DNA of 54,054 nucleotides from an uncultured Anaerolineae bacterium (GTDB taxonomy: Bacteria > Chloroflexota > Anaerolineae > Anaerolineales > Villigracilaceae). Of this stretch, positions 1 through 54,054 are shown one piece after another (positions within the stretch are counted from its first letter, which is position 1; each line of letters opens with the position of its first letter). The DNA lies in contig CAKZJX010000114.1 of NCBI GenBank assembly GCA_937120535.1, forward strand, positions 1-54,054. The letters are read 5' to 3'. The position numbers and the translations under genes are program-made. A model generated the notes under the pieces. That model worked only from the letters and a program-made list of their open reading frames with translations. It searched no databases and had not been told where the DNA came from.

Positions 1-2
1 CC

Positions 3-179
3 AAACGCGTCACCTGCCACACCTTCCGCCATTCCTTCGCCACCCACCTTCTACAAAACGGCTACGACATCCGCACCGTCCAAGAACTTCTCGGTCACAA
101 GGACGTGCGTACCACCATGATCTACATCTACGTCCTCCAGCGCAGCGCCGGCGCCGTCAAAAGCCCCCTCGACCCCTAA
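3..179 (+). CDS. Tyrosine recombinase, integron-integrase-like, C-terminal fragment (5' end outside window)
   Basis: Only the last 58 residues are in the window. They read through the conserved [12 protein letters not shown] block (box II with the catalytic His-x-x-Arg) and the [13 protein letters not shown] block, whose Tyr is the DNA-cleaving nucleophile. The tail ending VKSPLDP resembles the C-terminus of integron integrases (IntI), which end VRSPLD, more than XerC/XerD. In IntI the Tyr is normally followed by Thr-His; here it is followed by Ile-Tyr. No attC-like array is visible downstream; the next gene, aroKB, begins 19 nt later. Family assignment to tyrosine recombinases is firm; the IntI subgroup is an inference from the tail. 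Confidence 0.85.
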
Positions 180-197
180 CCGCTTCGCTCCTCGTCT

Positions 198-1721
198 ATG
201 CCCCATCTGTTCCTCTACGGCCCCCCCGGAACCGGAAAGTCCACCGTCGGACAGCGCCTGGCCCACAACCTGGGCCTGCCCTTCCTGGACCTCGACCGCC
301 TGATCGAGCAACAGGCCGGCCGGCCGATCGCTCACATCATGCACGAGCGGGGAGAAGCCACCTTTCGTGACCTGGAGTCCCACGTCCTGCGCGCCACCCT
401 GGACTCCTTTCCCCCTGACCAAGATGCCGTCATCGCCCTCGGAGGCGGCGCCCTGCTCCGCCCTGAAAACCGCACTTACGTCGAAAATCGCGGCCGCCTC
501 CTGCTCCTCATGGCCGAGCTTCCCACCCTGATCGAACGACTGTCCTCCCAACCCAACATCCGTCCCCTCCTGGCCGGCGACCTACCCACTCGCCTGGCCG
601 AACTGCTTGCCGCCCGTCATGACCATTACCACTCCTTCCCCCGCCAACTTTGGGTGGACGGAAAAACCGCCGAACAGAACGCCCGTCAAGCTCAAGTCCT
701 CCTTGGTCGCCACCGCCTGCAGGCCCCGGGCGAATGTGAAATCATTGTCGAACGCATCACCGCCCTACCCCCCTTCTCCGACGCCCTGGTGGTTACTGAC
801 CAAAACGTCGCCCGCTATCACCTAGACACCCTACACGCCACCCTGCGCTCCGAACTTCCCGCCGTGATCCTGCCGGCCGGCGAAGAACACAAAACCCTAG
901 CGACCGTCCAACGCCTCTGGCAAGCCTTCCTCGACCACGGCCTCGATCGTCAAAGCTGCGTGATCGCCTTCGGAGGCGGCGTGATCACCGACCTGACCGG
1001 TTTTGCCGCCTCCACCTATCTGCGCGGCATCGCCTGGATCGCCATTCCTACCACCATCGTCGGCATGGCCGATGCCGCTATTGGCGGCAAAACCGGCTTC
1101 GACCTCCCTCAGGGCAAGAACCTGATCGGTTCCTTTCACACCCCGCGGCGGGTGTGGGCCGACCCCGGCCTGCTCCACACCCTCGACGACCGCGACCGCC
1201 GCGCCGGCCTGGCCGAGGTGGTCAAACATGGCCTGATCGCCGACCCTGAGCTGTTCGAACACTGCCGGCGCGGCCCCGACTGGATCGATCGCCACCTCGA
1301 AGAGATCCTCCAGCGCGCCATAGCCATTAAAGTCGCCATCGTCGAAGAAGACCCATACGAAAAAGGCCGCCGCGCCGTGCTCAACCTGGGGCACACCATC
1401 GGTCATGCCGTGGAATTGGCCAGCGGCTTTCGCCTGCGGCACGGCGAGGCCATCGCCATCGGCATGGCCGTCGAGGCCAGGTACGCCGCTCGGGTCGGGC
1501 TGGCACGCGCCGGGTTGGTGGAAGCGCTGGAGGAAACGCTGATCGGGTTGAAGTTACCCGTTCGCATTCCAGACCACCTCTCTCGCCAGGCCATCTTGCG
1601 TGCCATTCGGGTGGATAAAAAGCGGCAGGCCCGGGCCATCCGTTTCGCCCTACCGGTCGAGGTCGGCCGGGTTGAACTGATCTCAATCGAACATCCAGAA
1701 GACGTCCTGGAAGGTGAATAA
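198..1721 (+). CDS. aroKB: Bifunctional shikimate kinase / 3-dehydroquinate synthase
   Basis: A 507-residue fusion carrying two enzymes of the shikimate pathway. Residues 1 to about 170 are shikimate kinase: Walker [10 protein letters not shown] at residues 8-16, a DLDRLIE shikimate-binding Asp, and the ALGGGALL glycine motif. Residues from about 180 on are 3-dehydroquinate synthase (NAD- and metal-dependent): [39 protein letters not shown] and a GLAEVVKHG block are all present, so both halves look catalytically intact. The kinase acts two steps after the synthase, so the fusion joins non-consecutive steps. The stop overlaps the aroQ start by one base (TAATG), implying translational coupling. 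No clear ribosome binding site precedes the ATG. Similar AroKB fusions are known in Thermotoga. Confidence 0.95.
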
Positions 1722-2161
1722 TGAACATCCTGGTGCTCCACGGCCCCAACCTGAACCTGCTTGGCTCGCGTGAACCCCACCTCTACGGCCCTCTGACTCT
1801 GGAGGAGATCGATCGCCGCCTGATTGCCCTCGGCCGCGAACTGGGTGTGGAAGTGATCTGCCGCCAATCCAACCACGAGGGGACCTTGATCGACGCGCTG
1901 CACGAAGCGCGAAGCTGGGCGGCCGGCGTGGTCTTCAACCCCGGCGGCTACACCCACACCTCGGTGGCCCTGCGCGACGCCATTGCTGCCATCGCCTTGC
2001 CGGTGATAGAAGTTCACCTCTCCAACGTCTACGCCCGCGAAGAGTTTCGCCACACTTCTCTGATCTCGGCCGTCTGCCGCGGCAAGGTGGTCGGCTTTGG
2101 TTGGCGCTCCTACGAACTGGGCCTGCGGGGATTGGTGGCCCTGCTTCGCAACGGCGCTTGA
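1721..2161 (+). CDS. aroQ: 3-dehydroquinate dehydratase, type II
   Basis: A 146-residue cytosolic type II dehydroquinase, the usual length. It converts 3-dehydroquinate to 3-dehydroshikimate, the step after the AroB half of the preceding gene. Visible hallmarks are the N-terminal [41 protein letters not shown] and [15 protein letters not shown] motifs, which carry the active-site Tyr, Arg, Asn and His residues. It overlaps aroKB by one base. Its TGA stop codon lies inside the -35 hexamer of the thrS promoter, so the aro transcription unit and the thrS unit abut with no spacer. Confidence 0.96.
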
Positions 2162-2185
2162 CAACCCCGCCGCCGCGCATATAAT
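2158..2185 (+). promoter_or_regulatory. Promoter of the thrS T-box leader
   Basis: Perfect -35 TTGACA (2158-2163), 16-bp spacer, perfect -10 TATAAT (2180-2185). The aroQ stop codon TGA is embedded in the -35. The expected start of transcription is about 2192, just before the T-box stem I sequences. Confidence 0.85.
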
Positions 2186-2191
2186 TACGGC

Positions 2192-2455
2192 AACCCCTGC
2201 AAACGCAACGACCGGGACGAGTAGACGACTCCGGCTCTGCCAGGGAGAAGAGGTCGCTGACTGCAAGCCTCTTTCAGAGACGATCGTCGAACACCCCCCG
2301 CGAGCGGAACGCGGAAAACCGGCCCGCCGGCGAGTATGCGAACCGGATGGCCCCGTTATCGGCTCAAGAGGGGCGCCTCTGCTCTGAGGTGCCTGAATCG
2401 GGTGGAACCGCGTGAGCTGGCCTCTCGCCCCGTGTGGTCGAGAGGTTTTGCGTTC
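2192..2455 (+). promoter_or_regulatory. T-box riboswitch controlling thrS (specifier ACC)
   Basis: A tRNA-sensing leader. The 5' part shows the GGGACGAGTAG segment (AGTA side of the specifier loop). Its partner strand carries GAAC followed by ACC at 2293-2295, one base before the CCCG/CGGG closing helix, which gives a Thr (ACC) specifier. The universal T-box sequence GGGTGGAACCGCG lies at 2400-2412, where the uncharged tRNA acceptor end pairs. An intrinsic terminator follows at 2421-2449. The same GAA-N-codon or GAA-codon geometry recurs in the serS and leuS leaders of this window. Binding of uncharged tRNA-Thr should favour the antiterminator and thrS expression. Confidence 0.93.
2421..2449 (+). 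terminator. T-box expression-platform terminator of thrS
   Basis: Stem CCTCTCG (2421-2427) / CGAGAGG (2439-2445) followed by TTTT. It is mutually exclusive with the antiterminator formed by the T-box bases just upstream. Confidence 0.8.
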
Positions 2456-2490
2456 CTAGCACGATGAAAATATCGGAAAGGATTCGAACC

Positions 2491-4299
2491 ATGCTCGAAC
2501 CGAAAGAAAAATATGAAGATACCCATCTCTATCGGATTCGTCATTCCCTGGCCCACATCATGGCCCAGGCCGTGCTAGAGATGTTCCCCGAGGCCAAATA
2601 CACCATCGGACCTCCGATTGAGAACGGCTTTTACTACGACTTCGACCTGCCGCGCACCCTCACGCCAGAAGACCTAGAGCGGATTGAGGCCCGCATGCGC
2701 CAGATCGTAAGAGGCCACCATGATTTCCGCAAGCGTGTGGTCTCAGCCGACGAGGCGCGCCAGCTTTTCAAGGATCAACCCTACAAACTCGAACTGATCG
2801 ACGACCTGGAACGCGGCTCGACCGATGAGCACGGCCATCCTCTCCACGAAAAGCCTGAGATCTCGATCTATGTGCACGACACCTTCGTGGACCTGTGTCG
2901 GGGGCCGCACGTGGCCAACACGCGCGAGATTCCTCTCGAAGCGTTCAAGCTCATGCACGTGGCCGGCGCCTATTGGCGCGGCGACGAGAAAAACAAGCAA
3001 CTCCAACGCATCTACGGCACCGCTTGGGAGACCGTCCAGCAGCTTCAGGAATACCTGTGGCAGCTGGAAGAGGCCAAAAAGCGCGATCACCGCAAGCTAG
3101 GGCGCGAGCTGGAAATCTTTATCTTTGACGATGAAGTGGGGCCTGGGCTGCCGCTCTGGCTACCGAACGGTGGAGTGATGATCGAAGAGCTGGAGAAATT
3201 GGCCAAAGAAATGGAAGAAAAGGCCGGCTACGTGCGCGTTCGCACCCCCCACGTCACCAAAGAAGACCTATTCTACCGCTCCGGCCACCTGCCCTACTAC
3301 GCCGAGAGCATGTATCCACCCATGGAGCTGGAGGGCGTGCGCTACTACATCAAGCCCATGAATTGCCCGATGCACCACAAGATCTTCGCCTCTAAGCAAC
3401 GCTCCTACCGCGACTTACCCTTGCGTCTGGCCGAGTACGGGACGTGTTATCGCTACGAAAAGTCGGGTGAGCTGTTCGGCTTGATGCGCGTCCGCTCCAT
3501 GCAGATGAACGACGCCCACATCTACGTCGCCGAAGAACAGTTTGAAGAAGAATTCATGGCCGTGATTGACCTCTATCTGAAATACTTTGACCTGTTCGAC
3601 ATTGAGAAGTACTTGATGCGTCTCTCCCTGCACAGCAAGAGCGGCCTAGGCAAAAAGTACGTGGACAACGAGCGGCTGTGGCTGAAGACCGAAGACATGG
3701 TACGCAGCGCCCTGAAGAAGCACGGCATTCCCTTCGTCGAAGCCGAGGACGAGGCCGCCTTCTATGGTCCGAAGATCGACGTACAAATCTGGTCGGCCAT
3801 TGGGCGCGAATTCACCCTGGCGACCAATCAGGTGGATTTCGCCGTGCCGGCCCGTTTTGACCTGCACTTCACCAACCGCCACGGTGTTGAGGAAGTGCCG
3901 TTGTGCATCCATCGCGCTCCCCTCAGCACCCATGAGCGGATGATCGGCTTCCTGATCGAACACTATGCCGGCGCGTTCCCGGTCTGGCTCTCGCCCGAAC
4001 AGGTGCGCCTCATCCCCATCACCGACGCCCAGAACGAATATGCGCAAACCATTTCTCGGCAGCTGCGCGACCAAGGTATTCGGGCCAGTGCCGATCTCAG
4101 CGCCCAACGCATGAATGCCAAGATCCGCGCCGCCCAGATGATGAAGGTGCCCTACATGCTGATCGTCGGCGAAAATGAAATGAAGGCCGGCCTGGTCTCC
4201 TTGCGCCTGCGCGATGGCACCCAGCAGAATAACATTCCCCTCGAGGGCTTTATTGCTCGGGTCAAAGAGCGCATCTCGACCCGCGCCAAAGATCTATAA
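2491..4299 (+). CDS. thrS: Threonyl-tRNA synthetase lacking the TGS domain
   Basis: Charges tRNA-Thr with threonine. The 602-residue protein opens directly with the editing (second additional) domain, HSLAHIMAQAV, and has no N-terminal TGS domain of about 60 residues. The class II catalytic core follows (motif 2 around RLAEYGTCYRYEKSGEL with the MNCPMHH zinc/active-site segment, motif 3 near APLSTHERMIGFLIEHY), then an anticodon-binding domain at the C-terminus. The start at 2491 is chosen because GAAAGG lies 9 nt upstream, and the longer frame starting at 2434 would begin inside the terminator loop. Expression is set by the T-box leader. Loss of TGS is known in some bacterial ThrRS lineages. 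Confidence 0.96.
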   Translation: MLEPKEKYEDTHLYRIRHSLAHIMAQAVLEMFPEAKYTIGPPIENGFYYDFDLPRTLTPEDLERIEARMRQIVRGHHDFRKRVVSADEARQLFKDQPYKLELIDDLERGSTDEHGHPLHEKPEISIYVHDTFVDLCRGPHVANTREIPLEAFKLMHVAGAYWRGDEKNKQLQRIYGTAWETVQQLQEYLWQLEEAKKRDHRKLGRELEIFIFDDEVGPGLPLWLPNGGVMIEELEKLAKEMEEKAGYVRVRTPHVTKEDLFYRSGHLPYYAESMYPPMELEGVRYYIKPMNCPMHHKIFASKQRSYRDLPLRLAEYGTCYRYEKSGELFGLMRVRSMQMNDAHIYVAEEQFEEEFMAVIDLYLKYFDLFDIEKYLMRLSLHSKSGLGKKYVDNERLWLKTEDMVRSALKKHGIPFVEAEDEAAFYGPKIDVQIWSAIGREFTLATNQVDFAVPARFDLHFTNRHGVEEVPLCIHRAPLSTHERMIGFLIEHYAGAFPVWLSPEQVRLIPITDAQNEYAQTISRQLRDQGIRASADLSAQRMNAKIRAAQMMKVPYMLIVGENEMKAGLVSLRLRDGTQQNNIPLEGFIARVKERISTRAKDL

Positions 4300-4619
4300 T
4301 CCCTAGCCGGCGTCCTGCGATCGCTCGGCAGCCCTGTGCCTTGCAAGCCAGTGTGCCGGCGTCCAATTTTGCCAATCACAGCCCACTTTACGAACCAAGC
4401 CGAGGCGATCGCCCGATGCTTGATCGTTCTCGTTTGCCGCTCATCCTTGCACAACACGATATAAGGCTGGTATACTTACTAAGGAGAAACGGCTATCAGA
4501 AGAGTTCTTCTGAGCCTGAACGCAAGGAGGTGACACGTCCTAAGCACACTCGGCAGACTTCCCATATTCCTTCACCAACCATCCCAACCAATTGACTTCC
4601 ATTCGAGAGGAGAAGAAAC
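4300..4619 (+). other. Intergenic leader between thrS and the BMP lipoprotein gene
   Basis: About 320 nt without a convincing gene. It holds the extended -10 promoter listed separately and, near its end, a GAGAGGAG ribosome binding site in front of the lipoprotein ATG. I see no purine riboswitch core and no clear thrS terminator. Confidence 0.5.
4447..4476 (+). promoter_or_regulatory. Probable promoter of the nucleoside-transporter operon
   Basis: TTGCAC (4447-4452), 18-bp spacer, TATACT (4471-4476) preceded by TG, an extended -10. It is about 145 nt ahead of the lipoprotein start codon. Confidence 0.6.
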
Positions 4620-5801
4620 ATGAAAAAACTGTTTGCTGTGCTGTCTATGTTGGTGATTCTATCGTTGGCGCTGAGCGCTTGCGCACCGCGACCAACCCCG
4701 ACGCCTCCACCCACTCAACCCCCGGCGCCCACTAAACCCCCAGCGCCCACTCAACCCCCGGCGCCCACTCAACCCCCGGCGCCCACCGAAGCTCCCCCGC
4801 CTCTGATCGGCCAAGTAACCGACATGGGCGGCATTGACGATAAATCCTTCAACGCTAGCGCCTGGAAAGGCATTCAAGACGCCATGAAGGAATTCGCCAT
4901 CCAGGGCAAGTATCTCGAATCCCAGCAACAAGCCGATTACACCAAAAACATCCAACAGTACATTGACGAAGGGGCCGCTCTGATCGTCACCGTAGGATTC
5001 TTGCTGGGCGTGGACACCGCCAAGTTTGCTATTGCCAACCCTGACCTCAAGTTCGCCATCGTGGACTACACTTACCCGGACTGCTGGCCTGGTGCCGAGG
5101 TGGGCGTCCAATGTGGGGCAGATAAGGAACTGCCGAACGTGCGCGGCCTGATCTTCCAGACCGACCAGGCGGCCTTCCTGGCCGGCTATCTGGCCGCTGG
5201 CATGACCAAGACCGGCGTCGTAGCCACCTACGGCGGCATCAAGATCCCACCGGTGACCATCTTCATGAAGGGGTTTGAGGCCGGCGTGAAGTACTACAAT
5301 CAACAGAAGGGTGCCAACGTCAGATTGCTCGGATGGGAGACAGCTCGCGATGAAGGCACCTTCACCGGCAACTTTGAATCCACCGACGATGGCCGTCGTC
5401 TGGCCGAATCCTTCATGCAAGAAGGCGCTGACATCATCCTGCCCGTGGCCGGCCCGGTTGGCCTCGGCTCGGCCGCTGTCTGCAAGGAGACCAAGGCCTG
5501 CTTGGTGATCGGCGTGGATGCCGATTGGTACGACACCGCGCCCGAATACCGCGAGGTGCTGCTCACCTCCGTCCTCAAGAAGATTGACGTTGCCGTCTAT
5601 AGCACCATCAAAGACTTGCTCGAAGGCAAATTCAGCGGCGGCACGCGCGTATATGCCATTGCCGATGGCGGCGTGGATATCGCCCCCTATCATGAGTTTG
5701 AGGACGACGTCCCGGCTGAATTGAAAGCCGAGATCGACGCCATCCGCAAAGCGCTGATTGACGGCTCCCTGACCGTGGACGGCGTGCTGTCCGGTCAATA
5801 A
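4620..5801 (+). CDS. BMP-family substrate-binding lipoprotein (nucleoside-type ABC importer)
   Basis: A 393-residue extracellular binding protein. Residues 1-20 are a lipoprotein signal peptide ending LSA with the lipidated Cys at 21. Residues about 24-58 form a Pro/Thr-rich tether encoded by an 18-bp tandem repeat. The rest matches the BMP/Med family of periplasmic-binding-like proteins (GQVTDMGGIDDKSFN, the substrate-pocket entry, then the FQTDQAAFLAGYLAA segment), which bind purine nucleosides or related ligands. The three following genes supply the ATPase and two permeases, so this is the ligand-capture subunit anchored outside the membrane. A strong terminator follows, so it can be made in excess over the membrane parts. 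The exact ligand cannot be read from the sequence. Confidence 0.93.
   Translation: MKKLFAVLSMLVILSLALSACAPRPTPTPPPTQPPAPTKPPAPTQPPAPTQPPAPTEAPPPLIGQVTDMGGIDDKSFNASAWKGIQDAMKEFAIQGKYLESQQQADYTKNIQQYIDEGAALIVTVGFLLGVDTAKFAIANPDLKFAIVDYTYPDCWPGAEVGVQCGADKELPNVRGLIFQTDQAAFLAGYLAAGMTKTGVVATYGGIKIPPVTIFMKGFEAGVKYYNQQKGANVRLLGWETARDEGTFTGNFESTDDGRRLAESFMQEGADIILPVAGPVGLGSAAVCKETKACLVIGVDADWYDTAPEYREVLLTSVLKKIDVAVYSTIKDLLEGKFSGGTRVYAIADGGVDIAPYHEFEDDVPAELKAEIDAIRKALIDGSLTVDGVLSGQ
4713..4784 (+). repeat. Four tandem 18-bp units encoding a Pro-rich linker
   Basis: Units at 4713, 4731, 4749 and 4767; three are identical (ACTCAACCCCCGGCGCCC) and the second has two changes. Each encodes six residues (PTQPPA-type) of the surface tether of the binding lipoprotein, so copy-number slippage would change tether length in frame. 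Confidence 0.9.
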
Positions 5802-5814
5802 TCCATCTCATCCT

Positions 5815-5849
5815 GAGGCCGGAGGACGGCGCTCCTCCGGCCTCTTTTT
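5815..5849 (+). terminator. Intrinsic terminator after the BMP lipoprotein gene
   Basis: Stem GAGGCCGGAGGA / TCCTCCGGCCTC with a short CGGCGC loop, followed by TTTTT. It separates the binding-protein gene from the ATPase/permease genes and probably gives partial read-through. Confidence 0.9.
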
Positions 5850-6098
5850 GCCGCCTCTTGCGCCCCTTTCATGCATGTCCTCGCCTTCCCTCAAGGTTTT
5901 CTCAGACGCCTTAGACGGTTCCCCAGAAGCTCGCCCTACCTTCGACACACCTGCCGACGATCCGGTAAAATGATCTCCACTCCCTGCCCTACAATTTCGT
6001 TCTGACGCCATTCTTCCAATACCCACCCTCTTTCGATTGTGCCTAGAGAAGGCCGTTGTATCTCACCTGCTCGCGAACCATCCCTTCAAGGAGAAACC

Positions 6099-7664
6099 AT
6101 GCCTCCGGTGCTTGAGTTGCGGAACATTACAAAAGCCTTTCCCGGCGTGCTAGCCAACGACCACATCAACCTGGACCTGAACGAAGGCGAAATCCACTGC
6201 CTGCTGGGGGAAAACGGCGCCGGCAAGACGACCTTGATGAACATCCTCTACGGCCTCTATAAGCCCGACGAAGGCGAGATCTACGTGCGCGGCAAAAAAG
6301 CGGAAATCCATGATCCAAACGATGCCATTGCCCTGGGCATTGGCATGGTGCATCAGCATTTCATGCTGGTTCCGGTGATGACCGTGACCGAAAATGTCAT
6401 GCTCGGTGTGGAAGAGAAGCGCTATGGGCTGTTCCTCGACCGGGCCAAAGTTGCAGCGCGCATTCGCGAACTCTCACAGCTTTATGGGCTAGAAGTAGAT
6501 CCCAACCGCTACATTAAGGACCTGCCGGTCGGCATTCAGCAGCGGGTGGAAATCATCAAAGTCCTCTACCGCCAGGCAGACATCCTCATCCTCGATGAGC
6601 CGACCGCTGTGCTTACGCCCCAAGAAGTGGAAGGCCTGTTCAAGGTGTTGCGCTCCCTGGTTGCCAAGGGCAAATCCATCATTTTCATTACCCACAAGTT
6701 GAAGGAAGTGATGGCCTTGGCCGATCGCATCACCGTTCTGCGTAATGGGCGAACAGTGGGAACAGTGACTCCGAGCGAGGTCACGCCGGAGAAGTTGGCC
6801 GCCATGATGGTGGGGCGCGAGGTCAATCTGGTGGTATCCAAACAAGAAGCCCACCCGACCGAACCGGCGTTGGAAGTGAAGGACCTATATGTGGCCGATG
6901 AGCGCGGCAATTTGGCGGTGCGCGGCGTGTCTTTTGACGTGAGACTGGGCGAGATTTTGGGCATTGCTGGCGTTCAAGGCAATGGTCAAACCGAATTGGT
7001 GTATGCCTTGACCGGTCTGCTGCCGATCCAAGCTGGCAAGGTGCGTATCTTGGGGCAACCGATTAGATCCACTTCGCCGCGCGCCATCCTCGAGCGCGGT
7101 GTGGCTCATGTTCCAGAAGACCGCCAACGCCATGGTTTGATCCTGTCCTTCCCGATCCACGATAACTTTGTGCTCTGCACGTATTTCTGGCCGCTGTTTG
7201 CACGCGGCCTGAGACTTCAAGAGAAGGCGATCTACGAAAACGCCCAGAAGCTGGTGGAGCAGTTCGACGTGCGCACGCCGAGCATTTTTGTGCCGGCCTC
7301 GAGCCTGTCGGGCGGCAACCAACAAAAGGTCATTGTGGCGCGCGAGTTCTCGCGCCCGATCCGGCTACTGATCGCCTCACAACCCACCCGCGGTCTAGAC
7401 GTGGGTTCGATCGAATACATCCACAACCGCATCCTGGAAAAGCGCGATCAGGGGACAGCCATCCTTCTGGTGTCGTCGGAGCTGGATGAGATCATGGCGC
7501 TCTCCGATCGGATTGCTGTGATGTATCGCGGTCAGATTGTGGACATTGTGCCAGCTGCGCAAGCAACCAAGGAGTCTATCGGCCTGTTGATGGCCGGCAT
7601 TCACCCCGACGAGGCGATGAAAGCTGCGCCCACCCGTCCAGGCGAAGTGGAGCGCGTTTTCTAG
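6099..7664 (+). CDS. Sugar/nucleoside ABC transporter ATPase with two ABC domains
   Basis: A 521-residue duplicated ATPase of the RbsA/YufO (NupO) type that energises uptake by the two permeases that follow. The first half has Walker A GENGAGKTT (residues 37-45), a variant signature LPVGIQQRVEI and Walker B ILILDEPTAVLT. The second half has a degenerate Walker A (GVQGNGQTE) but an intact LSGGNQQK signature, the usual asymmetry in this family. The start at 6099 is preferred because AAGGAG lies 6 nt upstream; a longer GTG frame from 6039 lacks a binding site. A TCGACA-18-TAAAAT promoter may lie near 5957-5986, but this is weak. It is followed 10 nt later by the first permease. Confidence 0.95.
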   Translation: MPPVLELRNITKAFPGVLANDHINLDLNEGEIHCLLGENGAGKTTLMNILYGLYKPDEGEIYVRGKKAEIHDPNDAIALGIGMVHQHFMLVPVMTVTENVMLGVEEKRYGLFLDRAKVAARIRELSQLYGLEVDPNRYIKDLPVGIQQRVEIIKVLYRQADILILDEPTAVLTPQEVEGLFKVLRSLVAKGKSIIFITHKLKEVMALADRITVLRNGRTVGTVTPSEVTPEKLAAMMVGREVNLVVSKQEAHPTEPALEVKDLYVADERGNLAVRGVSFDVRLGEILGIAGVQGNGQTELVYALTGLLPIQAGKVRILGQPIRSTSPRAILERGVAHVPEDRQRHGLILSFPIHDNFVLCTYFWPLFARGLRLQEKAIYENAQKLVEQFDVRTPSIFVPASSLSGGNQQKVIVAREFSRPIRLLIASQPTRGLDVGSIEYIHNRILEKRDQGTAILLVSSELDEIMALSDRIAVMYRGQIVDIVPAAQATKESIGLLMAGIHPDEAMKAAPTRPGEVERVF

Positions 7665-7674
7665 GAGGCAAATC

Positions 7675-8964
7675 GTGGCAACTCCCCCGAATTCTCAGGA
7701 AACCAGAAATGCTGCAAGCCCGGCGGCTTCCCCTCCCCGCCCGGGAGTGGCCCGTTACGTCAGCGGTTCGGCTGCCCAAGCGTTGCTGGTGCCGGTCTTG
7801 GCCGTGTTCGTCGGTTTGCTGTTGGGCGGCGTGGTGATCGCCGCCACCGATGCCGGCGTAGCGGCTGTGTTTCGCGCGTTTTCCGCTGATCCCGGCGGCG
7901 TCTTCCGGGCGATTTGGCAGGCGGTCGTCAAAGGCTATGGAGCCTTGTTCTACGGCTCGATCGGCAGTCCGCGCGAAATGCTCGATGGCTACCGCATTTA
8001 CCTGGAAACCGGCGACAACAAAGCCCTGCTCAAAGCCATCTACCCTTTCACCGAGAGCTTGACCACCGCCACGCCCTACATCTTCGCCGGCCTGGCAGTG
8101 GCTTTGGGCTTTCGCTGTGGCTTGTTCAACATCGGCGCCGAGGGGCAGTTCTTCATCGGCGCGCTGGGGGCCGCTTTTGTGGGATACAGCATCAGCGGTT
8201 TGCCGGCTTTCCTTCACCTGCCACTGGCCCTGCTGGGCGGAGCGCTTGCCGGCGCCGTCTGGGGAGCCGTCCCGGGCTACCTCAAAGCGCGGTTTGGCGC
8301 CCACGAAGTGGTCAACACTATCATGATGAACTGGATTGCCTTCCGCCTGAGCGACTGGCTGCTCACCGGCCCCATGCAGGCCGCTGGCTTCCGGCCGGTG
8401 ACCCCCAACATCAAGATGACCGCCGCCTTGCCGCGCTTCTTCGAAGATCCGCTGCGCTTCAATTGGGGGTTTATCTTGGCCCTAGTGATGGCTTACGTGG
8501 TGTATTGGCTGCTTTTCAAGACCACGATAGGGTTCGAGATCCGCGCCGTGGGTGCCAACCCTGATGGGGCCAAATATGCCGGCATCAACGTGGTGCGCAA
8601 CTTTGTGTTGGTGATGACCTTGAGCGGAGCGCTGGCCGGCCTGGCTGGGACTGCCCAGGTGTTGGGCGTGGATCATTGGGTGGGCCAGGGGTTTTCGGCC
8701 GGCTACGGGTTCGACTCGATCGCCTTGGCCCTGTTGGGCAAGAGTCATCCGTTGGGTGTGGTGCTGGCTGCCCTGCTGTTTGGCTTCTTGCGCAGCGGCG
8801 CTACCCGCATGCAATCCCTGGCCGGCATTCCAATCGACATTATCTCGATCATCCAGGGCTTGGTGATCATTTTCGTGGCTGCGCCAGCTCTGATCCGCTG
8901 GCTGTTCCGCATCCCCGTACCCACCGCAGAAGAAACCGTGCTGACTCGCGGCTGGGGCAAGTAG
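7675..8964 (+). CDS. ABC transporter permease (YufP/BmpC-type), first of two
   Basis: A 429-residue inner-membrane protein with about nine to ten hydrophobic segments. It starts with a GTG codon directly after an AGGAGG binding site. The GLAVALGFRCGLFNIGAEGQ and YLKARFGAHEVVNTIMMNWI blocks are characteristic of the branched-chain/ribose-type permease superfamily (BPD_transp_2), where the EAA-like loop contacts the ATPase. With the next gene it should form the heterodimeric channel of the BMP-dependent importer. The unusual feature is a long N-terminal tail rich in Pro/Ala before the first membrane segment near residue 35. Confidence 0.93.
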   Translation: MATPPNSQETRNAASPAASPPRPGVARYVSGSAAQALLVPVLAVFVGLLLGGVVIAATDAGVAAVFRAFSADPGGVFRAIWQAVVKGYGALFYGSIGSPREMLDGYRIYLETGDNKALLKAIYPFTESLTTATPYIFAGLAVALGFRCGLFNIGAEGQFFIGALGAAFVGYSISGLPAFLHLPLALLGGALAGAVWGAVPGYLKARFGAHEVVNTIMMNWIAFRLSDWLLTGPMQAAGFRPVTPNIKMTAALPRFFEDPLRFNWGFILALVMAYVVYWLLFKTTIGFEIRAVGANPDGAKYAGINVVRNFVLVMTLSGALAGLAGTAQVLGVDHWVGQGFSAGYGFDSIALALLGKSHPLGVVLAALLFGFLRSGATRMQSLAGIPIDIISIIQGLVIIFVAAPALIRWLFRIPVPTAEETVLTRGWGK

Positions 8965-8971
8965 AGGTGAT

Positions 8972-10240
8972 ATGGCTGCTGAAACCCTTTCCCTACCTGC
9001 TACTGAAGCAGCGCAACGCAAACGCCTCCTGATCGGTGCACTGCTGATCGCCCTCGGCCTAGGAATGATCCTGCTCTTCCTGCCGGACAGCGAAGCGGAG
9101 CAAACTGCTAAATTCGGCATGAACCTAGTTGGCTCGGCCGCTATCAAGATCCCCGATCTGGTGGTGCCGGTGCAGGCCAGTTTGTACATCCTATCGCTAG
9201 TGGTGGTCTTCGTGGGCGCCTTCCACATGGCGCGTGGGGTTCGCTCCTCGGGAGCTCTCTTTGGCATTGTGGCGCTGGCTTTTGTGGGCGCATTCTTGGT
9301 GTGGGCAACCAAGGGGAAATCGTTCAGCCTGATCGGCATGCTGAGCAGCTCGTTGGTGCGCGCTACGCCCATCGCTTTGGCGGCCCTGTGCGGCGTGATC
9401 AGCGAACGAGCGGCGGTTGTCAACATCGGGATCGAAGGCATCATGCTGATCTCGGCTCAGGCTGCCGTGGTCGCCGCCACTGTAACCAAAAGCCTGGGCC
9501 TGGGAATGCTAATCGGCATCTTAATGGGAGGCCTGATCGCCGCTATTCACGCCTTTTTGGTGATTCGCTTCAAAGTGGATCAAATCGTGAGTGGCGTGGC
9601 TATCAATATTTTTGCTGCGGGCATCACGTCGTTTATCTCGTCGAAATATCTCCAGGAACAAGGCGACCTGTTGAACAACTCTGGGACGTTCCCGATCATC
9701 CAGATTCCGCTGCTCTCTCGCATCCCCATCCTCGGTCCGATCTTCTTCGAGAACAACATTGTGGTCTATTTGATGATGCTGATCGTGATCGTCATGCACA
9801 TCGTGCTGTACTATACGCCATGGGGATTGCGCACGCGCGCTGTGGGAGAACATCCGAAGGCGGCTGATACACTGGGCGTTAACGTCTTCTTTGTCCGCTA
9901 TGTGAACGTGATCGTGGGCGGGATGATCGCCGGCCTGGGCGGGGTGTATTTCACGCTGGGCTCGGTCGGGCGCTTCGACGAGATCATGACCGCTGGCAAG
10001 GGATTTATCGGCCTGGCGGCGATGATCTCCGGCAACTGGAACCCGATCGGCGCGTTCTTGGCATCGCTGATCTTCGGTTTTGCCGATTCGCTCCAGGTGA
10101 AGATGCAAATCTTGGCGACCCCCATCCCCTGGCAGTTCTTAGCCATGGCGCCGTACCTGATCACCATGGTGGTGTTGACCGGCGTGATCGGGCGCGCCAT
10201 ACCGCCGGCCGCCGACGGACAGCCGTATGAGAAGCAGTGA
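8972..10240 (+). CDS. ABC transporter permease (YufQ-type), second of two
   Basis: A 422-residue integral membrane protein of the same superfamily as its neighbour, seven nucleotides downstream of it. The core RATPIALAALCGVISERAAVVNIGIEGIM block matches the second permease of BMP-linked nucleoside importers. The first about 100 residues hold extra hydrophobic segments (residues about 20-36, 60-84 and 90-110) compared with short family members. It ends six nucleotides from the end of the convergent HAD gene; no terminator is obvious between them. Confidence 0.93.
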   Translation: MAAETLSLPATEAAQRKRLLIGALLIALGLGMILLFLPDSEAEQTAKFGMNLVGSAAIKIPDLVVPVQASLYILSLVVVFVGAFHMARGVRSSGALFGIVALAFVGAFLVWATKGKSFSLIGMLSSSLVRATPIALAALCGVISERAAVVNIGIEGIMLISAQAAVVAATVTKSLGLGMLIGILMGGLIAAIHAFLVIRFKVDQIVSGVAINIFAAGITSFISSKYLQEQGDLLNNSGTFPIIQIPLLSRIPILGPIFFENNIVVYLMMLIVIVMHIVLYYTPWGLRTRAVGEHPKAADTLGVNVFFVRYVNVIVGGMIAGLGGVYFTLGSVGRFDEIMTAGKGFIGLAAMISGNWNPIGAFLASLIFGFADSLQVKMQILATPIPWQFLAMAPYLITMVVLTGVIGRAIPPAADGQPYEKQ

Positions 10241-10246
10241 GCCGGC

Positions 10247-11371
10247 CTAGAGCCCCATGGCCTCCAGCAGGTCATCCCACGCATCGAAGCAGGGAATGCC
10301 CTCCTGTTGGAGGGCTTCTCGTTTAAGAGGGTTGCCGGCACTCAAGCCCCAAGGGAAGAACGCCACAACATACCCCCAGGCGTTTAGCCATTGCACCGCT
10401 TGCTGGGCCGAGCGAATGCCAGCTGACGTATCTTCCACCACGTGCACTTCGAATGTGGCGGGCAGAGCGGTCGGCGGCTGGAAACGCCCAGCGTGAAGGC
10501 TACGGACGGCGGTCTCAACCGCTAAGAGTTCTTGGCCCCACTGGGCAGCCAAGATGGCCGCTAGGGCGTGGGCCGGCGCCGGCTTGAGCAGGGCCTCTAC
10601 AGGGAGGCCGGCCCGACGCGCTACGTAGTCCAACCTCCCTAGGCCGATCACAGGCATATCGGCCAGGCCTACCTGGGCCAACGCTTGCTCGGCCTCGGGG
10701 GGATAAGCCCCGTCGGGGTCTAGGATCTCAGACGGGGGGAGCGAGGGGCGAGCGGTGATCGAGGCGAGATGAAGGCCATTCGTCCGCCGGGCCCGCTCCA
10801 GGCGTGCGAAAGCAGAACCGCCGAGGAGCGGCCGGTCGTGGCGTTGAAGATAGGAGGGAGTCCGAATCTGCGCCGGGAGACGGTAGGTGCGTGAGAAGGT
10901 TTCGCTTCCTAAAACGAATTCCTGGAACAGGCGGGTGGTGGACGAGCGGTAAACATCTCGGCTGTGGAGCAGTAGGTTGCGACGCAATCGATCAGGGATG
11001 GCCGGAAAGAGGCCGGCTCGATAGGCGGCCTCGGCTGGGAAGAGGTGGGCCGAGATGGGGAATGGCGGTATGGAGAGATCGCACAGCCCATCGGGAGCTG
11101 CTTGACGGATGCGGACAGCAGCATCCAGCACGTCGGTCGGGAGATCGGGCAGGGGATGACGCGCCAGGCGTTCCTGCCAGCAGGCGCCGACCAGCAAGGG
11201 CAGCATGTCGAACTCGCTGCTGATGCTGCGCGCCTCCAGGCTGGCCAGCAGGGTTTCAGAGAGGCAGTCGGCACAGCCGGTGAGCCGGTCGAACGCCGCC
11301 CGCAGGGCAGCGCGATAGCCCAGAGGATACACCAGCACGCCGTCGATATCCAGCAGCAAAATGCGCGTCAT
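10247..11371 (-). CDS. HAD-superfamily hydrolase at the end of the his operon (candidate histidinol-phosphate phosphatase)
   Basis: A 374-residue cytosolic protein. Motif I is LLLDIDGVLV with the catalytic Asp8 and Asp10; a motif II Ser/Thr candidate lies in ASITARPS, a motif III Lys in LLKPAPAH, and motif IV is VVEDTSAGIRSA with an ED pair. The HAD fold therefore looks complete, with a large cap of over 150 residues between motifs I and II. It overlaps hisE by 4 bp and is the last gene of a tightly coupled histidine operon that otherwise has no histidinol-phosphate phosphatase. Assigning that activity is an inference from position; it could equally act on another phosphate ester. It is longer than HisB-N or known HAD-type HolPases. 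Confidence 0.75.
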   Translation of the reverse strand: MTRILLLDIDGVLVYPLGYRAALRAAFDRLTGCADCLSETLLASLEARSISSEFDMLPLLVGACWQERLARHPLPDLPTDVLDAAVRIRQAAPDGLCDLSIPPFPISAHLFPAEAAYRAGLFPAIPDRLRRNLLLHSRDVYRSSTTRLFQEFVLGSETFSRTYRLPAQIRTPSYLQRHDRPLLGGSAFARLERARRTNGLHLASITARPSLPPSEILDPDGAYPPEAEQALAQVGLADMPVIGLGRLDYVARRAGLPVEALLKPAPAHALAAILAAQWGQELLAVETAVRSLHAGRFQPPTALPATFEVHVVEDTSAGIRSAQQAVQWLNAWGYVVAFFPWGLSAGNPLKREALQQEGIPCFDAWDDLLEAMGL

Positions 11372-11643
11372 CGTCGGCGGCGCTCCAGCTCGGCTTCCAC
11401 GGCCTGCCAGGGGATGTTGCGGGCGGCCAGCAGCACCAACAAGTGATAGAGGAGGTCGGCAGCTTCTTCCACTAGCCGGCGGTTATCCTCGGTCAGGGCC
11501 GCCACCAGGGTCTCGGCCGCCTCCTCGCCCACTTTTTGTGCCAGGCGAGGCAGGCCGCCTTGCAACAGGGTGGTGGTGTAGGAGCCGGCCGGTAGGTGGG
11601 CTTTGCGCTCGAGGATGATCTGATACAGCTCAGCGAGAGTCAT
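11368..11643 (-). CDS. hisE: Phosphoribosyl-ATP pyrophosphatase
   Basis: A 91-residue protein of normal HisE length that hydrolyses PR-ATP to PR-AMP, the second step of histidine synthesis. The [22 protein letters not shown] helix with the EExxE-type metal-binding acidic residues and the [14 protein letters not shown] helix (all-alpha NTP pyrophosphatase fold) are clear. It overlaps hisI by 4 bp and the HAD gene by 4 bp. In many bacteria hisI and hisE are fused; here they are separate, frame-shifted neighbours. Confidence 0.96.
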
Positions 11644-12002
11644 CGGGCATCCTCCGAATCAGAGGCGGAATCGGCTGCAAGAGGTCGGAAGAAACAGGAT
11701 GCTTGGCCGGTATGACAGGCCGGCCCGGCCGGGCTCACCTGGGCCAGTAAGCAATCGGCATCGCAATCTGCCCACAGGGCCACCAAGCGCTGGGTGTTGC
11801 CCGAAGTGGCTCCTTTGCGCCAGAGCGTGCCTCGGCTGCGCGACCAGAAGTGCATTTCGCCGGTCTGCAAGGTCAACTCTAAGGCCTGGCGGTCGGCATA
11901 GGCCAACATCAACACCTGTCCGCTGTTGGCGTCTTGGACGACTACCGGCACCAGGCCATCGGAGTTCCAGCGCAGCGAATCGAGGGCGAGGGAGTGGCTC
12001 AT
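11640..12002 (-). CDS. hisI: Phosphoribosyl-AMP cyclohydrolase
   Basis: A 120-residue zinc enzyme opening the purine ring of PR-AMP, third step of the pathway. It shows the diagnostic motifs [21 protein letters not shown]-type block, the DCDADCLL metal-binding Asp cluster, and [10 protein letters not shown] with the zinc Cys residues. The ATG overlaps the hisF stop (ATGA). The length fits a monofunctional HisI. Confidence 0.96.
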
Positions 12003-12778
12003 CGGACTACCTCCACCATCGAGCGCACCGGGACTCCGCGCCGACGGAGGTACTCCTTCAGCTCGGGGATGCGTAACCGGCCGTCGTGGAACAACGAGGC
12101 GGCCAAGGCGGCCTCGGCTCGGCCTTCGATGAGCACGGCGGCAAAGTGCTCCATTGCTCCTGCGCCTCCCGAAGCGATCACCGGCACCGGCACCCGTTCG
12201 GCCACGGCGCGGGTGAGCTCCAGGTCGTAGCCCTGCAGCGTGCCGTCGGCCTCCATGCTGGTCAACAGAATCTCGCCGGCCCCCAGCTCCACGCCGCGCA
12301 CCGCCCATGCCACGGCGTCCAGGTCAGTCGGTCGGGCGCCCGATTCGATTACCACCTGCCAGCCGGATCCATCGGGGCGGCGGCGGGCATCGATGGCCAA
12401 CACGATGCACTGAGAGCCGAAGCGCTCCGCTCCCCGACGCAACAACTCGGGCGATCGGACAGCGGCGGTGTTGACGCTCACCTTATCGGCGCCGGCCAGG
12501 AGCAAGGCCCGCATGTCCTCCACCGTTCGCACCCCACCGCCCACGGTAAACGGCATGAACACCTGATCGGCCACCTGTCGCACCAGATCCAGCGTGGTGC
12601 GCCGCCCCTCGGGGGTGGCCGAAATATCGAGGAAAACCAGCTCATCGGCGCCCTGCTCCTCGTAGGCCTGCGCCTGCTCCAGCGGGTCGCCGGCATCGCG
12701 CAGATTCAAAAAGTTCACCCCTTTCACCACGCGCCCGTTGCGGATATCCAAGCAGGGAATGATACGTTTGGTCAACAT
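11999..12778 (-). CDS. hisF: Imidazole glycerol phosphate synthase, cyclase subunit
   Basis: A 259-residue (beta/alpha)8 barrel that takes ammonia from HisH and makes IGP and [27 protein letters not shown] carries the catalytic Asp (LDI), [11 protein letters not shown] the first phosphate site, and VIASGGAG the second. The start at 12778 is set by the canonical N-terminus and gives a 7-bp overlap with hisA; an apparent extension upstream belongs to another frame. It is coupled to hisI by ATGA. Confidence 0.97.
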
Positions 12779-13515
12779 GGAACTTCCTCCTGCAGCGCCA
12801 GGCGTAGGTCTACCTGGCCTTTGTAGAGCGCCCGGCCCAAGATCACCCCGGCCAAGCCGGCCCGACGGGCAGCGCGCACCTCGTCCAGCGAACTCAACCC
12901 GCCGGCCAACACGATCTGCATCGGGACCTGCTCCACCAAGGAGCGGCCCAAAGGAACGTTTAACCCGCTCTCCATGCCGTCGCGCTCGATATCGGTGACC
13001 ACAGCCACCTGAGCCCCGATCTGCCAAAATGCACGCAACGCTTCTAAAGCCGACCCCGAGCCGGCTTGCCGCCACCCGCGCAGATACACTCGCCCCTGGC
13101 GGATATCCACCGCCACGGCCACCTGCTGTGGCCCAAACCGGTCCAACGCCCGGCGCAGCAGATCGGGCTGCTCGAAGGCCGCCGTGCCCACGATCACCCG
13201 ATCCACATCCCGGGCAAAGGCCTGCTGAATATCCTCCCACGAACGGAGCCCACCGCCGAGTTGCAAGCGCGCCCCATATCGGTGGACCACCTGAACCAGG
13301 CGTTCGAGTAGGGCCTGTTGGTCGAGCCTCATCTCACCAAAGGCCCCGTCCAGGTTGACCACATGCAACCAGCGGGCGCCGCAGGCGATCCACTGCGTGG
13401 CCGCGGCAAGCACATCCTCGCTGAAAACTGTCATCTGCTGCGGGTCGCCTTGCTTCAAGCGCACCACCTGCCCACGGCGCACATCCATGGCCGGAAACAC
13501 CGTGAAACAGCTCAT
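12772..13515 (-). CDS. hisA: ProFAR isomerase
   Basis: A 247-residue barrel enzyme that isomerises ProFAR to PRFAR. Its N-terminus [21 protein letters not shown] has the catalytic Asp in PAMD, where most homologues read PAID. The second Asp of the mechanism is in [13 protein letters not shown]. The start at 13515 is chosen because it forms an ATGA overlap with hisH; an in-frame ATG nine bases upstream (13524) is an alternative. The gene lies between hisH and hisF as in many his operons. Confidence 0.95.
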
Positions 13516-14138
13516 GCTTTCCATACCACAAAATTCCTCAAGATGCGCAATCCGACCGCCTGGCTCTTCTCGGGATGGAACTGCACCCCGAAGAGGTGAT
13601 CGCGCTGCACCACGCTGGCGAAGGTCAGGCCGTGGTCGGTGACCGCCAGCACGTGGTCGGGGTTCTCGGCGCGGCAGTAGTAGGAGTGATTGAAGTAGGC
13701 ATAGGCTTCAGGCGGCAGGCCGGCCAACAGCGGGTCGGGGCGTCGAGGGAGAAGGCGATTCCAACCGGTGTGAGGGACCTTGAGCCCTTGCTGGGCTGGA
13801 AAGCGCACCACCCGACCGGGCAGCCAGCCCAATCCCTGGTGATGTCCCATCTCCTCGCTCGCTTCGAACAGAGCCTGCATGCCGACACAGATGCCCAACA
13901 CCGGCGCCCCGGCCTGCCAAGCCTGGCGGAGCGCCTGGTCCATCCCCGAAGCCCGCAGGCGGTTCATGAAATCCCCGAAAGCGCCCACGCCCGGCAGGAC
14001 GATCTTCGCTGCATTGCGAAGCGCCTCGGGCGCCGCCGCCAGCGTGACCCGAGCGCCGCAGTGTTCCAGCGCTTTTTGCACTGAGCGCAGATTGCCGGCG
14101 CCCGCATCCACCACGAAAATCAGTGGGTTGGCGCTCAC
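13512..14138 (-). CDS. hisH: Imidazole glycerol phosphate synthase, glutaminase subunit
   Basis: A 208-residue class I glutamine amidotransferase that delivers ammonia to HisF. The nucleophile lies in [11 protein letters not shown] and the His/Glu pair in VQFHPEKSQ. The N-terminal [16 protein letters not shown] is the HisH-specific variant of the oxyanion-strand motif. It overlaps hisB upstream and hisA downstream by 4 bp each. Confidence 0.96.
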
Positions 14139-14728
14139 GTCAACCGTCCTTTGGTCGAGGGGACCTGCTCTGGTCGGCGCGGTTCAAGGCGGGTAGCGCG
14201 CTCTAGGGCGCGGGCGCAGGCTTTGAACAGCGCTTCGGCCTGGTGATGGTCGTCGCGCCCGTAGAGCAGGCGGGCATGCAGGTTGCAGCGCGCCGCCACG
14301 GCCAGCGACTCGAAGAAGTGGGTGATCACGCTGGTGGGGATGGCCCCCACGGCTGGCGAGTTCCAGCGCACATCTAGCGCCGCATAGGGCCGGCCGGAGA
14401 GGTCGATCACCACATGGGCCAGCGCCTCGTCCATAGGGACGAAGCTGTCGGCGATGCGCACGATCCCGCGGCGTTCTCCCAGGGCTTGATCGAAGGCGAT
14501 GCCCAAACACAAGGCCGTGTCTTCCACGGTGTGATGAGCATCTACATGCAGGTCGCCGCGGGCGGCGAGGCGCAGGTCAAATAGGCCATGGACGGCGAAG
14601 TTGGTCAGCAGGTGATCCAACATGCCCAGGCCAGTTTGCACGTCGGCCTGGCCGGTTCCGTCCAGGTTGAGAGTGACGGCGACCTCAGTTTCGCCCGTGA
14701 CGCGAGAGACTTCGGCAATTCTCTTCAT
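14135..14728 (-). CDS. hisB: Imidazoleglycerol-phosphate dehydratase (monofunctional)
   Basis: A 197-residue manganese enzyme with the two metal-binding HHTVEDT-type repeats: [14 protein letters not shown] near residue 63 and a later [23 protein letters not shown] is the first substrate-contact motif. There is no N-terminal HAD domain, so this is not the bifunctional phosphatase-dehydratase of enteric bacteria, and a separate phosphatase is needed. It overlaps both neighbours by 4 bp. Confidence 0.97.
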
Positions 14729-15837
14729 GCAAAAACCTCCTGGCTCAGCTGATTGAAAGCGTACAGCAGGGCATCGGTGTGCTCTGGACGGCCGACGCTG
14801 ATGCGAATGCAGTCGACCAGGGCCGGCGTGCGGAAGTGGCGCACCAGGATGCCGTAGTCCACCATCAGGCGGCGTTTCAGTTCAGCGGCTTGGATGCCGC
14901 GCACGCGCACCAGCAGGAAGTTGGCCTGCGAGGGGTACACGGTGAAAAAGGGGTAGCGGCTCAAGGCCTCGGCTAAGCGCTGACGTTCTTGGCAGATGCG
15001 CAGCACTTGGTCGGCCAACTCATCAGCGTGTTGCAGGGCGACAATAGCGGCAGCCGAGGCGGCCACGTTTACGTTGTAGGGCTGTTTGGCTTTCCATAGC
15101 GTGGGCATCAGCCAAGTGGGGAAGATGCCGTAGCCGACGCGCAGGCCGGCCAGGCCGGCCATCTTGCTGAAGGTGCGCAGGACGACCAGGTTCGGGCGTT
15201 CCAACACTTGCGGCGCCTGACTCAGGCGGCGACCCAGGGTCTGACCATCGGCAAACTCGATGTAGGCTTCGTCGAGGACGATCAGGGTCGGCAGATCGAG
15301 CAGGGCATCGAGCGCGTCGGCGGGGGGAAGCGATCCGTCGGGGTTGTTGGGCGTGGCGAGGCAGAGCAGCTTGGGGCGGTGGGTGTGAACCGCTTGGCGC
15401 AGGGCCGGCAGGTCGAGCGAAAAGTCGGCTCGGCGGGGAACGTCCACGACGCGGGCGTTGTTCAGGCGGGCGTCGAATTCATACATGCCGAAGGTGGGCG
15501 AACAGGTCACGATGCATTCGTCCGGCTCGAGCAAGACGCGCATCAACAGGTCGATCAACTCGTCGGCGCCGGCCCCGGCCAGCAGATTCTCCTCCGGCAG
15601 GGCCAGGAACTCGGCCAGGGTGCGACGCAGGGCGCGGCTTTCTGGGTCGGGGTAGACGTGGAGAAACGCCAAGTTGGCTAGGGCTTGGCGGACCGCCGGC
15701 AGCGGGCCGTAGGGGTTCTCGTTGGCGTCCAGTTTGATGATCTGATTGGCGGGCCGGCCCAGGCGCTCTGAGAGCACTTCAAACGGCTCGATCGGCAGGT
15801 AGGGCGGCAGGGCCTCCAGATGAGGACGGATCTGCAT
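14725..15837 (-). CDS. hisC: Histidinol-phosphate aminotransferase
   Basis: A 370-residue PLP enzyme of fold type I. The N-terminal [11 protein letters not shown] motif is typical of HisC; the aspartate binding the pyridine nitrogen is in [11 protein letters not shown] and the Schiff-base Lys in [18 protein letters not shown]. It uses glutamate to convert imidazole-acetol phosphate to histidinol phosphate. It starts 3 nt after hisG and ends overlapping hisB by 4 bp. hisD, often between hisG and hisC, is missing here. Confidence 0.95.
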
Positions 15838-15840
15838 GGC

Positions 15841-16902
15841 TTACCTCCGCCGTTCCTCGGCATAGGCGGGAGTTCTCCCCGCTTCTTGAGCGGTCTTCAT
15901 CAGCCCCAGCGCCTGGAGCATGGCCTTATAGCGCGGCGGTTCCTCTTCAAAGATATAGGTCACCGGTGTAACGATGATGCCGCTGCCGCCGATGGATCGC
16001 AGCTCAGCGATGGCTTGGGTGAGTTGATCGCGCCGCACCACAATGGTCACCGAAAACCACAATTGTCCCGGCTGGCGCACGATGACCGGGCTGATGGTGG
16101 GGCCCTGGAGCCCGCCAATGGCTTGTTGGGCAAACATGCGAGCGGCAATCGCTTCGGGGCTTTCTCCGCGCACGTTGGCGATCACCAACAAATTCTCGCG
16201 GGCCCGTAGATGGGCCTCGATGTATTCCAATAGGCGCCGGCCGATCTCGAGCACCTGGGGTTGGGCGAGCAAGGCATGGCGGTTGGCGATCAACACCGCT
16301 TCGGACGTCAAGATCACTCCATCCGGCAGAGGGCGTAGGCGGTTGTCGCGCAGGGTTTGACCGGAGGACACCAGGTCGGAGATCAGGTCGGCATAGCCGA
16401 TGTAGGGCGCAGTTTCCAGCGTGCCCTCGGCGGCGATCAGGGTGTGCGGGACCTGATGTTGACTAAGGAAACGACCAGTCAAGAGGGGAAATTTGGTGGC
16501 CACCCGCAACGGCCGAGCCTGGCGGGCCGCTCGCTGGCGCAGCGAGGGAACGTCGTGCACGTCGTGCCACTCTTCGGGTACAGCTAGGGTGAGAGCACAG
16601 TGGCCAAAGTCCAGGTGGTCGTGCAGGATGAGCACCTCCCCGTTCTCGCCGCGCTTTTCTTCGACGGTATCCAGGCCGGTGATGCCGAAATCCACGCTCC
16701 CCTGGCGCACGCTGATCACGATGTCGCCGGCGCGTTGGAAGAGCACATCCAGCTCGGGCAAGGCCGGGATGCTGGCCTGATACTGGCGCGGGTTGGGTTT
16801 GTGGATGGGCAGGCCAGCCTGGCCAAGGAACTCCAAGGTCTGGGGTTCCAGCCGGCCGCTCGAGGGCAAGGCCAGTCGCGGACGGCGCGATCCGATAGTC
16901 AT
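15841..16902 (-). CDS. hisG: ATP phosphoribosyltransferase, long form
   Basis: Catalyses the first, feedback-controlled step of histidine synthesis. With 353 residues it is the long form with a C-terminal regulatory (ACT-like) domain, so no HisZ partner is needed; it is also longer than the usual about 300 residues, with a C-terminal tail of about 40. RLALPSSGRLEP at the N-terminus, the GITGLDTVEE segment and the AAEGTLETAPYIGYADLISDLVSSG block (PRPP-binding GxLExAP motif) support the call. An AAGGAGG site sits 4 nt before the ATG. An attenuator terminator ends 11 nt upstream of the ATG. Confidence 0.95.
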   Translation of the reverse strand: MTIGSRRPRLALPSSGRLEPQTLEFLGQAGLPIHKPNPRQYQASIPALPELDVLFQRAGDIVISVRQGSVDFGITGLDTVEEKRGENGEVLILHDHLDFGHCALTLAVPEEWHDVHDVPSLRQRAARQARPLRVATKFPLLTGRFLSQHQVPHTLIAAEGTLETAPYIGYADLISDLVSSGQTLRDNRLRPLPDGVILTSEAVLIANRHALLAQPQVLEIGRRLLEYIEAHLRARENLLVIANVRGESPEAIAARMFAQQAIGGLQGPTISPVIVRQPGQLWFSVTIVVRRDQLTQAIAELRSIGGSGIIVTPVTYIFEEEPPRYKAMLQALGLMKTAQEAGRTPAYAEERRR

Positions 16903-16913
16903 ATAGCCTCCTT

Positions 16914-16947
16914 AAAAAAAGCTAACCCCCCGGCCTGACCGGGGGGT
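16914..16947 (-). terminator. Attenuator terminator in front of hisG
   Basis: A 9-bp stem, ACCCCCCGG / CCGGGGGGT with loop TCAGG, followed by seven T residues (16920-16914), lying between the his leader peptide and hisG. The 5' arm overlaps ACCACCC (16950-16944), which can pair instead with GGGTGGT (17000-16994) in the leader, a candidate antiterminator. Confidence 0.9.
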
Positions 16948-16973
16948 GGTATACGCCAATAGGTTAGGCTTGC

Positions 16974-17051
16974 CTACATGCCCACGCGCCAACACCACCC
17001 GGCCAGGCGGGAGATCGGATGATGATGGGCGTGCGCATGTCGTTGAGCCAT
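16974..17051 (-). CDS. hisL: Histidine-operon leader peptide (25 residues)
   Basis: A short reading frame between the his promoter and the attenuator. It begins MAQRHAHAHHHP, so five of residues 5-11 are His, then continues to a TAG stop at 16974. Ribosome stalling at the His codons (17039-17019) when charged tRNA-His is scarce would keep CCCG (17011-17008) from pairing with CGGG (17001-16998), free GGGTGGT to pair with the terminator arm, and allow hisG transcription. The ATG lies only about 5-6 nt from the predicted transcription start, so it may be translated as a near-leaderless message. The His run, promoter, stop and terminator in this order make attenuation the best reading; it is not a database-supported call. 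Confidence 0.85.
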   Translation of the reverse strand: MAQRHAHAHHHPISRLAGWCWRVGM

Positions 17052-17062
17052 CTTGGGCCAGC

Positions 17063-17090
17063 ATTATACCAGCATCGGACAGTTGTGCAA
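17063..17090 (-). promoter_or_regulatory. his operon promoter
   Basis: TTGCAC (17090-17085), 16-bp spacer, TATAAT (17068-17063). It begins 8 nt after the cysE stop codon. Transcription should start near 17056. Confidence 0.85.
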
Positions 17091-17097
17091 GGGTTTT

Positions 17098-17871
17098 CTA
17101 AATCACAAAATCGTCGCCTTCCCAGGCTCCGTTGCCGTTCACGGGGCGGACAGGTGCAGGATGGGTGTGGCCCTCGATGCGCATCTCCAATTCCTCCATG
17201 CGGGTCATCAGATTCTTGATGGCGGCGGTCAGGACATCCGGCAAGGCGGTGTGATTGAGATCCGGCGCGTCGCCAGGCCGATGGGGCTGGGTACGCTTGA
17301 CGATCTGCCCCGGCACGCCGACCACCACCGAGTTCTCGGGTACCGATTTCACTACGACGGCGTTAGCGCCGATGCGGCTATCGGAACCGACGGTGATGTT
17401 GCCCAGGATCTTGGCGCCGGCGCCCACGGTTACCCGATCGCCGATGGTAGGGTGACGTTTGCCTTTTTGCAGGGACGTGCCGCCCAGGGTGACGCCGTGA
17501 TACAGGATGACATCGTCGCCGATCTCGGCCGTTTCGCCGATCACCACGCCCATGCCATGGTCAATGAACAAGCGCCGTCCAATAGTGGCTCCGGGATGGA
17601 TTTCAATCCCCGTCAGCCCGCGTGCCAGCTGCGAAAGCCAACGTGCCAAAAGCTTAAAGCCACGTTTCCACAGGGCGTGGCTGATGCGATGGATCCAAAC
17701 GGCATGCAATCCCGGATAGAGTAAAGCCACCTCTAAGCGGGAACGCGCGGCTGGATCGCGCTCCAAGGCAGCGTCCAAGTCCTCGCCGATCATCCCCAGC
17801 AAGCTTATCCGTGCTGGGGCCTTCTCGGCCGATCCATTTTGCTCAATAGAAGAACGAACGTCAACTCGCAT
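17098..17871 (-). CDS. cysE: Serine O-acetyltransferase
   Basis: A 257-residue left-handed beta-helix acetyltransferase that makes O-acetylserine for CysK. The helical N-terminal part is followed by hexapeptide repeats; [28 protein letters not shown] and the HGVTLGGT loop are the standard SAT motifs with the catalytic Asp-His. The C-terminal tail extends well past the hexapeptide domain (about 60 residues, rich in Pro and charged residues) and ends DDFVI; a terminal Ile is what CysK recognises in cysteine-synthase complexes. It follows cysK by 53 nt in the same operon. GGAAAT near the ATG serves as a binding site. Confidence 0.95.
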
Positions 17872-17924
17872 AGGTATTTCCTTTCCTAGGGCAACGCCCC
17901 TGGCCAGAGAGGGACCGATGAACC

Positions 17925-18860
17925 CTAATCGGCCAGATGAGCATACAAGGCCGTTGAGAGATAGCGTTCTCCAAACGACGGCAGGATCACCACCAACAGC
18001 TTTCCTTCGTTCTCTGGGCGATGCGCCACTTGCAAGGCCGCCCAGGTGGCTGCTCCGGAGGAGATGCCCACCAGCAACCCCTCCTCACGGGCCATGCGGC
18101 GGGCGATGTCCATGGCGTCGTCGTCGGTCACGCGGATAACTTCGTCGTAAATCTCGGTGTTCAGGACCTCAGGAACAAAGCCGGCCCCAATTCCCTGGAT
18201 CCTGTGCCGGCCCTTTTGGCCGCCCGAGAGCACCGGTGAAGCTGCCGGCTCCACCGCCACAACGTAGAACGATGGCTTGCGGCTCTTGATCACTTCACCC
18301 ACGCCGGTAATGGTGCCGCCCGTCCCGACGCCGGCCACCAAGATGTCTACCTGACCGTCGGTATCGCGCCAGATTTCCTCGGCCGTCGTCTGCCGGTGAA
18401 TTTCGGGGTTGGCTGGGTTCTTGAACTGCTGAGGCATGAAATAGCGTTCTGGGTCTGAGGCGACGATCTCTTCGGCCTTGCGGATGGCTCCATCCATCCC
18501 TTCCACGCCGGGGGTGAGGATGACCTGGGCGCCATAAGCGCGCAGCAGCATGCGTCGTTCGTTGCTCACTGTATCCGGCATGGTCAGGATGCATTCATAG
18601 CCTCGCACAGCGGCCACCATGGCCAGACCGATGCCGGTGTTGCCGCTGGTCGGCTCCACGATGACCTTGCCCGACTTGAGCAGGCCGGCCTTCTCCGCCG
18701 CATCGATCATGGAAAACCCGATCCGATCCTTGACGCTTTTGGCCGGATTGTAGAATTCCAATTTGGCCACCACAGTGGCCTTGGCGCCGGCCGTGATGCG
18801 ATTCAGGCGAACCAGCGGAGTGTTGCCGATCAATTCGGTGACATCGGAAGCGATTCTCAT
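17925..18860 (-). CDS. cysK: Cysteine synthase A (O-acetylserine sulfhydrylase)
   Basis: A 311-residue PLP enzyme of fold type II making cysteine from O-acetylserine and sulfide. The PLP Lys is K44 in [23 protein letters not shown] binds the substrate carboxylate, [13 protein letters not shown] binds the PLP phosphate, and GISSGAA contacts the ring nitrogen. Length and motifs are typical of CysK rather than CysM or cystathionine beta-synthase (no CBS domains). It overlaps the thioredoxin-like gene by 4 bp, linking cysteine synthesis to a thiol redox pair. Confidence 0.96.
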
Positions 18861-19276
18861 ATGGAGTAATCCTCAAGTTCGAGTTGTTGAAGCAGTTTGG
18901 CGGCAGAGACTACGCCTTGGTTGATGTAGCGCGGTCTCCCTTGGGCGTCGAGGACAAAGGTGGTCGGGACGGTCATCACACCCCATTCGTGAGCCAGGTC
19001 CGGGTGAGCGCTGGCATCGATCTCAATCACTTGCAGCCATTGACCGTAGGCAGCTTGGAGTTGTTCCAAGATCGGTCGCTGCGTCGTTTTGCAAGGGACG
19101 CAGGTGGGAGTGGTGAAGTAGACAATGGCCGGCAGGCCGGTGCGGTAGGCGGCCAATCGAAAGACCTTGTCCTCAGCGCGCCGTAGCAGAAAGCGATTGA
19201 ACAGCAGATAGCCCAACGCTCCTGTCGCCACGATCAGGACCGTCCAGGCCAGGCGTTCTGAGAGTTCGGGGGTCAT
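18857..19276 (-). CDS. Membrane-anchored thioredoxin-fold protein
   Basis: A 139-residue protein with one N-terminal transmembrane segment (about residues 11-30) and a thioredoxin domain with the active site CVPC at residues 59-62 and the cis-Pro loop MTVPTTF. The topology suggests the domain is tethered at the membrane; the side cannot be decided. It overlaps DUF4395 by 4 bp upstream and cysK by 4 bp downstream, so the three are translationally coupled. A role in reducing or trafficking thiols for sulfur assimilation is plausible but inferred from position. Confidence 0.88.
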
Positions 19277-19761
19277 TTTTTACTTCGTTCCACCGGTCGC
19301 ATGCCCGGAAATACGCCTGCCGGCGGATGTTTGGTAAACCCCGGCACCTTCCAGCGCGCTAGCCAGTAGTAAACGAAGCACCCCACGCAGAAACCGCCAA
19401 AGGCGTTGAGGGCCGCCAGGGCAGAGACCATCCACACCAGCCCCCAGCCTAGCGAGGCAAGGCCGGCCCAGAGCGCCAAGGCGCCGGCCAGCACAAACGT
19501 CCCGCCCAATCCCTGGGCAAAACGATGCGGTTCGGCGTTGTCGGGTGCCACATGGGGTTTCACCCAGCCAAGCGGCTTGAGCAGCAAACGGTAAACAAAC
19601 CCGAAGCCAGGGAAGCCAACGATTGCCCCAATCAGCATAACCGCGGCAATCAAGCCGGCCAACCACGGAAGGTCAAACAGGAAGGCCAAGGTATTCAAGA
19701 GAATCAGGGTGATCTGACTAACCACCATTTCGCTGTGATCGATCGGTTTCAAGCCATTCAT
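19273..19761 (-). CDS. DUF4395-family integral membrane protein
   Basis: A 162-residue protein with about four hydrophobic segments. It has a conserved-looking CVGC motif inside GGFCVGCFVYYWLARW, which would place a dithiol in or next to the membrane. The N-terminal MNGLKPIDHSE and NTLAFLF segments fit the DUF4395 family, which often sits beside thioredoxin-like genes. The start at 19761 is chosen for the GAGGAA site 7 nt upstream; an upstream in-frame codon at 19809 would lie in the structured leader. First gene of the DUF4395-Trx-cysK-cysE operon. Electron transfer to the adjacent thioredoxin-like protein is an inference. Confidence 0.85.
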   Translation of the reverse strand: MNGLKPIDHSEMVVSQITLILLNTLAFLFDLPWLAGLIAAVMLIGAIVGFPGFGFVYRLLLKPLGWVKPHVAPDNAEPHRFAQGLGGTFVLAGALALWAGLASLGWGLVWMVSALAALNAFGGFCVGCFVYYWLARWKVPGFTKHPPAGVFPGMRPVERSKK

Positions 19762-19795
19762 AGGTCGTTCCTCTAACAATATTTTTAAAGAAACA

Positions 19796-19913
19796 CGTCG
19801 TCTGGCCAACGATGAGCAATCCTCATGAATAAGGAAAGCAAAAGAACGGCAGCGAAGGCCGCGTGATCAACTCACCAAGCGGGATTCGCCCACCGTTCTT
19901 CGGCCAGACGACG
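19796..19913 (-). promoter_or_regulatory. Candidate structured leader RNA with a three-way-junction shape
   Basis: Outer helix: CGTCGTCTGGCC (19913-19902) with GGCCAGACGACG (19807-19796), a perfect 12-bp pairing. Inside it, AAGAACGG (19900-19893) pairs with CCGTTCTT (19849-19842) over 8 bp, and ATGAG/CTCAT with loop GATTG forms a third hairpin (about 19827-19813). The downstream sequence TGTTTCTTT is moderately U-rich, so the outer helix could act as part of a terminator. Directly ahead of the DUF4395 ribosome binding site. Function unknown. Confidence 0.6.
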
Positions 19914-20005
19914 AAGATAACAACCTGCGAAGACACGGTGGTTACGAACCCCGCGTCATACAGGAGCAGAGCAGATACCGGATCAAGACCATCATCATGT
20001 CTGAT

Positions 20006-20033
20006 ATTCTACGCGTCTTGTATAAGACGTCAA
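20006..20033 (-). promoter_or_regulatory. Promoter of the cys operon with a palindrome in the spacer
   Basis: TTGACG (20033-20028), 16-bp spacer, TAGAAT (20011-20006). The inverted repeat CGTCTT-ATAC-AAGACG (20029-20014) fills the spacer and is placed like a repressor operator. Confidence 0.7.
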
Positions 20034-20121
20034 GATCGCAAGGGTGCATACCACAGAATTTCGCACAATATAGGGGAAATATCGCAAAATTTCGAACGCT
20101 TGCCAACGCGCACTAACAGGT

Positions 20122-21747
20122 TCACGATTTACGCGGCTGAGAGTCCCTTTGTCGTTGGCGGGTTTGACGGATATAGTCTTTGATCAATTGGGGGGGATGC
20201 GGTTGAGAGCCGCCCATGATCAGGTAGCCAGGCGCCCAGAAATCGCCAGAGGGATTTTCTTTCCGTAGGCGCGGAAACTCGGCAAAGATGCGCTCCGAGG
20301 TCTGCTGGCGCATGATGCGCATCAGATACCCTGGCGAGGTGTTGGGAGGAACGCTCACGATCCACTGCAGATACTCTGGACGCACAGCAATGAAATCCAG
20401 GCGCCAGCCGAAGGCAATGCAAATGGTGGGGACCCATTCGCTCAGGCGATCGGCCAGGTCGCCCACCAGATAATGGGAGCTGAAGCGTGGCACCAACAAA
20501 CAGGCGTAACTGAGGTTGTAGAGCCCTGGCGAGAGGGGTTCAAAGATCGAGCGGCCGGCTACTTCAGTGATCGAATGCGGACGAATCTCGTCCCTCTCGC
20601 CCGTCCCGGTCTGGGAAGAAGGGGAAGGTGATTTCAATTTGGACGGCGCAGTGACTTCCAGGTCTTGGGGGCTGTGTTCAACGGTCTCATCCCTTAGCAA
20701 ATCTTTCAAGGGGACAGGCGGCGAGGACTCGCGGCTGACCGCTCGCGTCTCGGGCAAGGGAGTGGATGGGCGAGTTTCCATGGCCGAGGCTGAGATCGAC
20801 GGAAACGCATCCCCTCCTGGACGTGGGGGAGTTGAAGAGCCACTGGCTTTCGGTGAAGGCGATGGAAGAGGAGAAGGGATATCGCGCAAGATCTCGGCGA
20901 TCGACGGTCCATCGAAATCCAGGTCATCCGAGTCAGGGGGGGAAGAGGGCTCGGCTGAGGGAGAGGGGAAATCGGGTATGGCCGGCGGCTGGGATCCGGT
21001 TTTCTCCATAAGCAGGGAGCGAGCTAGGGCGTTGGCTTGGGTCCGGATAGTGCTAAAGGGCGTTTCGGCGTCGAACACCAAGGCCAAAACGATCCCCTCT
21101 GCCAGGGTGGTTGCGTAGAGCATGTGCTCGGCGCGCGTGGTCTCCAAACGAGCGAAGCGCAGCAGATCGCCCCCTTGTTGCTCATCCCAGTTGCGGGAGA
21201 CGATGCGTGCCAATTCGTTGGCCGTCTCCTGAGAAAGCCCGCCGGCATATGCCCATAGCTTCTTGCCGCGGGTGATCAAGGCGGCTTGGGCAGCGGACTC
21301 CAAGGTTAGCCGTGTCAAGCGTTGAGCGGCCTTGTTGGCATCTTGCAGCCACAACAGATCGGGAGTTTCGGGAAGAGGGGGAATAGGAAGTTCGGGTTCT
21401 GGTTTGAGGCCGAGCATTTCCAGCAGTTCTGGGAGATAAAAGGGCTTGCGCAGTAAGGTCCAGGGCTGAAGCGCCTCCAGGCTGGAGGGCAGTTCCTCGT
21501 CCGAGACAATAATCAATTGCACAGTGGGATGTATATTGCGCAAAGCGCGTCCGATCTCCAGCAGAGCTTCGCTCCCCAAGTCGATGTCGAGCAGGGCAAT
21601 TTCGCAGCTCTCGCTTTTCATTTGTATCAGCGCAGTGGGCTCATCGCCGGCAAGGAACGCCCGAAATCGCCCTGTTTCCTCCAGGCTGGAACGCAACATG
21701 TTGCCAAAACTGCTCTGGGGTGTCACCACAAGAACGGCTTTGCGCAT
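20122..21747 (-). CDS. Receiver - roadblock-like - degenerate IS200-type transposase-domain fusion protein
   Basis: A 541-residue protein with three parts. Residues 1-115 look like a response-regulator receiver: candidate phospho-Asp D54 (ALLDIDLG), S82 and K101 (RKPF), though the usual N-terminal acidic pair is replaced by TP. Residues about 130-247 resemble a roadblock/LC7 small domain. A Ser/Pro-rich, low-complexity linker runs to about 400. Residues 405-535 align by eye to IS200/IS605 TnpA (Y1 transposase): the SVPPNTSPGYLMRIMRQQTSERIF, FWAPGYLI and IKDYIRQ blocks are recognisable, with the catalytic Tyr retained (Y525). The metal-binding HUH is changed to Y459-L460-Q461, so cleavage should be lost. 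It probably binds DNA or RNA hairpins. Start ATG chosen; a GTG lies two codons upstream. Confidence 0.8.
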   Translation of the reverse strand: MRKAVLVVTPQSSFGNMLRSSLEETGRFRAFLAGDEPTALIQMKSESCEIALLDIDLGSEALLEIGRALRNIHPTVQLIIVSDEELPSSLEALQPWTLLRKPFYLPELLEMLGLKPEPELPIPPLPETPDLLWLQDANKAAQRLTRLTLESAAQAALITRGKKLWAYAGGLSQETANELARIVSRNWDEQQGGDLLRFARLETTRAEHMLYATTLAEGIVLALVFDAETPFSTIRTQANALARSLLMEKTGSQPPAIPDFPSPSAEPSSPPDSDDLDFDGPSIAEILRDIPSPLPSPSPKASGSSTPPRPGGDAFPSISASAMETRPSTPLPETRAVSRESSPPVPLKDLLRDETVEHSPQDLEVTAPSKLKSPSPSSQTGTGERDEIRPHSITEVAGRSIFEPLSPGLYNLSYACLLVPRFSSHYLVGDLADRLSEWVPTICIAFGWRLDFIAVRPEYLQWIVSVPPNTSPGYLMRIMRQQTSERIFAEFPRLRKENPSGDFWAPGYLIMGGSQPHPPQLIKDYIRQTRQRQRDSQPRKS

Positions 21748-21753
21748 GAACAC

Positions 21754-21782
21754 AGTGTATCACTTTCAATTGCGAAAGGCAA
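21754..21782 (-). promoter_or_regulatory. Promoter of the receiver/transposase-fusion gene
   Basis: TTGCCT (21782-21777), 17-bp spacer, TACACT (21759-21754). The ATG lies 7 nt after the -10, so the transcript is probably leaderless, which agrees with the lack of a ribosome binding site. Confidence 0.6.
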
Positions 21783-21860
21783 GGGACGGACGCATGTTTC
21801 CCGCTTCTCTGTTCCAAAGCCTGCTGCAAGAGGGGGAGATCGTTGAGGGTAGCCTCAATC

Positions 21861-21893
21861 AAAAAAGGCCATCCCCCCTCAGAGATGGCCTTT
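21861..21893 (-). terminator. Intrinsic terminator after the flavoprotein gene
   Basis: Stem AAAGGCCAT (21893-21885) / ATGGCCTTT (21872-21864) followed by a T-run on the minus strand. It separates the flavoprotein gene from the fusion gene downstream. Confidence 0.9.
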
Positions 21894-21914
21894 CAGCACG
21901 ATCAGCGATCTTGC

Positions 21915-23234
21915 TCAAACGGTCAGGGTCAGCCCGATGGCCTTAAGCATCTCCTCGTTGGTGTCGAACTTGAATTCCTGCACACCACGCTTGCGCGCCT
22001 CTTCGGCCTCGATCGCCTCCAGGCGGAGCACATCTCCTTTGGTGACAATCGGTTTCCCCAAGTTGTACAGGCGGACGCTCACCCGTTTCAGATCGGGTTC
22101 GGCGGGAGGCAAGGTCTGCAAATACTGCCAAGCAGCTCGAGCAGCATTGATTCCATCTCGACGAGCATTGCCAACCAGTCCATGGCTCGCCTGACGCGAC
22201 CACCCTCCCACAAACACCCCCTCCACCGGCGTCTCATACGACATGCCGTCGATCGGGAAGCGCGGATCGCTACGCTTGACGAATTCACTGCCCTCCACAG
22301 GCAGGCCAAAGGTGGGGTCTACCCGGTCGCCGATGGCAAAGATGACCGTATCCACATCGATCCGTTCGGTCTGGCCGGTGCCGCGGGCTTTGACCTCGCC
22401 ATCTTTGACCACTAAGTTGTTGTTTTCGATCTCGAGCTGTTTGACATAGCCTTGCGAGTCGCCGATTAGGCGCACTGGCGAGGCCAGGAAGCGGAACAGG
22501 AAGCGGGTGTCTGAAGTCTTGGGATCGGCATCCTGCAAGGCCTCTAGGATGTCGGCTTTGGCGGCGGCCACATTCTGGCCAATGGCTTGCATCACTGGTG
22601 CAATCCGCTCGATCTCCTGCTCAAACGCCTCCAGGTCGAGGTTGGCGATAATGTACTCCATCTCTTTGCGGTCGAATTTCACCTCAGCTGGCCCGCGGCG
22701 GACCACAGCGATCACTTCCTCCGCCTTCACCTCATGAATCAAATAGCGGGCGATGTCCACCATTACATTCCCTGCCCCAACGATGGCGCACCGCCGGCCG
22801 AAATGCATCTGTTTCTGCGAGAAGGGCGGCAGCTTGTTGTAGTAGTACACCACATCTTTGGCGTGATAAACTCCGATCAGGTCCTCGCCAGGCAAGCCCA
22901 ACCACTTCGTCCCTTGAGCGCCCACGGTTACCAGGATGGCCTGAAAACCCAGGGCGCGCAGATCGTCTAACGTGAGATCGCCCTGTGTGCCGATGGTCAC
23001 ATTTCCAAAATAATCAATGTTGGGATGGGCGAGCACGTTGCGGAACTGATTGCGCAGTCCCTCCTTCATCGTGTGCTTGGCCGGGTAGATGCCGTATTCG
23101 GCCAACCCGCCGGGTTTAATATCGCGATTGAACACAACGACACGGGCGCCTGTCTGAGCCAGTTCGCGCGCGCCGAACAGGCCGGCCGGCCCTGCGCCGA
23201 TAACAGCGACCAAATACTGTTTTTCGTGAGTCAC
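21915..23234 (-). CDS. FAD-dependent pyridine-nucleotide oxidoreductase, ferredoxin-NADP reductase/adrenodoxin-reductase-like
   Basis: A 439-residue flavoprotein. VAVIGAGPAGLFGARELAQTG (about residues 9-29) is the FAD-binding Rossmann motif, GGLAEYGIYP is the typical adrenodoxin-reductase/GltD segment, and AIVGAGNVMVDIARYL is the NADP site. There are no N-terminal Fe-S Cys motifs as in GltD. It likely moves electrons between NAD(P)H and ferredoxin. The start is taken as the GTG at 23234, which has GGAGGAG 5 nt upstream; an in-frame ATG at 23267 has none. A promoter lies at 23409-23382. It might serve the glutamate-synthase-like enzyme encoded elsewhere in the window, but they are not linked. 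Confidence 0.88.
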   Translation of the reverse strand: MTHEKQYLVAVIGAGPAGLFGARELAQTGARVVVFNRDIKPGGLAEYGIYPAKHTMKEGLRNQFRNVLAHPNIDYFGNVTIGTQGDLTLDDLRALGFQAILVTVGAQGTKWLGLPGEDLIGVYHAKDVVYYYNKLPPFSQKQMHFGRRCAIVGAGNVMVDIARYLIHEVKAEEVIAVVRRGPAEVKFDRKEMEYIIANLDLEAFEQEIERIAPVMQAIGQNVAAAKADILEALQDADPKTSDTRFLFRFLASPVRLIGDSQGYVKQLEIENNNLVVKDGEVKARGTGQTERIDVDTVIFAIGDRVDPTFGLPVEGSEFVKRSDPRFPIDGMSYETPVEGVFVGGWSRQASHGLVGNARRDGINAARAAWQYLQTLPPAEPDLKRVSVRLYNLGKPIVTKGDVLRLEAIEAEEARKRGVQEFKFDTNEEMLKAIGLTLTV

Positions 23235-23381
23235 GATCTCCTCCAGCGATGCAATTGAGATAGACAAATTTCAAACGAGCCAATTGTACACCAAATTAGA
23301 CGAAAAGCCACCGAACAGGCTTACATCAGCCGACTCGCCAACCGTCATCCTGTGATAACCCCTAATGTCTTCCTGATATAC

Positions 23382-23409
23382 ATTATAGCGACAAACATTA
23401 AAATAACAA
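23382..23409 (-). promoter_or_regulatory. Promoter of the flavoprotein gene
   Basis: TTGTTA (23409-23404), 16-bp spacer, TATAAT (23387-23382) in an AT-rich stretch between divergent genes. Confidence 0.75.
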
Positions 23410-23493
23410 GTGTAAAATTTCACAAACTTTTCGGCCAAACGTAGGCCAACAGAGCTTGCATTCTGTGATAGCATTAATCCCACTAGAGGTGTC

Positions 23494-24339
23494 ATGAACT
23501 CTTCTTCTGATCCATTGAAAAAAGAGAGTCCCTCAAGCCGCCTTCGCTCCATCCTGCAGGCGGAAACCTCCGAAGTGCCCCCGCCGATTGAGATCACTCC
23601 TGCGCCTAGCCGCAACCTTCTGGAGCGATTGCCGCGTGCATCCAGGCCTTCCCCGCCGGCCCAGGAATCGCAGCCACCGCCCCCAGCCGAATCCCCTCCT
23701 CGAAAACCGGCCTTGCGCTTCTCCCTACCCCGCCTCTCTAAGGAACGCCTCTTGCCGGCACTCTGGACGATCGCTTCCATCCTCTCCCTAGCCGTGAACG
23801 CCATCCTGCTGGCGGTGATCCTGCTCTTGTTCATCTTTCTACGGAATCTAGACCTCCCAATCAGCAATCCGACGACCTTGATCCGCTTGCCGCTCGAAAC
23901 GGTGCGCGGCTTGTACCGGAACTTCGAAGCGATGGATCGGGCCCACATCATCACCCGGATCCCGGTCGCCACCTCGGTGCCGGTACAGCTTGAAGTGTGC
24001 ATCCGCAGTGACACCGTGGTGACGACCAACCAAGACGTGATCATCCCCGACGCACGCGTCACCGTTCAGACCGGCGGATTGAACATCACCAATGCCAGCA
24101 CTCGAATCCTCTTGCCAGCCAACGTACAATTGCCAGTCAACCTTGACCTGTGTGTGCCGGTGGAGACCACTATCCCCGTCTCGCTCAACGTAGACGTGGA
24201 TATCCCCCTAGACCAAACCGACTTGCATGAGCCGTTTACCGGTTTACAAGATGTGCTGGAGCCTGTATACTGCCTGCTCGACCCCCAGGCAGTCGATTCA
24301 AACGGTATTTCGATCTGTGAGAAAGCCAAAACCCCATAA
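23494..24339 (+). CDS. Single-pass membrane protein of unknown function
   Basis: A 281-residue protein I do not recognise. Residues 1-75 are Ser/Pro-rich and probably cytoplasmic; residues about 88-117 form one long hydrophobic segment (LWTIASILSLAVNAILLAVILLL-type); the remaining about 160 residues are beta-rich with many Val/Ile/Thr and repeated LP-V-x-L-D/E-x-C-V/I-type strands and Cys at about 171, 222, 271 and 281 regions. It is the first gene of a cluster with two M16 peptidases and acpS, 36 nt ahead of the first peptidase. No ribosome binding site stronger than AGAGGTG is seen. An extracellular assembly or substrate of the peptidases is conceivable but not supported. Confidence 0.75.
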   Translation: MNSSSDPLKKESPSSRLRSILQAETSEVPPPIEITPAPSRNLLERLPRASRPSPPAQESQPPPPAESPPRKPALRFSLPRLSKERLLPALWTIASILSLAVNAILLAVILLLFIFLRNLDLPISNPTTLIRLPLETVRGLYRNFEAMDRAHIITRIPVATSVPVQLEVCIRSDTVVTTNQDVIIPDARVTVQTGGLNITNASTRILLPANVQLPVNLDLCVPVETTIPVSLNVDVDIPLDQTDLHEPFTGLQDVLEPVYCLLDPQAVDSNGISICEKAKTP

Positions 24340-24375
24340 GGGCGTCCGATAAAGAAGCACACCTAGAGGTTAATT

Positions 24376-25671
24376 ATGAAAAAAGAGTACTACAAGACCA
24401 TCCTGTCCAACGGCTTAATGGTTTTTCTCAAAGAAGTTCATACCTCCCCCTTAATCTCCTCCTGGATGTGGTATCGCGTAGGGTCAAAAGATGAACCAAG
24501 CGGGAAGACCGGCATTTCCCATTGGGTAGAGCACATGCAGTTCAAAGGCACACCTCGTTTTCCCGCCAAGGTGCTCGATAAGGCTATCTCACGCAACGGC
24601 GGCTATTGGAACGCCTTCACCTTTCTGGATTGGACGACCTATTTTGAGACCATGCCGGCCGACAAAGTTGACCTGGCCTTGCAACTCGAAGCCGATCGGA
24701 TGACCAATAGCCTGTTTGATCCCAAAGAAGTAGCATCCGAGCGCACCGTGATCCTTTCTGAACGGGAAGGGAACGAAAATGAGCCGCTCTTCTTGCTCGG
24801 AGAAGCGGTTCAACATGCCGCCTTTCGGGTCCATCCCTACCACCATGAGGTGATCGGCGAAAAGGCCGATCTGCTCGCCATCACCCGCGATGACCTCTAC
24901 CAGCACTATCGTACCTATTACACGCCAAACAACGCCGTATTAGCCATTGCCGGCGATTTTAATACCAAGTCTATGCTGGCCCGCGTTCGGGAGTTGTTCG
25001 AGCCGATCCCGCGCGGGCCGAAGCCGCCGCGCCTGGTCCGGCCAGAACCGCCGCCTCGAGGCGAGATCCGCCTGACGGTGGAAGGGCCAGGGGAGACCAC
25101 CTACGTCCAGGTGGCGTATCCCTTTCCGGCGGGGGCGCATCCCGATTTCTTCCCAATGACCGTCTTAGACAGTCTGCTGGCCGGCCCAACCAACCTGAAC
25201 ATGTTCGGCGGCGGCATCTCTAACCGCACCTCACGCCTCTACCGAACGCTGGTCGAGAAGGAATATGCCGTCTCTGTCTCGGCAGGGGGAGCCGCCACAA
25301 TCGACCCGTTCCTCTACACCATCACCATCACCGTCCATCCGAAGCGCAAACCCGAAGAAACCTTGGCGGCCCTGGACGCCGAGATCGAGCGCCTACAAAA
25401 CGAGCGCGTGGAGCCGGCTGAGATCGAACGCGCCATCAAACAAGCGCGCGCCCTGTTTGCCTATGGAAGCGAAAGCATCACCAACCAGGCCTTCTGGATG
25501 GGATATGCCGAGATGTTCGCCAACTACACCTGGTTCTTGACCTTCCTGGAGAAGCTCTCGGAGGTCACGGCAGAGGAGGTGGAGCGCGTTGCCCGCCAAT
25601 ACTTCCGACCGCAATGGCGCGTGGTGGGAACGTATCGGCCCACAAACCACCGTTCGAGCGCCTCTATGTAA
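24376..25671 (+). CDS. M16 family zinc metallopeptidase, active subunit
   Basis: A 431-residue pitrilysin-family (M16B) peptidase. The inverted zinc motif HWVEH is at residues 49-53 and the third ligand, E129, lies 76 residues after the second His, as the family requires. The C-terminal inactive-domain half contains the SNRTSRLYRTLVEKEYAVSVSA segment. No signal peptide is visible, so it is probably cytosolic. It is followed 14 nt later by a second M16 protein lacking the zinc motif; in this family such pairs form active/inactive heterodimers that clear small peptides. Confidence 0.94.
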   Translation: MKKEYYKTILSNGLMVFLKEVHTSPLISSWMWYRVGSKDEPSGKTGISHWVEHMQFKGTPRFPAKVLDKAISRNGGYWNAFTFLDWTTYFETMPADKVDLALQLEADRMTNSLFDPKEVASERTVILSEREGNENEPLFLLGEAVQHAAFRVHPYHHEVIGEKADLLAITRDDLYQHYRTYYTPNNAVLAIAGDFNTKSMLARVRELFEPIPRGPKPPRLVRPEPPPRGEIRLTVEGPGETTYVQVAYPFPAGAHPDFFPMTVLDSLLAGPTNLNMFGGGISNRTSRLYRTLVEKEYAVSVSAGGAATIDPFLYTITITVHPKRKPEETLAALDAEIERLQNERVEPAEIERAIKQARALFAYGSESITNQAFWMGYAEMFANYTWFLTFLEKLSEVTAEEVERVARQYFRPQWRVVGTYRPTNHRSSASM

Positions 25672-25685
25672 TTCAGGAGCACCCC

Positions 25686-26978
25686 ATGAGCCCAAAACGG
25701 TCGTCTGCCTCTTCACGTCCCTCAACTCTACCAGGTCCAGAAGACATCCATCGCACAACGCTCCCCAACGGCATCATTGTGCTGAGTCGCGCCAACTTCA
25801 ACAGCCCTTCTGTGGCGGTAAGCGGTTATTTCGCTAGCGGGAGTCTGTTCGAACCCGATGAGAAGCTTGGCTTGGCCGGCTTCACCTGTTCGGCATTGAT
25901 GCGCGGCACTCAGCAAAGGGATATGCAGCAGATTTACGATGCCCTGGAGTCGGTGGGCGCTAGCTTTGGTTACGAGTCTGGGACCTATTCCTCGTCCTTT
26001 GGCGGGCGCGCGCTAGCCGAAGATTTGTCCCTGCTCTTGAACACCCTAGCCGAAACCATCCGCTTCCCCTCCTTCCCTGAGGAGCAAGTGGAGCGCTTGC
26101 GCGCTCAACTGTTGACCAGCCTGGCCATACGCGCCCAAGACACATCCGATATGGCCGATCTGGTGTTCAACCAGATGCTGTTTGAAGGGCACCCATACAG
26201 CCGGCCCGACGACGGTTGGCCGGAGACCATTCAAGCGATCACCCGTCAGGATTTGATTGACTTCCATCGCCGCACAATAGGACCTCGAGGGATGGTTATC
26301 GCCATCGTTGGCGCAGTGGAACCGCAACAGGCGGTGGAGGCTGTGCAACGCGTCCTGGGAGATTGGGAGAACCCCGATCAGCGGGAACAGCTTCCCATCC
26401 CCGATCAGCCCCTGCCCGTTCAGACCAAGGAGCGGCATCACCTGATCCCTGATAAGAGTCAGAGCGATTTGGTGATCGGTACGCTTGGTCCACGGCGAAC
26501 CAATCCGGACTTTCTCGCCGCCTCGCTGGGTAATTCGATCCTCGGCCAGTTTGGCCTGATGGGCCGTATTGGAGATGTGGTGCGCGAGAGGGCCGGCCTG
26601 GCCTACTACGCCTACAGCAACCTGAGCGCCGGCCTCGGCCCAGGCGCCTGGAGCGTGGCGGCCGGCGTGAACCCGAGCAACGTGCGGCGTGCGGTTGACC
26701 TGATCGTGTCCGAGCTGAAGCGCCTCGTTCAGAAAGGAGTGACCCGCCAAGAACTGGCCGACGTTCAGGAAAACTTTATCGGCCGCCTTCCGCTCTCTCT
26801 GGAATCCAACAGCGGTGTGGCCGGCGCCCTGCTCAACATCGAACGCTTCAACCTAGGACTAGACTACTATCTTCGCTATGAACATCTGATCCGAGCGGTT
26901 AGCCGGCAGGAGGTGCACGCCGTCGCTCGCAAATACATTGACCCCGATCGGCTGGTGATCGCCATTGCCGGCCCCTGA
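25686..26978 (+). CDS. M16 family peptidase-like protein, inactive subunit
   Basis: A 430-residue homologue of the preceding gene. Where the active enzyme has HxxEH it reads LAGFTCSALMRG, so the zinc ligands are gone, while the R/Y pair expected in the second half (RERAGLAYYAYS) is kept. That is the classic division of labour in M16B dimers, with this subunit contributing substrate-binding residues. The start at 25686 has AGGAG 6 nt upstream; an in-frame start at 25614 would overlap the preceding gene. Confidence 0.92.
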   Translation: MSPKRSSASSRPSTLPGPEDIHRTTLPNGIIVLSRANFNSPSVAVSGYFASGSLFEPDEKLGLAGFTCSALMRGTQQRDMQQIYDALESVGASFGYESGTYSSSFGGRALAEDLSLLLNTLAETIRFPSFPEEQVERLRAQLLTSLAIRAQDTSDMADLVFNQMLFEGHPYSRPDDGWPETIQAITRQDLIDFHRRTIGPRGMVIAIVGAVEPQQAVEAVQRVLGDWENPDQREQLPIPDQPLPVQTKERHHLIPDKSQSDLVIGTLGPRRTNPDFLAASLGNSILGQFGLMGRIGDVVRERAGLAYYAYSNLSAGLGPGAWSVAAGVNPSNVRRAVDLIVSELKRLVQKGVTRQELADVQENFIGRLPLSLESNSGVAGALLNIERFNLGLDYYLRYEHLIRAVSRQEVHAVARKYIDPDRLVIAIAGP

Positions 26979-26985
26979 AACGACC

Positions 26986-27354
26986 ATGAACCTAGCTGCT
27001 GGCGTGGACTTGCTCGAGATCGATCGCCTCCAGCGAGCGGTGTCCGTTTATGGCGAGCGCTTCCTGCGGCGCATCTTCACAGCCCGTGAGTTGGCTGAGC
27101 GCGCCCATCGGATCGAATCACTCGCAGCGCGCTTCGCCGCCAAAGAAGCGGTCGCCAAAGCGCTGGGATGTGGCATCGGCCAGATCGGCTGGAAGGAGAT
27201 CGAGATTCTCAACGCACCTTCCGGCGCGCCTCACGTGATCCTGCATGGAAACGCCGAACGTCTTGCCAAGGAACAAGGCTTGACCGAATGGTCGGTGAGC
27301 CTGAGCCATAGCCAAAGCCATGCCATCGCCCTGGTGATCGCCCTTGGCGAATAA
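26986..27354 (+). CDS. acpS: Holo-[acyl-carrier-protein] synthase
   Basis: A 122-residue enzyme of normal length that transfers 4'-phosphopantetheine from CoA to ACP for fatty-acid synthesis. GVDLLEIDRLQRA has the Mg-binding Asp, RFAAKEAVAKALG has the second acidic ligand, and the SVSLSHSQSHAIALVIA C-terminus is typical. The start at 26986 gives the canonical N-terminus; the upstream gene ends 8 nt before. A terminator follows. Confidence 0.96.
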   Translation: MNLAAGVDLLEIDRLQRAVSVYGERFLRRIFTARELAERAHRIESLAARFAAKEAVAKALGCGIGQIGWKEIEILNAPSGAPHVILHGNAERLAKEQGLTEWSVSLSHSQSHAIALVIALGE

Positions 27355-27381
27355 CTTGCCTGGTCTGCTCATCGCAAAGGC

Positions 27382-27425
27382 AAACAGACATCTGAGAGAG
27401 CCCGGATGTCTGTTTGTTCGTTTTC
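27382..27425 (+). terminator. Intrinsic terminator after acpS
   Basis: Stem AAACAGACATC (27382-27392) / GATGTCTGTTT (27405-27415) followed by a T-rich tail. It may also stop the converging small gene on the other strand. Confidence 0.85.
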
Positions 27426-27466
27426 GGTGTTCGCCCTGGGTAGCCTGATCCAATGCGCCAAGCGTC

Positions 27467-27697
27467 CTACGATTTCTCGGCCAGGCCGATCCAAAGATAG
27501 CCCGGTGCGAGAAAACGGTATGGGCGAATGGCGATCGGCATTTGCTCGGGCTGCACATCCGCTAGCATAGACGGATGGACTAGACATAAGTCGGGGAGAA
27601 TGCCGTACTTGTGTTGATAGTAGTGGATCGCCCGTTGAACTTTCTTGACCAAATCCAAGCCTGGATTCAGATCGAGCCACAACATGCCTTCGTTCAT
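27467..27697 (-). CDS. Small conserved-looking protein coupled to the ATPase gene
   Basis: A 76-residue cytosolic protein of unknown function. It is translationally coupled to the upstream ATPase by an ATGA overlap, and the reading is compositionally like a real gene (mixed helix/strand, no low complexity), with LVKKVQRAIHYYQHKYGILPD, a helix followed by a loop. No known motif or metal site is seen. Its pairing with the ATPase under one LexA-like-controlled promoter suggests a common role. A longer frame through the ATPase gene in this phase is a shadow. Confidence 0.65.
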   Translation of the reverse strand: MNEGMLWLDLNPGLDLVKKVQRAIHYYQHKYGILPDLCLVHPSMLADVQPEQMPIAIRPYRFLAPGYLWIGLAEKS

Positions 27698-28539
27698 CCT
27701 GCTTCTCCTTCGCGTTGCACGCCATCGGCGCCAGCATCGGGCCGGCCCGACAGGTCGAAGGCCGGCAGCCAGAAGCGCAGCCAGCTGGTCTCTTCGAGCA
27801 AAGCGAACTGTGCGCCGGCCTGCAGCCGAGGCAACCAGGCATAGGCTGAGCGCGGCGCCAGCGGTGAGGCCTGTGGCTGCTCGATGCGGCCGAACAAACG
27901 GGTGCGGAAGAAGGTTAGCCACGGCGTGAGCTGTGGGTCTAAGTAAGGATCTACCGAGACCATCGGCCAGGCGCGATGCGTCGGCCCGCGCAGCAACAGC
28001 CAGCGCACACCGATCTGGACTTCGGGGTCCAGCCCGACAACGGTGGTCAATTCGTCCCACAACAAGACAATCCACCGTCGCCATCGATTCCCATGGGCCC
28101 ATTCCCGCAGCCAGCCCAAGAAGTCCGTTGCTTCTGCCGAGAACACCTCGAATATCCCCAGGCAATGCTCAAGATTCGCCCAGGCGATCCACTGCTCGGG
28201 GGTAGCCGTCACCACGCCGAACTGAACGGCTTTGGCCGAATGAAACTGCGAAACGGCGGTTGCTGCGGCCTGCAAAAAACGGGTCTTGCCGGCCCCGCGC
28301 TCGGCGCACACCAAGATCGGCCCTGGCAGCGGGTTGTCCAAATCCAACAACACCGGCAAGCCATCCTCGGCCACCCCCAGGAACAACGAGTTCTGCGGCA
28401 ACTGCGTTGGGTCAAACCGGGCCGGAGGAGAAGAAGGGGCCTCTGACCGACCTAGCTCAGGCCCTTCCTGCAAGCGACCTTCAGCCAGCGCCTCGTTCAA
28501 CGCTTCAAACGCCAAAGAGTAAAGAATAGGCCGGAACAT
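27694..28539 (-). CDS. P-loop ATPase of unknown role behind a LexA-like operator
   Basis: A 281-residue protein. Walker A is AERGAGKTR at about residues 79-87 and Walker B is WIVLLWDEL at about residues 156-164. Between them lies a segment resembling FtsK/HerA-like or RecA-like ATPase cores; no DNA-binding domain is obvious. The first about 60 residues carry a Pro/Ser-rich stretch. It has a perfect promoter with an overlapping inverted repeat at its start point and is followed by a coupled 76-residue gene. An SOS-induced DNA-processing or ImuA-like accessory role is possible, but no polymerase gene is adjacent and I do not assign a function. Confidence 0.7.
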   Translation of the reverse strand: MFRPILYSLAFEALNEALAEGRLQEGPELGRSEAPSSPPARFDPTQLPQNSLFLGVAEDGLPVLLDLDNPLPGPILVCAERGAGKTRFLQAAATAVSQFHSAKAVQFGVVTATPEQWIAWANLEHCLGIFEVFSAEATDFLGWLREWAHGNRWRRWIVLLWDELTTVVGLDPEVQIGVRWLLLRGPTHRAWPMVSVDPYLDPQLTPWLTFFRTRLFGRIEQPQASPLAPRSAYAWLPRLQAGAQFALLEETSWLRFWLPAFDLSGRPDAGADGVQREGEAG

Positions 28540-28542
28540 AGC

Positions 28543-28556
28543 AGAACATTTGTTCT
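28543..28556 (-). promoter_or_regulatory. LexA-like operator
   Basis: Perfect inverted repeat AGAACA-AA-TGTTCT lying just downstream of the -10, over the expected transcription start. It matches the GAAC-N4-GTTC core used by LexA in Bacillus and actinobacteria. A further GTTCT half-site lies upstream of the -10. Confidence 0.65.
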
Positions 28557-28558
28557 AT

Positions 28559-28586
28559 ATTATACAGAGAACAGCAGAGATGTCAA
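28559..28586 (-). promoter_or_regulatory. Promoter of the ATPase/small-protein pair
   Basis: TTGACA (28586-28581), 16-bp spacer, TATAAT (28564-28559), both hexamers at consensus. Confidence 0.9.
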
Positions 28587-28603
28587 GGGGGAAAGAGGGT
28601 GTT

Positions 28604-28897
28604 CTAAAAAATATCCCTCTGTCGTCGCCATGCTTGGGCGAGCGGTGCGGCAAACCCGAATCCTGCGCCGTCCACCAAGAGGACCTTCCATGTGGCCTTC
28701 CCCAGGCGCCGAACCGCTACCCAGCGGTGGAAGTCCGCAAAGCACTGTTCGGGCAAACGAGCGACCCGATCGCGCCGGGAGTGGAAATCTCTGGAACAGG
28801 ATGTCCCAGCGCTCCCGAGCGTGCGCAGGCGACGATCGGACAAGCGGTAGAGTGGTTGGAAAAGCCACAAGGCTAGGATCAGGCTTACTGACGCGAT
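28604..28897 (-). pseudogene. Transposase remnant (DDE-type, tentative)
   Basis: A frame open from about 28900 to the TAG at 28604. It starts with a SLILALWLFQPLYRLSDRRL-like segment and ends near FHRWVAVRRLGKATWKVLLV followed by DGAGFGF, which resembles the first catalytic-Asp region (VDGTGF) of IS4/IS5-type transposases. The region after it is absent, so at most the N-terminal third survives. No terminal inverted repeats were found. The identification rests on short resemblance and is low confidence. Confidence 0.4.
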
Positions 28898-28952
28898 GGA
28901 TCATCAGCGTGTGTCGATCGCGTCGAACATAACACAGGGTGGCTAGGATCAC
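28885..28952 (-). pseudogene. 5' fragment of a Nudix hydrolase gene
   Basis: From the GTG at 28952 the translation reads MILATLCYVRRDRHTLMIHR, the usual N-terminus of 8-oxo-dGTP-diphosphatase-type Nudix proteins, and then stops resembling the family at about 28885; the Nudix box is missing. The reading passes into the transposase-like remnant. The PEBP gene ends at 28949, overlapping this start by 4 bp, so it was probably the next gene of that operon. Confidence 0.55.
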
Positions 28953-29549
28953 TTGCGGAAGGTCCCCATCAGCTCGGCTTGGGCCAGGATGTGCCCTCGC
29001 ATGGCGGTCAGGATGGCGTTTTTGGAGGCGCCATCGGGCAGATCCAGCGTGGTGTCCAGGGCGTAGAGGCGGAAGAAGTAGCGGTGAGTGCCCGAAGGCG
29101 GGCAGGGACCTCCGTAGGCGTTCTTTCCCCAGGAGTTGCGTCCGACCTGGATGGGGCGGGCAGGGCGGAAATTTTCGGGCAGGAAGCGGGCTTCGGGAAG
29201 GATGTTGAAGAGAATCCAGTGATCCCAAGTGCCCATCGGAGCGTCCGGATCGTCCATGATCAGGACAAACGAACGGACGCCGGCCGGCGGCTCATCCCAA
29301 GCCAACGGCGGGGAAACATCCTCGCCTTTGCACGAATATTTGACTGGGATGGATTGGCCATAGGCAAAAGCCGAACTGGTCAGGTTCATGGCGACCTCCA
29401 CTTCAGGAAAGAAAGGCGTATCTTGAGCAGGGGCGCTCGAAAAGGCCTCTTCTCGCGTTGGGCCGAGGAGATAGACGATCCCGAATGACACCGCCAGACA
29501 AAGGACGATTCAGGCTTAGGAAGATGAGCAGGCGTTTTGAGGATCTCAT
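28949..29549 (-). CDS. PEBP (YbhB/YbcL) family protein, membrane-anchored form interrupted by a frameshift
   Basis: The C-terminal 146 residues (from 29389) are a complete phosphatidylethanolamine-binding-protein domain with GEDVSPPLAWDEPPAG, MDDPDAP, the DHWILFNI and GPCPPSGTHRYFF ligand-pocket motifs. Upstream, an ATG at 29549 with AAAGGAG before it begins MRSSKRLLIFLSL; one base near 29510 is surplus, after which IVLCLAVSFGIVYLLG continues in the domain frame. Removing it gives a signal anchor joined to the domain, so the ancestral protein was exported or membrane-bound. A site with GGAGG before the ATG at 29389 could still yield a cytosolic form. Ligand and role are unknown. Confidence 0.8.
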
Positions 29550-29687
29550 GGCTTCTCCTTTGGGGAGAAAGGCGCCCTATGGCACCAACCGGCAAGGGTA
29601 GGGAAAGGGCAGGGTTTCTGCGCCAAGGTCGCCCTTCGAGGCCGGCGTAGGGTTTGGCGAGCGTCTTGCAGCCCGTTAGGTGTGGCG

Positions 29688-30740
29688 TTAGCGATCTTCA
29701 CGGCTGACGCCGGGGAACTCTAAGATGAAGTCAGGGCCGTAGAGGCCAGCGGGGGTCTGGAAACCGGAGCGAACCTCGCCGGCCAAGACGCGCTGGACAA
29801 TGGCCACGGCGGTCAGCATGGTCAGGTGGTAGCCTTCGGGGGTGCGTTGCCAGGCGCAGACGGTGGTCGTGCCATCGAAGGCTTCGGCCAGCATCAGGGC
29901 AAACCCCTGGGTGCGCTGTTCTTCGTTGGGGCCTTCTGGCAAGAAGCGCAGTCCTGCCTGGAGCAAGCGCCGCATCGGTCGAAGGTAGAGCAGGGGCCCC
30001 AGGAAGCGCGTCGCGTTCAGGGCGCGGATCGCAGCCGGTGGGAAGGCCATGTACACTTCGATGTTGGGGATGCCTGTGCTGTAATAGGCTGTGGCCACGT
30101 CGCCCCAGCCGAGGGAGACGAAGTCGTTGGGGCCTCGACCGAGATCGCGTCGCTCTACCCGCCAGGCGGGAGGTACGGTGACGATGCGACCGTCGCGGCG
30201 GATGCGGCCTTGGCGGTGCATGTTCTCAATGGCTGATCGGGCGGTGCCGCGCGAGACCCCTCCCCGCACGCTGCGGATGAACAGCTTGAGATGGGTGGCC
30301 GAGGGCAATCGCTGTTTGAGGTAAGCGGCCAGGCAATCCGAGGGGACCACATCGAAGCCGGCCCCAGGCAGCAGCAAGCTGCCGGCCCGAGCGGCGGCTT
30401 CGTTGAGGGCGGCCAACGCCTCAAATTCCTCGATCTCGCCGCTGATATCCACGTAGTGAGCGCCGACTCGCAGGCAAGCCTCAACCATCGAGCGCCAAGT
30501 GCGCACGAACGGGCCGGCGCAGTGCAACACCAGACCAGTCTCGCGCAATGCTCGGTCCAAGGCAACGTCATCGGCCAGCGACAGAACGCGATACTCCAGG
30601 CCAAGACGTTTGGCCTGGGCGCGCAAGCGACGAGCATCGCGGCCGGCCAACACTGGGCGCAGCTCGGAGCGCACGGCGTGTTCGGCGATCAGATTGCCGG
30701 TATAGCCATAGGAGCCATACAGAAGAAACGTATTTATCAT
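29688..30740 (-). CDS. Saccharopine-dehydrogenase-like (trans-acting enoyl-reductase type) NAD(P)-binding protein
   Basis: A 350-residue protein. The N-terminal Rossmann motif is YGSYGYTGNLIAEHA (residues about 8-22) and the HCAGPF, EIEEFEALAALNEAA and GAGFDVVPSDCLA segments match the saccharopine dehydrogenase-like family that includes mycobacterial trans-acting enoyl reductases. No lysine-pathway genes are near, so the substrate is unknown. The start at 30740 is used because TATAAT ends 7 nt before the ATG and no ribosome binding site exists, implying a leaderless transcript; the frame stays open upstream to 30782. Confidence 0.85.
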   Translation of the reverse strand: MINTFLLYGSYGYTGNLIAEHAVRSELRPVLAGRDARRLRAQAKRLGLEYRVLSLADDVALDRALRETGLVLHCAGPFVRTWRSMVEACLRVGAHYVDISGEIEEFEALAALNEAAARAGSLLLPGAGFDVVPSDCLAAYLKQRLPSATHLKLFIRSVRGGVSRGTARSAIENMHRQGRIRRDGRIVTVPPAWRVERRDLGRGPNDFVSLGWGDVATAYYSTGIPNIEVYMAFPPAAIRALNATRFLGPLLYLRPMRRLLQAGLRFLPEGPNEEQRTQGFALMLAEAFDGTTTVCAWQRTPEGYHLTMLTAVAIVQRVLAGEVRSGFQTPAGLYGPDFILEFPGVSREDR

Positions 30741-30747
30741 CGAAGAA

Positions 30748-30775
30748 ATTATACGACATTCCTCGCGATCGTCAG
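30748..30775 (-). promoter_or_regulatory. Promoter giving a leaderless transcript
   Basis: CTGACG (30775-30770), 16-bp spacer, TATAAT (30753-30748); the start codon lies at about +1. Confidence 0.7.
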
Positions 30776-30906
30776 GGAACATCGTGGCTAGCCACGGCCA
30801 GCTGGCCTTGGGAAAGTTTGAAAGCTCGAGCAGTTGGTTTGCTGCTTGTCTTCCGATACGGTGATAGAATCATCCAAACTCAGAAAGCTCTTTTCGGGAG
30901 AACTTC

Positions 30907-32025
30907 ATGATCCACCATATCCATCTCAAACCAGATTCCTGGCTGGTCTCGGCTGGGCGCTGGTCGGCGCCTGGAGATCCTCTGAATGTGCCGCTGGTGC
31001 CGGCCTCGAATTTCCTGCTCGGGGCCGGCCGCTCCTATGCCCGAGACGACGGCACGCCGACCTGGGAAGCGCTCGAGGAGATCCTCGGCGGGCTTGAGAG
31101 CGGTCAAGCCGTGGCCTTTGCCTCTGGCATGGCGGCTATTGCCGCTGTGTTCGATCAACTGCCGGCCGGCGCCTCGGTGGTCTTGCCTGAGGATTGCTAC
31201 CAGGGCGTGGCGGGGCTGGCTATGGCGGGCGCCAAACGAGGACGCTGGACCGTCCAACGTCTGCCGCTGGACGATACCCAAGCATGGATCAACGCTTGTT
31301 CAGTGGCCGACCTGATCTGGCTCGAATCGCCTTCCAATCCCCTGCTCATCGTGGCTGAGCTTGATGCCATCTGTGCCGCGTCACGCAAACCTGGCGCCAT
31401 CCTCGCCGTAGACAATACCTTCGCCACGCCGTTGAACCAACAGCCGCTTGATCTAGGAGCTACGGTCTCGATCCAATCGGTCACCAAGTTCATCGGCGGT
31501 CATTCCGATCTGATGGCGGGGGTGGCCGTCACCCGCGACCCAAAGCTGTGGGAAGCCCTGCGGCGCTGGCGTGAGCTGGCCGGCGCTACGCCAGGGGCGC
31601 TGGAAGCCTTCTTAGCCGTCCGCGGCGCTCGAACCTTGGCCTTGCGTCTACAACGGGCCCAGCAGACAGCTATGATCCTGGCGGAGCGATTGGAACAACA
31701 TCCCCGAGTGAATTGTGTCCGTTATCCAGGCCTGCCTTCCCACTCTACCCATGCTGTAGCCAAGCGCCTGCTCAAGGGATTTGGGGCGATCATTTCGTTC
31801 GACGTGCGCGGCGGCGCCGACGCGGCTGATGCCGTCTGTCGCAATGTGCGCCTGATCCGCCATGCCACCAGCTTGGGCGGCGTGGAAACCACCATGGAAC
31901 GACGGGCAGCCATCCCCGGTCAAGAGCACCTGCCTCCCTCGCTGTTACGGCTAAGCGTCGGCATCGAAGACGTCGAGGATCTCTGGGCCGACTTGGATTC
32001 GGCCCTCCATGCTGCTGCTTCCTAA
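30907..32025 (+). CDS. Cys/Met-metabolism PLP enzyme (cystathionine gamma-synthase/lyase-like)
   Basis: A 372-residue fold-type I PLP enzyme of the trans-sulfuration family. AFASGMAAIAAVF binds the PLP phosphate, VDNTFATPLNQQPLDLGA has the ring-nitrogen Asp, SVTKFIGGHSDLMAG has the Schiff-base Lys at about residue 194, and the LRLSVGIEDVEDLWADL tail is characteristic. Reaction type (synthase, beta- or gamma-lyase) cannot be fixed from the sequence. The N-terminal tetramerisation arm seems short and the usual YSR-like motif reads YARDDGTPTW. Upstream TGATAGAAT near 30863-30871 may be an extended -10. Confidence 0.9.
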   Translation: MIHHIHLKPDSWLVSAGRWSAPGDPLNVPLVPASNFLLGAGRSYARDDGTPTWEALEEILGGLESGQAVAFASGMAAIAAVFDQLPAGASVVLPEDCYQGVAGLAMAGAKRGRWTVQRLPLDDTQAWINACSVADLIWLESPSNPLLIVAELDAICAASRKPGAILAVDNTFATPLNQQPLDLGATVSIQSVTKFIGGHSDLMAGVAVTRDPKLWEALRRWRELAGATPGALEAFLAVRGARTLALRLQRAQQTAMILAERLEQHPRVNCVRYPGLPSHSTHAVAKRLLKGFGAIISFDVRGGADAADAVCRNVRLIRHATSLGGVETTMERRAAIPGQEHLPPSLLRLSVGIEDVEDLWADLDSALHAAAS

Positions 32026-32048
32026 CCCCATTTGGTTTGCCCTGTCCG

Positions 32049-32558
32049 ATGATAGCTTACTGGCTGGATGTTGCCCTGCACACCTTGATTTTGTTCTTCA
32101 TGCTGATCGGCTTGGTTGGGCTGTTGGTGCCCGTCTTCCCCGGCCTGACGGTGATCTGGCTCGCTGCCTTGGGCTATGCCTTGATCCAAGCGTGGGCCGG
32201 CGCCATGCATTGGGTGGACTGGCTGTTGTTTGCCGTCCTTTCCGTGCTGATGCTGGTGGGGAACGTGGTGGATAACCTGATCATTGCCCGCCGCATGCGC
32301 AATCACGCTATCCCATGGCGCAACATCTTGCTGTGCTATGCCCTGGGAATCGTCGCTAGCATTGTGGCCACTCCCCTGGTCGGTTTGGTGATCACGCCGT
32401 TGGCGCTGGTGGGGTTGGAATATCTGCGGTTGCGCGATCGCCATCGGGCCTTCGAATCGGCTCGAGCCTACCTGATCGGCTGGGGAATAGCCTTCCTCGC
32501 CCGTTTCGGCATCGGCCTCCTGATGATCGGGGGTTGGCTATTGTGGGTATTTTGGTGA
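32049..32558 (+). CDS. DUF456-family membrane protein
   Basis: A 169-residue protein with about four hydrophobic segments and the GLVGLLVPVFPGLTVIWLAALGYAL N-terminal block typical of DUF456. Function unknown. It begins 23 nt after the PLP-enzyme gene and ends 4 nt from the convergent glutamate-synthase-like gene. The ATG at 32049 is preferred over a TTG four codons earlier. Confidence 0.85.
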   Translation: MIAYWLDVALHTLILFFMLIGLVGLLVPVFPGLTVIWLAALGYALIQAWAGAMHWVDWLLFAVLSVLMLVGNVVDNLIIARRMRNHAIPWRNILLCYALGIVASIVATPLVGLVITPLALVGLEYLRLRDRHRAFESARAYLIGWGIAFLARFGIGLLMIGGWLLWVFW

Positions 32559-32562
32559 TCGG

Positions 32563-35223
32563 TCAGCGATTCTCCGCCTCCAGGCTCAACTCATCGTGGA
32601 GCGCTTCTATCTGGCGCACTTCCACCTTTCGATACACCTCGTGCGGCGCGCAACGGCGGCCATCCACGGTGAGCAGCTCCTCCAGGCGGATGCCGAACAG
32701 CCGCTCGTTCTCCTGCAGATATGGCTCGATCAAGGCCCAGTCGGCTGGGGTGAGTTCGGCAAAAGCTCCACCGTTCAGCTGGTCGTCTTGGACCTTGTGA
32801 TGGAGATCGCGCAGGTAGATCGCCCCGCCCGAAGCCAGGGAGAACAGGTTGCCGCCCGGGTAGGGGAGCTCCAGGTCACACAGACGTCCCTGATCGTCGA
32901 AGGTCACGCCGTTTAGGATGACGAATCCGCCGCCTTGCAGTGGGTCGCCGGCCATGAACGACTCAGCCAAGTAATCCAAGCAGGTGCCGTTGATCACCGC
33001 TCGCGGCCGGCCCACGGCGTTGATCAGGGGCCGGCCGGCGGCCGAGCCCATCACATAGATTTCACCGCCTTTGGCCCCATACAGGAACGTCTGACCCACA
33101 TCGCCATATACCACCAACTTGCCGCGCTTCATGATTTGCCCCAGCTGATCCTGGCCATCGCCGTGGATGTGCACCTCAGCGCCGTCAATGCCTGAGGCGG
33201 CGTAATCGCCCACATCACCATAAAGATCGATGCGCATCCCGTCGGAGTTCGGACCAAGGCCACAGCCAGCAAAGCGACCGCCGCGCCAGTTGTAAGCGAT
33301 CAGGTGGCGCCAACCCTGTTCGTATGCTCGGGCCATCCAGCGAGCGGCGCTCTCGTCCCCCTCTGCCGGGAAGCGCTGAGCGTCCAACACCAACGTCCTC
33401 TCCTCGTCCTGTGGGGGGCGCAGAGCGTGTCGCGTCTCCCAATCGAGCCGGCGCGCAGCCCAGGGGTGACCCAACAGGCTGGGGGTAGAGTCGAAGAACC
33501 GTCGTAGGGCTGCATCGATCAGAGTCAGGACCGAAGCCCGTCTCTTGTGGGCGGTTGGGTAACGTCGGTCGCGGAGCAAGTTCAGCAAGTTCAGCGTAAA
33601 ACGCCACTCCTCGGCGCCAGCCCGGCCGAAGGCGGTCAGCATATCCAGCAACCAAGCCAGTTCGTCCCACGACAAGCGGGCCATGGCCGGCATCCAGTGC
33701 TCCCACAAGCTGGGAATGCCGCCGTTATCGAAAGCATGGTGAATCAACGACTCCCACTCCCGCCGGAACGTCCCCGACACCCTAGCCGGGTTCAACCGTC
33801 CCAAGCGGACATGCTCGCCCGGCGAAGCGGTTCGCATCTCGACCCCGAACTTGTTGACGCACGACAGACGCATCTCCTCGCCCGCAGCGGCGACCTGCTT
33901 CTCCACCGTGAAGCGGAACGCACCGCCGTCGGTGTGGGAACCGCCGCGGGCCACCCAGTAGCGATCGGCCAGGGGCAGAAAGCGTTCGTCTTCCTCGGCC
34001 AGGGAGCGCAAACAAGCGTTGATGGCCTGCCGCTCAGAGGCGATCAAACCGATCTGGACCGCGGAGGCGCCCTCCCGGTTCTCGAACAAGGCAAACACCT
34101 GTGGACGCAACATGCTGGTATCGGTGATGCCGATCAGCTCGTAGCGGTCCTGGTCGGGGAGGGAGCGGGCCAGGATGAAGAACCACGGCCCATCGGGCGA
34201 GCCGTGGATGTGGGCGCGCTGTACGGCCCGATAGAGCGCTTGTCGTTCGGGCGGAAGCATCAAGAAATCGTGCTCGGTGGTGGGCGCCATAGCTTCTAAG
34301 GTGATCTCCAGCGGATAGGCGTACACCCGATCCCACAGGTCGAATAGTTGCACGCTGACCTCGGTGTCGGTCAAGAAGAGCTGGCCGATGTTGCGCTGGC
34401 GCAAGTACTCGCACACGGCATGATAATTGGCAAAGTCGCCGTTATGCACCAGGGCTTCGTTCAGCCCAATGAAAGGATGAGCGCCGCCGGGGTGCCAGAC
34501 CCGTCCTTTGGTGGGATAGCGCTGGTGGGCGATCCAGACATGGGCCAATTGATCGCGCAGGCAGTAATACTCCACCACATCTTCGGCGTAGCCCACCAGT
34601 TTCAGCACCGCAAGGTTGCGCCCATGGCTGAGGACGAAGGCCCGTTTTTCGCCCAGGCTGGCGTAGAACGTCAGGTTTAGGCGATAGCTGTTTTGGTAGA
34701 CGAACTCGTCCTCGAGGGCGCGCGATGGCAGACCTTGTAGGCTTTTTTCCTCAGCGAAGCGCTCCAAGACGGCCGGCTTGACGCGCACGAAGTAGCGCCA
34801 CACGTCGGGCGGACGCACGTCTAGGCTAGGCAAGGCGCGGTGATCGTCGAGATGAGGCAGGGGATACGCCTGAGCGACGTCGAAGTAGGGCGTGATGAAT
34901 TGGGATTCCACTTCGGCCAAGGCGGTCGGATCGAGCAAGGCGATTTGCAGCAGGTAGTGCGAGCGCAGGGTTTCGGCATCTACCCCGACTTGGGAGGGGA
35001 CCAGGCCGGCCATGGCAATGCCGCCGCCCTTGCCGTTGCCGCGGTTGTGCATCTGGGCGGAGGCAATGAGCACATGTCGTCCGGCGATGGGCAGATTAGC
35101 AGCGAATCCCAAGACTCCGCAGCCTCCTTCGGCCGCCTCTGGAGACCGACGGACGGTCAAATCGGTCGCTCGCACCAGGTCGTGTCGAGAACGTAGGATA
35201 AGTTCGGCAAACGAATCGGTCAT
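32563..35223 (-). CDS. Glutamate-synthase-like glutamine amidotransferase plus GXGXG domain
   Basis: An 886-residue protein. The N-terminal part is a class II (Ntn) glutaminase: EAAEGGCGVLGFA puts the nucleophile at C35 after a 34-residue propeptide, and YPTKGRVWHPGGAHPF and LVHNGDF match the substrate-binding and oxyanion motifs. After a long linker, residues about 620-800 repeat glycine-rich turns (GLGPNSDGMRIDLYGDVGDYAASG, GDVGQTFLYGAKGG, GRPLINAVGRPRAVINGTCLDYLAESFMAGD), the GXGXG beta-helix of GltB. The FMN/Fe-S domain is supplied by the upstream gene, 30 nt away. Start at 35223 has GAGGAG 7 nt upstream; a GTG five codons earlier is possible. Confidence 0.9.
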   Translation of the reverse strand: MTDSFAELILRSRHDLVRATDLTVRRSPEAAEGGCGVLGFAANLPIAGRHVLIASAQMHNRGNGKGGGIAMAGLVPSQVGVDAETLRSHYLLQIALLDPTALAEVESQFITPYFDVAQAYPLPHLDDHRALPSLDVRPPDVWRYFVRVKPAVLERFAEEKSLQGLPSRALEDEFVYQNSYRLNLTFYASLGEKRAFVLSHGRNLAVLKLVGYAEDVVEYYCLRDQLAHVWIAHQRYPTKGRVWHPGGAHPFIGLNEALVHNGDFANYHAVCEYLRQRNIGQLFLTDTEVSVQLFDLWDRVYAYPLEITLEAMAPTTEHDFLMLPPERQALYRAVQRAHIHGSPDGPWFFILARSLPDQDRYELIGITDTSMLRPQVFALFENREGASAVQIGLIASERQAINACLRSLAEEDERFLPLADRYWVARGGSHTDGGAFRFTVEKQVAAAGEEMRLSCVNKFGVEMRTASPGEHVRLGRLNPARVSGTFRREWESLIHHAFDNGGIPSLWEHWMPAMARLSWDELAWLLDMLTAFGRAGAEEWRFTLNLLNLLRDRRYPTAHKRRASVLTLIDAALRRFFDSTPSLLGHPWAARRLDWETRHALRPPQDEERTLVLDAQRFPAEGDESAARWMARAYEQGWRHLIAYNWRGGRFAGCGLGPNSDGMRIDLYGDVGDYAASGIDGAEVHIHGDGQDQLGQIMKRGKLVVYGDVGQTFLYGAKGGEIYVMGSAAGRPLINAVGRPRAVINGTCLDYLAESFMAGDPLQGGGFVILNGVTFDDQGRLCDLELPYPGGNLFSLASGGAIYLRDLHHKVQDDQLNGGAFAELTPADWALIEPYLQENERLFGIRLEELLTVDGRRCAPHEVYRKVEVRQIEALHDELSLEAENR

Positions 35224-35253
35224 GGATGTGCTCCTCACCTGAATCGTGATCTC

Positions 35254-37734
35254 TCAATCGGTCAGGTACACCAATAAGTCGCTACGGCCGCGCAGCTCGA
35301 CGATCGAGCGCATCCCCAACAGCTGGAGGATGCCGGCCAGCTGCCACAGATAAGCGGTATACAGGTTGACAATTTGTTGGAAGCCGACATCAGCGTTGAT
35401 CTTTTTGGCATGTTCGGGGTCGGTGGTGGTGATCCCAAACGGGCATCCTAGCCCTTTTTCACACTGCCCGATGCGGATGCACCCCAGCGCGGCCAGGTCA
35501 GCGGTGCCCAAGACGCAGCCATCGGCGCCCAAGGCGATGGCTTTGGCGATGTCCCAGGCGTTGCGAATGCCCCCCGAGGCCATAACCACCACCTCGTCGC
35601 GGATGCCTTCGGCTTCTAGGAAGCGATGGACCCTGGGAAGGGCGTATTCGATCGGCATGGCGATATTCTTCTTGGCGATCTCTGGGGCGGCGCCCGTGCC
35701 GCCATAAGCCCCGTCCAGATGGATGATGTGCGCCCCAGCATAGTAGGAGCCGACGGCCACCATATCCACATCGGTGGGAGTGGAGACCTTGACGCTGATC
35801 AGGGCTCGCGGGTTGATCTGCTTGAGCCAATCCACGTGTTTTTTGTGGTCTTCCACCGAGTACACGCTATGGAAAGGGAAGGGGGAGAAGAGCGAGGTGC
35901 CCTCCACAGCTTCGCGCAGGCGGGCAACGGTATCGGTGTTCTTGTTTCCCAACAGGTGGCCGCCCAAGCCGGGCTTGGCTCCTTGAGCGTATTTGATCTC
36001 GATCAAGGGGGTGCGGCGCAATGTGGCCTCGCTCACGCCGAACAGGCCGGTGGCTACCTGGGTGATGATGTGATCGGCATAGGGGATCAGCTCTTCTGGG
36101 TAGCCTCCCTCGCCGGTGGAAGTCAGGGTGCCCAGCTTCTGCGCTGCTCGGGCGCGGGCCAACATGACCGGCAGGCTGATGCTGCCGTAGGACATGCCGG
36201 CCCCATACCAGGGCAAAGGCAGGATCAAAGCTGGCCGGTGATCGCCGCGCCGATTCAGGGGCAAGCTCAAATCGAAGTCGGCTGGGTCGGCGGCTGGAAC
36301 CTGGCGCGGGTCGCGCTCGAGCTCGAAGCGGAAGGCCAGGCGATCGAATCCGCCGTCGGAAGCGCCGATGCGATATTCGATGTCGCCGCTCGGCGGGGCC
36401 CCAGTTCGGGCCTGTTGCTGGGTGGTCAAGAGCAGCCACAGGGGCCAGCGGAAATCGCCCTCGCTGCCGACAGGCTGGGGCAGGCGAGGGTAACTGCGAA
36501 GCGGTGCGCTGCCCCCCAAGACGTTTCGGAAAGCAGCTTCTTCGGTCTTGTGCCAGATGGTGCGACCGACTTCGCCGCGCAGGCGACGCACTTCGCGCAT
36601 GCCCATGGCGCCCAGCACTTCGAGCAGTTGATCGCGCCAGGCGTTCATCACGTTGATCACCCGCTGGGTGCCCCATGCTGGGTCGATCTCCCGCTCCTCG
36701 GCCGGGCAGGGACCACGGTCAGCCCAGAGCGAGCAGCCCCAGGCGATGGGCAAGACGAAGTCAATGGCCGCCAGGTCGGCGCCGCAGGCAATGGCCTTGG
36801 CCACGTGTTCGGCGGCGGCAATGCCTCCGCTGACGATCAAGGTCACCCGATCGCGCAGCGCCCGGCGGATGAGCTGGGTGTGCACCTGATGGAGGCTTTC
36901 GGGCAAGGGCCGGCCCTCGGCGTCGCGGCCTATCTCATCGGCGAACAGGTGGATCACATGTAGGCCCTGCTCGATCCAGGTGCAGCTCGTCTCGGCCGCT
37001 CGGGAGGAGAGGGGCAGTCGAGCGCCGATCACTGCCTGAGGCCAACGCTGGCGCAAGGCAGCTAGCAGGGCTGGCGCGTCTTGATCCTCTTCAATTTCTA
37101 CGTAGTCAGGCATCAGGTCGGCCGGCAGGGAAGCCAGCGAGGTCTGGTTGAGGCGCAGTGCCATGCCCGAGGCGGGAGGGATCAGGTCATCGTCCAGGTC
37201 GTCGGGCAGCAGGATGGCCAGAGTCTGCAACTCGGCGGTGGCCTGAGCCAGGGCTTGGAGGGCGCCGCGCCCGGGGAGGGGCATAGGCAAGGGGTTGAAG
37301 AGGACCGGGATCGGCAGGCTGAGGGCCGGCGGCAGGGTGGAGGTCAAGCGGCCGGCCGAGTCGAACTCCAATTGCATGACGCCGCCTCCCAAATCCACCT
37401 GGGTGGAGATATATTCCCGGCCGTGGATTCCATCGCGCGTCGGGCGAACGATCTCGCTCATGTCCAGCCAGATGCCCTCGAAGCCGGGGCCGGCAAACTT
37501 GCCGCCGTAGCCAGCACCGGAGATGGGAATGCGGCCGGTTTCCGCCATGTACCAGGTTTGGGTGATGATCTCAGCCGTCCAATGATCATCACCACGCTGG
37601 GCCTTGCCAAGGAAGACCGGGTGGCCGTACTTGATGTACTGGCTTCCTTCTTCCAAGTAAAACGGAGCCGGATAGCCTTCCTGGGGAGGAGGCGCCGGAC
37701 GAATGGAGATGTGATAGCGAGAGACAACTGTCAT
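35254..37734 (-). CDS. Glutamate-synthase-like FMN/Fe-S subunit
   Basis: An 826-residue protein. The C-terminal about 400 residues are the FMN-binding synthase domain of GltS: MSYGSISLPVMLARARAAQKLG, STGEGGYPEELIPYADH, QGAKPGLGGHLLGNKNTDTVARLR, DGAYGGTGAAPEIAKKN, ASGGIRNAWDIAKAIALGADG, and the 3Fe-4S ligands in CIRIGQCEKGLGC. The N-terminal half carries a second, degenerate barrel-like segment ending IDFVLPIAWGCSLWADRGPCPAEERE, so the chain looks internally duplicated. It pairs with the amidotransferase gene to give a split glutamate synthase. No GltD-like subunit is adjacent; the electron donor may be ferredoxin. Start at 37734 has AGGTGAT upstream; the frame extending to 38079 covers the leader and is not used. 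Confidence 0.9.
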   Translation of the reverse strand: MTVVSRYHISIRPAPPPQEGYPAPFYLEEGSQYIKYGHPVFLGKAQRGDDHWTAEIITQTWYMAETGRIPISGAGYGGKFAGPGFEGIWLDMSEIVRPTRDGIHGREYISTQVDLGGGVMQLEFDSAGRLTSTLPPALSLPIPVLFNPLPMPLPGRGALQALAQATAELQTLAILLPDDLDDDLIPPASGMALRLNQTSLASLPADLMPDYVEIEEDQDAPALLAALRQRWPQAVIGARLPLSSRAAETSCTWIEQGLHVIHLFADEIGRDAEGRPLPESLHQVHTQLIRRALRDRVTLIVSGGIAAAEHVAKAIACGADLAAIDFVLPIAWGCSLWADRGPCPAEEREIDPAWGTQRVINVMNAWRDQLLEVLGAMGMREVRRLRGEVGRTIWHKTEEAAFRNVLGGSAPLRSYPRLPQPVGSEGDFRWPLWLLLTTQQQARTGAPPSGDIEYRIGASDGGFDRLAFRFELERDPRQVPAADPADFDLSLPLNRRGDHRPALILPLPWYGAGMSYGSISLPVMLARARAAQKLGTLTSTGEGGYPEELIPYADHIITQVATGLFGVSEATLRRTPLIEIKYAQGAKPGLGGHLLGNKNTDTVARLREAVEGTSLFSPFPFHSVYSVEDHKKHVDWLKQINPRALISVKVSTPTDVDMVAVGSYYAGAHIIHLDGAYGGTGAAPEIAKKNIAMPIEYALPRVHRFLEAEGIRDEVVVMASGGIRNAWDIAKAIALGADGCVLGTADLAALGCIRIGQCEKGLGCPFGITTTDPEHAKKINADVGFQQIVNLYTAYLWQLAGILQLLGMRSIVELRGRSDLLVYLTD

Positions 37735-37748
37735 AAGATCACCTATTG

Positions 37749-37805
37749 AAAAAGCCACAGAGACAGATCTCTGGCAAACGTGTGCCATCTTCCCTGTCTC
37801 TGTGG
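37749..37805 (-). terminator. Second terminator-like hairpin in the glutamate-synthase leader
   Basis: Stem CCACAGAGACAG (37805-37794) / CTGTCTCTGTGG (37766-37755), 12 bp, followed by CTTTTTC just ahead of the ribosome binding site. Its 5' arm lies in the loop of the alternative pairing described for the leader. Confidence 0.65.
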
Positions 37806-37823
37806 ATAGGTTGAAGGATATAC

Positions 37824-37848
37824 AAAAAATGGCACACGTGAGCGTGCC
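37824..37848 (-). terminator. First terminator-like hairpin in the glutamate-synthase leader
   Basis: GGCACGC-TCAC-GTGTGCC (37848-37831) followed by ATTTTTT. It lies 90 nt ahead of the start codon, so it would stop transcription before the operon. Confidence 0.7.
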
Positions 37849-38149
37849 GTTTAGAGATAGGCTCGCCCTCTGCCACAACGCATCCCGTGTGGTTGGGATG
37901 GCCACTGCAAGCACCTTTTGTCGGTCGGTTACCCGAACCGCTTTGTGGTCTTGCTGGGTTGGGAGGGCAAGCACAGGATATGGCGATCCTGAAAGGCTTC
38001 CGCTGATCTTTCGATTTTCGTAGCCTAAGCTGCTTAGCCTCCCCTCGCAGGGAGGAACCTTCACCTCGTCACCCTCCATGAGGAGAGCGCCTCAGGAGGG
38101 CCATGCGCTTCTGTTGCCCGTATGAAGTTATTCGGTTAATTTGGGCCGC

Positions 38150-38178
38150 ATTCTACCTGCGAAGTGCAGAATGGTCAA
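38150..38178 (-). promoter_or_regulatory. Promoter of the glutamate-synthase-like operon
   Basis: TTGACC (38178-38173), 17-bp spacer, TAGAAT (38155-38150). Confidence 0.75.
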
Positions 38179-38777
38179 GGAGAAGAGGGGGTGTTTGGAA
38201 ATTAGGATTAGGTTTAGGATAGATCGTAGGGTGAGGGGTGCTTGCCGATCTTCCCTAGCAAGGATTGCTGCCAAAACTGTCAATCAATCTTGACAACGAA
38301 TAGACGAATGCACATCGCTCTCCGCTTTGGCCTTCTGAGCTGTGTGGGAGCGCCTGTTATTGTGGAACATCGAGATGGTATATTTTTATTCCTTTTCCGG
38401 GTGGCGGGCGTAACACTCTCCTGGGAGTGGATAAAAAGGGGATTTTTTCACACAGAGACACAAAGACATGGGGAGGTTCTGTGGTCTACGTGTTGGGTTC
38501 CCATGCGACTCACGTTGCACGGCGGAGTGGAGGCCGGATCCCAAGCACAGGCCGACCCCGAAGGGAAGAACGCCGAGCGAGGCCGTGATCTCGCTCGCCT
38601 GGCGCGACGCTCGCGCTGTTTTTCGCGTGGTCCAGAAGCCTGGAAGGCAGCCTGGAAGATTTTTCTGTACTGCTTCCACTGCCGTCCATGGCGCAAGCAG
38701 CGTTTTCCGAACTATCCCGCTCATGTGTTTCAGTTTATCAACCCATAATTTAGCCGCTCCCCACTCCCCTGGCTTTC
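38179..38777. other. Gene-free interval with an interspersed-repeat-like motif
   Basis: About 600 nt between divergent promoters. I see no gene: the frames of 143-168 codons here are low in family resemblance. A TTCACACAGAGACACAAAGA motif at about 38447-38466 is a familiar intergenic repeat type whose translation (HTETQRHGE) turns up in spurious proteins. Related CCACAGAGACAG words occur at 37755-37766. Confidence 0.5.
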
Positions 38778-38805
38778 TTGACAGCTTCTCTTCTTTGCAT
38801 ATAAT
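38778..38805 (+). promoter_or_regulatory. Promoter of the serS T-box leader
   Basis: TTGACA (38778-38783), 16-bp spacer, TATAAT (38800-38805), the same consensus pair and spacing as the thrS promoter. Confidence 0.9.
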
Positions 38806-38811
38806 CAACCC

Positions 38812-39080
38812 TAGCAAAGAGCGCGCAGAGACAAGTACCTGTGTAACGGTTCAGAGAGTCGCCGGTAGGTGCGAGGCGATCCGCCAAACAGCGAAATCCC
38901 CTCTGCCTATCTCGCCCTCGCAGGTGTAGCTCTGGCTACAGTAAGAGGGACGGACGCGCCCGTTAGCGCGCACTCGAGGTGATCCGTAAGATTTGGCGGC
39001 CTTGTCCGCTGGAGCGGGTCACAAAAGCAGGTGGCACCACGAGACGCCCCCTCGTCCTGCATGGACAGGGGGCGTTCTTT
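38812..39080 (+). promoter_or_regulatory. T-box riboswitch controlling serS (specifier UCC)
   Basis: Stem I base GCAGAG (38825-38830) / CTCTGC (38901-38906) encloses AAGTA on one side and GAAATCCC on the other; TCC at 38897-38899 is the Ser specifier, one base before the helix. The distal stem I loop AGAGAGTCGCCGGTAGGTGCG follows the consensus closely. The T-box core CAGGTGGCACCACG is at 39028-39041. Confidence 0.94.
39044..39080 (+). terminator. T-box terminator of serS
   Basis: Stem ACGCCCCCT-GTCC / GGAC-AGGGGGCGT (one bulged C) followed by TCTTT, directly after the T-box core. Confidence 0.85.
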
Positions 39081-39128
39081 GATTTCCTGGAGGCGACTCC
39101 TTTGCTGAGGATGTTCTGGAGGTATGCC

Positions 39129-40406
39129 ATGCTTGATATCAATCTCATCCGCGAAGCTCCTGACGTGGTCCGCAAGGCCCTACGCGATCGGCAAGCCGAT
39201 CTGACGGTGGTCGATGAAGTGATTACATTGGATGCCCAGCGCCGTTCGTTGATCGGCCAGGTGGAAGCGCTCAAGGCCGAGCGTAATGCTGCATCGAAGG
39301 AGATTGGAAAAATGAAAGATGCGGCCGAGCGCCAAGCCCGAATCGAGGCTATGCGTGCTCTGGGGGAGCGGATCGACGCTTTGGACGGGGAGGTGTCTGC
39401 TGTGGAGAACGAGTTGCAAGCTGTGCTCTCCACTCTCCCCAACATTCCTGATCCGCGTGTCCCCTATGGCAAGGATGACAGCGATAACGTGGAGGTCAAG
39501 ACCGTTGGAGAACCACGGGTGTTTGATTTTGAGCCCAAACCCCACTGGGATCTGGGGCCGGCCCTGGGGATCATTGATTTTGAACGCGGGGTGAAGATCA
39601 CCGGTTCGCGGTTCTACGTCCTAAGCGGGGCCGGCGCACGCCTGCAGCGAGCCTTGATCGCTTGGATGCTTGACCTCCACGCTCGCCAGGGGTATCTCGA
39701 GAAGTATCCTCCCTTCATGGTGCGAGCAGCGACCGTGTATGGGGCCGGCCAATTGCCTAAGTTCGCTGACAATCTCTATAAAGATCATGAGGAAGACCTC
39801 TACTTCGTTCCGACGGCCGAGGTGCCTCTTACTGGCTTGCACATGGATGAGATCCTCGATGAGGCCGATCTGCCTCTGCTCTACACGGCCTATACCCCCT
39901 GTTTTCGTCGTGAAAAGATGAGCGCTGGGCGCGATGTGCGCGGGATCAAGCGCGGTCATCAGTTTGACAAAGTTGAAATGTACATCTTCTGCAAGCCGGA
40001 GCAATCCGAGGCCATGTTGCAGAAGATGCTGGCTGATGCTGAGGAGACCTGCGCTTTGCTCGGCATTCCCTATCGGGTGAAGCAGCTATGCACCGGCGAC
40101 CTGGGCTTTGCTTCGGCCATCACCTACGATTTGGAGATGTGGGCGCCTGGCTGCAACGAGTGGTTGGAGGTCTCGTCGGTCTCGAACGTCACCGATTTCC
40201 AGGCTCGCCGTGCCAACATCAAGTATCGGCCGGCCGACGGTGGGAAGGTGCGGTTCGTCCACACCCTAAACGGCTCTGGCTTAGGATTGCCGCGCACGCT
40301 GATCGCAGTGATGGAGAATTACCAACAAGCCGATGGATCGATTGTTGTGCCTGAAGTGCTGCGCCCATGGATGGGATGGGTCGAAGTCATTCGTCCTGAG
40401 CGATGA
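39129..40406 (+). CDS. serS: Seryl-tRNA synthetase
   Basis: Charges tRNA-Ser with serine. The 425-residue protein has the usual N-terminal helical arm (residues about 25-100, a coiled coil that touches the long variable arm of tRNA-Ser). The class II core follows, with [21 protein letters not shown] (motif 2) and [18 protein letters not shown] (motif 3). The start at 39129 gives the canonical [10 protein letters not shown]-terminus and has GGAGGT upstream; the longer frame from 38979 is leader sequence. Controlled by the T-box upstream. Confidence 0.97.
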
Positions 40407-40555
40407 GGTGGGAGCTCGGTCTTCCAGCTTGGGTTCGAGAAGCGCAGAGAGGGAAGCGCACATGCGTGCACAAGTCCCTTTGCACTTCTGCTTGAGGGCT
40501 GTTCATCGGGAGATTGATCCCTGGCCGGCGTTGACTTTGTCATGAAAGTACTATT

Positions 40556-40582
40556 TTGACGCACCATGATTTCGATTAAAAT
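40556..40582 (+). promoter_or_regulatory. Possible promoter of the histidine-kinase gene
   Basis: TTGACG (40556-40561), 15-bp spacer, TAAAAT (40577-40582); spacing is a little short. The 233-nt gap from serS to the kinase holds nothing else I can name. Confidence 0.45.
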
Positions 40583-40639
40583 GCTTTTGTCCGATAAAAG
40601 GCTCCCATCTGAACTTGCTTTAAACACGTTGTCTTTCCT

Positions 40640-43600
40640 ATGACTGCTTCCCTGCGATGGCGCTTCACTCTTAGGCATTTGCGGCTGATTGCCCTGGTCT
40701 ACCAAGGGGCGGCAGCGGCGGCGATTGTGCTTTCCATTCTCCTTGCCGCTCGCTGGTTGAACCTTCCCTTCTTAGGCACCTTCCTAGAGCCGATCATGAC
40801 CTATAATCCCGTCGGTCCAGCCGATCCCAGCCAGGGATGGGTGCTGCATCGTCAAATGAAAAAAGGGGACCGACTGGTGGCCGTCAATGATGTGCCTGTT
40901 CGTTCCTTTGCAGATGTCGAGCGCGTGCTCCGAGGGCAGGTTCAAGGTGTTATTCCGACCAAAGTAGGTTTCTTTCCTGGGGAGACCATTCCGGTGACCA
41001 TCCGTAACGCAGATGGGAAAGAACAAGTGCTGCAGGTAACCCTGGAGCGCTTCCCAGAATCTGAGCGCGTGAACTTTGTGTTCATTCCTTTCTCAATCAG
41101 TTTGTTCTTTCTGATCCTTGGGTTGTGGGTTTTTGTCGTGCGGCGTAACGAGCCGGCCGGCTGGACCTTTTCCGTGCTGGCTGTTTCGCTGGGGATCGCC
41201 AACGGCCTGTTGTTCGATACCTTAACCACGCATGTGTTTTTCCCCTTTTGGGTTTCAGGGATCGCTATCACTGCCGGCGCCCTGATCGACCTGGCGCTTG
41301 GTTTTCCTCAGGAGTTTCGGCTTGTCGTTCGGCGTCCCTATCTGCGCTGGATTGGCTATGGGATTGGTATTGCGCTGACGCTCAACGTCTACTCCACCCT
41401 GGATGGTGAATCTCCCTTGGCCCATGCCCGTTCAATGGAATGGGTGTACCTGTTTGCTGGCTTGGCAGGGCTGTTCTATTTCGGGGCGATGTTCTATCAC
41501 CTCCGATTTGCCTCGTCGCCGGTCGTCCGATCTCAAGCCAGCACAATTTTGTTTGGCGCATTATTAGGGTTTAGTGCGATTTCAGTATGGGCAATTAATA
41601 CGTTCGTGGACTGGTTCGATTTTCCGTTCACCACCTGGCTACTTGTGCCAATTGTGCTCTTTCCGTTTTCCATAGCCTATACCATTCTGCGTTTCCGCCT
41701 GCCTCAAGCCGATGCCTGGATGCGCCAAGGGGTGCTCTATTTTCTCTTGATGGTCTTGGTGGTCGGCGCCTATGGGTTGTTGGTGAGCGGGTTGAGCTTG
41801 ATCTTTGCTCAAAGCCTAGAGGAGGTGGTCGGGAATCCGTGGTTGATCGGCGGGTTGGCGTTCCTACTGGCGATCTCGCTAGCTCCGTTGCAACGTCGGC
41901 TGCAAGAGGCGGTGGATCAAGTCTTCTTTCGTGGTCAGCGCGTCTACCTCAAAAGTCAGCAGGAATTTTCCCAAAAGCTGACCAGCTTGGTCAGCCAGAA
42001 AGAGATCGCCCAGCTGCTAAGCGACGTGCTTCGGATGACTCTGCTGCCGGATCGAGTTCATATTTATGTCTACGATCGGGAAAACGATCAGTACGTCGCC
42101 ATGCCTGGGGAAGACGGCCGGCCAACCAGCGATCTGCGTTTCTCGACCTTTGGCCCGTTGGCTGAATATTTGACACGAGAGCGTTTGCCCCTTTACCTGG
42201 ATATGACCAACCTGCCGGCCTCTTTCCGCGAGGAAGAAGTCCGTCTGGCGCTGCTGGGAGCGCGACTGTTCATCCGCTTGTCCGGTAGAGAACGTCTCTT
42301 AGGATGGGCGGCTCTCGGCCCGCGGCTTTCCGGCCGGCCCTATACCCCTCAGGATGTGGACTTTATCGAAACTCTCTGCCGCCAGGCCGCCCTCTCCTTA
42401 GAACGCTTACAAATTGTCGCCGATTTGGAGCGTCGCGTGCAAGAGATGCATGCCCTGACTCGGATCTCTCAAGGTGTCAATATCACCCTGTCCCTGGATG
42501 ATGTGTTGGAGCTGATTTATGCCCAGACCACCCAGATCATCCCGGCAGCCGACCTGCACATCACCTTGTACAACCCGGCAGGAAAGTACTACTACCATGC
42601 CTTCTGCGTGGAGAACCACGATCGCATCCCTTCTAAAGAGAACATTCCCCTGCCTCCTGGAACCGGCCTTGCGCAAGATGTGATCCGCCGCGGCCGGCCC
42701 CTGATCACCCAAGACTACTTCCGCGAGTGTCAGGCTCGTGGCGTCTTGCCGGCTGAACAGGGGGCCTTCGCCTGGATGGCCGTGCCGCTCAATGCCGGCG
42801 CCGAGACCATCGGGGCCTTGAGCGTTGGCAGCCGCGATCCCTTGGTGACCTACACTCGAGGACAGTTGGACATCTTGCAAAGCATTGCTGATCAAACCGC
42901 TGGCGCCATCGTAAAATCGCGCCTCCTGGTTGAGACTGAGCGGCGTGCTCGTCAGCTCTCCATGCTGAACGAAATCGCCCGCCAGTTGACTTCCACCCTG
43001 GAGACCGAGCCCTTGCTCAACAACGTTTTGGAAAACGCCGTTAACATTCTCAACTGCGAGGCCGGCAGCCTGTTCCTGGTGGATGAACAGACCGATGAAC
43101 TGATCTTCAAAATGGCCATCGGTCCAGTGGCCGCAGACTTGGTCGGAAAACGTCTGCCTCCTGGCTCCGGCATCGTCGGCCGGGTGGTGCAGACCCGCAG
43201 CCCGCTCATTGATAACGACGTTCAACATTCTCTTGCGCATTATGCTGCGACCGATCAGGAGACCGGCTTCGTCACCCGTTCTATCCTGGCCGCGCCCTTG
43301 CTTGTCAAAGAGCGCGTGTTGGGGGTGATCGAAGTCATCAATCGCCGTGATGGGATGTCCTTTGGCGAGGACGATCGAGATCTGCTCATGGCCTTTGCCG
43401 GCCAGGCGGCGGTTGCTCTCGAGAACGCTCGTCTCTACACCTTGACCGATCAAGAGCTGGCCGCTCGCGTGGAAGAACTCTCAGTCATGCAACGCATTGA
43501 TCGCGAGCTGAACACCAGCTTGGACATTGATCGCGCCATGCGCACCACCCTGGAATGGGCTATGCGCCAATCCGCTGCTCAGGCCGGCCTGATCGGCATG

Positions 43601-44668
43601 ATGGATGGCAACGGCAACCTGCGCATCATGGCCCAGGATGGATATGGCTCCTACCTCTCTGCCTACGCCAATTCACCCTTGCCGCTCGACCTGCCGGCGT
43701 TGCGCCGAGCGGTGGAAACCGGCCAGCTCCAACGTCAATCGTTGGATCCGGCTATGGGGGGCAGCCTGTTGCCCGAAGCGCGCCATCAGATCGTTGTTCC
43801 CATCCGACGCGAGGCCCAAGTCATTGGATTGATCCTGCTGGAGAGCACCCATCAGGCCGGCGAAGATGTCTCGTTCCTCAACCGCTTGAGCGATCATGCT
43901 GCTATCGCCATTGCCAACGCCCAGTTGTACAACGAAGTACAAATGGCCAACCAGGCCAAGAGCGAATTCGTCTCCTTAGTGGCGCATGAGCTCAAGAACC
44001 CGATGACCTCCATCAAAGGATACACCGAGTTGCTGATCGGCGGCAAAGTTGGTCCCATCAACGAGATGCAGGCCAACTTTTTGAACACCATTCGCTCCAA
44101 TGTCGAACGCATGTCTACCCTGGTTTCCGACCTGAACGACATTTCGAAAATCGAAGCCGGCCGGCTGCGGCTGGACTTCCGCACTGTGGAACTCAACGAC
44201 GTGCTCGAAGAAGTGCTCCGTTCCAGCCGGCGCCAAATCGAGGAAAAACGGCAAACTGTGGAAGTTCAACTGCCAGATCGCCTGCCGCCTGTTTGGGCCG
44301 ATCGCACCCGCTTGGCGCAGATCCTCACCAACTTGGTCAGCAACGCCTACAAATATACTCCCGAGGAAGGACGCATCCTCATCGGGGCCGAAGTCGCTTC
44401 AAACCGCTGGGATGTCGATGGACCAGGCCAGGTGATCCACGTTTGGGTGAGCGACAACGGCATCGGCATTAGCCCCGAAGATCAGCCCAAGATCTTTCAA
44501 AAATTCTTCCGCTCCGAAGATTACAAGGCCCGTGAAGCCCCTGGCACCGGCTTGGGCCTGAGCATCACCAAGAACTTGGTGGAAATGCAAGGCGGCCGCA
44601 TCTGGTTTGAGAGCGAATTTCGCAAAGGCGCTACCTTCCACTTCACTATACCGATCGCCGAAGGATAG
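40640..44668 (+). CDS. Large membrane histidine kinase with PDZ and multiple GAF domains
   Basis: A 1342-residue sensor. Order: one N-terminal membrane segment (about 15-38), a PDZ-like extracytoplasmic domain (about 70-130, GDRLVAVNDVPVRSFADVERVLRG), a block of some eight or more membrane segments (about 150-430), a divergent GAF-like region (about 450-590), then three clearer GAF domains (about 600-760, 775-935, 950-1090), a HisKA dimerisation domain with the phospho-His in VAHELKNPMTSIKGY (about residue 1115), and a HATPase domain with N (LVSNAYKYTPEEG), G1 (VSDNGIGISPED) and G2 (GTGLGLSI) boxes. No receiver gene is adjacent; the FIST gene follows by 8 nt. What it senses is unknown. Confidence 0.92.
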   Translation: MTASLRWRFTLRHLRLIALVYQGAAAAAIVLSILLAARWLNLPFLGTFLEPIMTYNPVGPADPSQGWVLHRQMKKGDRLVAVNDVPVRSFADVERVLRGQVQGVIPTKVGFFPGETIPVTIRNADGKEQVLQVTLERFPESERVNFVFIPFSISLFFLILGLWVFVVRRNEPAGWTFSVLAVSLGIANGLLFDTLTTHVFFPFWVSGIAITAGALIDLALGFPQEFRLVVRRPYLRWIGYGIGIALTLNVYSTLDGESPLAHARSMEWVYLFAGLAGLFYFGAMFYHLRFASSPVVRSQASTILFGALLGFSAISVWAINTFVDWFDFPFTTWLLVPIVLFPFSIAYTILRFRLPQADAWMRQGVLYFLLMVLVVGAYGLLVSGLSLIFAQSLEEVVGNPWLIGGLAFLLAISLAPLQRRLQEAVDQVFFRGQRVYLKSQQEFSQKLTSLVSQKEIAQLLSDVLRMTLLPDRVHIYVYDRENDQYVAMPGEDGRPTSDLRFSTFGPLAEYLTRERLPLYLDMTNLPASFREEEVRLALLGARLFIRLSGRERLLGWAALGPRLSGRPYTPQDVDFIETLCRQAALSLERLQIVADLERRVQEMHALTRISQGVNITLSLDDVLELIYAQTTQIIPAADLHITLYNPAGKYYYHAFCVENHDRIPSKENIPLPPGTGLAQDVIRRGRPLITQDYFRECQARGVLPAEQGAFAWMAVPLNAGAETIGALSVGSRDPLVTYTRGQLDILQSIADQTAGAIVKSRLLVETERRARQLSMLNEIARQLTSTLETEPLLNNVLENAVNILNCEAGSLFLVDEQTDELIFKMAIGPVAADLVGKRLPPGSGIVGRVVQTRSPLIDNDVQHSLAHYAATDQETGFVTRSILAAPLLVKERVLGVIEVINRRDGMSFGEDDRDLLMAFAGQAAVALENARLYTLTDQELAARVEELSVMQRIDRELNTSLDIDRAMRTTLEWAMRQSAAQAGLIGMMDGNGNLRIMAQDGYGSYLSAYANSPLPLDLPALRRAVETGQLQRQSLDPAMGGSLLPEARHQIVVPIRREAQVIGLILLESTHQAGEDVSFLNRLSDHAAIAIANAQLYNEVQMANQAKSEFVSLVAHELKNPMTSIKGYTELLIGGKVGPINEMQANFLNTIRSNVERMSTLVSDLNDISKIEAGRLRLDFRTVELNDVLEEVLRSSRRQIEEKRQTVEVQLPDRLPPVWADRTRLAQILTNLVSNAYKYTPEEGRILIGAEVASNRWDVDGPGQVIHVWVSDNGIGISPEDQPKIFQKFFRSEDYKAREAPGTGLGLSITKNLVEMQGGRIWFESEFRKGATFHFTIPIAEG

Positions 44669-44676
44669 CAGCGACC

Positions 44677-45837
44677 ATGACACTTCTGGCTGCAGTAGGA
44701 CATGCACAAGCACTCGACGGGCGCGAAGCCGGCCTGCGGGCGGCTCACGCCGCCCTCAATCGGCTGGGAATCGCCTCTCCGCAGTTTGGCATCGTCATCT
44801 CTTCCTATCATTATCAAGCGCGCGACGTGATGAGCGGAGTGTCTAGCCTGGTGGGGGATACTCCCTTGATCGGGTTCAGCACCCCCGCCGGCCTCACTCA
44901 GCAAGGCATTCATCCTCACGCTGTGGTGGTCGCTCTGCTTGGCGGCGAACTGCGCGCTCAGGCCCACTGGTTGCCCGGCTATGCTCAGAGTGGCCGTGAG
45001 ACGGCCAGCCGGCTGATCCAGCTGACTACTGGCGACTCGGCCCATCGCTCTCTCCTGTTCTTTGCTGATGGCTTCAACGGCGATGCCGAACAGCTATGCA
45101 ATCACCTGACGGACCTACCCCTGCCGGCCTTCGGCGGCCTGGCCAGTGGCGATGTGCATAGCGGAAACAACTATCAAATGGCCGGCGTTCATGTCGGCAT
45201 GGGAGGCTTGGCCGCCGCCCTGTTGCGGGGCCCCTTCAAGATCGGAGTCGGATACGCTCACGGCTGGGAGCCAGTAGGGTCCCAATTCCGCATCACCCGC
45301 TCGCGTGGATTCTGGCTGCGCGCCCTAGACGGCCGGCCGGCTTCTGAAATCTATGCCCAAATCTTCGGACGGCCGGCCCGCGAATGGGCCTTCCCGCCCC
45401 TCAACTACCTGGTTCGTCTCTATCCCTTGGGCATCGATCAGGGCGATCAGCCCCTTGTCCGCTCTCCGTTGCGGGTCGAAGCCGATGGCAGTTTTCGCCT
45501 CAACGCCCCGCTGCGCGATGGAATAGATGCCTTCCTGATGGTGGGCAATCGCTCGGCCTGTTGGAACGCTGCCCAGAAAGCCGTTCAAGATGCCCTCTGG
45601 CAACTTGAGAATGCCCGTCCAGTCTTCGCCTTGCTCTTGGTGGACTTGGCCTGGCAGTTCCTGCTCAAATCGTCTCCAAGCGCTGAGATCGCAGCCGTGC
45701 AAGAGATCCTCGGAGCCAACCTCCCCATCGCCGGAGGCTACACTCTCGGTCAAATTGCCCCCCCTGCCTCGGGCGTCGGCATGCCCCAATTCCTCAATCA
45801 ACACTTGCTGGTCATCCTGTTTGGGGAAACAAAATAG
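44677..45837 (+). CDS. FIST N/C domain sensory protein
   Basis: A 386-residue protein with the FIST_N region (LIGFSTPAGLTQQG, AVVVALLGG) and FIST_C region (FGGLASGDVHSGN; PLVRSPLRVEADGSFRLNAPLRDG; PIAGGYTLGQIAP). FIST domains are predicted small-ligand sensors often linked to kinases and cyclases. No membrane segment is seen, so it is cytosolic. It lies 8 nt after the histidine kinase and is probably co-transcribed, making it a candidate input or partner protein for it. Confidence 0.9.
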   Translation: MTLLAAVGHAQALDGREAGLRAAHAALNRLGIASPQFGIVISSYHYQARDVMSGVSSLVGDTPLIGFSTPAGLTQQGIHPHAVVVALLGGELRAQAHWLPGYAQSGRETASRLIQLTTGDSAHRSLLFFADGFNGDAEQLCNHLTDLPLPAFGGLASGDVHSGNNYQMAGVHVGMGGLAAALLRGPFKIGVGYAHGWEPVGSQFRITRSRGFWLRALDGRPASEIYAQIFGRPAREWAFPPLNYLVRLYPLGIDQGDQPLVRSPLRVEADGSFRLNAPLRDGIDAFLMVGNRSACWNAAQKAVQDALWQLENARPVFALLLVDLAWQFLLKSSPSAEIAAVQEILGANLPIAGGYTLGQIAPPASGVGMPQFLNQHLLVILFGETK

Positions 45838-45881
45838 GCCGACCTTGAGGGCCGGCCTGGAGGGAGAGCGCCTCCCGATCC

Positions 45882-48347
45882 TCATCCGACAATACTTATC
45901 ATCTTCCCTTTGACCACGATCACCTTTTTGGGTTCGCGGCCCTGCAAGAAGCGCTGAACCGCTTCGCTCGCCAAAGCCTGAGCGCGAATCGCCTCCTCGT
46001 CGATCTCCGCTGGGACGATGATCCGTTCGCGCACCTTTCCATTCACCTGAATCGGCAGCTCGATCATCTCATCCTTTGCCGCCTCCTCGTCCACACTTGG
46101 CCAGCGCTGCAAATGAATCGAATATGGCTTCCCCAACTGTTCGGTCCACAACTCCTCAGAAATGTGAGGCGCCACGGTGGCCAGCATCTTCAAATAAATT
46201 TCCTGGGCCTCCTCCCATTCCGGCGTGCCGGCGCAGCCGGCGCACTGCGCATCATACATATCGTTGAGCAACTCCATCAGCGACGAGACGATCGTATTGA
46301 ACTGGAAATTCTCAAAATCGCTCGTTACCCGACGCAGCGTCTTGTGCACCTTGCGTCGCAGCGCTTGACGGACCTCTGAAGGGGCATTCTCCTCGGGCAG
46401 CGTCTTGTCGGTAAACAACGCCCATACGCGTCGTAGCCAGCGCGCCGTGCCTTCGATGCCTCTCGGGTTCCAGGGTCCCCCCTGTTCCCAACGGGCAAAA
46501 AACATCAAATAAGCCCGCACCGTATCGGCCCCATAGCGCTCCACCAACTCATCTGGCGCCACCGTGTTGCCGCGGCTCTTCGACATCTTGCTGCCATCCT
46601 CGGCCAACACCATCCCCTGATTGCGCAGCTGCAGCATCGGCTCATTTCCTTTGGCGATGCCCATATCACGCAGCGCTTTGTGGAAGAAGCGCGTATACAA
46701 CAGATGCATCGTGGCGTGCTCGCTGCCGCCGGTGTAAGTATCCACGGGCATCCAGTAATCGTACTCCGCTGGATCAAAGGGGCCCTGATCGTAGTTTGGC
46801 GACAAATAACGCAAGTGATACCACGACGAACACATAAACGTGTCCATCGTATCCGTCTCGCGCTCCGCCGGCCCGCCGCACATCGGGCATGTCGTATATT
46901 TCCACGTCGGATGGAACTTCAACGGCGACTCGCCGGTTGGCCGCCATTCCACATCCTCCGGCAACAACACCGGCAACTGATCCTCCGGCACCGGATTCCA
47001 GCCATCCTTCTCGCAGTAGACCATCGGAATCGGCGCACCCCAGTAACGCTGACGGCTGATCAACCAATCGCGATAGCGATAACTCACATCCGCCTTTCCA
47101 AAGCCCATCTCCTCCAGCCAGTCGATCACCGCCCGAATCCCAGGATCCTTGAACCCTTTCCCCTCGGTGATCACCGTGCCGGTCAACGGTCCAGAGTTCA
47201 CCATCCGCCCGGGGCCGGTATAGGCTGCTTCCAACTCCTTGCCCTCCTCAGCGTCGTCTGGCCGGATCACCTCGACGATCGGTAAGTTATACTTCTTTGC
47301 GAACAGAAAATCGCGCTCGTCATGGGCCGGCACACCCATAATTGCCCCTGTGCCGTGAGTCATCAACACATAATCGGCAATCCAGATCGGAATGCGAGCG
47401 TTGTTCACCGGATTAATGGCATATCCACCCGTGAACACCCCAGTCTTCTCCTTATCCTTCGCCTCGCGCTGAATATCCGACAAGCGCATCGCTTGCAGCC
47501 GATACGTCCCCACGGCTGGCCGCTGTTCTGGTGTCGTCACTTTCTCAACCAACGGGTGCTCCGGCGCGAACGCTATAAACGTCGCCCCCCACAGCGTATC
47601 GGGGCGGGTAGTAAAGATCTCGAACGCCTCGCCGTCCTCCGTCTTGAACGTCACCGTTGCCCCCTCGCTGCGCCCGATCCAATTTGTCTGTTTCACTTGC
47701 ACCGCCTCTGGCCAGTCAATCTCATCGAAGCGCAGCAACTCCTCGGCATACTTCGTCGTTCGGAAGAACCACTGCTCCAACTCGCGCCGGATGACCGGCG
47801 TGCCGCACCGCTCACAATGCCGATCCTCTCCCTGCACCTGCTCGCGCGCCAGCGTCGTGTTACACTTCGTACACCAATCCACCGGCGCAAGCTTGCGATA
47901 CGCCAGCCCGTGCTTATACAACTGAATAAAAAGCCACTGGGTCCACTTATAATACTTCGGGTCCGACGAGATCGCCTCACGCTCCCAATCGAACATCGCT
48001 CCCATGCTCTTCAACTGCTCACGCATACGATCGATGTTCTGATATGTGCGTATCATCGGATGAATGCCATCGCGGATCGCGGCGTTTTCTGCCGGAAGGC
48101 CAAACGCATCAAACCCCATCGGGAACAACACGTTATACCCCTGCATCCGCTTATAGCGGGCGCGCGCATCCGAGGGCGTCATCGCATACCAATGCCCGAT
48201 ATGCAGATCCCCGCTGGGATAGGGGAGCATCGTCAACGCGTAATACTTGGGCCGGCTGTCATCAATCACCGAACGATACAACTGATCGGCTTCCCAACGC
48301 GCCTGCCATTTCTTCTCGATAGCGATAGGATCGTACTTTATCTCCAT
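45882..48347 (-). CDS. leuS: Leucyl-tRNA synthetase
   Basis: Charges tRNA-Leu with leucine. The 821-residue class I enzyme has PYPSGDLHIGHWY (HIGH motif), a zinc-like CTKCNTTLAREQVQGEDRHCERCG insert, the CP1 editing domain (IFTTRPDTLWGATF; MTHGTGAIMGVPAHDERD with the editing Thr/Asp), a second CPMCGG knuckle, SKMSKSRGN (KMSKS) and a C-terminal LPIQVNGKVRERI domain. All catalytic and editing motifs look intact. The start at 48347 follows GGAGG by 5 nt; ATG codons at 48365 and 48362 are less likely. Controlled by a T-box. Confidence 0.97.
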   Translation of the reverse strand: MEIKYDPIAIEKKWQARWEADQLYRSVIDDSRPKYYALTMLPYPSGDLHIGHWYAMTPSDARARYKRMQGYNVLFPMGFDAFGLPAENAAIRDGIHPMIRTYQNIDRMREQLKSMGAMFDWEREAISSDPKYYKWTQWLFIQLYKHGLAYRKLAPVDWCTKCNTTLAREQVQGEDRHCERCGTPVIRRELEQWFFRTTKYAEELLRFDEIDWPEAVQVKQTNWIGRSEGATVTFKTEDGEAFEIFTTRPDTLWGATFIAFAPEHPLVEKVTTPEQRPAVGTYRLQAMRLSDIQREAKDKEKTGVFTGGYAINPVNNARIPIWIADYVLMTHGTGAIMGVPAHDERDFLFAKKYNLPIVEVIRPDDAEEGKELEAAYTGPGRMVNSGPLTGTVITEGKGFKDPGIRAVIDWLEEMGFGKADVSYRYRDWLISRQRYWGAPIPMVYCEKDGWNPVPEDQLPVLLPEDVEWRPTGESPLKFHPTWKYTTCPMCGGPAERETDTMDTFMCSSWYHLRYLSPNYDQGPFDPAEYDYWMPVDTYTGGSEHATMHLLYTRFFHKALRDMGIAKGNEPMLQLRNQGMVLAEDGSKMSKSRGNTVAPDELVERYGADTVRAYLMFFARWEQGGPWNPRGIEGTARWLRRVWALFTDKTLPEENAPSEVRQALRRKVHKTLRRVTSDFENFQFNTIVSSLMELLNDMYDAQCAGCAGTPEWEEAQEIYLKMLATVAPHISEELWTEQLGKPYSIHLQRWPSVDEEAAKDEMIELPIQVNGKVRERIIVPAEIDEEAIRAQALASEAVQRFLQGREPKKVIVVKGKMISIVG

Positions 48348-48561
48348 CACTGCCTCCGTCATCATAAATAACGATCATAAGAACGGACATCTTGCCGACT
48401 CGAACGTTTCGCTGCCTCCTGGGCGGGCTTCTCGCCCAGAGCGATCTGTCCTCGCTTCCCACCTCGCCCGGCCCTGCCTGCTGGACGAGGAAGCTGCTCC
48501 TCCCTCGATCCGGGCCTTAGCGAGGGGAGGCAAGGTCCCTGCCGGCCACCATACCGGGAAC
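48348..48561 (-). other. Long spacer between the leuS T-box terminator and the start codon
   Basis: About 214 nt, unusually long for a T-box leader. It is purine-rich with several GGGAGGAG-like words but holds no second T-box core and no gene I can support. Confidence 0.4.
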
Positions 48562-48595
48562 AAAAAATTCCCTCGTCCATGCTGGGACGAAGGAA
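48562..48595 (-). terminator. T-box terminator of leuS
   Basis: Stem TTCCTTCGTCC (48595-48585) / GGACGAGGGAA (48578-48568) followed by six T residues. Confidence 0.88.
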
Positions 48596-48862
48596 CCCTC
48601 CGCGGTACCACCCGGCTTACGCTAACGTTCAAGCGGCCGCTGCGCGCCTAAACCTTAGCGTCACTCTACCTGCGATAACGGGCATTCCCGTCGCCGACTA
48701 CCTGCGTTTCTGCCCAACGCTCTCGCCGGCGAAGTCTGCTCCTTCGAGCAGCAGGCGAGTTCGGTCTTTTTGGGCATTCCCGTGGGATGCCATGAAGGGC
48801 TTCCACCTCGCTCTCCCTTCTCGCTGACGGGATGACCTACTACTCCTGCTATGACCTTTCGA
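48562..48862 (-). promoter_or_regulatory. T-box riboswitch controlling leuS (specifier CUC)
   Basis: Stem I base AGCAGG (48850-48845) / CCTGCT with AGTA on the 5' side and GAACTCG on the 3' side; CTC at 48759-48757 is the Leu specifier, one base before the helix. GGTC/GACC closes the loop above. T-box core GGGTGGTACCGCGG at about 48613-48600. Confidence 0.92.
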
Positions 48863-48875
48863 AAGATAACCTATG

Positions 48876-48948
48876 TGGACCCAGAGGGATTCGAACCCTC
48901 GACCTTCTCAATGCCATTGAGACGCGCTCCCAGCTGCGCTATGGGCCC
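48876..48948 (-). tRNA. tRNA-Ala, anticodon GGC
   Basis: 73 nt. Acceptor GGGCCCA / TGGGTCC (one G-T), D-loop with AGCTGGGAG, anticodon stem TCTCA/TGAGA with loop ATGGCAT giving anticodon GGC, T-arm GAGGGTTCGAATCCCTC, discriminator A. CCA is not encoded. It ends 14-26 nt before the leuS T-box. Confidence 0.95.
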
Positions 48949-49014
48949 ATGGGTGATGCTATCCGAACTTGAACAGGGCTCGGTGGCGGCCAGCAGAAGC
49001 CACCCATCGACCAG

Positions 49015-49087
49015 TGGACCTGAGGGGATTTGAACCCCTGACCTCCTCAGTGCGATTGAGGCGCTCTCCCAGCTGAGCCACAGGCCC
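49015..49087 (-). tRNA. tRNA-Ala, anticodon CGC
   Basis: 73 nt. Acceptor GGGCCTG / CAGGTCC, anticodon stem CCTCA/TGAGG with loop ATCGCAC giving CGC, T-arm AGGGGTTCAAATCCCCT, discriminator A. CCA is not encoded. It follows its own strong promoter by about 19 nt. Confidence 0.95.
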
Positions 49088-49105
49088 GCCCAAAAGGCAA
49101 CCTAC

Positions 49106-49134
49106 ATTCTACCTGATGCAGAGAGGGCTGTCAA
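49106..49134 (-). promoter_or_regulatory. Promoter of the tRNA-Ala pair (and probably leuS)
   Basis: TTGACA (49134-49129), 17-bp spacer, TAGAAT (49111-49106). No promoter of similar quality lies between the tRNAs and the leuS T-box. Confidence 0.85.
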
Positions 49135-49138
49135 GCGC

Positions 49139-49224
49139 TTCTGAGTGTTCGAAAATATTTGGCTGCCGTTCTACCAAAGCCTGTTTTTCGAACACTCCCT
49201 CACCCCATTGACATCCTCTCCCAA
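49139..49224 (+). repeat. Copy 1 of an ~85-bp element with 12-bp terminal inverted repeats
   Basis: AGTGTTCGAAAA (49144-49155) and TTTTCGAACACT (49185-49196) are perfect inverted repeats around an inner TTTGG/CCAAA pair, so the DNA can form a cruciform. Similarity to the second copy (52217-52300) continues to about 49224 (CCATTGACA, then CCCAA). It cuts into the 3' end of the copA pseudogene. Confidence 0.85.
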
Positions 49225-51033
49225 GCTTCGGCTTGCAGCCGGGCAATTTCGCCTTCCAGCCCGCCAAGCGGAAGGCCGCGTCCCTGCAGCATGCGCAGGC
49301 TGCCAACCGCCACGCGGCGGCCCTCCCCCTCGGCCTCCACGCCCTGCCCGGCCTCGGCCCGAAAGCCCGAAGGTTCGGCCAGGGTCAGGCCGCGCCGGGT
49401 GGCCTCGGCCCAGATGGCCTCGCCGAGGGGATGCTCGCTGCCTTTTTCCACGCTCGCCGCCAGGCGCAGCAACTCATCGCTCAGGACTGACGACTGACGA
49501 CTATATCCGTCACCACCGGCTCGCCGCGCGTCAGCGTGCCGGTCTTATCCAGCACTACCACCGAGAGGCGGCCGGCCCGCTCCAGCGCCTCGCCATTCCG
49601 GAAGAGGATGCCCATCTCGGCACCGCGCTCCGTGCTGACCATCACCGCCGTCGACGCGGCCAGGCCCAGGGCGCACGGGCAGGCGATGACCAGCACCGCC
49701 ACCATGTTGATGAGGGCGCGGGTGAAATTGCCCGGCGTGCCCAGGAAGTGCCAGCCGGCAAAGGTCAATAGCGCCAGCCCGATCACCGCCGGGACGAAGA
49801 CCGCCGAGACGCGGTCGGCCAGTTTCTGGATGGGGGCTTTGCCGCTCTGGGCTTCTTCCACCAGGCGGATGATCTGCGCCAGGGCCGTCTCGCGCCCGAC
49901 CTTGACGGCCTCGAACTTGAGCAGGCCTCCTTTGTTGAGCGTGGCGCCGATGACCGCCTCGCCGGGGCCTTTCTCCACCGGCAGCGATTCGCCCGTCAGC
50001 ATGGATTCATCCACCGTCGAGCGGCCCTCCACCACCACGCCATCCACGGGGATTTTCTCGCCGGGGCGGACGATGACCAGGTCGCCGACGCGCACCTCCT
50101 CGGTCGGCACCTCCGTCTCGCACCCGCCCCGCACCACCCGCGCCGTGCGGGCGCGCAGGGACATCAGTTGCTTGATCGCCTGCGAGGTGCGTCCTTTGGC
50201 CCGTGCCTCGAGGAATTTGCCCAGCCGGATGAGGGTGATGATGACCGCCGCCGTCTCCAGGTAGGCATGTCCTTCCAGCCGGCCGAAGACGATCGGCAGC
50301 GAGTACAGGTAGGCCGCCGAGGAGCCGAGGGCAATCAGCACGTCCATGTTAGCCGAGCCGTTGCGCAGCGCCTTGAAGGCCCCCACGTAATACTGCCCGC
50401 CCACATAGAATAGAACCGGCGTCGCCAGCAGCAGCATGACCCAGTTCGTCCAGGCGGCGTGCGCCCAGTGGCCCACAGCAGGCCGAGGTCGCGTCCCATC
50501 GAGAACAGGAAGAGGGGCAGGGTGAAGACCAGCCCGACGAGAAGCAAACGACGCTGGTGACGAATCTCGGCCTGGCACGCTTTGGCTTCGGCGTCTTCGG
50601 CCTCGCCGCCCAGGTCCAGCGCCTCGAAGCCGGACCTAGCGACTGCGGCGCGCGTCTCGGCCTGACTCACCACCGTCGGCACGTAGCGCACCCACACCCG
50701 TTCGGCAGCCAGCGAGACGTGGGCCTCCAGCACGCCCTCCAGTTTGAGCAGGGCTTTTTCCAGGCGGCGGGCGTCGTTGTCGTCCGAGAGGCGACGGATG
50801 ACCAGTTCGGCCTCGCCCGTGGCCACGTCGTAGCCGGCGCGGCGGAGGCGGGCGATCAGGTCGGTCAGCCCTGTCGCGGCCGGGTCGAAGGTCACCGCCG
50901 CCCGTTCGCTCGAAAGGTGGACGATCCCCTAGCTGACGCCGGCCTGTTTCTTCAGGCTGCGTTCGACCGTCGCCGCACAGTTGGCGCAGGTCATGCCGGC
51001 GATGGGGAGGGCGAGCTGCTTGGGGATGGGCAT
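49200..51033 (-). pseudogene. copA: Copper-transporting P-type ATPase (CopA-like), decayed
   Basis: Reading on the minus strand: ATG at 51033, a metal-binding GMTCANCAATVE motif, an in-frame TAG at codon 35 (50931-50929), a second metal-binding region, a frameshift near 50475, then intact CopA core blocks: the TGES phosphatase motif ([10 protein letters not shown]), the transmembrane CPC motif ([14 protein letters not shown]) and the DKTGT phosphorylation site ([10 protein letters not shown]). A second frameshift near 49485 lies at a 7-bp tandem repeat (CGTCAGT twice). The nucleotide-binding part begins (EKGSEHPLGEAI, the HP motif) and then runs out at 49200 in the repeat element. The hinge GDGINDAP motif is missing. 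The gene once exported copper; it cannot be functional as read. Confidence 0.85.
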
Positions 51034-51055
51034 GAGGGGAGGGTTACTCGCCGTA

Positions 51056-51592
51056 TCAGTCCAGACGCCAGGTTTTCAACTGTTCGATTTCAGCCTGCTG
51101 AGCGGCGATGATGGCCTGCGCCAGGTCGCGGATTTCAGGGCGTTTGGCTTTTTGCAGCGCGTCCTGGGCCATGGCGATGGCGCCCTCGTGATGGAGAATC
51201 ATGGCCTCGATGAAGCGCAAATCATACGGACGGGAGGCGTCCTCGGCCACTTCCATCGGTCCCATGTGAATGTGCAGGCCCTTGGTGGGCGGCAGGTTGG
51301 GATACCACTTGTCCCGCCAGGCGCGCATTTGGGCGATTTCCGCCTCCTGGGCCGCCAGAATGGACTCGGCCAGCGCCCGCAGTTCGGGATGTTCGGCCTG
51401 CTCCAGGGCCTGACGCGCCATGTCCACTGCGCCCTGATGGTGGATGATCATGCTGTCCAGGAAGAGGGCCTCGTAGGGCGTTTCTTCTGTCGCATATGAG
51501 TATGGGTCGTAAGCGGCGTCTGTGGAGGCGCAGGCGGCCAGCAGCGCGACCGGGGAAAGCAGAGCAGCGGCAAGGGCAAGGCGTTTTGGCAT
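51056..51592 (-). CDS. DUF305-family lipoprotein
   Basis: A 178-residue exported lipoprotein: signal peptide with lipobox LAAC and the lipidated Cys at 21. It contains two copies of the family's His-rich motif, FLDSMIIHHQGAVDMARQAL and FIEAMILHHEGAIAMAQDAL, which resemble ferritin-like metal-binding helices and suggest internal duplication. DUF305 proteins often accompany copper-handling genes. It lies just after copZ, with GGAG before the ATG. The frame is intact while the genes around it are broken. Confidence 0.85.
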   Translation of the reverse strand: MPKRLALAAALLSPVALLAACASTDAAYDPYSYATEETPYEALFLDSMIIHHQGAVDMARQALEQAEHPELRALAESILAAQEAEIAQMRAWRDKWYPNLPPTKGLHIHMGPMEVAEDASRPYDLRFIEAMILHHEGAIAMAQDALQKAKRPEIRDLAQAIIAAQQAEIEQLKTWRLD

Positions 51593-51596
51593 ACGG

Positions 51597-51803
51597 CTAC
51601 TCCGCAACCGGATAGTTGATTTCGGCCAGCAGGGACTTGATTTTGGCCTCGTCGGCGGGCGGCTCGAAGACGACCACCACGCTCTTGGTCTCGGCGCTGG
51701 CGCGGACTTCCTGCACGCCTTCCAATTCGATGAGTTCGGTCTGGATGGTGTGGACGCAGTGTCCGCAGGAGATGTTGGGGATGGAATAGGTGATGGTGGA
51801 CAT
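51597..51803 (-). CDS. copZ: Heavy-metal-associated (CopZ-like) copper chaperone
   Basis: A 68-residue ferredoxin-like HMA domain with the ISCGHC metal-binding motif (Cys13 and Cys16). It would shuttle Cu(I) to the P-type ATPase. Length and fold are typical. It lies 4 nt before the DUF305 gene and downstream of the frameshifted csoR, in the order csoR-copZ-DUF305-copA. GGAG precedes the ATG. Confidence 0.9.
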   Translation of the reverse strand: MSTITYSIPNISCGHCVHTIQTELIELEGVQEVRASAETKSVVVVFEPPADEAKIKSLLAEINYPVAE

Positions 51804-51890
51804 GGGAGCTCCTTGGTTTAGGGGTTGAAGGTTGAAAGGTTGGTAAGGTTGAGGTAGGTGGTAAACAGGTACGTGCTACTTGTTTGCTTG

Positions 51891-52147
51891 CTACCTGTTC
51901 GCCGTTTCGAAGACTTCCAGCACTTCTTTGAGCACCCACTTGCGTTCGGCGGGGTCTTCGCCCTGGACGGCGGTGATGACGCAGGATTTCAGATGGGCGT
52001 CCAGGATTTGGGCGCTAACTTTGTCGAGAGCCGCCTCCACAGCCTGAATCTGGCGGATGATGTCTATGCAGTAGGTATCTTCTCCGACCATGCGGATGAT
52101 GCCGCGCAGATGGCCTTCGGGCGTTTGAGCGGGTCTTCGTGTTTCAT
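51891..52147 (-). pseudogene. csoR: CsoR-family copper-sensing repressor, frameshifted
   Basis: The ATG at 52147 (preceded by AGAGG) reads MKHEDPLKR and then leaves frame at about 52120. The continuation EGHLRGIIRMVGEDTYCIDIIRQ, with the Cys of the copper site (TYC) and the later HLKSCV (His-x-x-x-Cys), is in another frame and runs to the stop at 51891. Normal CsoR proteins have LKRIEGxxRG here, so bases were lost at the junction. An inverted repeat AACAGGTA/TACCTGTT lies between it and copZ and may be the old operator. Confidence 0.8.
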
Positions 52148-52216
52148 GGCTGCCTCTACCCCCCCCAAGGGGGACGGGGTAAATATAACCGATTTGGTCT
52201 GAATTATCAAGGGTGA

Positions 52217-52300
52217 TTCTGAGTGTTCGAAAATATTTAGCTGCCGTTCTACCAAAGCCTTTTTCCGACACTCTCTCACCCCATTGACACCCTCCCCCAA
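52217..52300 (+). repeat. Copy 2 of the ~85-bp element
   Basis: Same order of words as copy 1 (GAGTGTTCGAAAATATTT, GCTGCCGTTCTACCAAAGCC, CACCCCATTGACA), but the right arm is altered (TTTTTCCGACACT), so the inverted repeat is imperfect. Direct orientation relative to copy 1, with the copper module between them. Confidence 0.85.
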
Positions 52301-52311
52301 ACGCATAAAAT
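52284..52311 (+). promoter_or_regulatory. Promoter formed at the edge of repeat copy 2
   Basis: TTGACA (52284-52289) inside the repeat, 16-bp spacer, TAAAAT (52306-52311) just outside it. It faces the zinc-ribbon protein gene. Confidence 0.65.
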
Positions 52312-52334
52312 ATCCTTAATCCAGGAGGTGCAGC

Positions 52335-52946
52335 ATGGACATCCCCACCCTCACCACCCAACTCGTCCCCTTCCTGGCGCCCTTCCTGCCCTACCTGCTC
52401 AAGATGGGCGAGAGGGCCGCCGAGGAGGCCGGGGAGCGACTCGGCGCAGTGGCCTGGGAGAAGGCCAAGGCGCTGTGGGGCAAACTGCGGCCCAAAGTGG
52501 AAGCCAAACCGGCCGCCCAGGAAGCCACCCGCGACCTGGCCGCCGCCCCGCAGGACGACGACGCGCAAGCGGCGCTGCGGCTGCAGCTCAAGAAACTGCT
52601 GCAAGAAGATGAAGCCCTGGCCGCCGAAATCGCCCGCCTGTGGGGGGAGGCGCAAGCCGCCGGCGCGACCGTGACCGCCGCCGGGAACCGCTCAGTGGCG
52701 ATCGGCGGGAACGTCAGCGGGAGCGTGATTGTGACTGGATATAAGAACAAGATAGAGTACGGAGACATGCTTTCGGCCTATTCTCCCCTCCCGGGCCTCC
52801 TCACCCCTCCACCAGCGCGCAAATACGTCTGCCCGCAGCCGGAGTGCTCCTACACCCGCCGGCTTCAAAAAGCAGGCGGGCAGCCCGGCGCATGCCCGCA
52901 TCATGGCCTGCCGCTCATCCCTGCCGAGCAGAAAGCGAGACCGTGA
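52335..52946 (+). CDS. GNVSGS-motif, zinc-ribbon protein of unknown function
   Basis: A 203-residue protein. Residues 1-110 are mostly helical, with Ala/Glu/Lys-rich amphipathic stretches. Then comes AAGNRSVAIGGNVSGSVIVTG, a short beta-rich motif I associate with the N-termini of large STAND/CHAT-type multi-domain proteins in Chloroflexota and cyanobacteria. The C-terminal 40 residues hold a zinc-ribbon-like pattern, VCPQPECS ... ACPHHGLPL. The order suggests an adaptor or scaffold rather than an enzyme. GGAGG precedes the ATG; the stop overlaps the next gene's ATG by one base. Function not assigned; a role in a conflict-type system is speculation. Confidence 0.7.
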   Translation: MDIPTLTTQLVPFLAPFLPYLLKMGERAAEEAGERLGAVAWEKAKALWGKLRPKVEAKPAAQEATRDLAAAPQDDDAQAALRLQLKKLLQEDEALAAEIARLWGEAQAAGATVTAAGNRSVAIGGNVSGSVIVTGYKNKIEYGDMLSAYSPLPGLLTPPPARKYVCPQPECSYTRRLQKAGGQPGACPHHGLPLIPAEQKARP

Positions 52947-53863
52947 TGTTGACCAAATTCTGGGATAAGATCGGCGAGGGGCTTTCGGCGCGCTGGCTGG
53001 AGTACCTCTTCAGCCCGGCGCTGCTCTTCTGGGGCGGCGGGCTGCTGCTGGCGGTCTTCTTCTGCATCGGTTTCGCCCCGGCCTGGGACTGGCTCTCCAG
53101 CCGCGACCTGCCCACCCAAACCGCCCTGCTACTGGCGGGCGTGGGCCTGCTCTTTCTCTCCTCCAAACTGATGGAGCAGGTGCGCTTCCCCATGCTGCGC
53201 CTGCTGGAGGGCTACTGGCGTCCGCCGCTGGCCTGGCTGGCCGCTCCGCTGCGCCGCTGGCAGTGGCGGCGCATCCAGAAAGGCCGGGAGCGCTAGAACG
53301 CCCTGATGGAGCGCAGGGAAGCCGGCCTCTTGACCTACGCCGAAGTGCGCGAACTGGCGCGACTGGAGGTGGAGGGTCACTACGCCCCGGCTTCGTTAGA
53401 CGAATGCCTGCCGACCGCCCTGGGCAACGCGCTGCGCGCCGCCGAAGCGGCCCCGCGCGAACGCTACGGGCTGGAGGCGGTCATCTGCTGGCCGCGCCTG
53501 TGGCTGCTCCTTCCCAAAGACGCCCGCGAAACCCTGGCCGAGGCGCGCCGGGTGCTCGACCTGCGCGTCGAACTGTGGGCCTGGGGGCTGCTCTCTCTGC
53601 TCTGGGCCTTTCTCTGGCCCTGGGCGGCGTTCCTCTCCCTGCTCTGGATGACGCTGGCCTACGCCCTGGCGCTGGATGCCGCCCGCGTCTACGCCGATCT
53701 GTTCCAGTCAGCCTTCGACCTGTACCGCTGGAGCCTGTACGAGGCGGTCCGGTGGGAGAAACCGACCCAAAGCGGCGATGCTGAAATCGCCCTGGGGCAG
53801 CGCCTGAGCGAGTTCCTCTGGCGCGGCACGAGCGAAGCTCCGCTGACCTACCGCCAGGATTAG
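52946..53863 (+). pseudogene. Membrane-protein gene interrupted by an in-frame TAG
   Basis: The frame from 52946 runs 117 codons to a TAG at 53294-53296 and is open again in the same phase to 53863 (306 codons in all). The first part has two hydrophobic segments (about residues 24-45 and 53-70), the second a further hydrophobic block (about 210-250) between charged regions. The junction reads KGRER-stop-NALMERREAG; a Trp codon TGG to TAG change is the simplest cause. No homologue is named with confidence. It is coupled to the zinc-ribbon gene (TGATG overlap), so the two were probably a unit. A restart at the ATG at 53306 could give a 185-residue protein. Confidence 0.65.
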
Positions 53864-53922
53864 GCGGGCAAACCAGGACTGCCGCGCCATCCAGGACGTC
53901 GCCATTTGGTGGCCGTGAGGGG

Positions 53923-54054
53923 GAGGGCCATCAACGAATTCCGGCAACGAATGAACGAATATGCGCCCGCTCCACTTGTTTATTCGTTCTCCCATTCGTT
54001 GACGGTCGCTCTCACACGAGGGCCAGCAACGAATTTCGGCAACGAATAAACGAA
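53923..54054 (+). repeat. AACGAAT-rich direct and inverted repeats at the window end
   Basis: Two near-identical units start at 53923 and 54018 (GAGGGCCA, then CAACGAATT, CGGCAACGAAT, AACGAA), 95 bp apart; the second runs off the window. Between them, ATTCGTTCTCCCATTCGTTG (53982-54001) repeats the heptamer in inverse orientation. Seven-base AACGAAT appears several times on both strands, like iterons or a palindromic intergenic repeat. Confidence 0.8.

Follow-up and report, generated by a model that had tools for sequence, protein, structure and literature searches.

What does a transposase fold do in a protein that has lost the residues for transposition? The question is raised by a gene at 20122..21747 (minus strand) of the window, which here means the whole analysed stretch of 54,054 nucleotides. 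The open reading frame starts with ATG at 21747, its stop codon ends at 20122, and it encodes 541 aa. Homologues of this gene, hereafter the REC-roadblock-Y1 gene, are seen in many genomes. The dead transposase tail belongs to an ordinary inherited gene, which usually lies just before polA in mostly uncultured bacteria, and it probably has another job now. At a probability of roughly 40%, the tail is an exapted, catalytically dead TnpA fold, which would act as a nucleic-acid- or partner-binding module in the process of PolA.

Domain architecture and residues of the active sites

The original prediction described a receiver and a roadblock-like domain joined through a Ser/Pro linker to an IS200 TnpA fold. 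All of these parts are recovered by Pfam, AlphaFold and structure matches. The AlphaFold model of the 541-aa protein was built on an alignment of 46 homologues, and its block means of pLDDT are mostly >90 in the three domains and <50 in most of the linker. Residues 1–115 (21403..21747, minus strand) form the receiver fold. Pfam Response_reg covers residues 5–112 with an E-value of 1e-4 and 22.9 bits, under the cut-off of 30.2, and comparison of the model with Spo0F gives Z of 17.4 over 113 residues. The middle domain, residues 130–250 (20998..21360, minus strand), is Roadblock/MglB-like. It has no Pfam match, Robl_LC7 being absent at E-values up to 10, and a Robl_LC7 search of the whole genome of the window returns two other genes, not this one. 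The whole-model comparison by VIA-align barely probed residues outside 1–115, and a separate model and search were therefore made for the middle domain. Folded alone, it matches MglB (6izw_B) with an E-value of 2e-6 in Foldseek, and shows Z of 14.0 to p14 of MP1-p14 (3cpt_B) and 13.8 to the bacterial Roadblock/LC7 structure 3leq. The two folds expected in residues 1–250 are thus supported by structure, while Response_reg stays under its cut-off and the Robl_LC7 match is missing.

The Ser/Pro linker corresponds to residues 251–403 (20539..20997, minus strand). It is disordered and contains conserved columns, with short conserved motifs at about residues 283–295 and 338–343. Residues 404–534 (20146..20538, minus strand) are the IS200/TnpA-type Y1 domain without the HUH motif. 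Pfam Y1_Tnp covers residues 410–528 with an E-value of 1.9e-13 and 51.1 bits (cut-off 23), and NCBIfam transpos_IS200 gives 54.9 bits for the 541-aa protein (cut-off 55). This part matches TnpA structures 2fyx_A (Z 16.0, 126 residues) and 2ec2_E (Z 16.2, 111 residues), and has the helix/strand order of TnpA together with the VPP, FW-x-x-GY and YI blocks. The layout of IS200/IS605 TnpA, proposed for the C-terminal part and to be checked on residues 400–541, is confirmed by both the profile and the fold. A frameshift or an assembly join, which had been named as another possible source of the domain order, is ruled out because homologous open frames of similar length are present at 45 other loci. 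Elsewhere in the window, tandem tRNA-Ala genes (anticodons ggc and cgc) are seen at 48875-49087 on the minus strand.

Residues were counted in an alignment of 46 rows, which are the window protein and the proteins of the 45 other loci. In the receiver, D54 is present in 45/46 and K101 in 43/46, and Ser or Thr occupies the Ser/Thr position in 18/46 (S82 in the window protein). Both positions of the acidic pair are non-acidic in 45/46; Thr-Pro is seen in 29, including T9-P10 in the window. According to the accessible text of PMC12632262, a receiver is a pseudo-receiver by the definition of Bourret and colleagues if any one of the five residues DD, D, T and K is missing. Since the acidic pair is absent, the domain is a pseudo-receiver. 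The first acidic position is Asp in six receiver-roadblock proteins without Y1 (L028, L031, L200, L202, L224, and L239), as judged by eye. The receiver claimed earlier on D54 and K101 is therefore right in its fold and in these two residues, but the acidic pair is missing. For the same reason, the transposase fold is unlikely to be the output of a phosphorylated receiver. The idea of a dead IS200 fold in a signalling protein is supported, as is its vertical inheritance, and this output is doubtful.

The site of the H-x-H metal ligands is Y459-L460-Q461 (20365..20373, minus strand) in the 46-row alignment. The triad Y-L-Q had been placed at exactly these residues. Tyr is seen at the first HUH His position in 45/46 and Gln at the second in 43/46, and H-x-H in 0/46. 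T529 (20161..20163, minus strand) is aligned with the Gln of the ISDra2 block YIESQ, the metal-ligand Gln of helix alphaD; this position is Thr in 37/46 and Gln in 1/46. The metal ligands of IS608 TnpA are given as H64, H66, D61, and Q131 in the accessible text of PMC5934647, and by simple counting the equivalent of D61 would be R456 here. The absence of H-x-H from all 46 proteins, together with Thr or other non-Gln residues at the alphaD position, indicates that the Y1 site is dead in the whole set. Y525 (20173..20175, minus strand), the site of the nucleophilic Tyr, is aligned with the same YIESQ block. The nucleophilic Tyr had been described as kept, and this is true of the window. Its position is Tyr in 34/46 and Phe in 12/46, which indicates that this Tyr is not a protected feature. 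Several divergent members keep the first His alone: L029 and L181 (THVEV/THIEI), L183 (DHMQW), and L171 (GHLQW). Such members are expected if the site decayed step by step from an HUH ancestor.

Averaged over 1035 pairs, pairwise identity is 70.8% for Y1, 63.9% for the roadblock domain, 38.5% for the receiver, and 32.0% for the linker. The domain without catalytic residues is thus the most conserved one, and judging from the alignment it very probably has another function. Loss of H-x-H in 46/46 under such constraint favours the exapted binding module. At least 90% of the rows have Lys or Arg at nine Y1 positions (R421, R449, R456, R477, R480, R486, R493, K523, and R530), which also supports this reading. 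Against it are seven equally strict acidic positions (D430, D451, E458, E485, E497, D502, and D524) and a median net charge of +2 in long frames and +1 in short non-HUH copies, below the +5 of HUH copies. The lower charge and the changed metal-site residues suit another reading, in which Y1 is a dimerisation or protein-docking module only and the protein serves as a scaffold that does not bind nucleic acid. TnpA dimerises, and roadblock domains are protein-interaction folds. TPR genes are also found in both the polA neighbourhood and the Mrr-type neighbourhood described below. However, 71% mean identity seems, in our judgement, high for a mere dimer interface, and the two kinds of neighbours are DNA-acting enzymes. 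A pure scaffold is rather unlikely.

Distribution, phylogeny and related systems

In a protein search, homologues are found in 56 of 61 genomes of relatives, a count that includes partial matches such as Y1-less or Y1-only genes. All 37 genomes of the family of the window are matched, and 19 of 24 from other families of the order; the five unmatched genomes count against the binding module in the process of PolA. The survey of the three-domain architecture that had been suggested thus finds homologues, some of them partial, in every genome sampled from the family and in most from the rest of the order. Across the phylum, 35 of 400 genomes match at 1e-10, and 24 of them belong to the family of the window; no member of this family is among the genomes listed without a match in this draw at that threshold. 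Five matching genomes of the 400 are outside the class and have the Y1 part alone, in frames of 139–161 aa. One of these copies (L032) was aligned and has H-x-H. Roadblock-profile matches were counted only where the roadblock part is present, as two profile rows included receivers and led to many plain-receiver matches.

The named loci are the best 80 of 194 stretches encoding a relative. Their records are Anaerolineales, Anaerolineae, and Chloroflexi MAGs, and some bear the titles Brevefilum fermentans, Ca. Villigracilaceae, or Ca. Desulfolinea nitratireducens. The genome of the window contains a single copy of the REC-roadblock-Y1 gene and a distinct second Y1_Tnp gene on contig C23. Short paralogues are also present in some relatives. 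In family f13 of the class (L205, L207, L209, and L234), long versions with open frames of ~950–1000 aa and a very long acidic linker are observed. Their Y1 fold is barely recognisable, with a Pfam E-value of 9.6e-4, under the cut-off.

The phylogeny was built by a quick method from 74 Y1 domains and 140 columns with a midpoint root, after 8 of 82 domains had been removed as duplicates or fragments; many inner forks are unresolved. Copies in open frames >280 aa are called fused. A branch with SH-aLRT of 99 has 30 fused and 10 Y1-only copies on one side, and 30 H-x-H copies and 4 other degenerate copies on the opposite side. The Y1-only copies are a single group (92) nested among the fused copies. 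H-x-H is missing from all 34 domains (29 distinct) in frames >280 aa and present in 33/38 short copies outside the clade. L142, L163, L300, and L302 are further short Y1 proteins that lie outside the clade and have a broken HUH motif (DHVRL, HYVHL, DHIRL, and DYVHI).

The separation of all 40 fused or Y1-only copies from all 30 H-x-H copies supports an exapted fold. The tree is compatible with a single capture, after which the catalytic site was lost, the gene descended vertically, and short copies were released later. In the preferred reading, a receiver-roadblock protein encoded beside polA would have gained an IS200-type TnpA at its C-terminus, probably early in the history of the class, which is Anaerolineae (Chloroflexota) judging by the names of relatives. 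The captured TnpA would then have lost its metal site and retained its fold. A recent mobile insertion is ruled out by polA synteny and the tree. Instead of several copies at changing places, one copy is seen in the genome of the window, and a place beside polA is shared by 74 of 78 testable loci (among the best 80 of 194). A viral origin was also considered and rejected: a scan of viral contigs gave 4 pattern matches, none encoding a relative.

The window protein shares with IS200/IS605 TnpA (ISDra2 and IS608) the fold, the secondary-structure order, the VPP, FW-x-x-GY, and YI blocks, and the Y1_Tnp match. Unlike these transposases, it lacks H-x-H and the alphaD Gln, has a Tyr replaceable by Phe in relatives, and is fused to two domains, and most of its relatives are encoded at a conserved chromosomal place. 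TnpA_REP/RAYT proteins are described in the accessible texts of PMC6006769 and PMC8266576 as IS200 TnpA relatives kept by the host without insertion-sequence features, and in this respect the REC-roadblock-Y1 protein is similar. In the RAYT family, according to the former text, the HuH/Y core is shared and REP sequences flank several subclasses. In contrast to these surveyed domesticated transposases, the chemistry is lost here, and the one hairpin studied, near polA, is confined to its locus. The same survey text reports that Y1 transposases were collected by Y1_Tnp and that a few unexpectedly long proteins were set aside as fusions or annotation errors, a step which would drop proteins like this one.

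RomR and MglB of Myxococcus form polarity modules, in which, as far as the accessible descriptions go, a receiver protein and a roadblock protein act together, as the two domains would here, whereas the window protein is one polypeptide with a transposase fold. RomR has a linker. Fusions of Response_reg and Robl_LC7, as given in the accessible text of PMC4316618, have the same receiver-roadblock order, whereas the window protein adds the Y1 domain and has a pseudo-receiver, and its relatives show linkage to polA. Among the titles and abstract starts of open-licence papers listed for receivers with Y1, dead domesticated IS200 proteins, and polA in Anaerolineae, none describes such a protein, in agreement with the original prediction, which knew of no such system. 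The dead fold is the most constrained part of a gene matched in all sampled genomes of the family and most of the order, and it is fused to a signalling scaffold whose gene usually neighbours a core gene of replication and repair. It might serve as a natural experiment on the use of the TnpA fold without cleavage, and as a testable handle on polA in Chloroflexota.

Linkage to polA and the intervening hairpin

In a tblastn search, 74 of the 78 testable loci among the best 80 of 194 have the start of polA less than 2 kb downstream and in the same orientation; L086 and L107 are too short to judge. polA starts at a median of ~150 nt past the last matched residue of the REC-roadblock-Y1 gene. The order common to the named loci (best 80 of 194) is the REC-roadblock-Y1 gene, polA, a gene for a 770-aa TPR protein, and often ctaA. 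The gene clusters of the neighbourhoods come from a simple longest-ORF caller prone to wrong frames in GC-rich contigs, and tblastn was used instead for the polA count. Many members have, directly upstream of the REC-roadblock-Y1 gene, a gene for a 189-aa protein that Pfam does not match (L085:7371-7937; cluster 4, 29 loci).

The linkage extends to other families of the order (L026, L030, and L182-L187). A REC-roadblock gene without Y1 abuts polA in L180/L028, from another family of the order, and in L031, from another family of the class. Stretches upstream of polA in other families of the class, analysed in all reading frames, contain a related gene in 4/39 (five of these stretches are shorter than 1.7 kb): REC-roadblock in L224 and L239, a long REC-roadblock-Y1 in L234, and roadblock only in L245. 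Outside the class, a related gene is seen in 0/20 of such stretches. Methyltransferase, PALP, phosphatase, and XdhC genes are seen as other neighbours of polA in other families according to the Pfam table.

The linkage argues for a role in the process of PolA, whereas the small share in other families of the class and the zero outside it argue against. In L181, a 1,023-aa frame sits between the REC-roadblock-Y1 gene and polA. No polA follows in L055, L059, L060, and L126 (tblastn), and the window is a further exception, with the polA of its genome on contig C86. The protein is kept in these cases, in which polA does not follow, and adjacency is thus not required. A common neighbourhood also need not mean a common process: the two genes might share an operon only, with the protein serving an unrelated pathway, for example MglA-type polarity signalling. 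Its persistence away from polA fits this alternative, as does the tie of roadblock proteins to small GTPases reported in the accessible text of PMC4316618. But the genes are linked throughout the order and in some further families of the class, and the Y1-less form shows this linkage too; a merely shared operon is quite improbable.

In the family of the window, a conserved hairpin is found between the REC-roadblock-Y1 gene and polA. It is typically AAGCGCAGAG-TATAAT-nn-CTCTGCGCTT followed by T's. The strict core CGCAGAG-n-CTCTGCG occurs up to 400 nt 3' of the gene at 48/80 loci (best 80 of 194); for 2 of these 80 loci the gene call was not anchored. Elsewhere in 1.2 Mb, it has 2 matches only (L087 and L105), both also between the gene and polA. 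L082:9650-9680 is an example of this locus-specific hairpin, which often has a perfect TATAAT loop and a T-tract, and is perhaps terminator and promoter in one element. Of the pair cells in the 46 rows chosen, 99.1% form; both sides change in 3 of the 10 pairs, and 4 pairs show no variation. The covariation score is reached by 0/500 shuffles and the number of two-side-changed pairs by 19/500. The rows are related to each other and were chosen by the stem pattern, so that the conservation of the inner stem is partly built in.

A covariance model with strict filters finds 31 places at E-values up to 0.01 in 21 of 61 genomes. Thirteen of them, including every one at E-values up to 1.6e-4, are at the 3' end of the REC-roadblock-Y1 gene. 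The other 18, with scores from 3.1e-4 up, are probably chance. All 6 genomes with a model match <1e-5 among the 61 have the hairpin at the 3' end of the gene. A dispersed hairpin target is thus unsupported. None of four loci compared with Rfam shows a family at the hairpin.

The confinement of the hairpin to this locus would suit a Y1 domain that recognises it and controls termination or initiation as a polA regulator, with the recognition of transposase ends frozen. The formed and two-side-changed pairs are on the side of such a regulator, and so are the hairpins without TATAAT, 10/13 of which (pattern-chosen) retain the GCAGAG stem and speak against a pure promoter function. However, the limits of the shuffles and of the choice of rows apply here as well, and the hairpin is not found in the window or its genome by pattern and strictly filtered covariance-model searches. 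In other families of the order, genes with fused Y1 (L182, L183, L186, and L026) abut polA without it, and the rule that Y1 and hairpin occur together failed on them. The hairpin stays with polA in L091 and L105, although it stays with the REC-roadblock-Y1 gene in L065, L103, and L111.

The hairpin also resembles an intrinsic terminator, and a terminator joined to the polA promoter may suffice. This is indicated by the T-tract behind it, by TATAAT recurring upstream of polA without such a hairpin (L205, L207, and L209), and by L098, where TATAAT is kept, the stem is decayed, and a separate terminator-like hairpin is present. A search for a -35 element of the TATAAT loop finds GTTCTA 17–18 nt upstream in a subset only. 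Because of this possible terminator and promoter role, recognition of the hairpin by Y1 is treated as a rival to the main reading, and it is unlikely.

Possible mode of action and the short Y1 paralogues

What is observed are the domains, the loss of the catalytic residues, the strong constraint, the grouping of the dead copies, and the polA linkage; binding of nucleic acid, partnership with PolA, and the signal of the pseudo-receiver are inferred. In the preferred reading, the Y1 domain most likely acts as a non-catalytic binder of structured single-stranded nucleic acid or of a DNA-bound partner. The flexible linker would tether it to the roadblock scaffold and the pseudo-receiver. The roadblock domain might dimerise or hold a partner, and the pseudo-receiver would respond to something other than phosphorylation. 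The target process could be gap filling, Okazaki-fragment processing, or repair by PolA, and the protein would either direct PolA or tune polA expression.

Short paralogues provide a second context. At 11 loci of such genes (10 Y1-only and 1 roadblock-Y1), a gene for an Mrr-type endonuclease is adjacent or within 1.5 kb in 6, a TPR gene is seen in 7, a histidine kinase gene in 6, and a LuxR-type regulator gene in 3, in similar order. The Mrr-type clusters are L168:253-7199, L169, L170, L173:596-6371, L174:3327-8879, and L178. They contain the short Y1 (mostly YLQ-type), the Mrr endonuclease, TPR, and sensor histidine kinase genes, with the LuxR-type regulator in 3/6. This order is absent in L172, L175, L176, and L177, of which L175 is a short contig. 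The Mrr-type cluster resembles a regulated cassette for DNA targeting or defence.

Together with the polA linkage, the Mrr-type genes place a dead Y1 fold near a DNA-acting enzyme in two contexts, and this second link supports a binding module acting with PolA. A bolder and rather unlikely extension is a new DNA-transaction regulator, in which the end-recognition domain of the transposase, dead since early in the history of the class, reads structured single-stranded DNA or a specific hairpin and controls PolA via the roadblock domain and the pseudo-receiver. The Y1-only copies would do likewise for the Mrr-type cluster with its own histidine kinase. PADLOC returns nothing for the window protein, one Y1-only protein, and the 770-aa TPR protein. 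One Mrr gene matches its PDC-S02 candidate models; for the short TPR protein the matches are weak.
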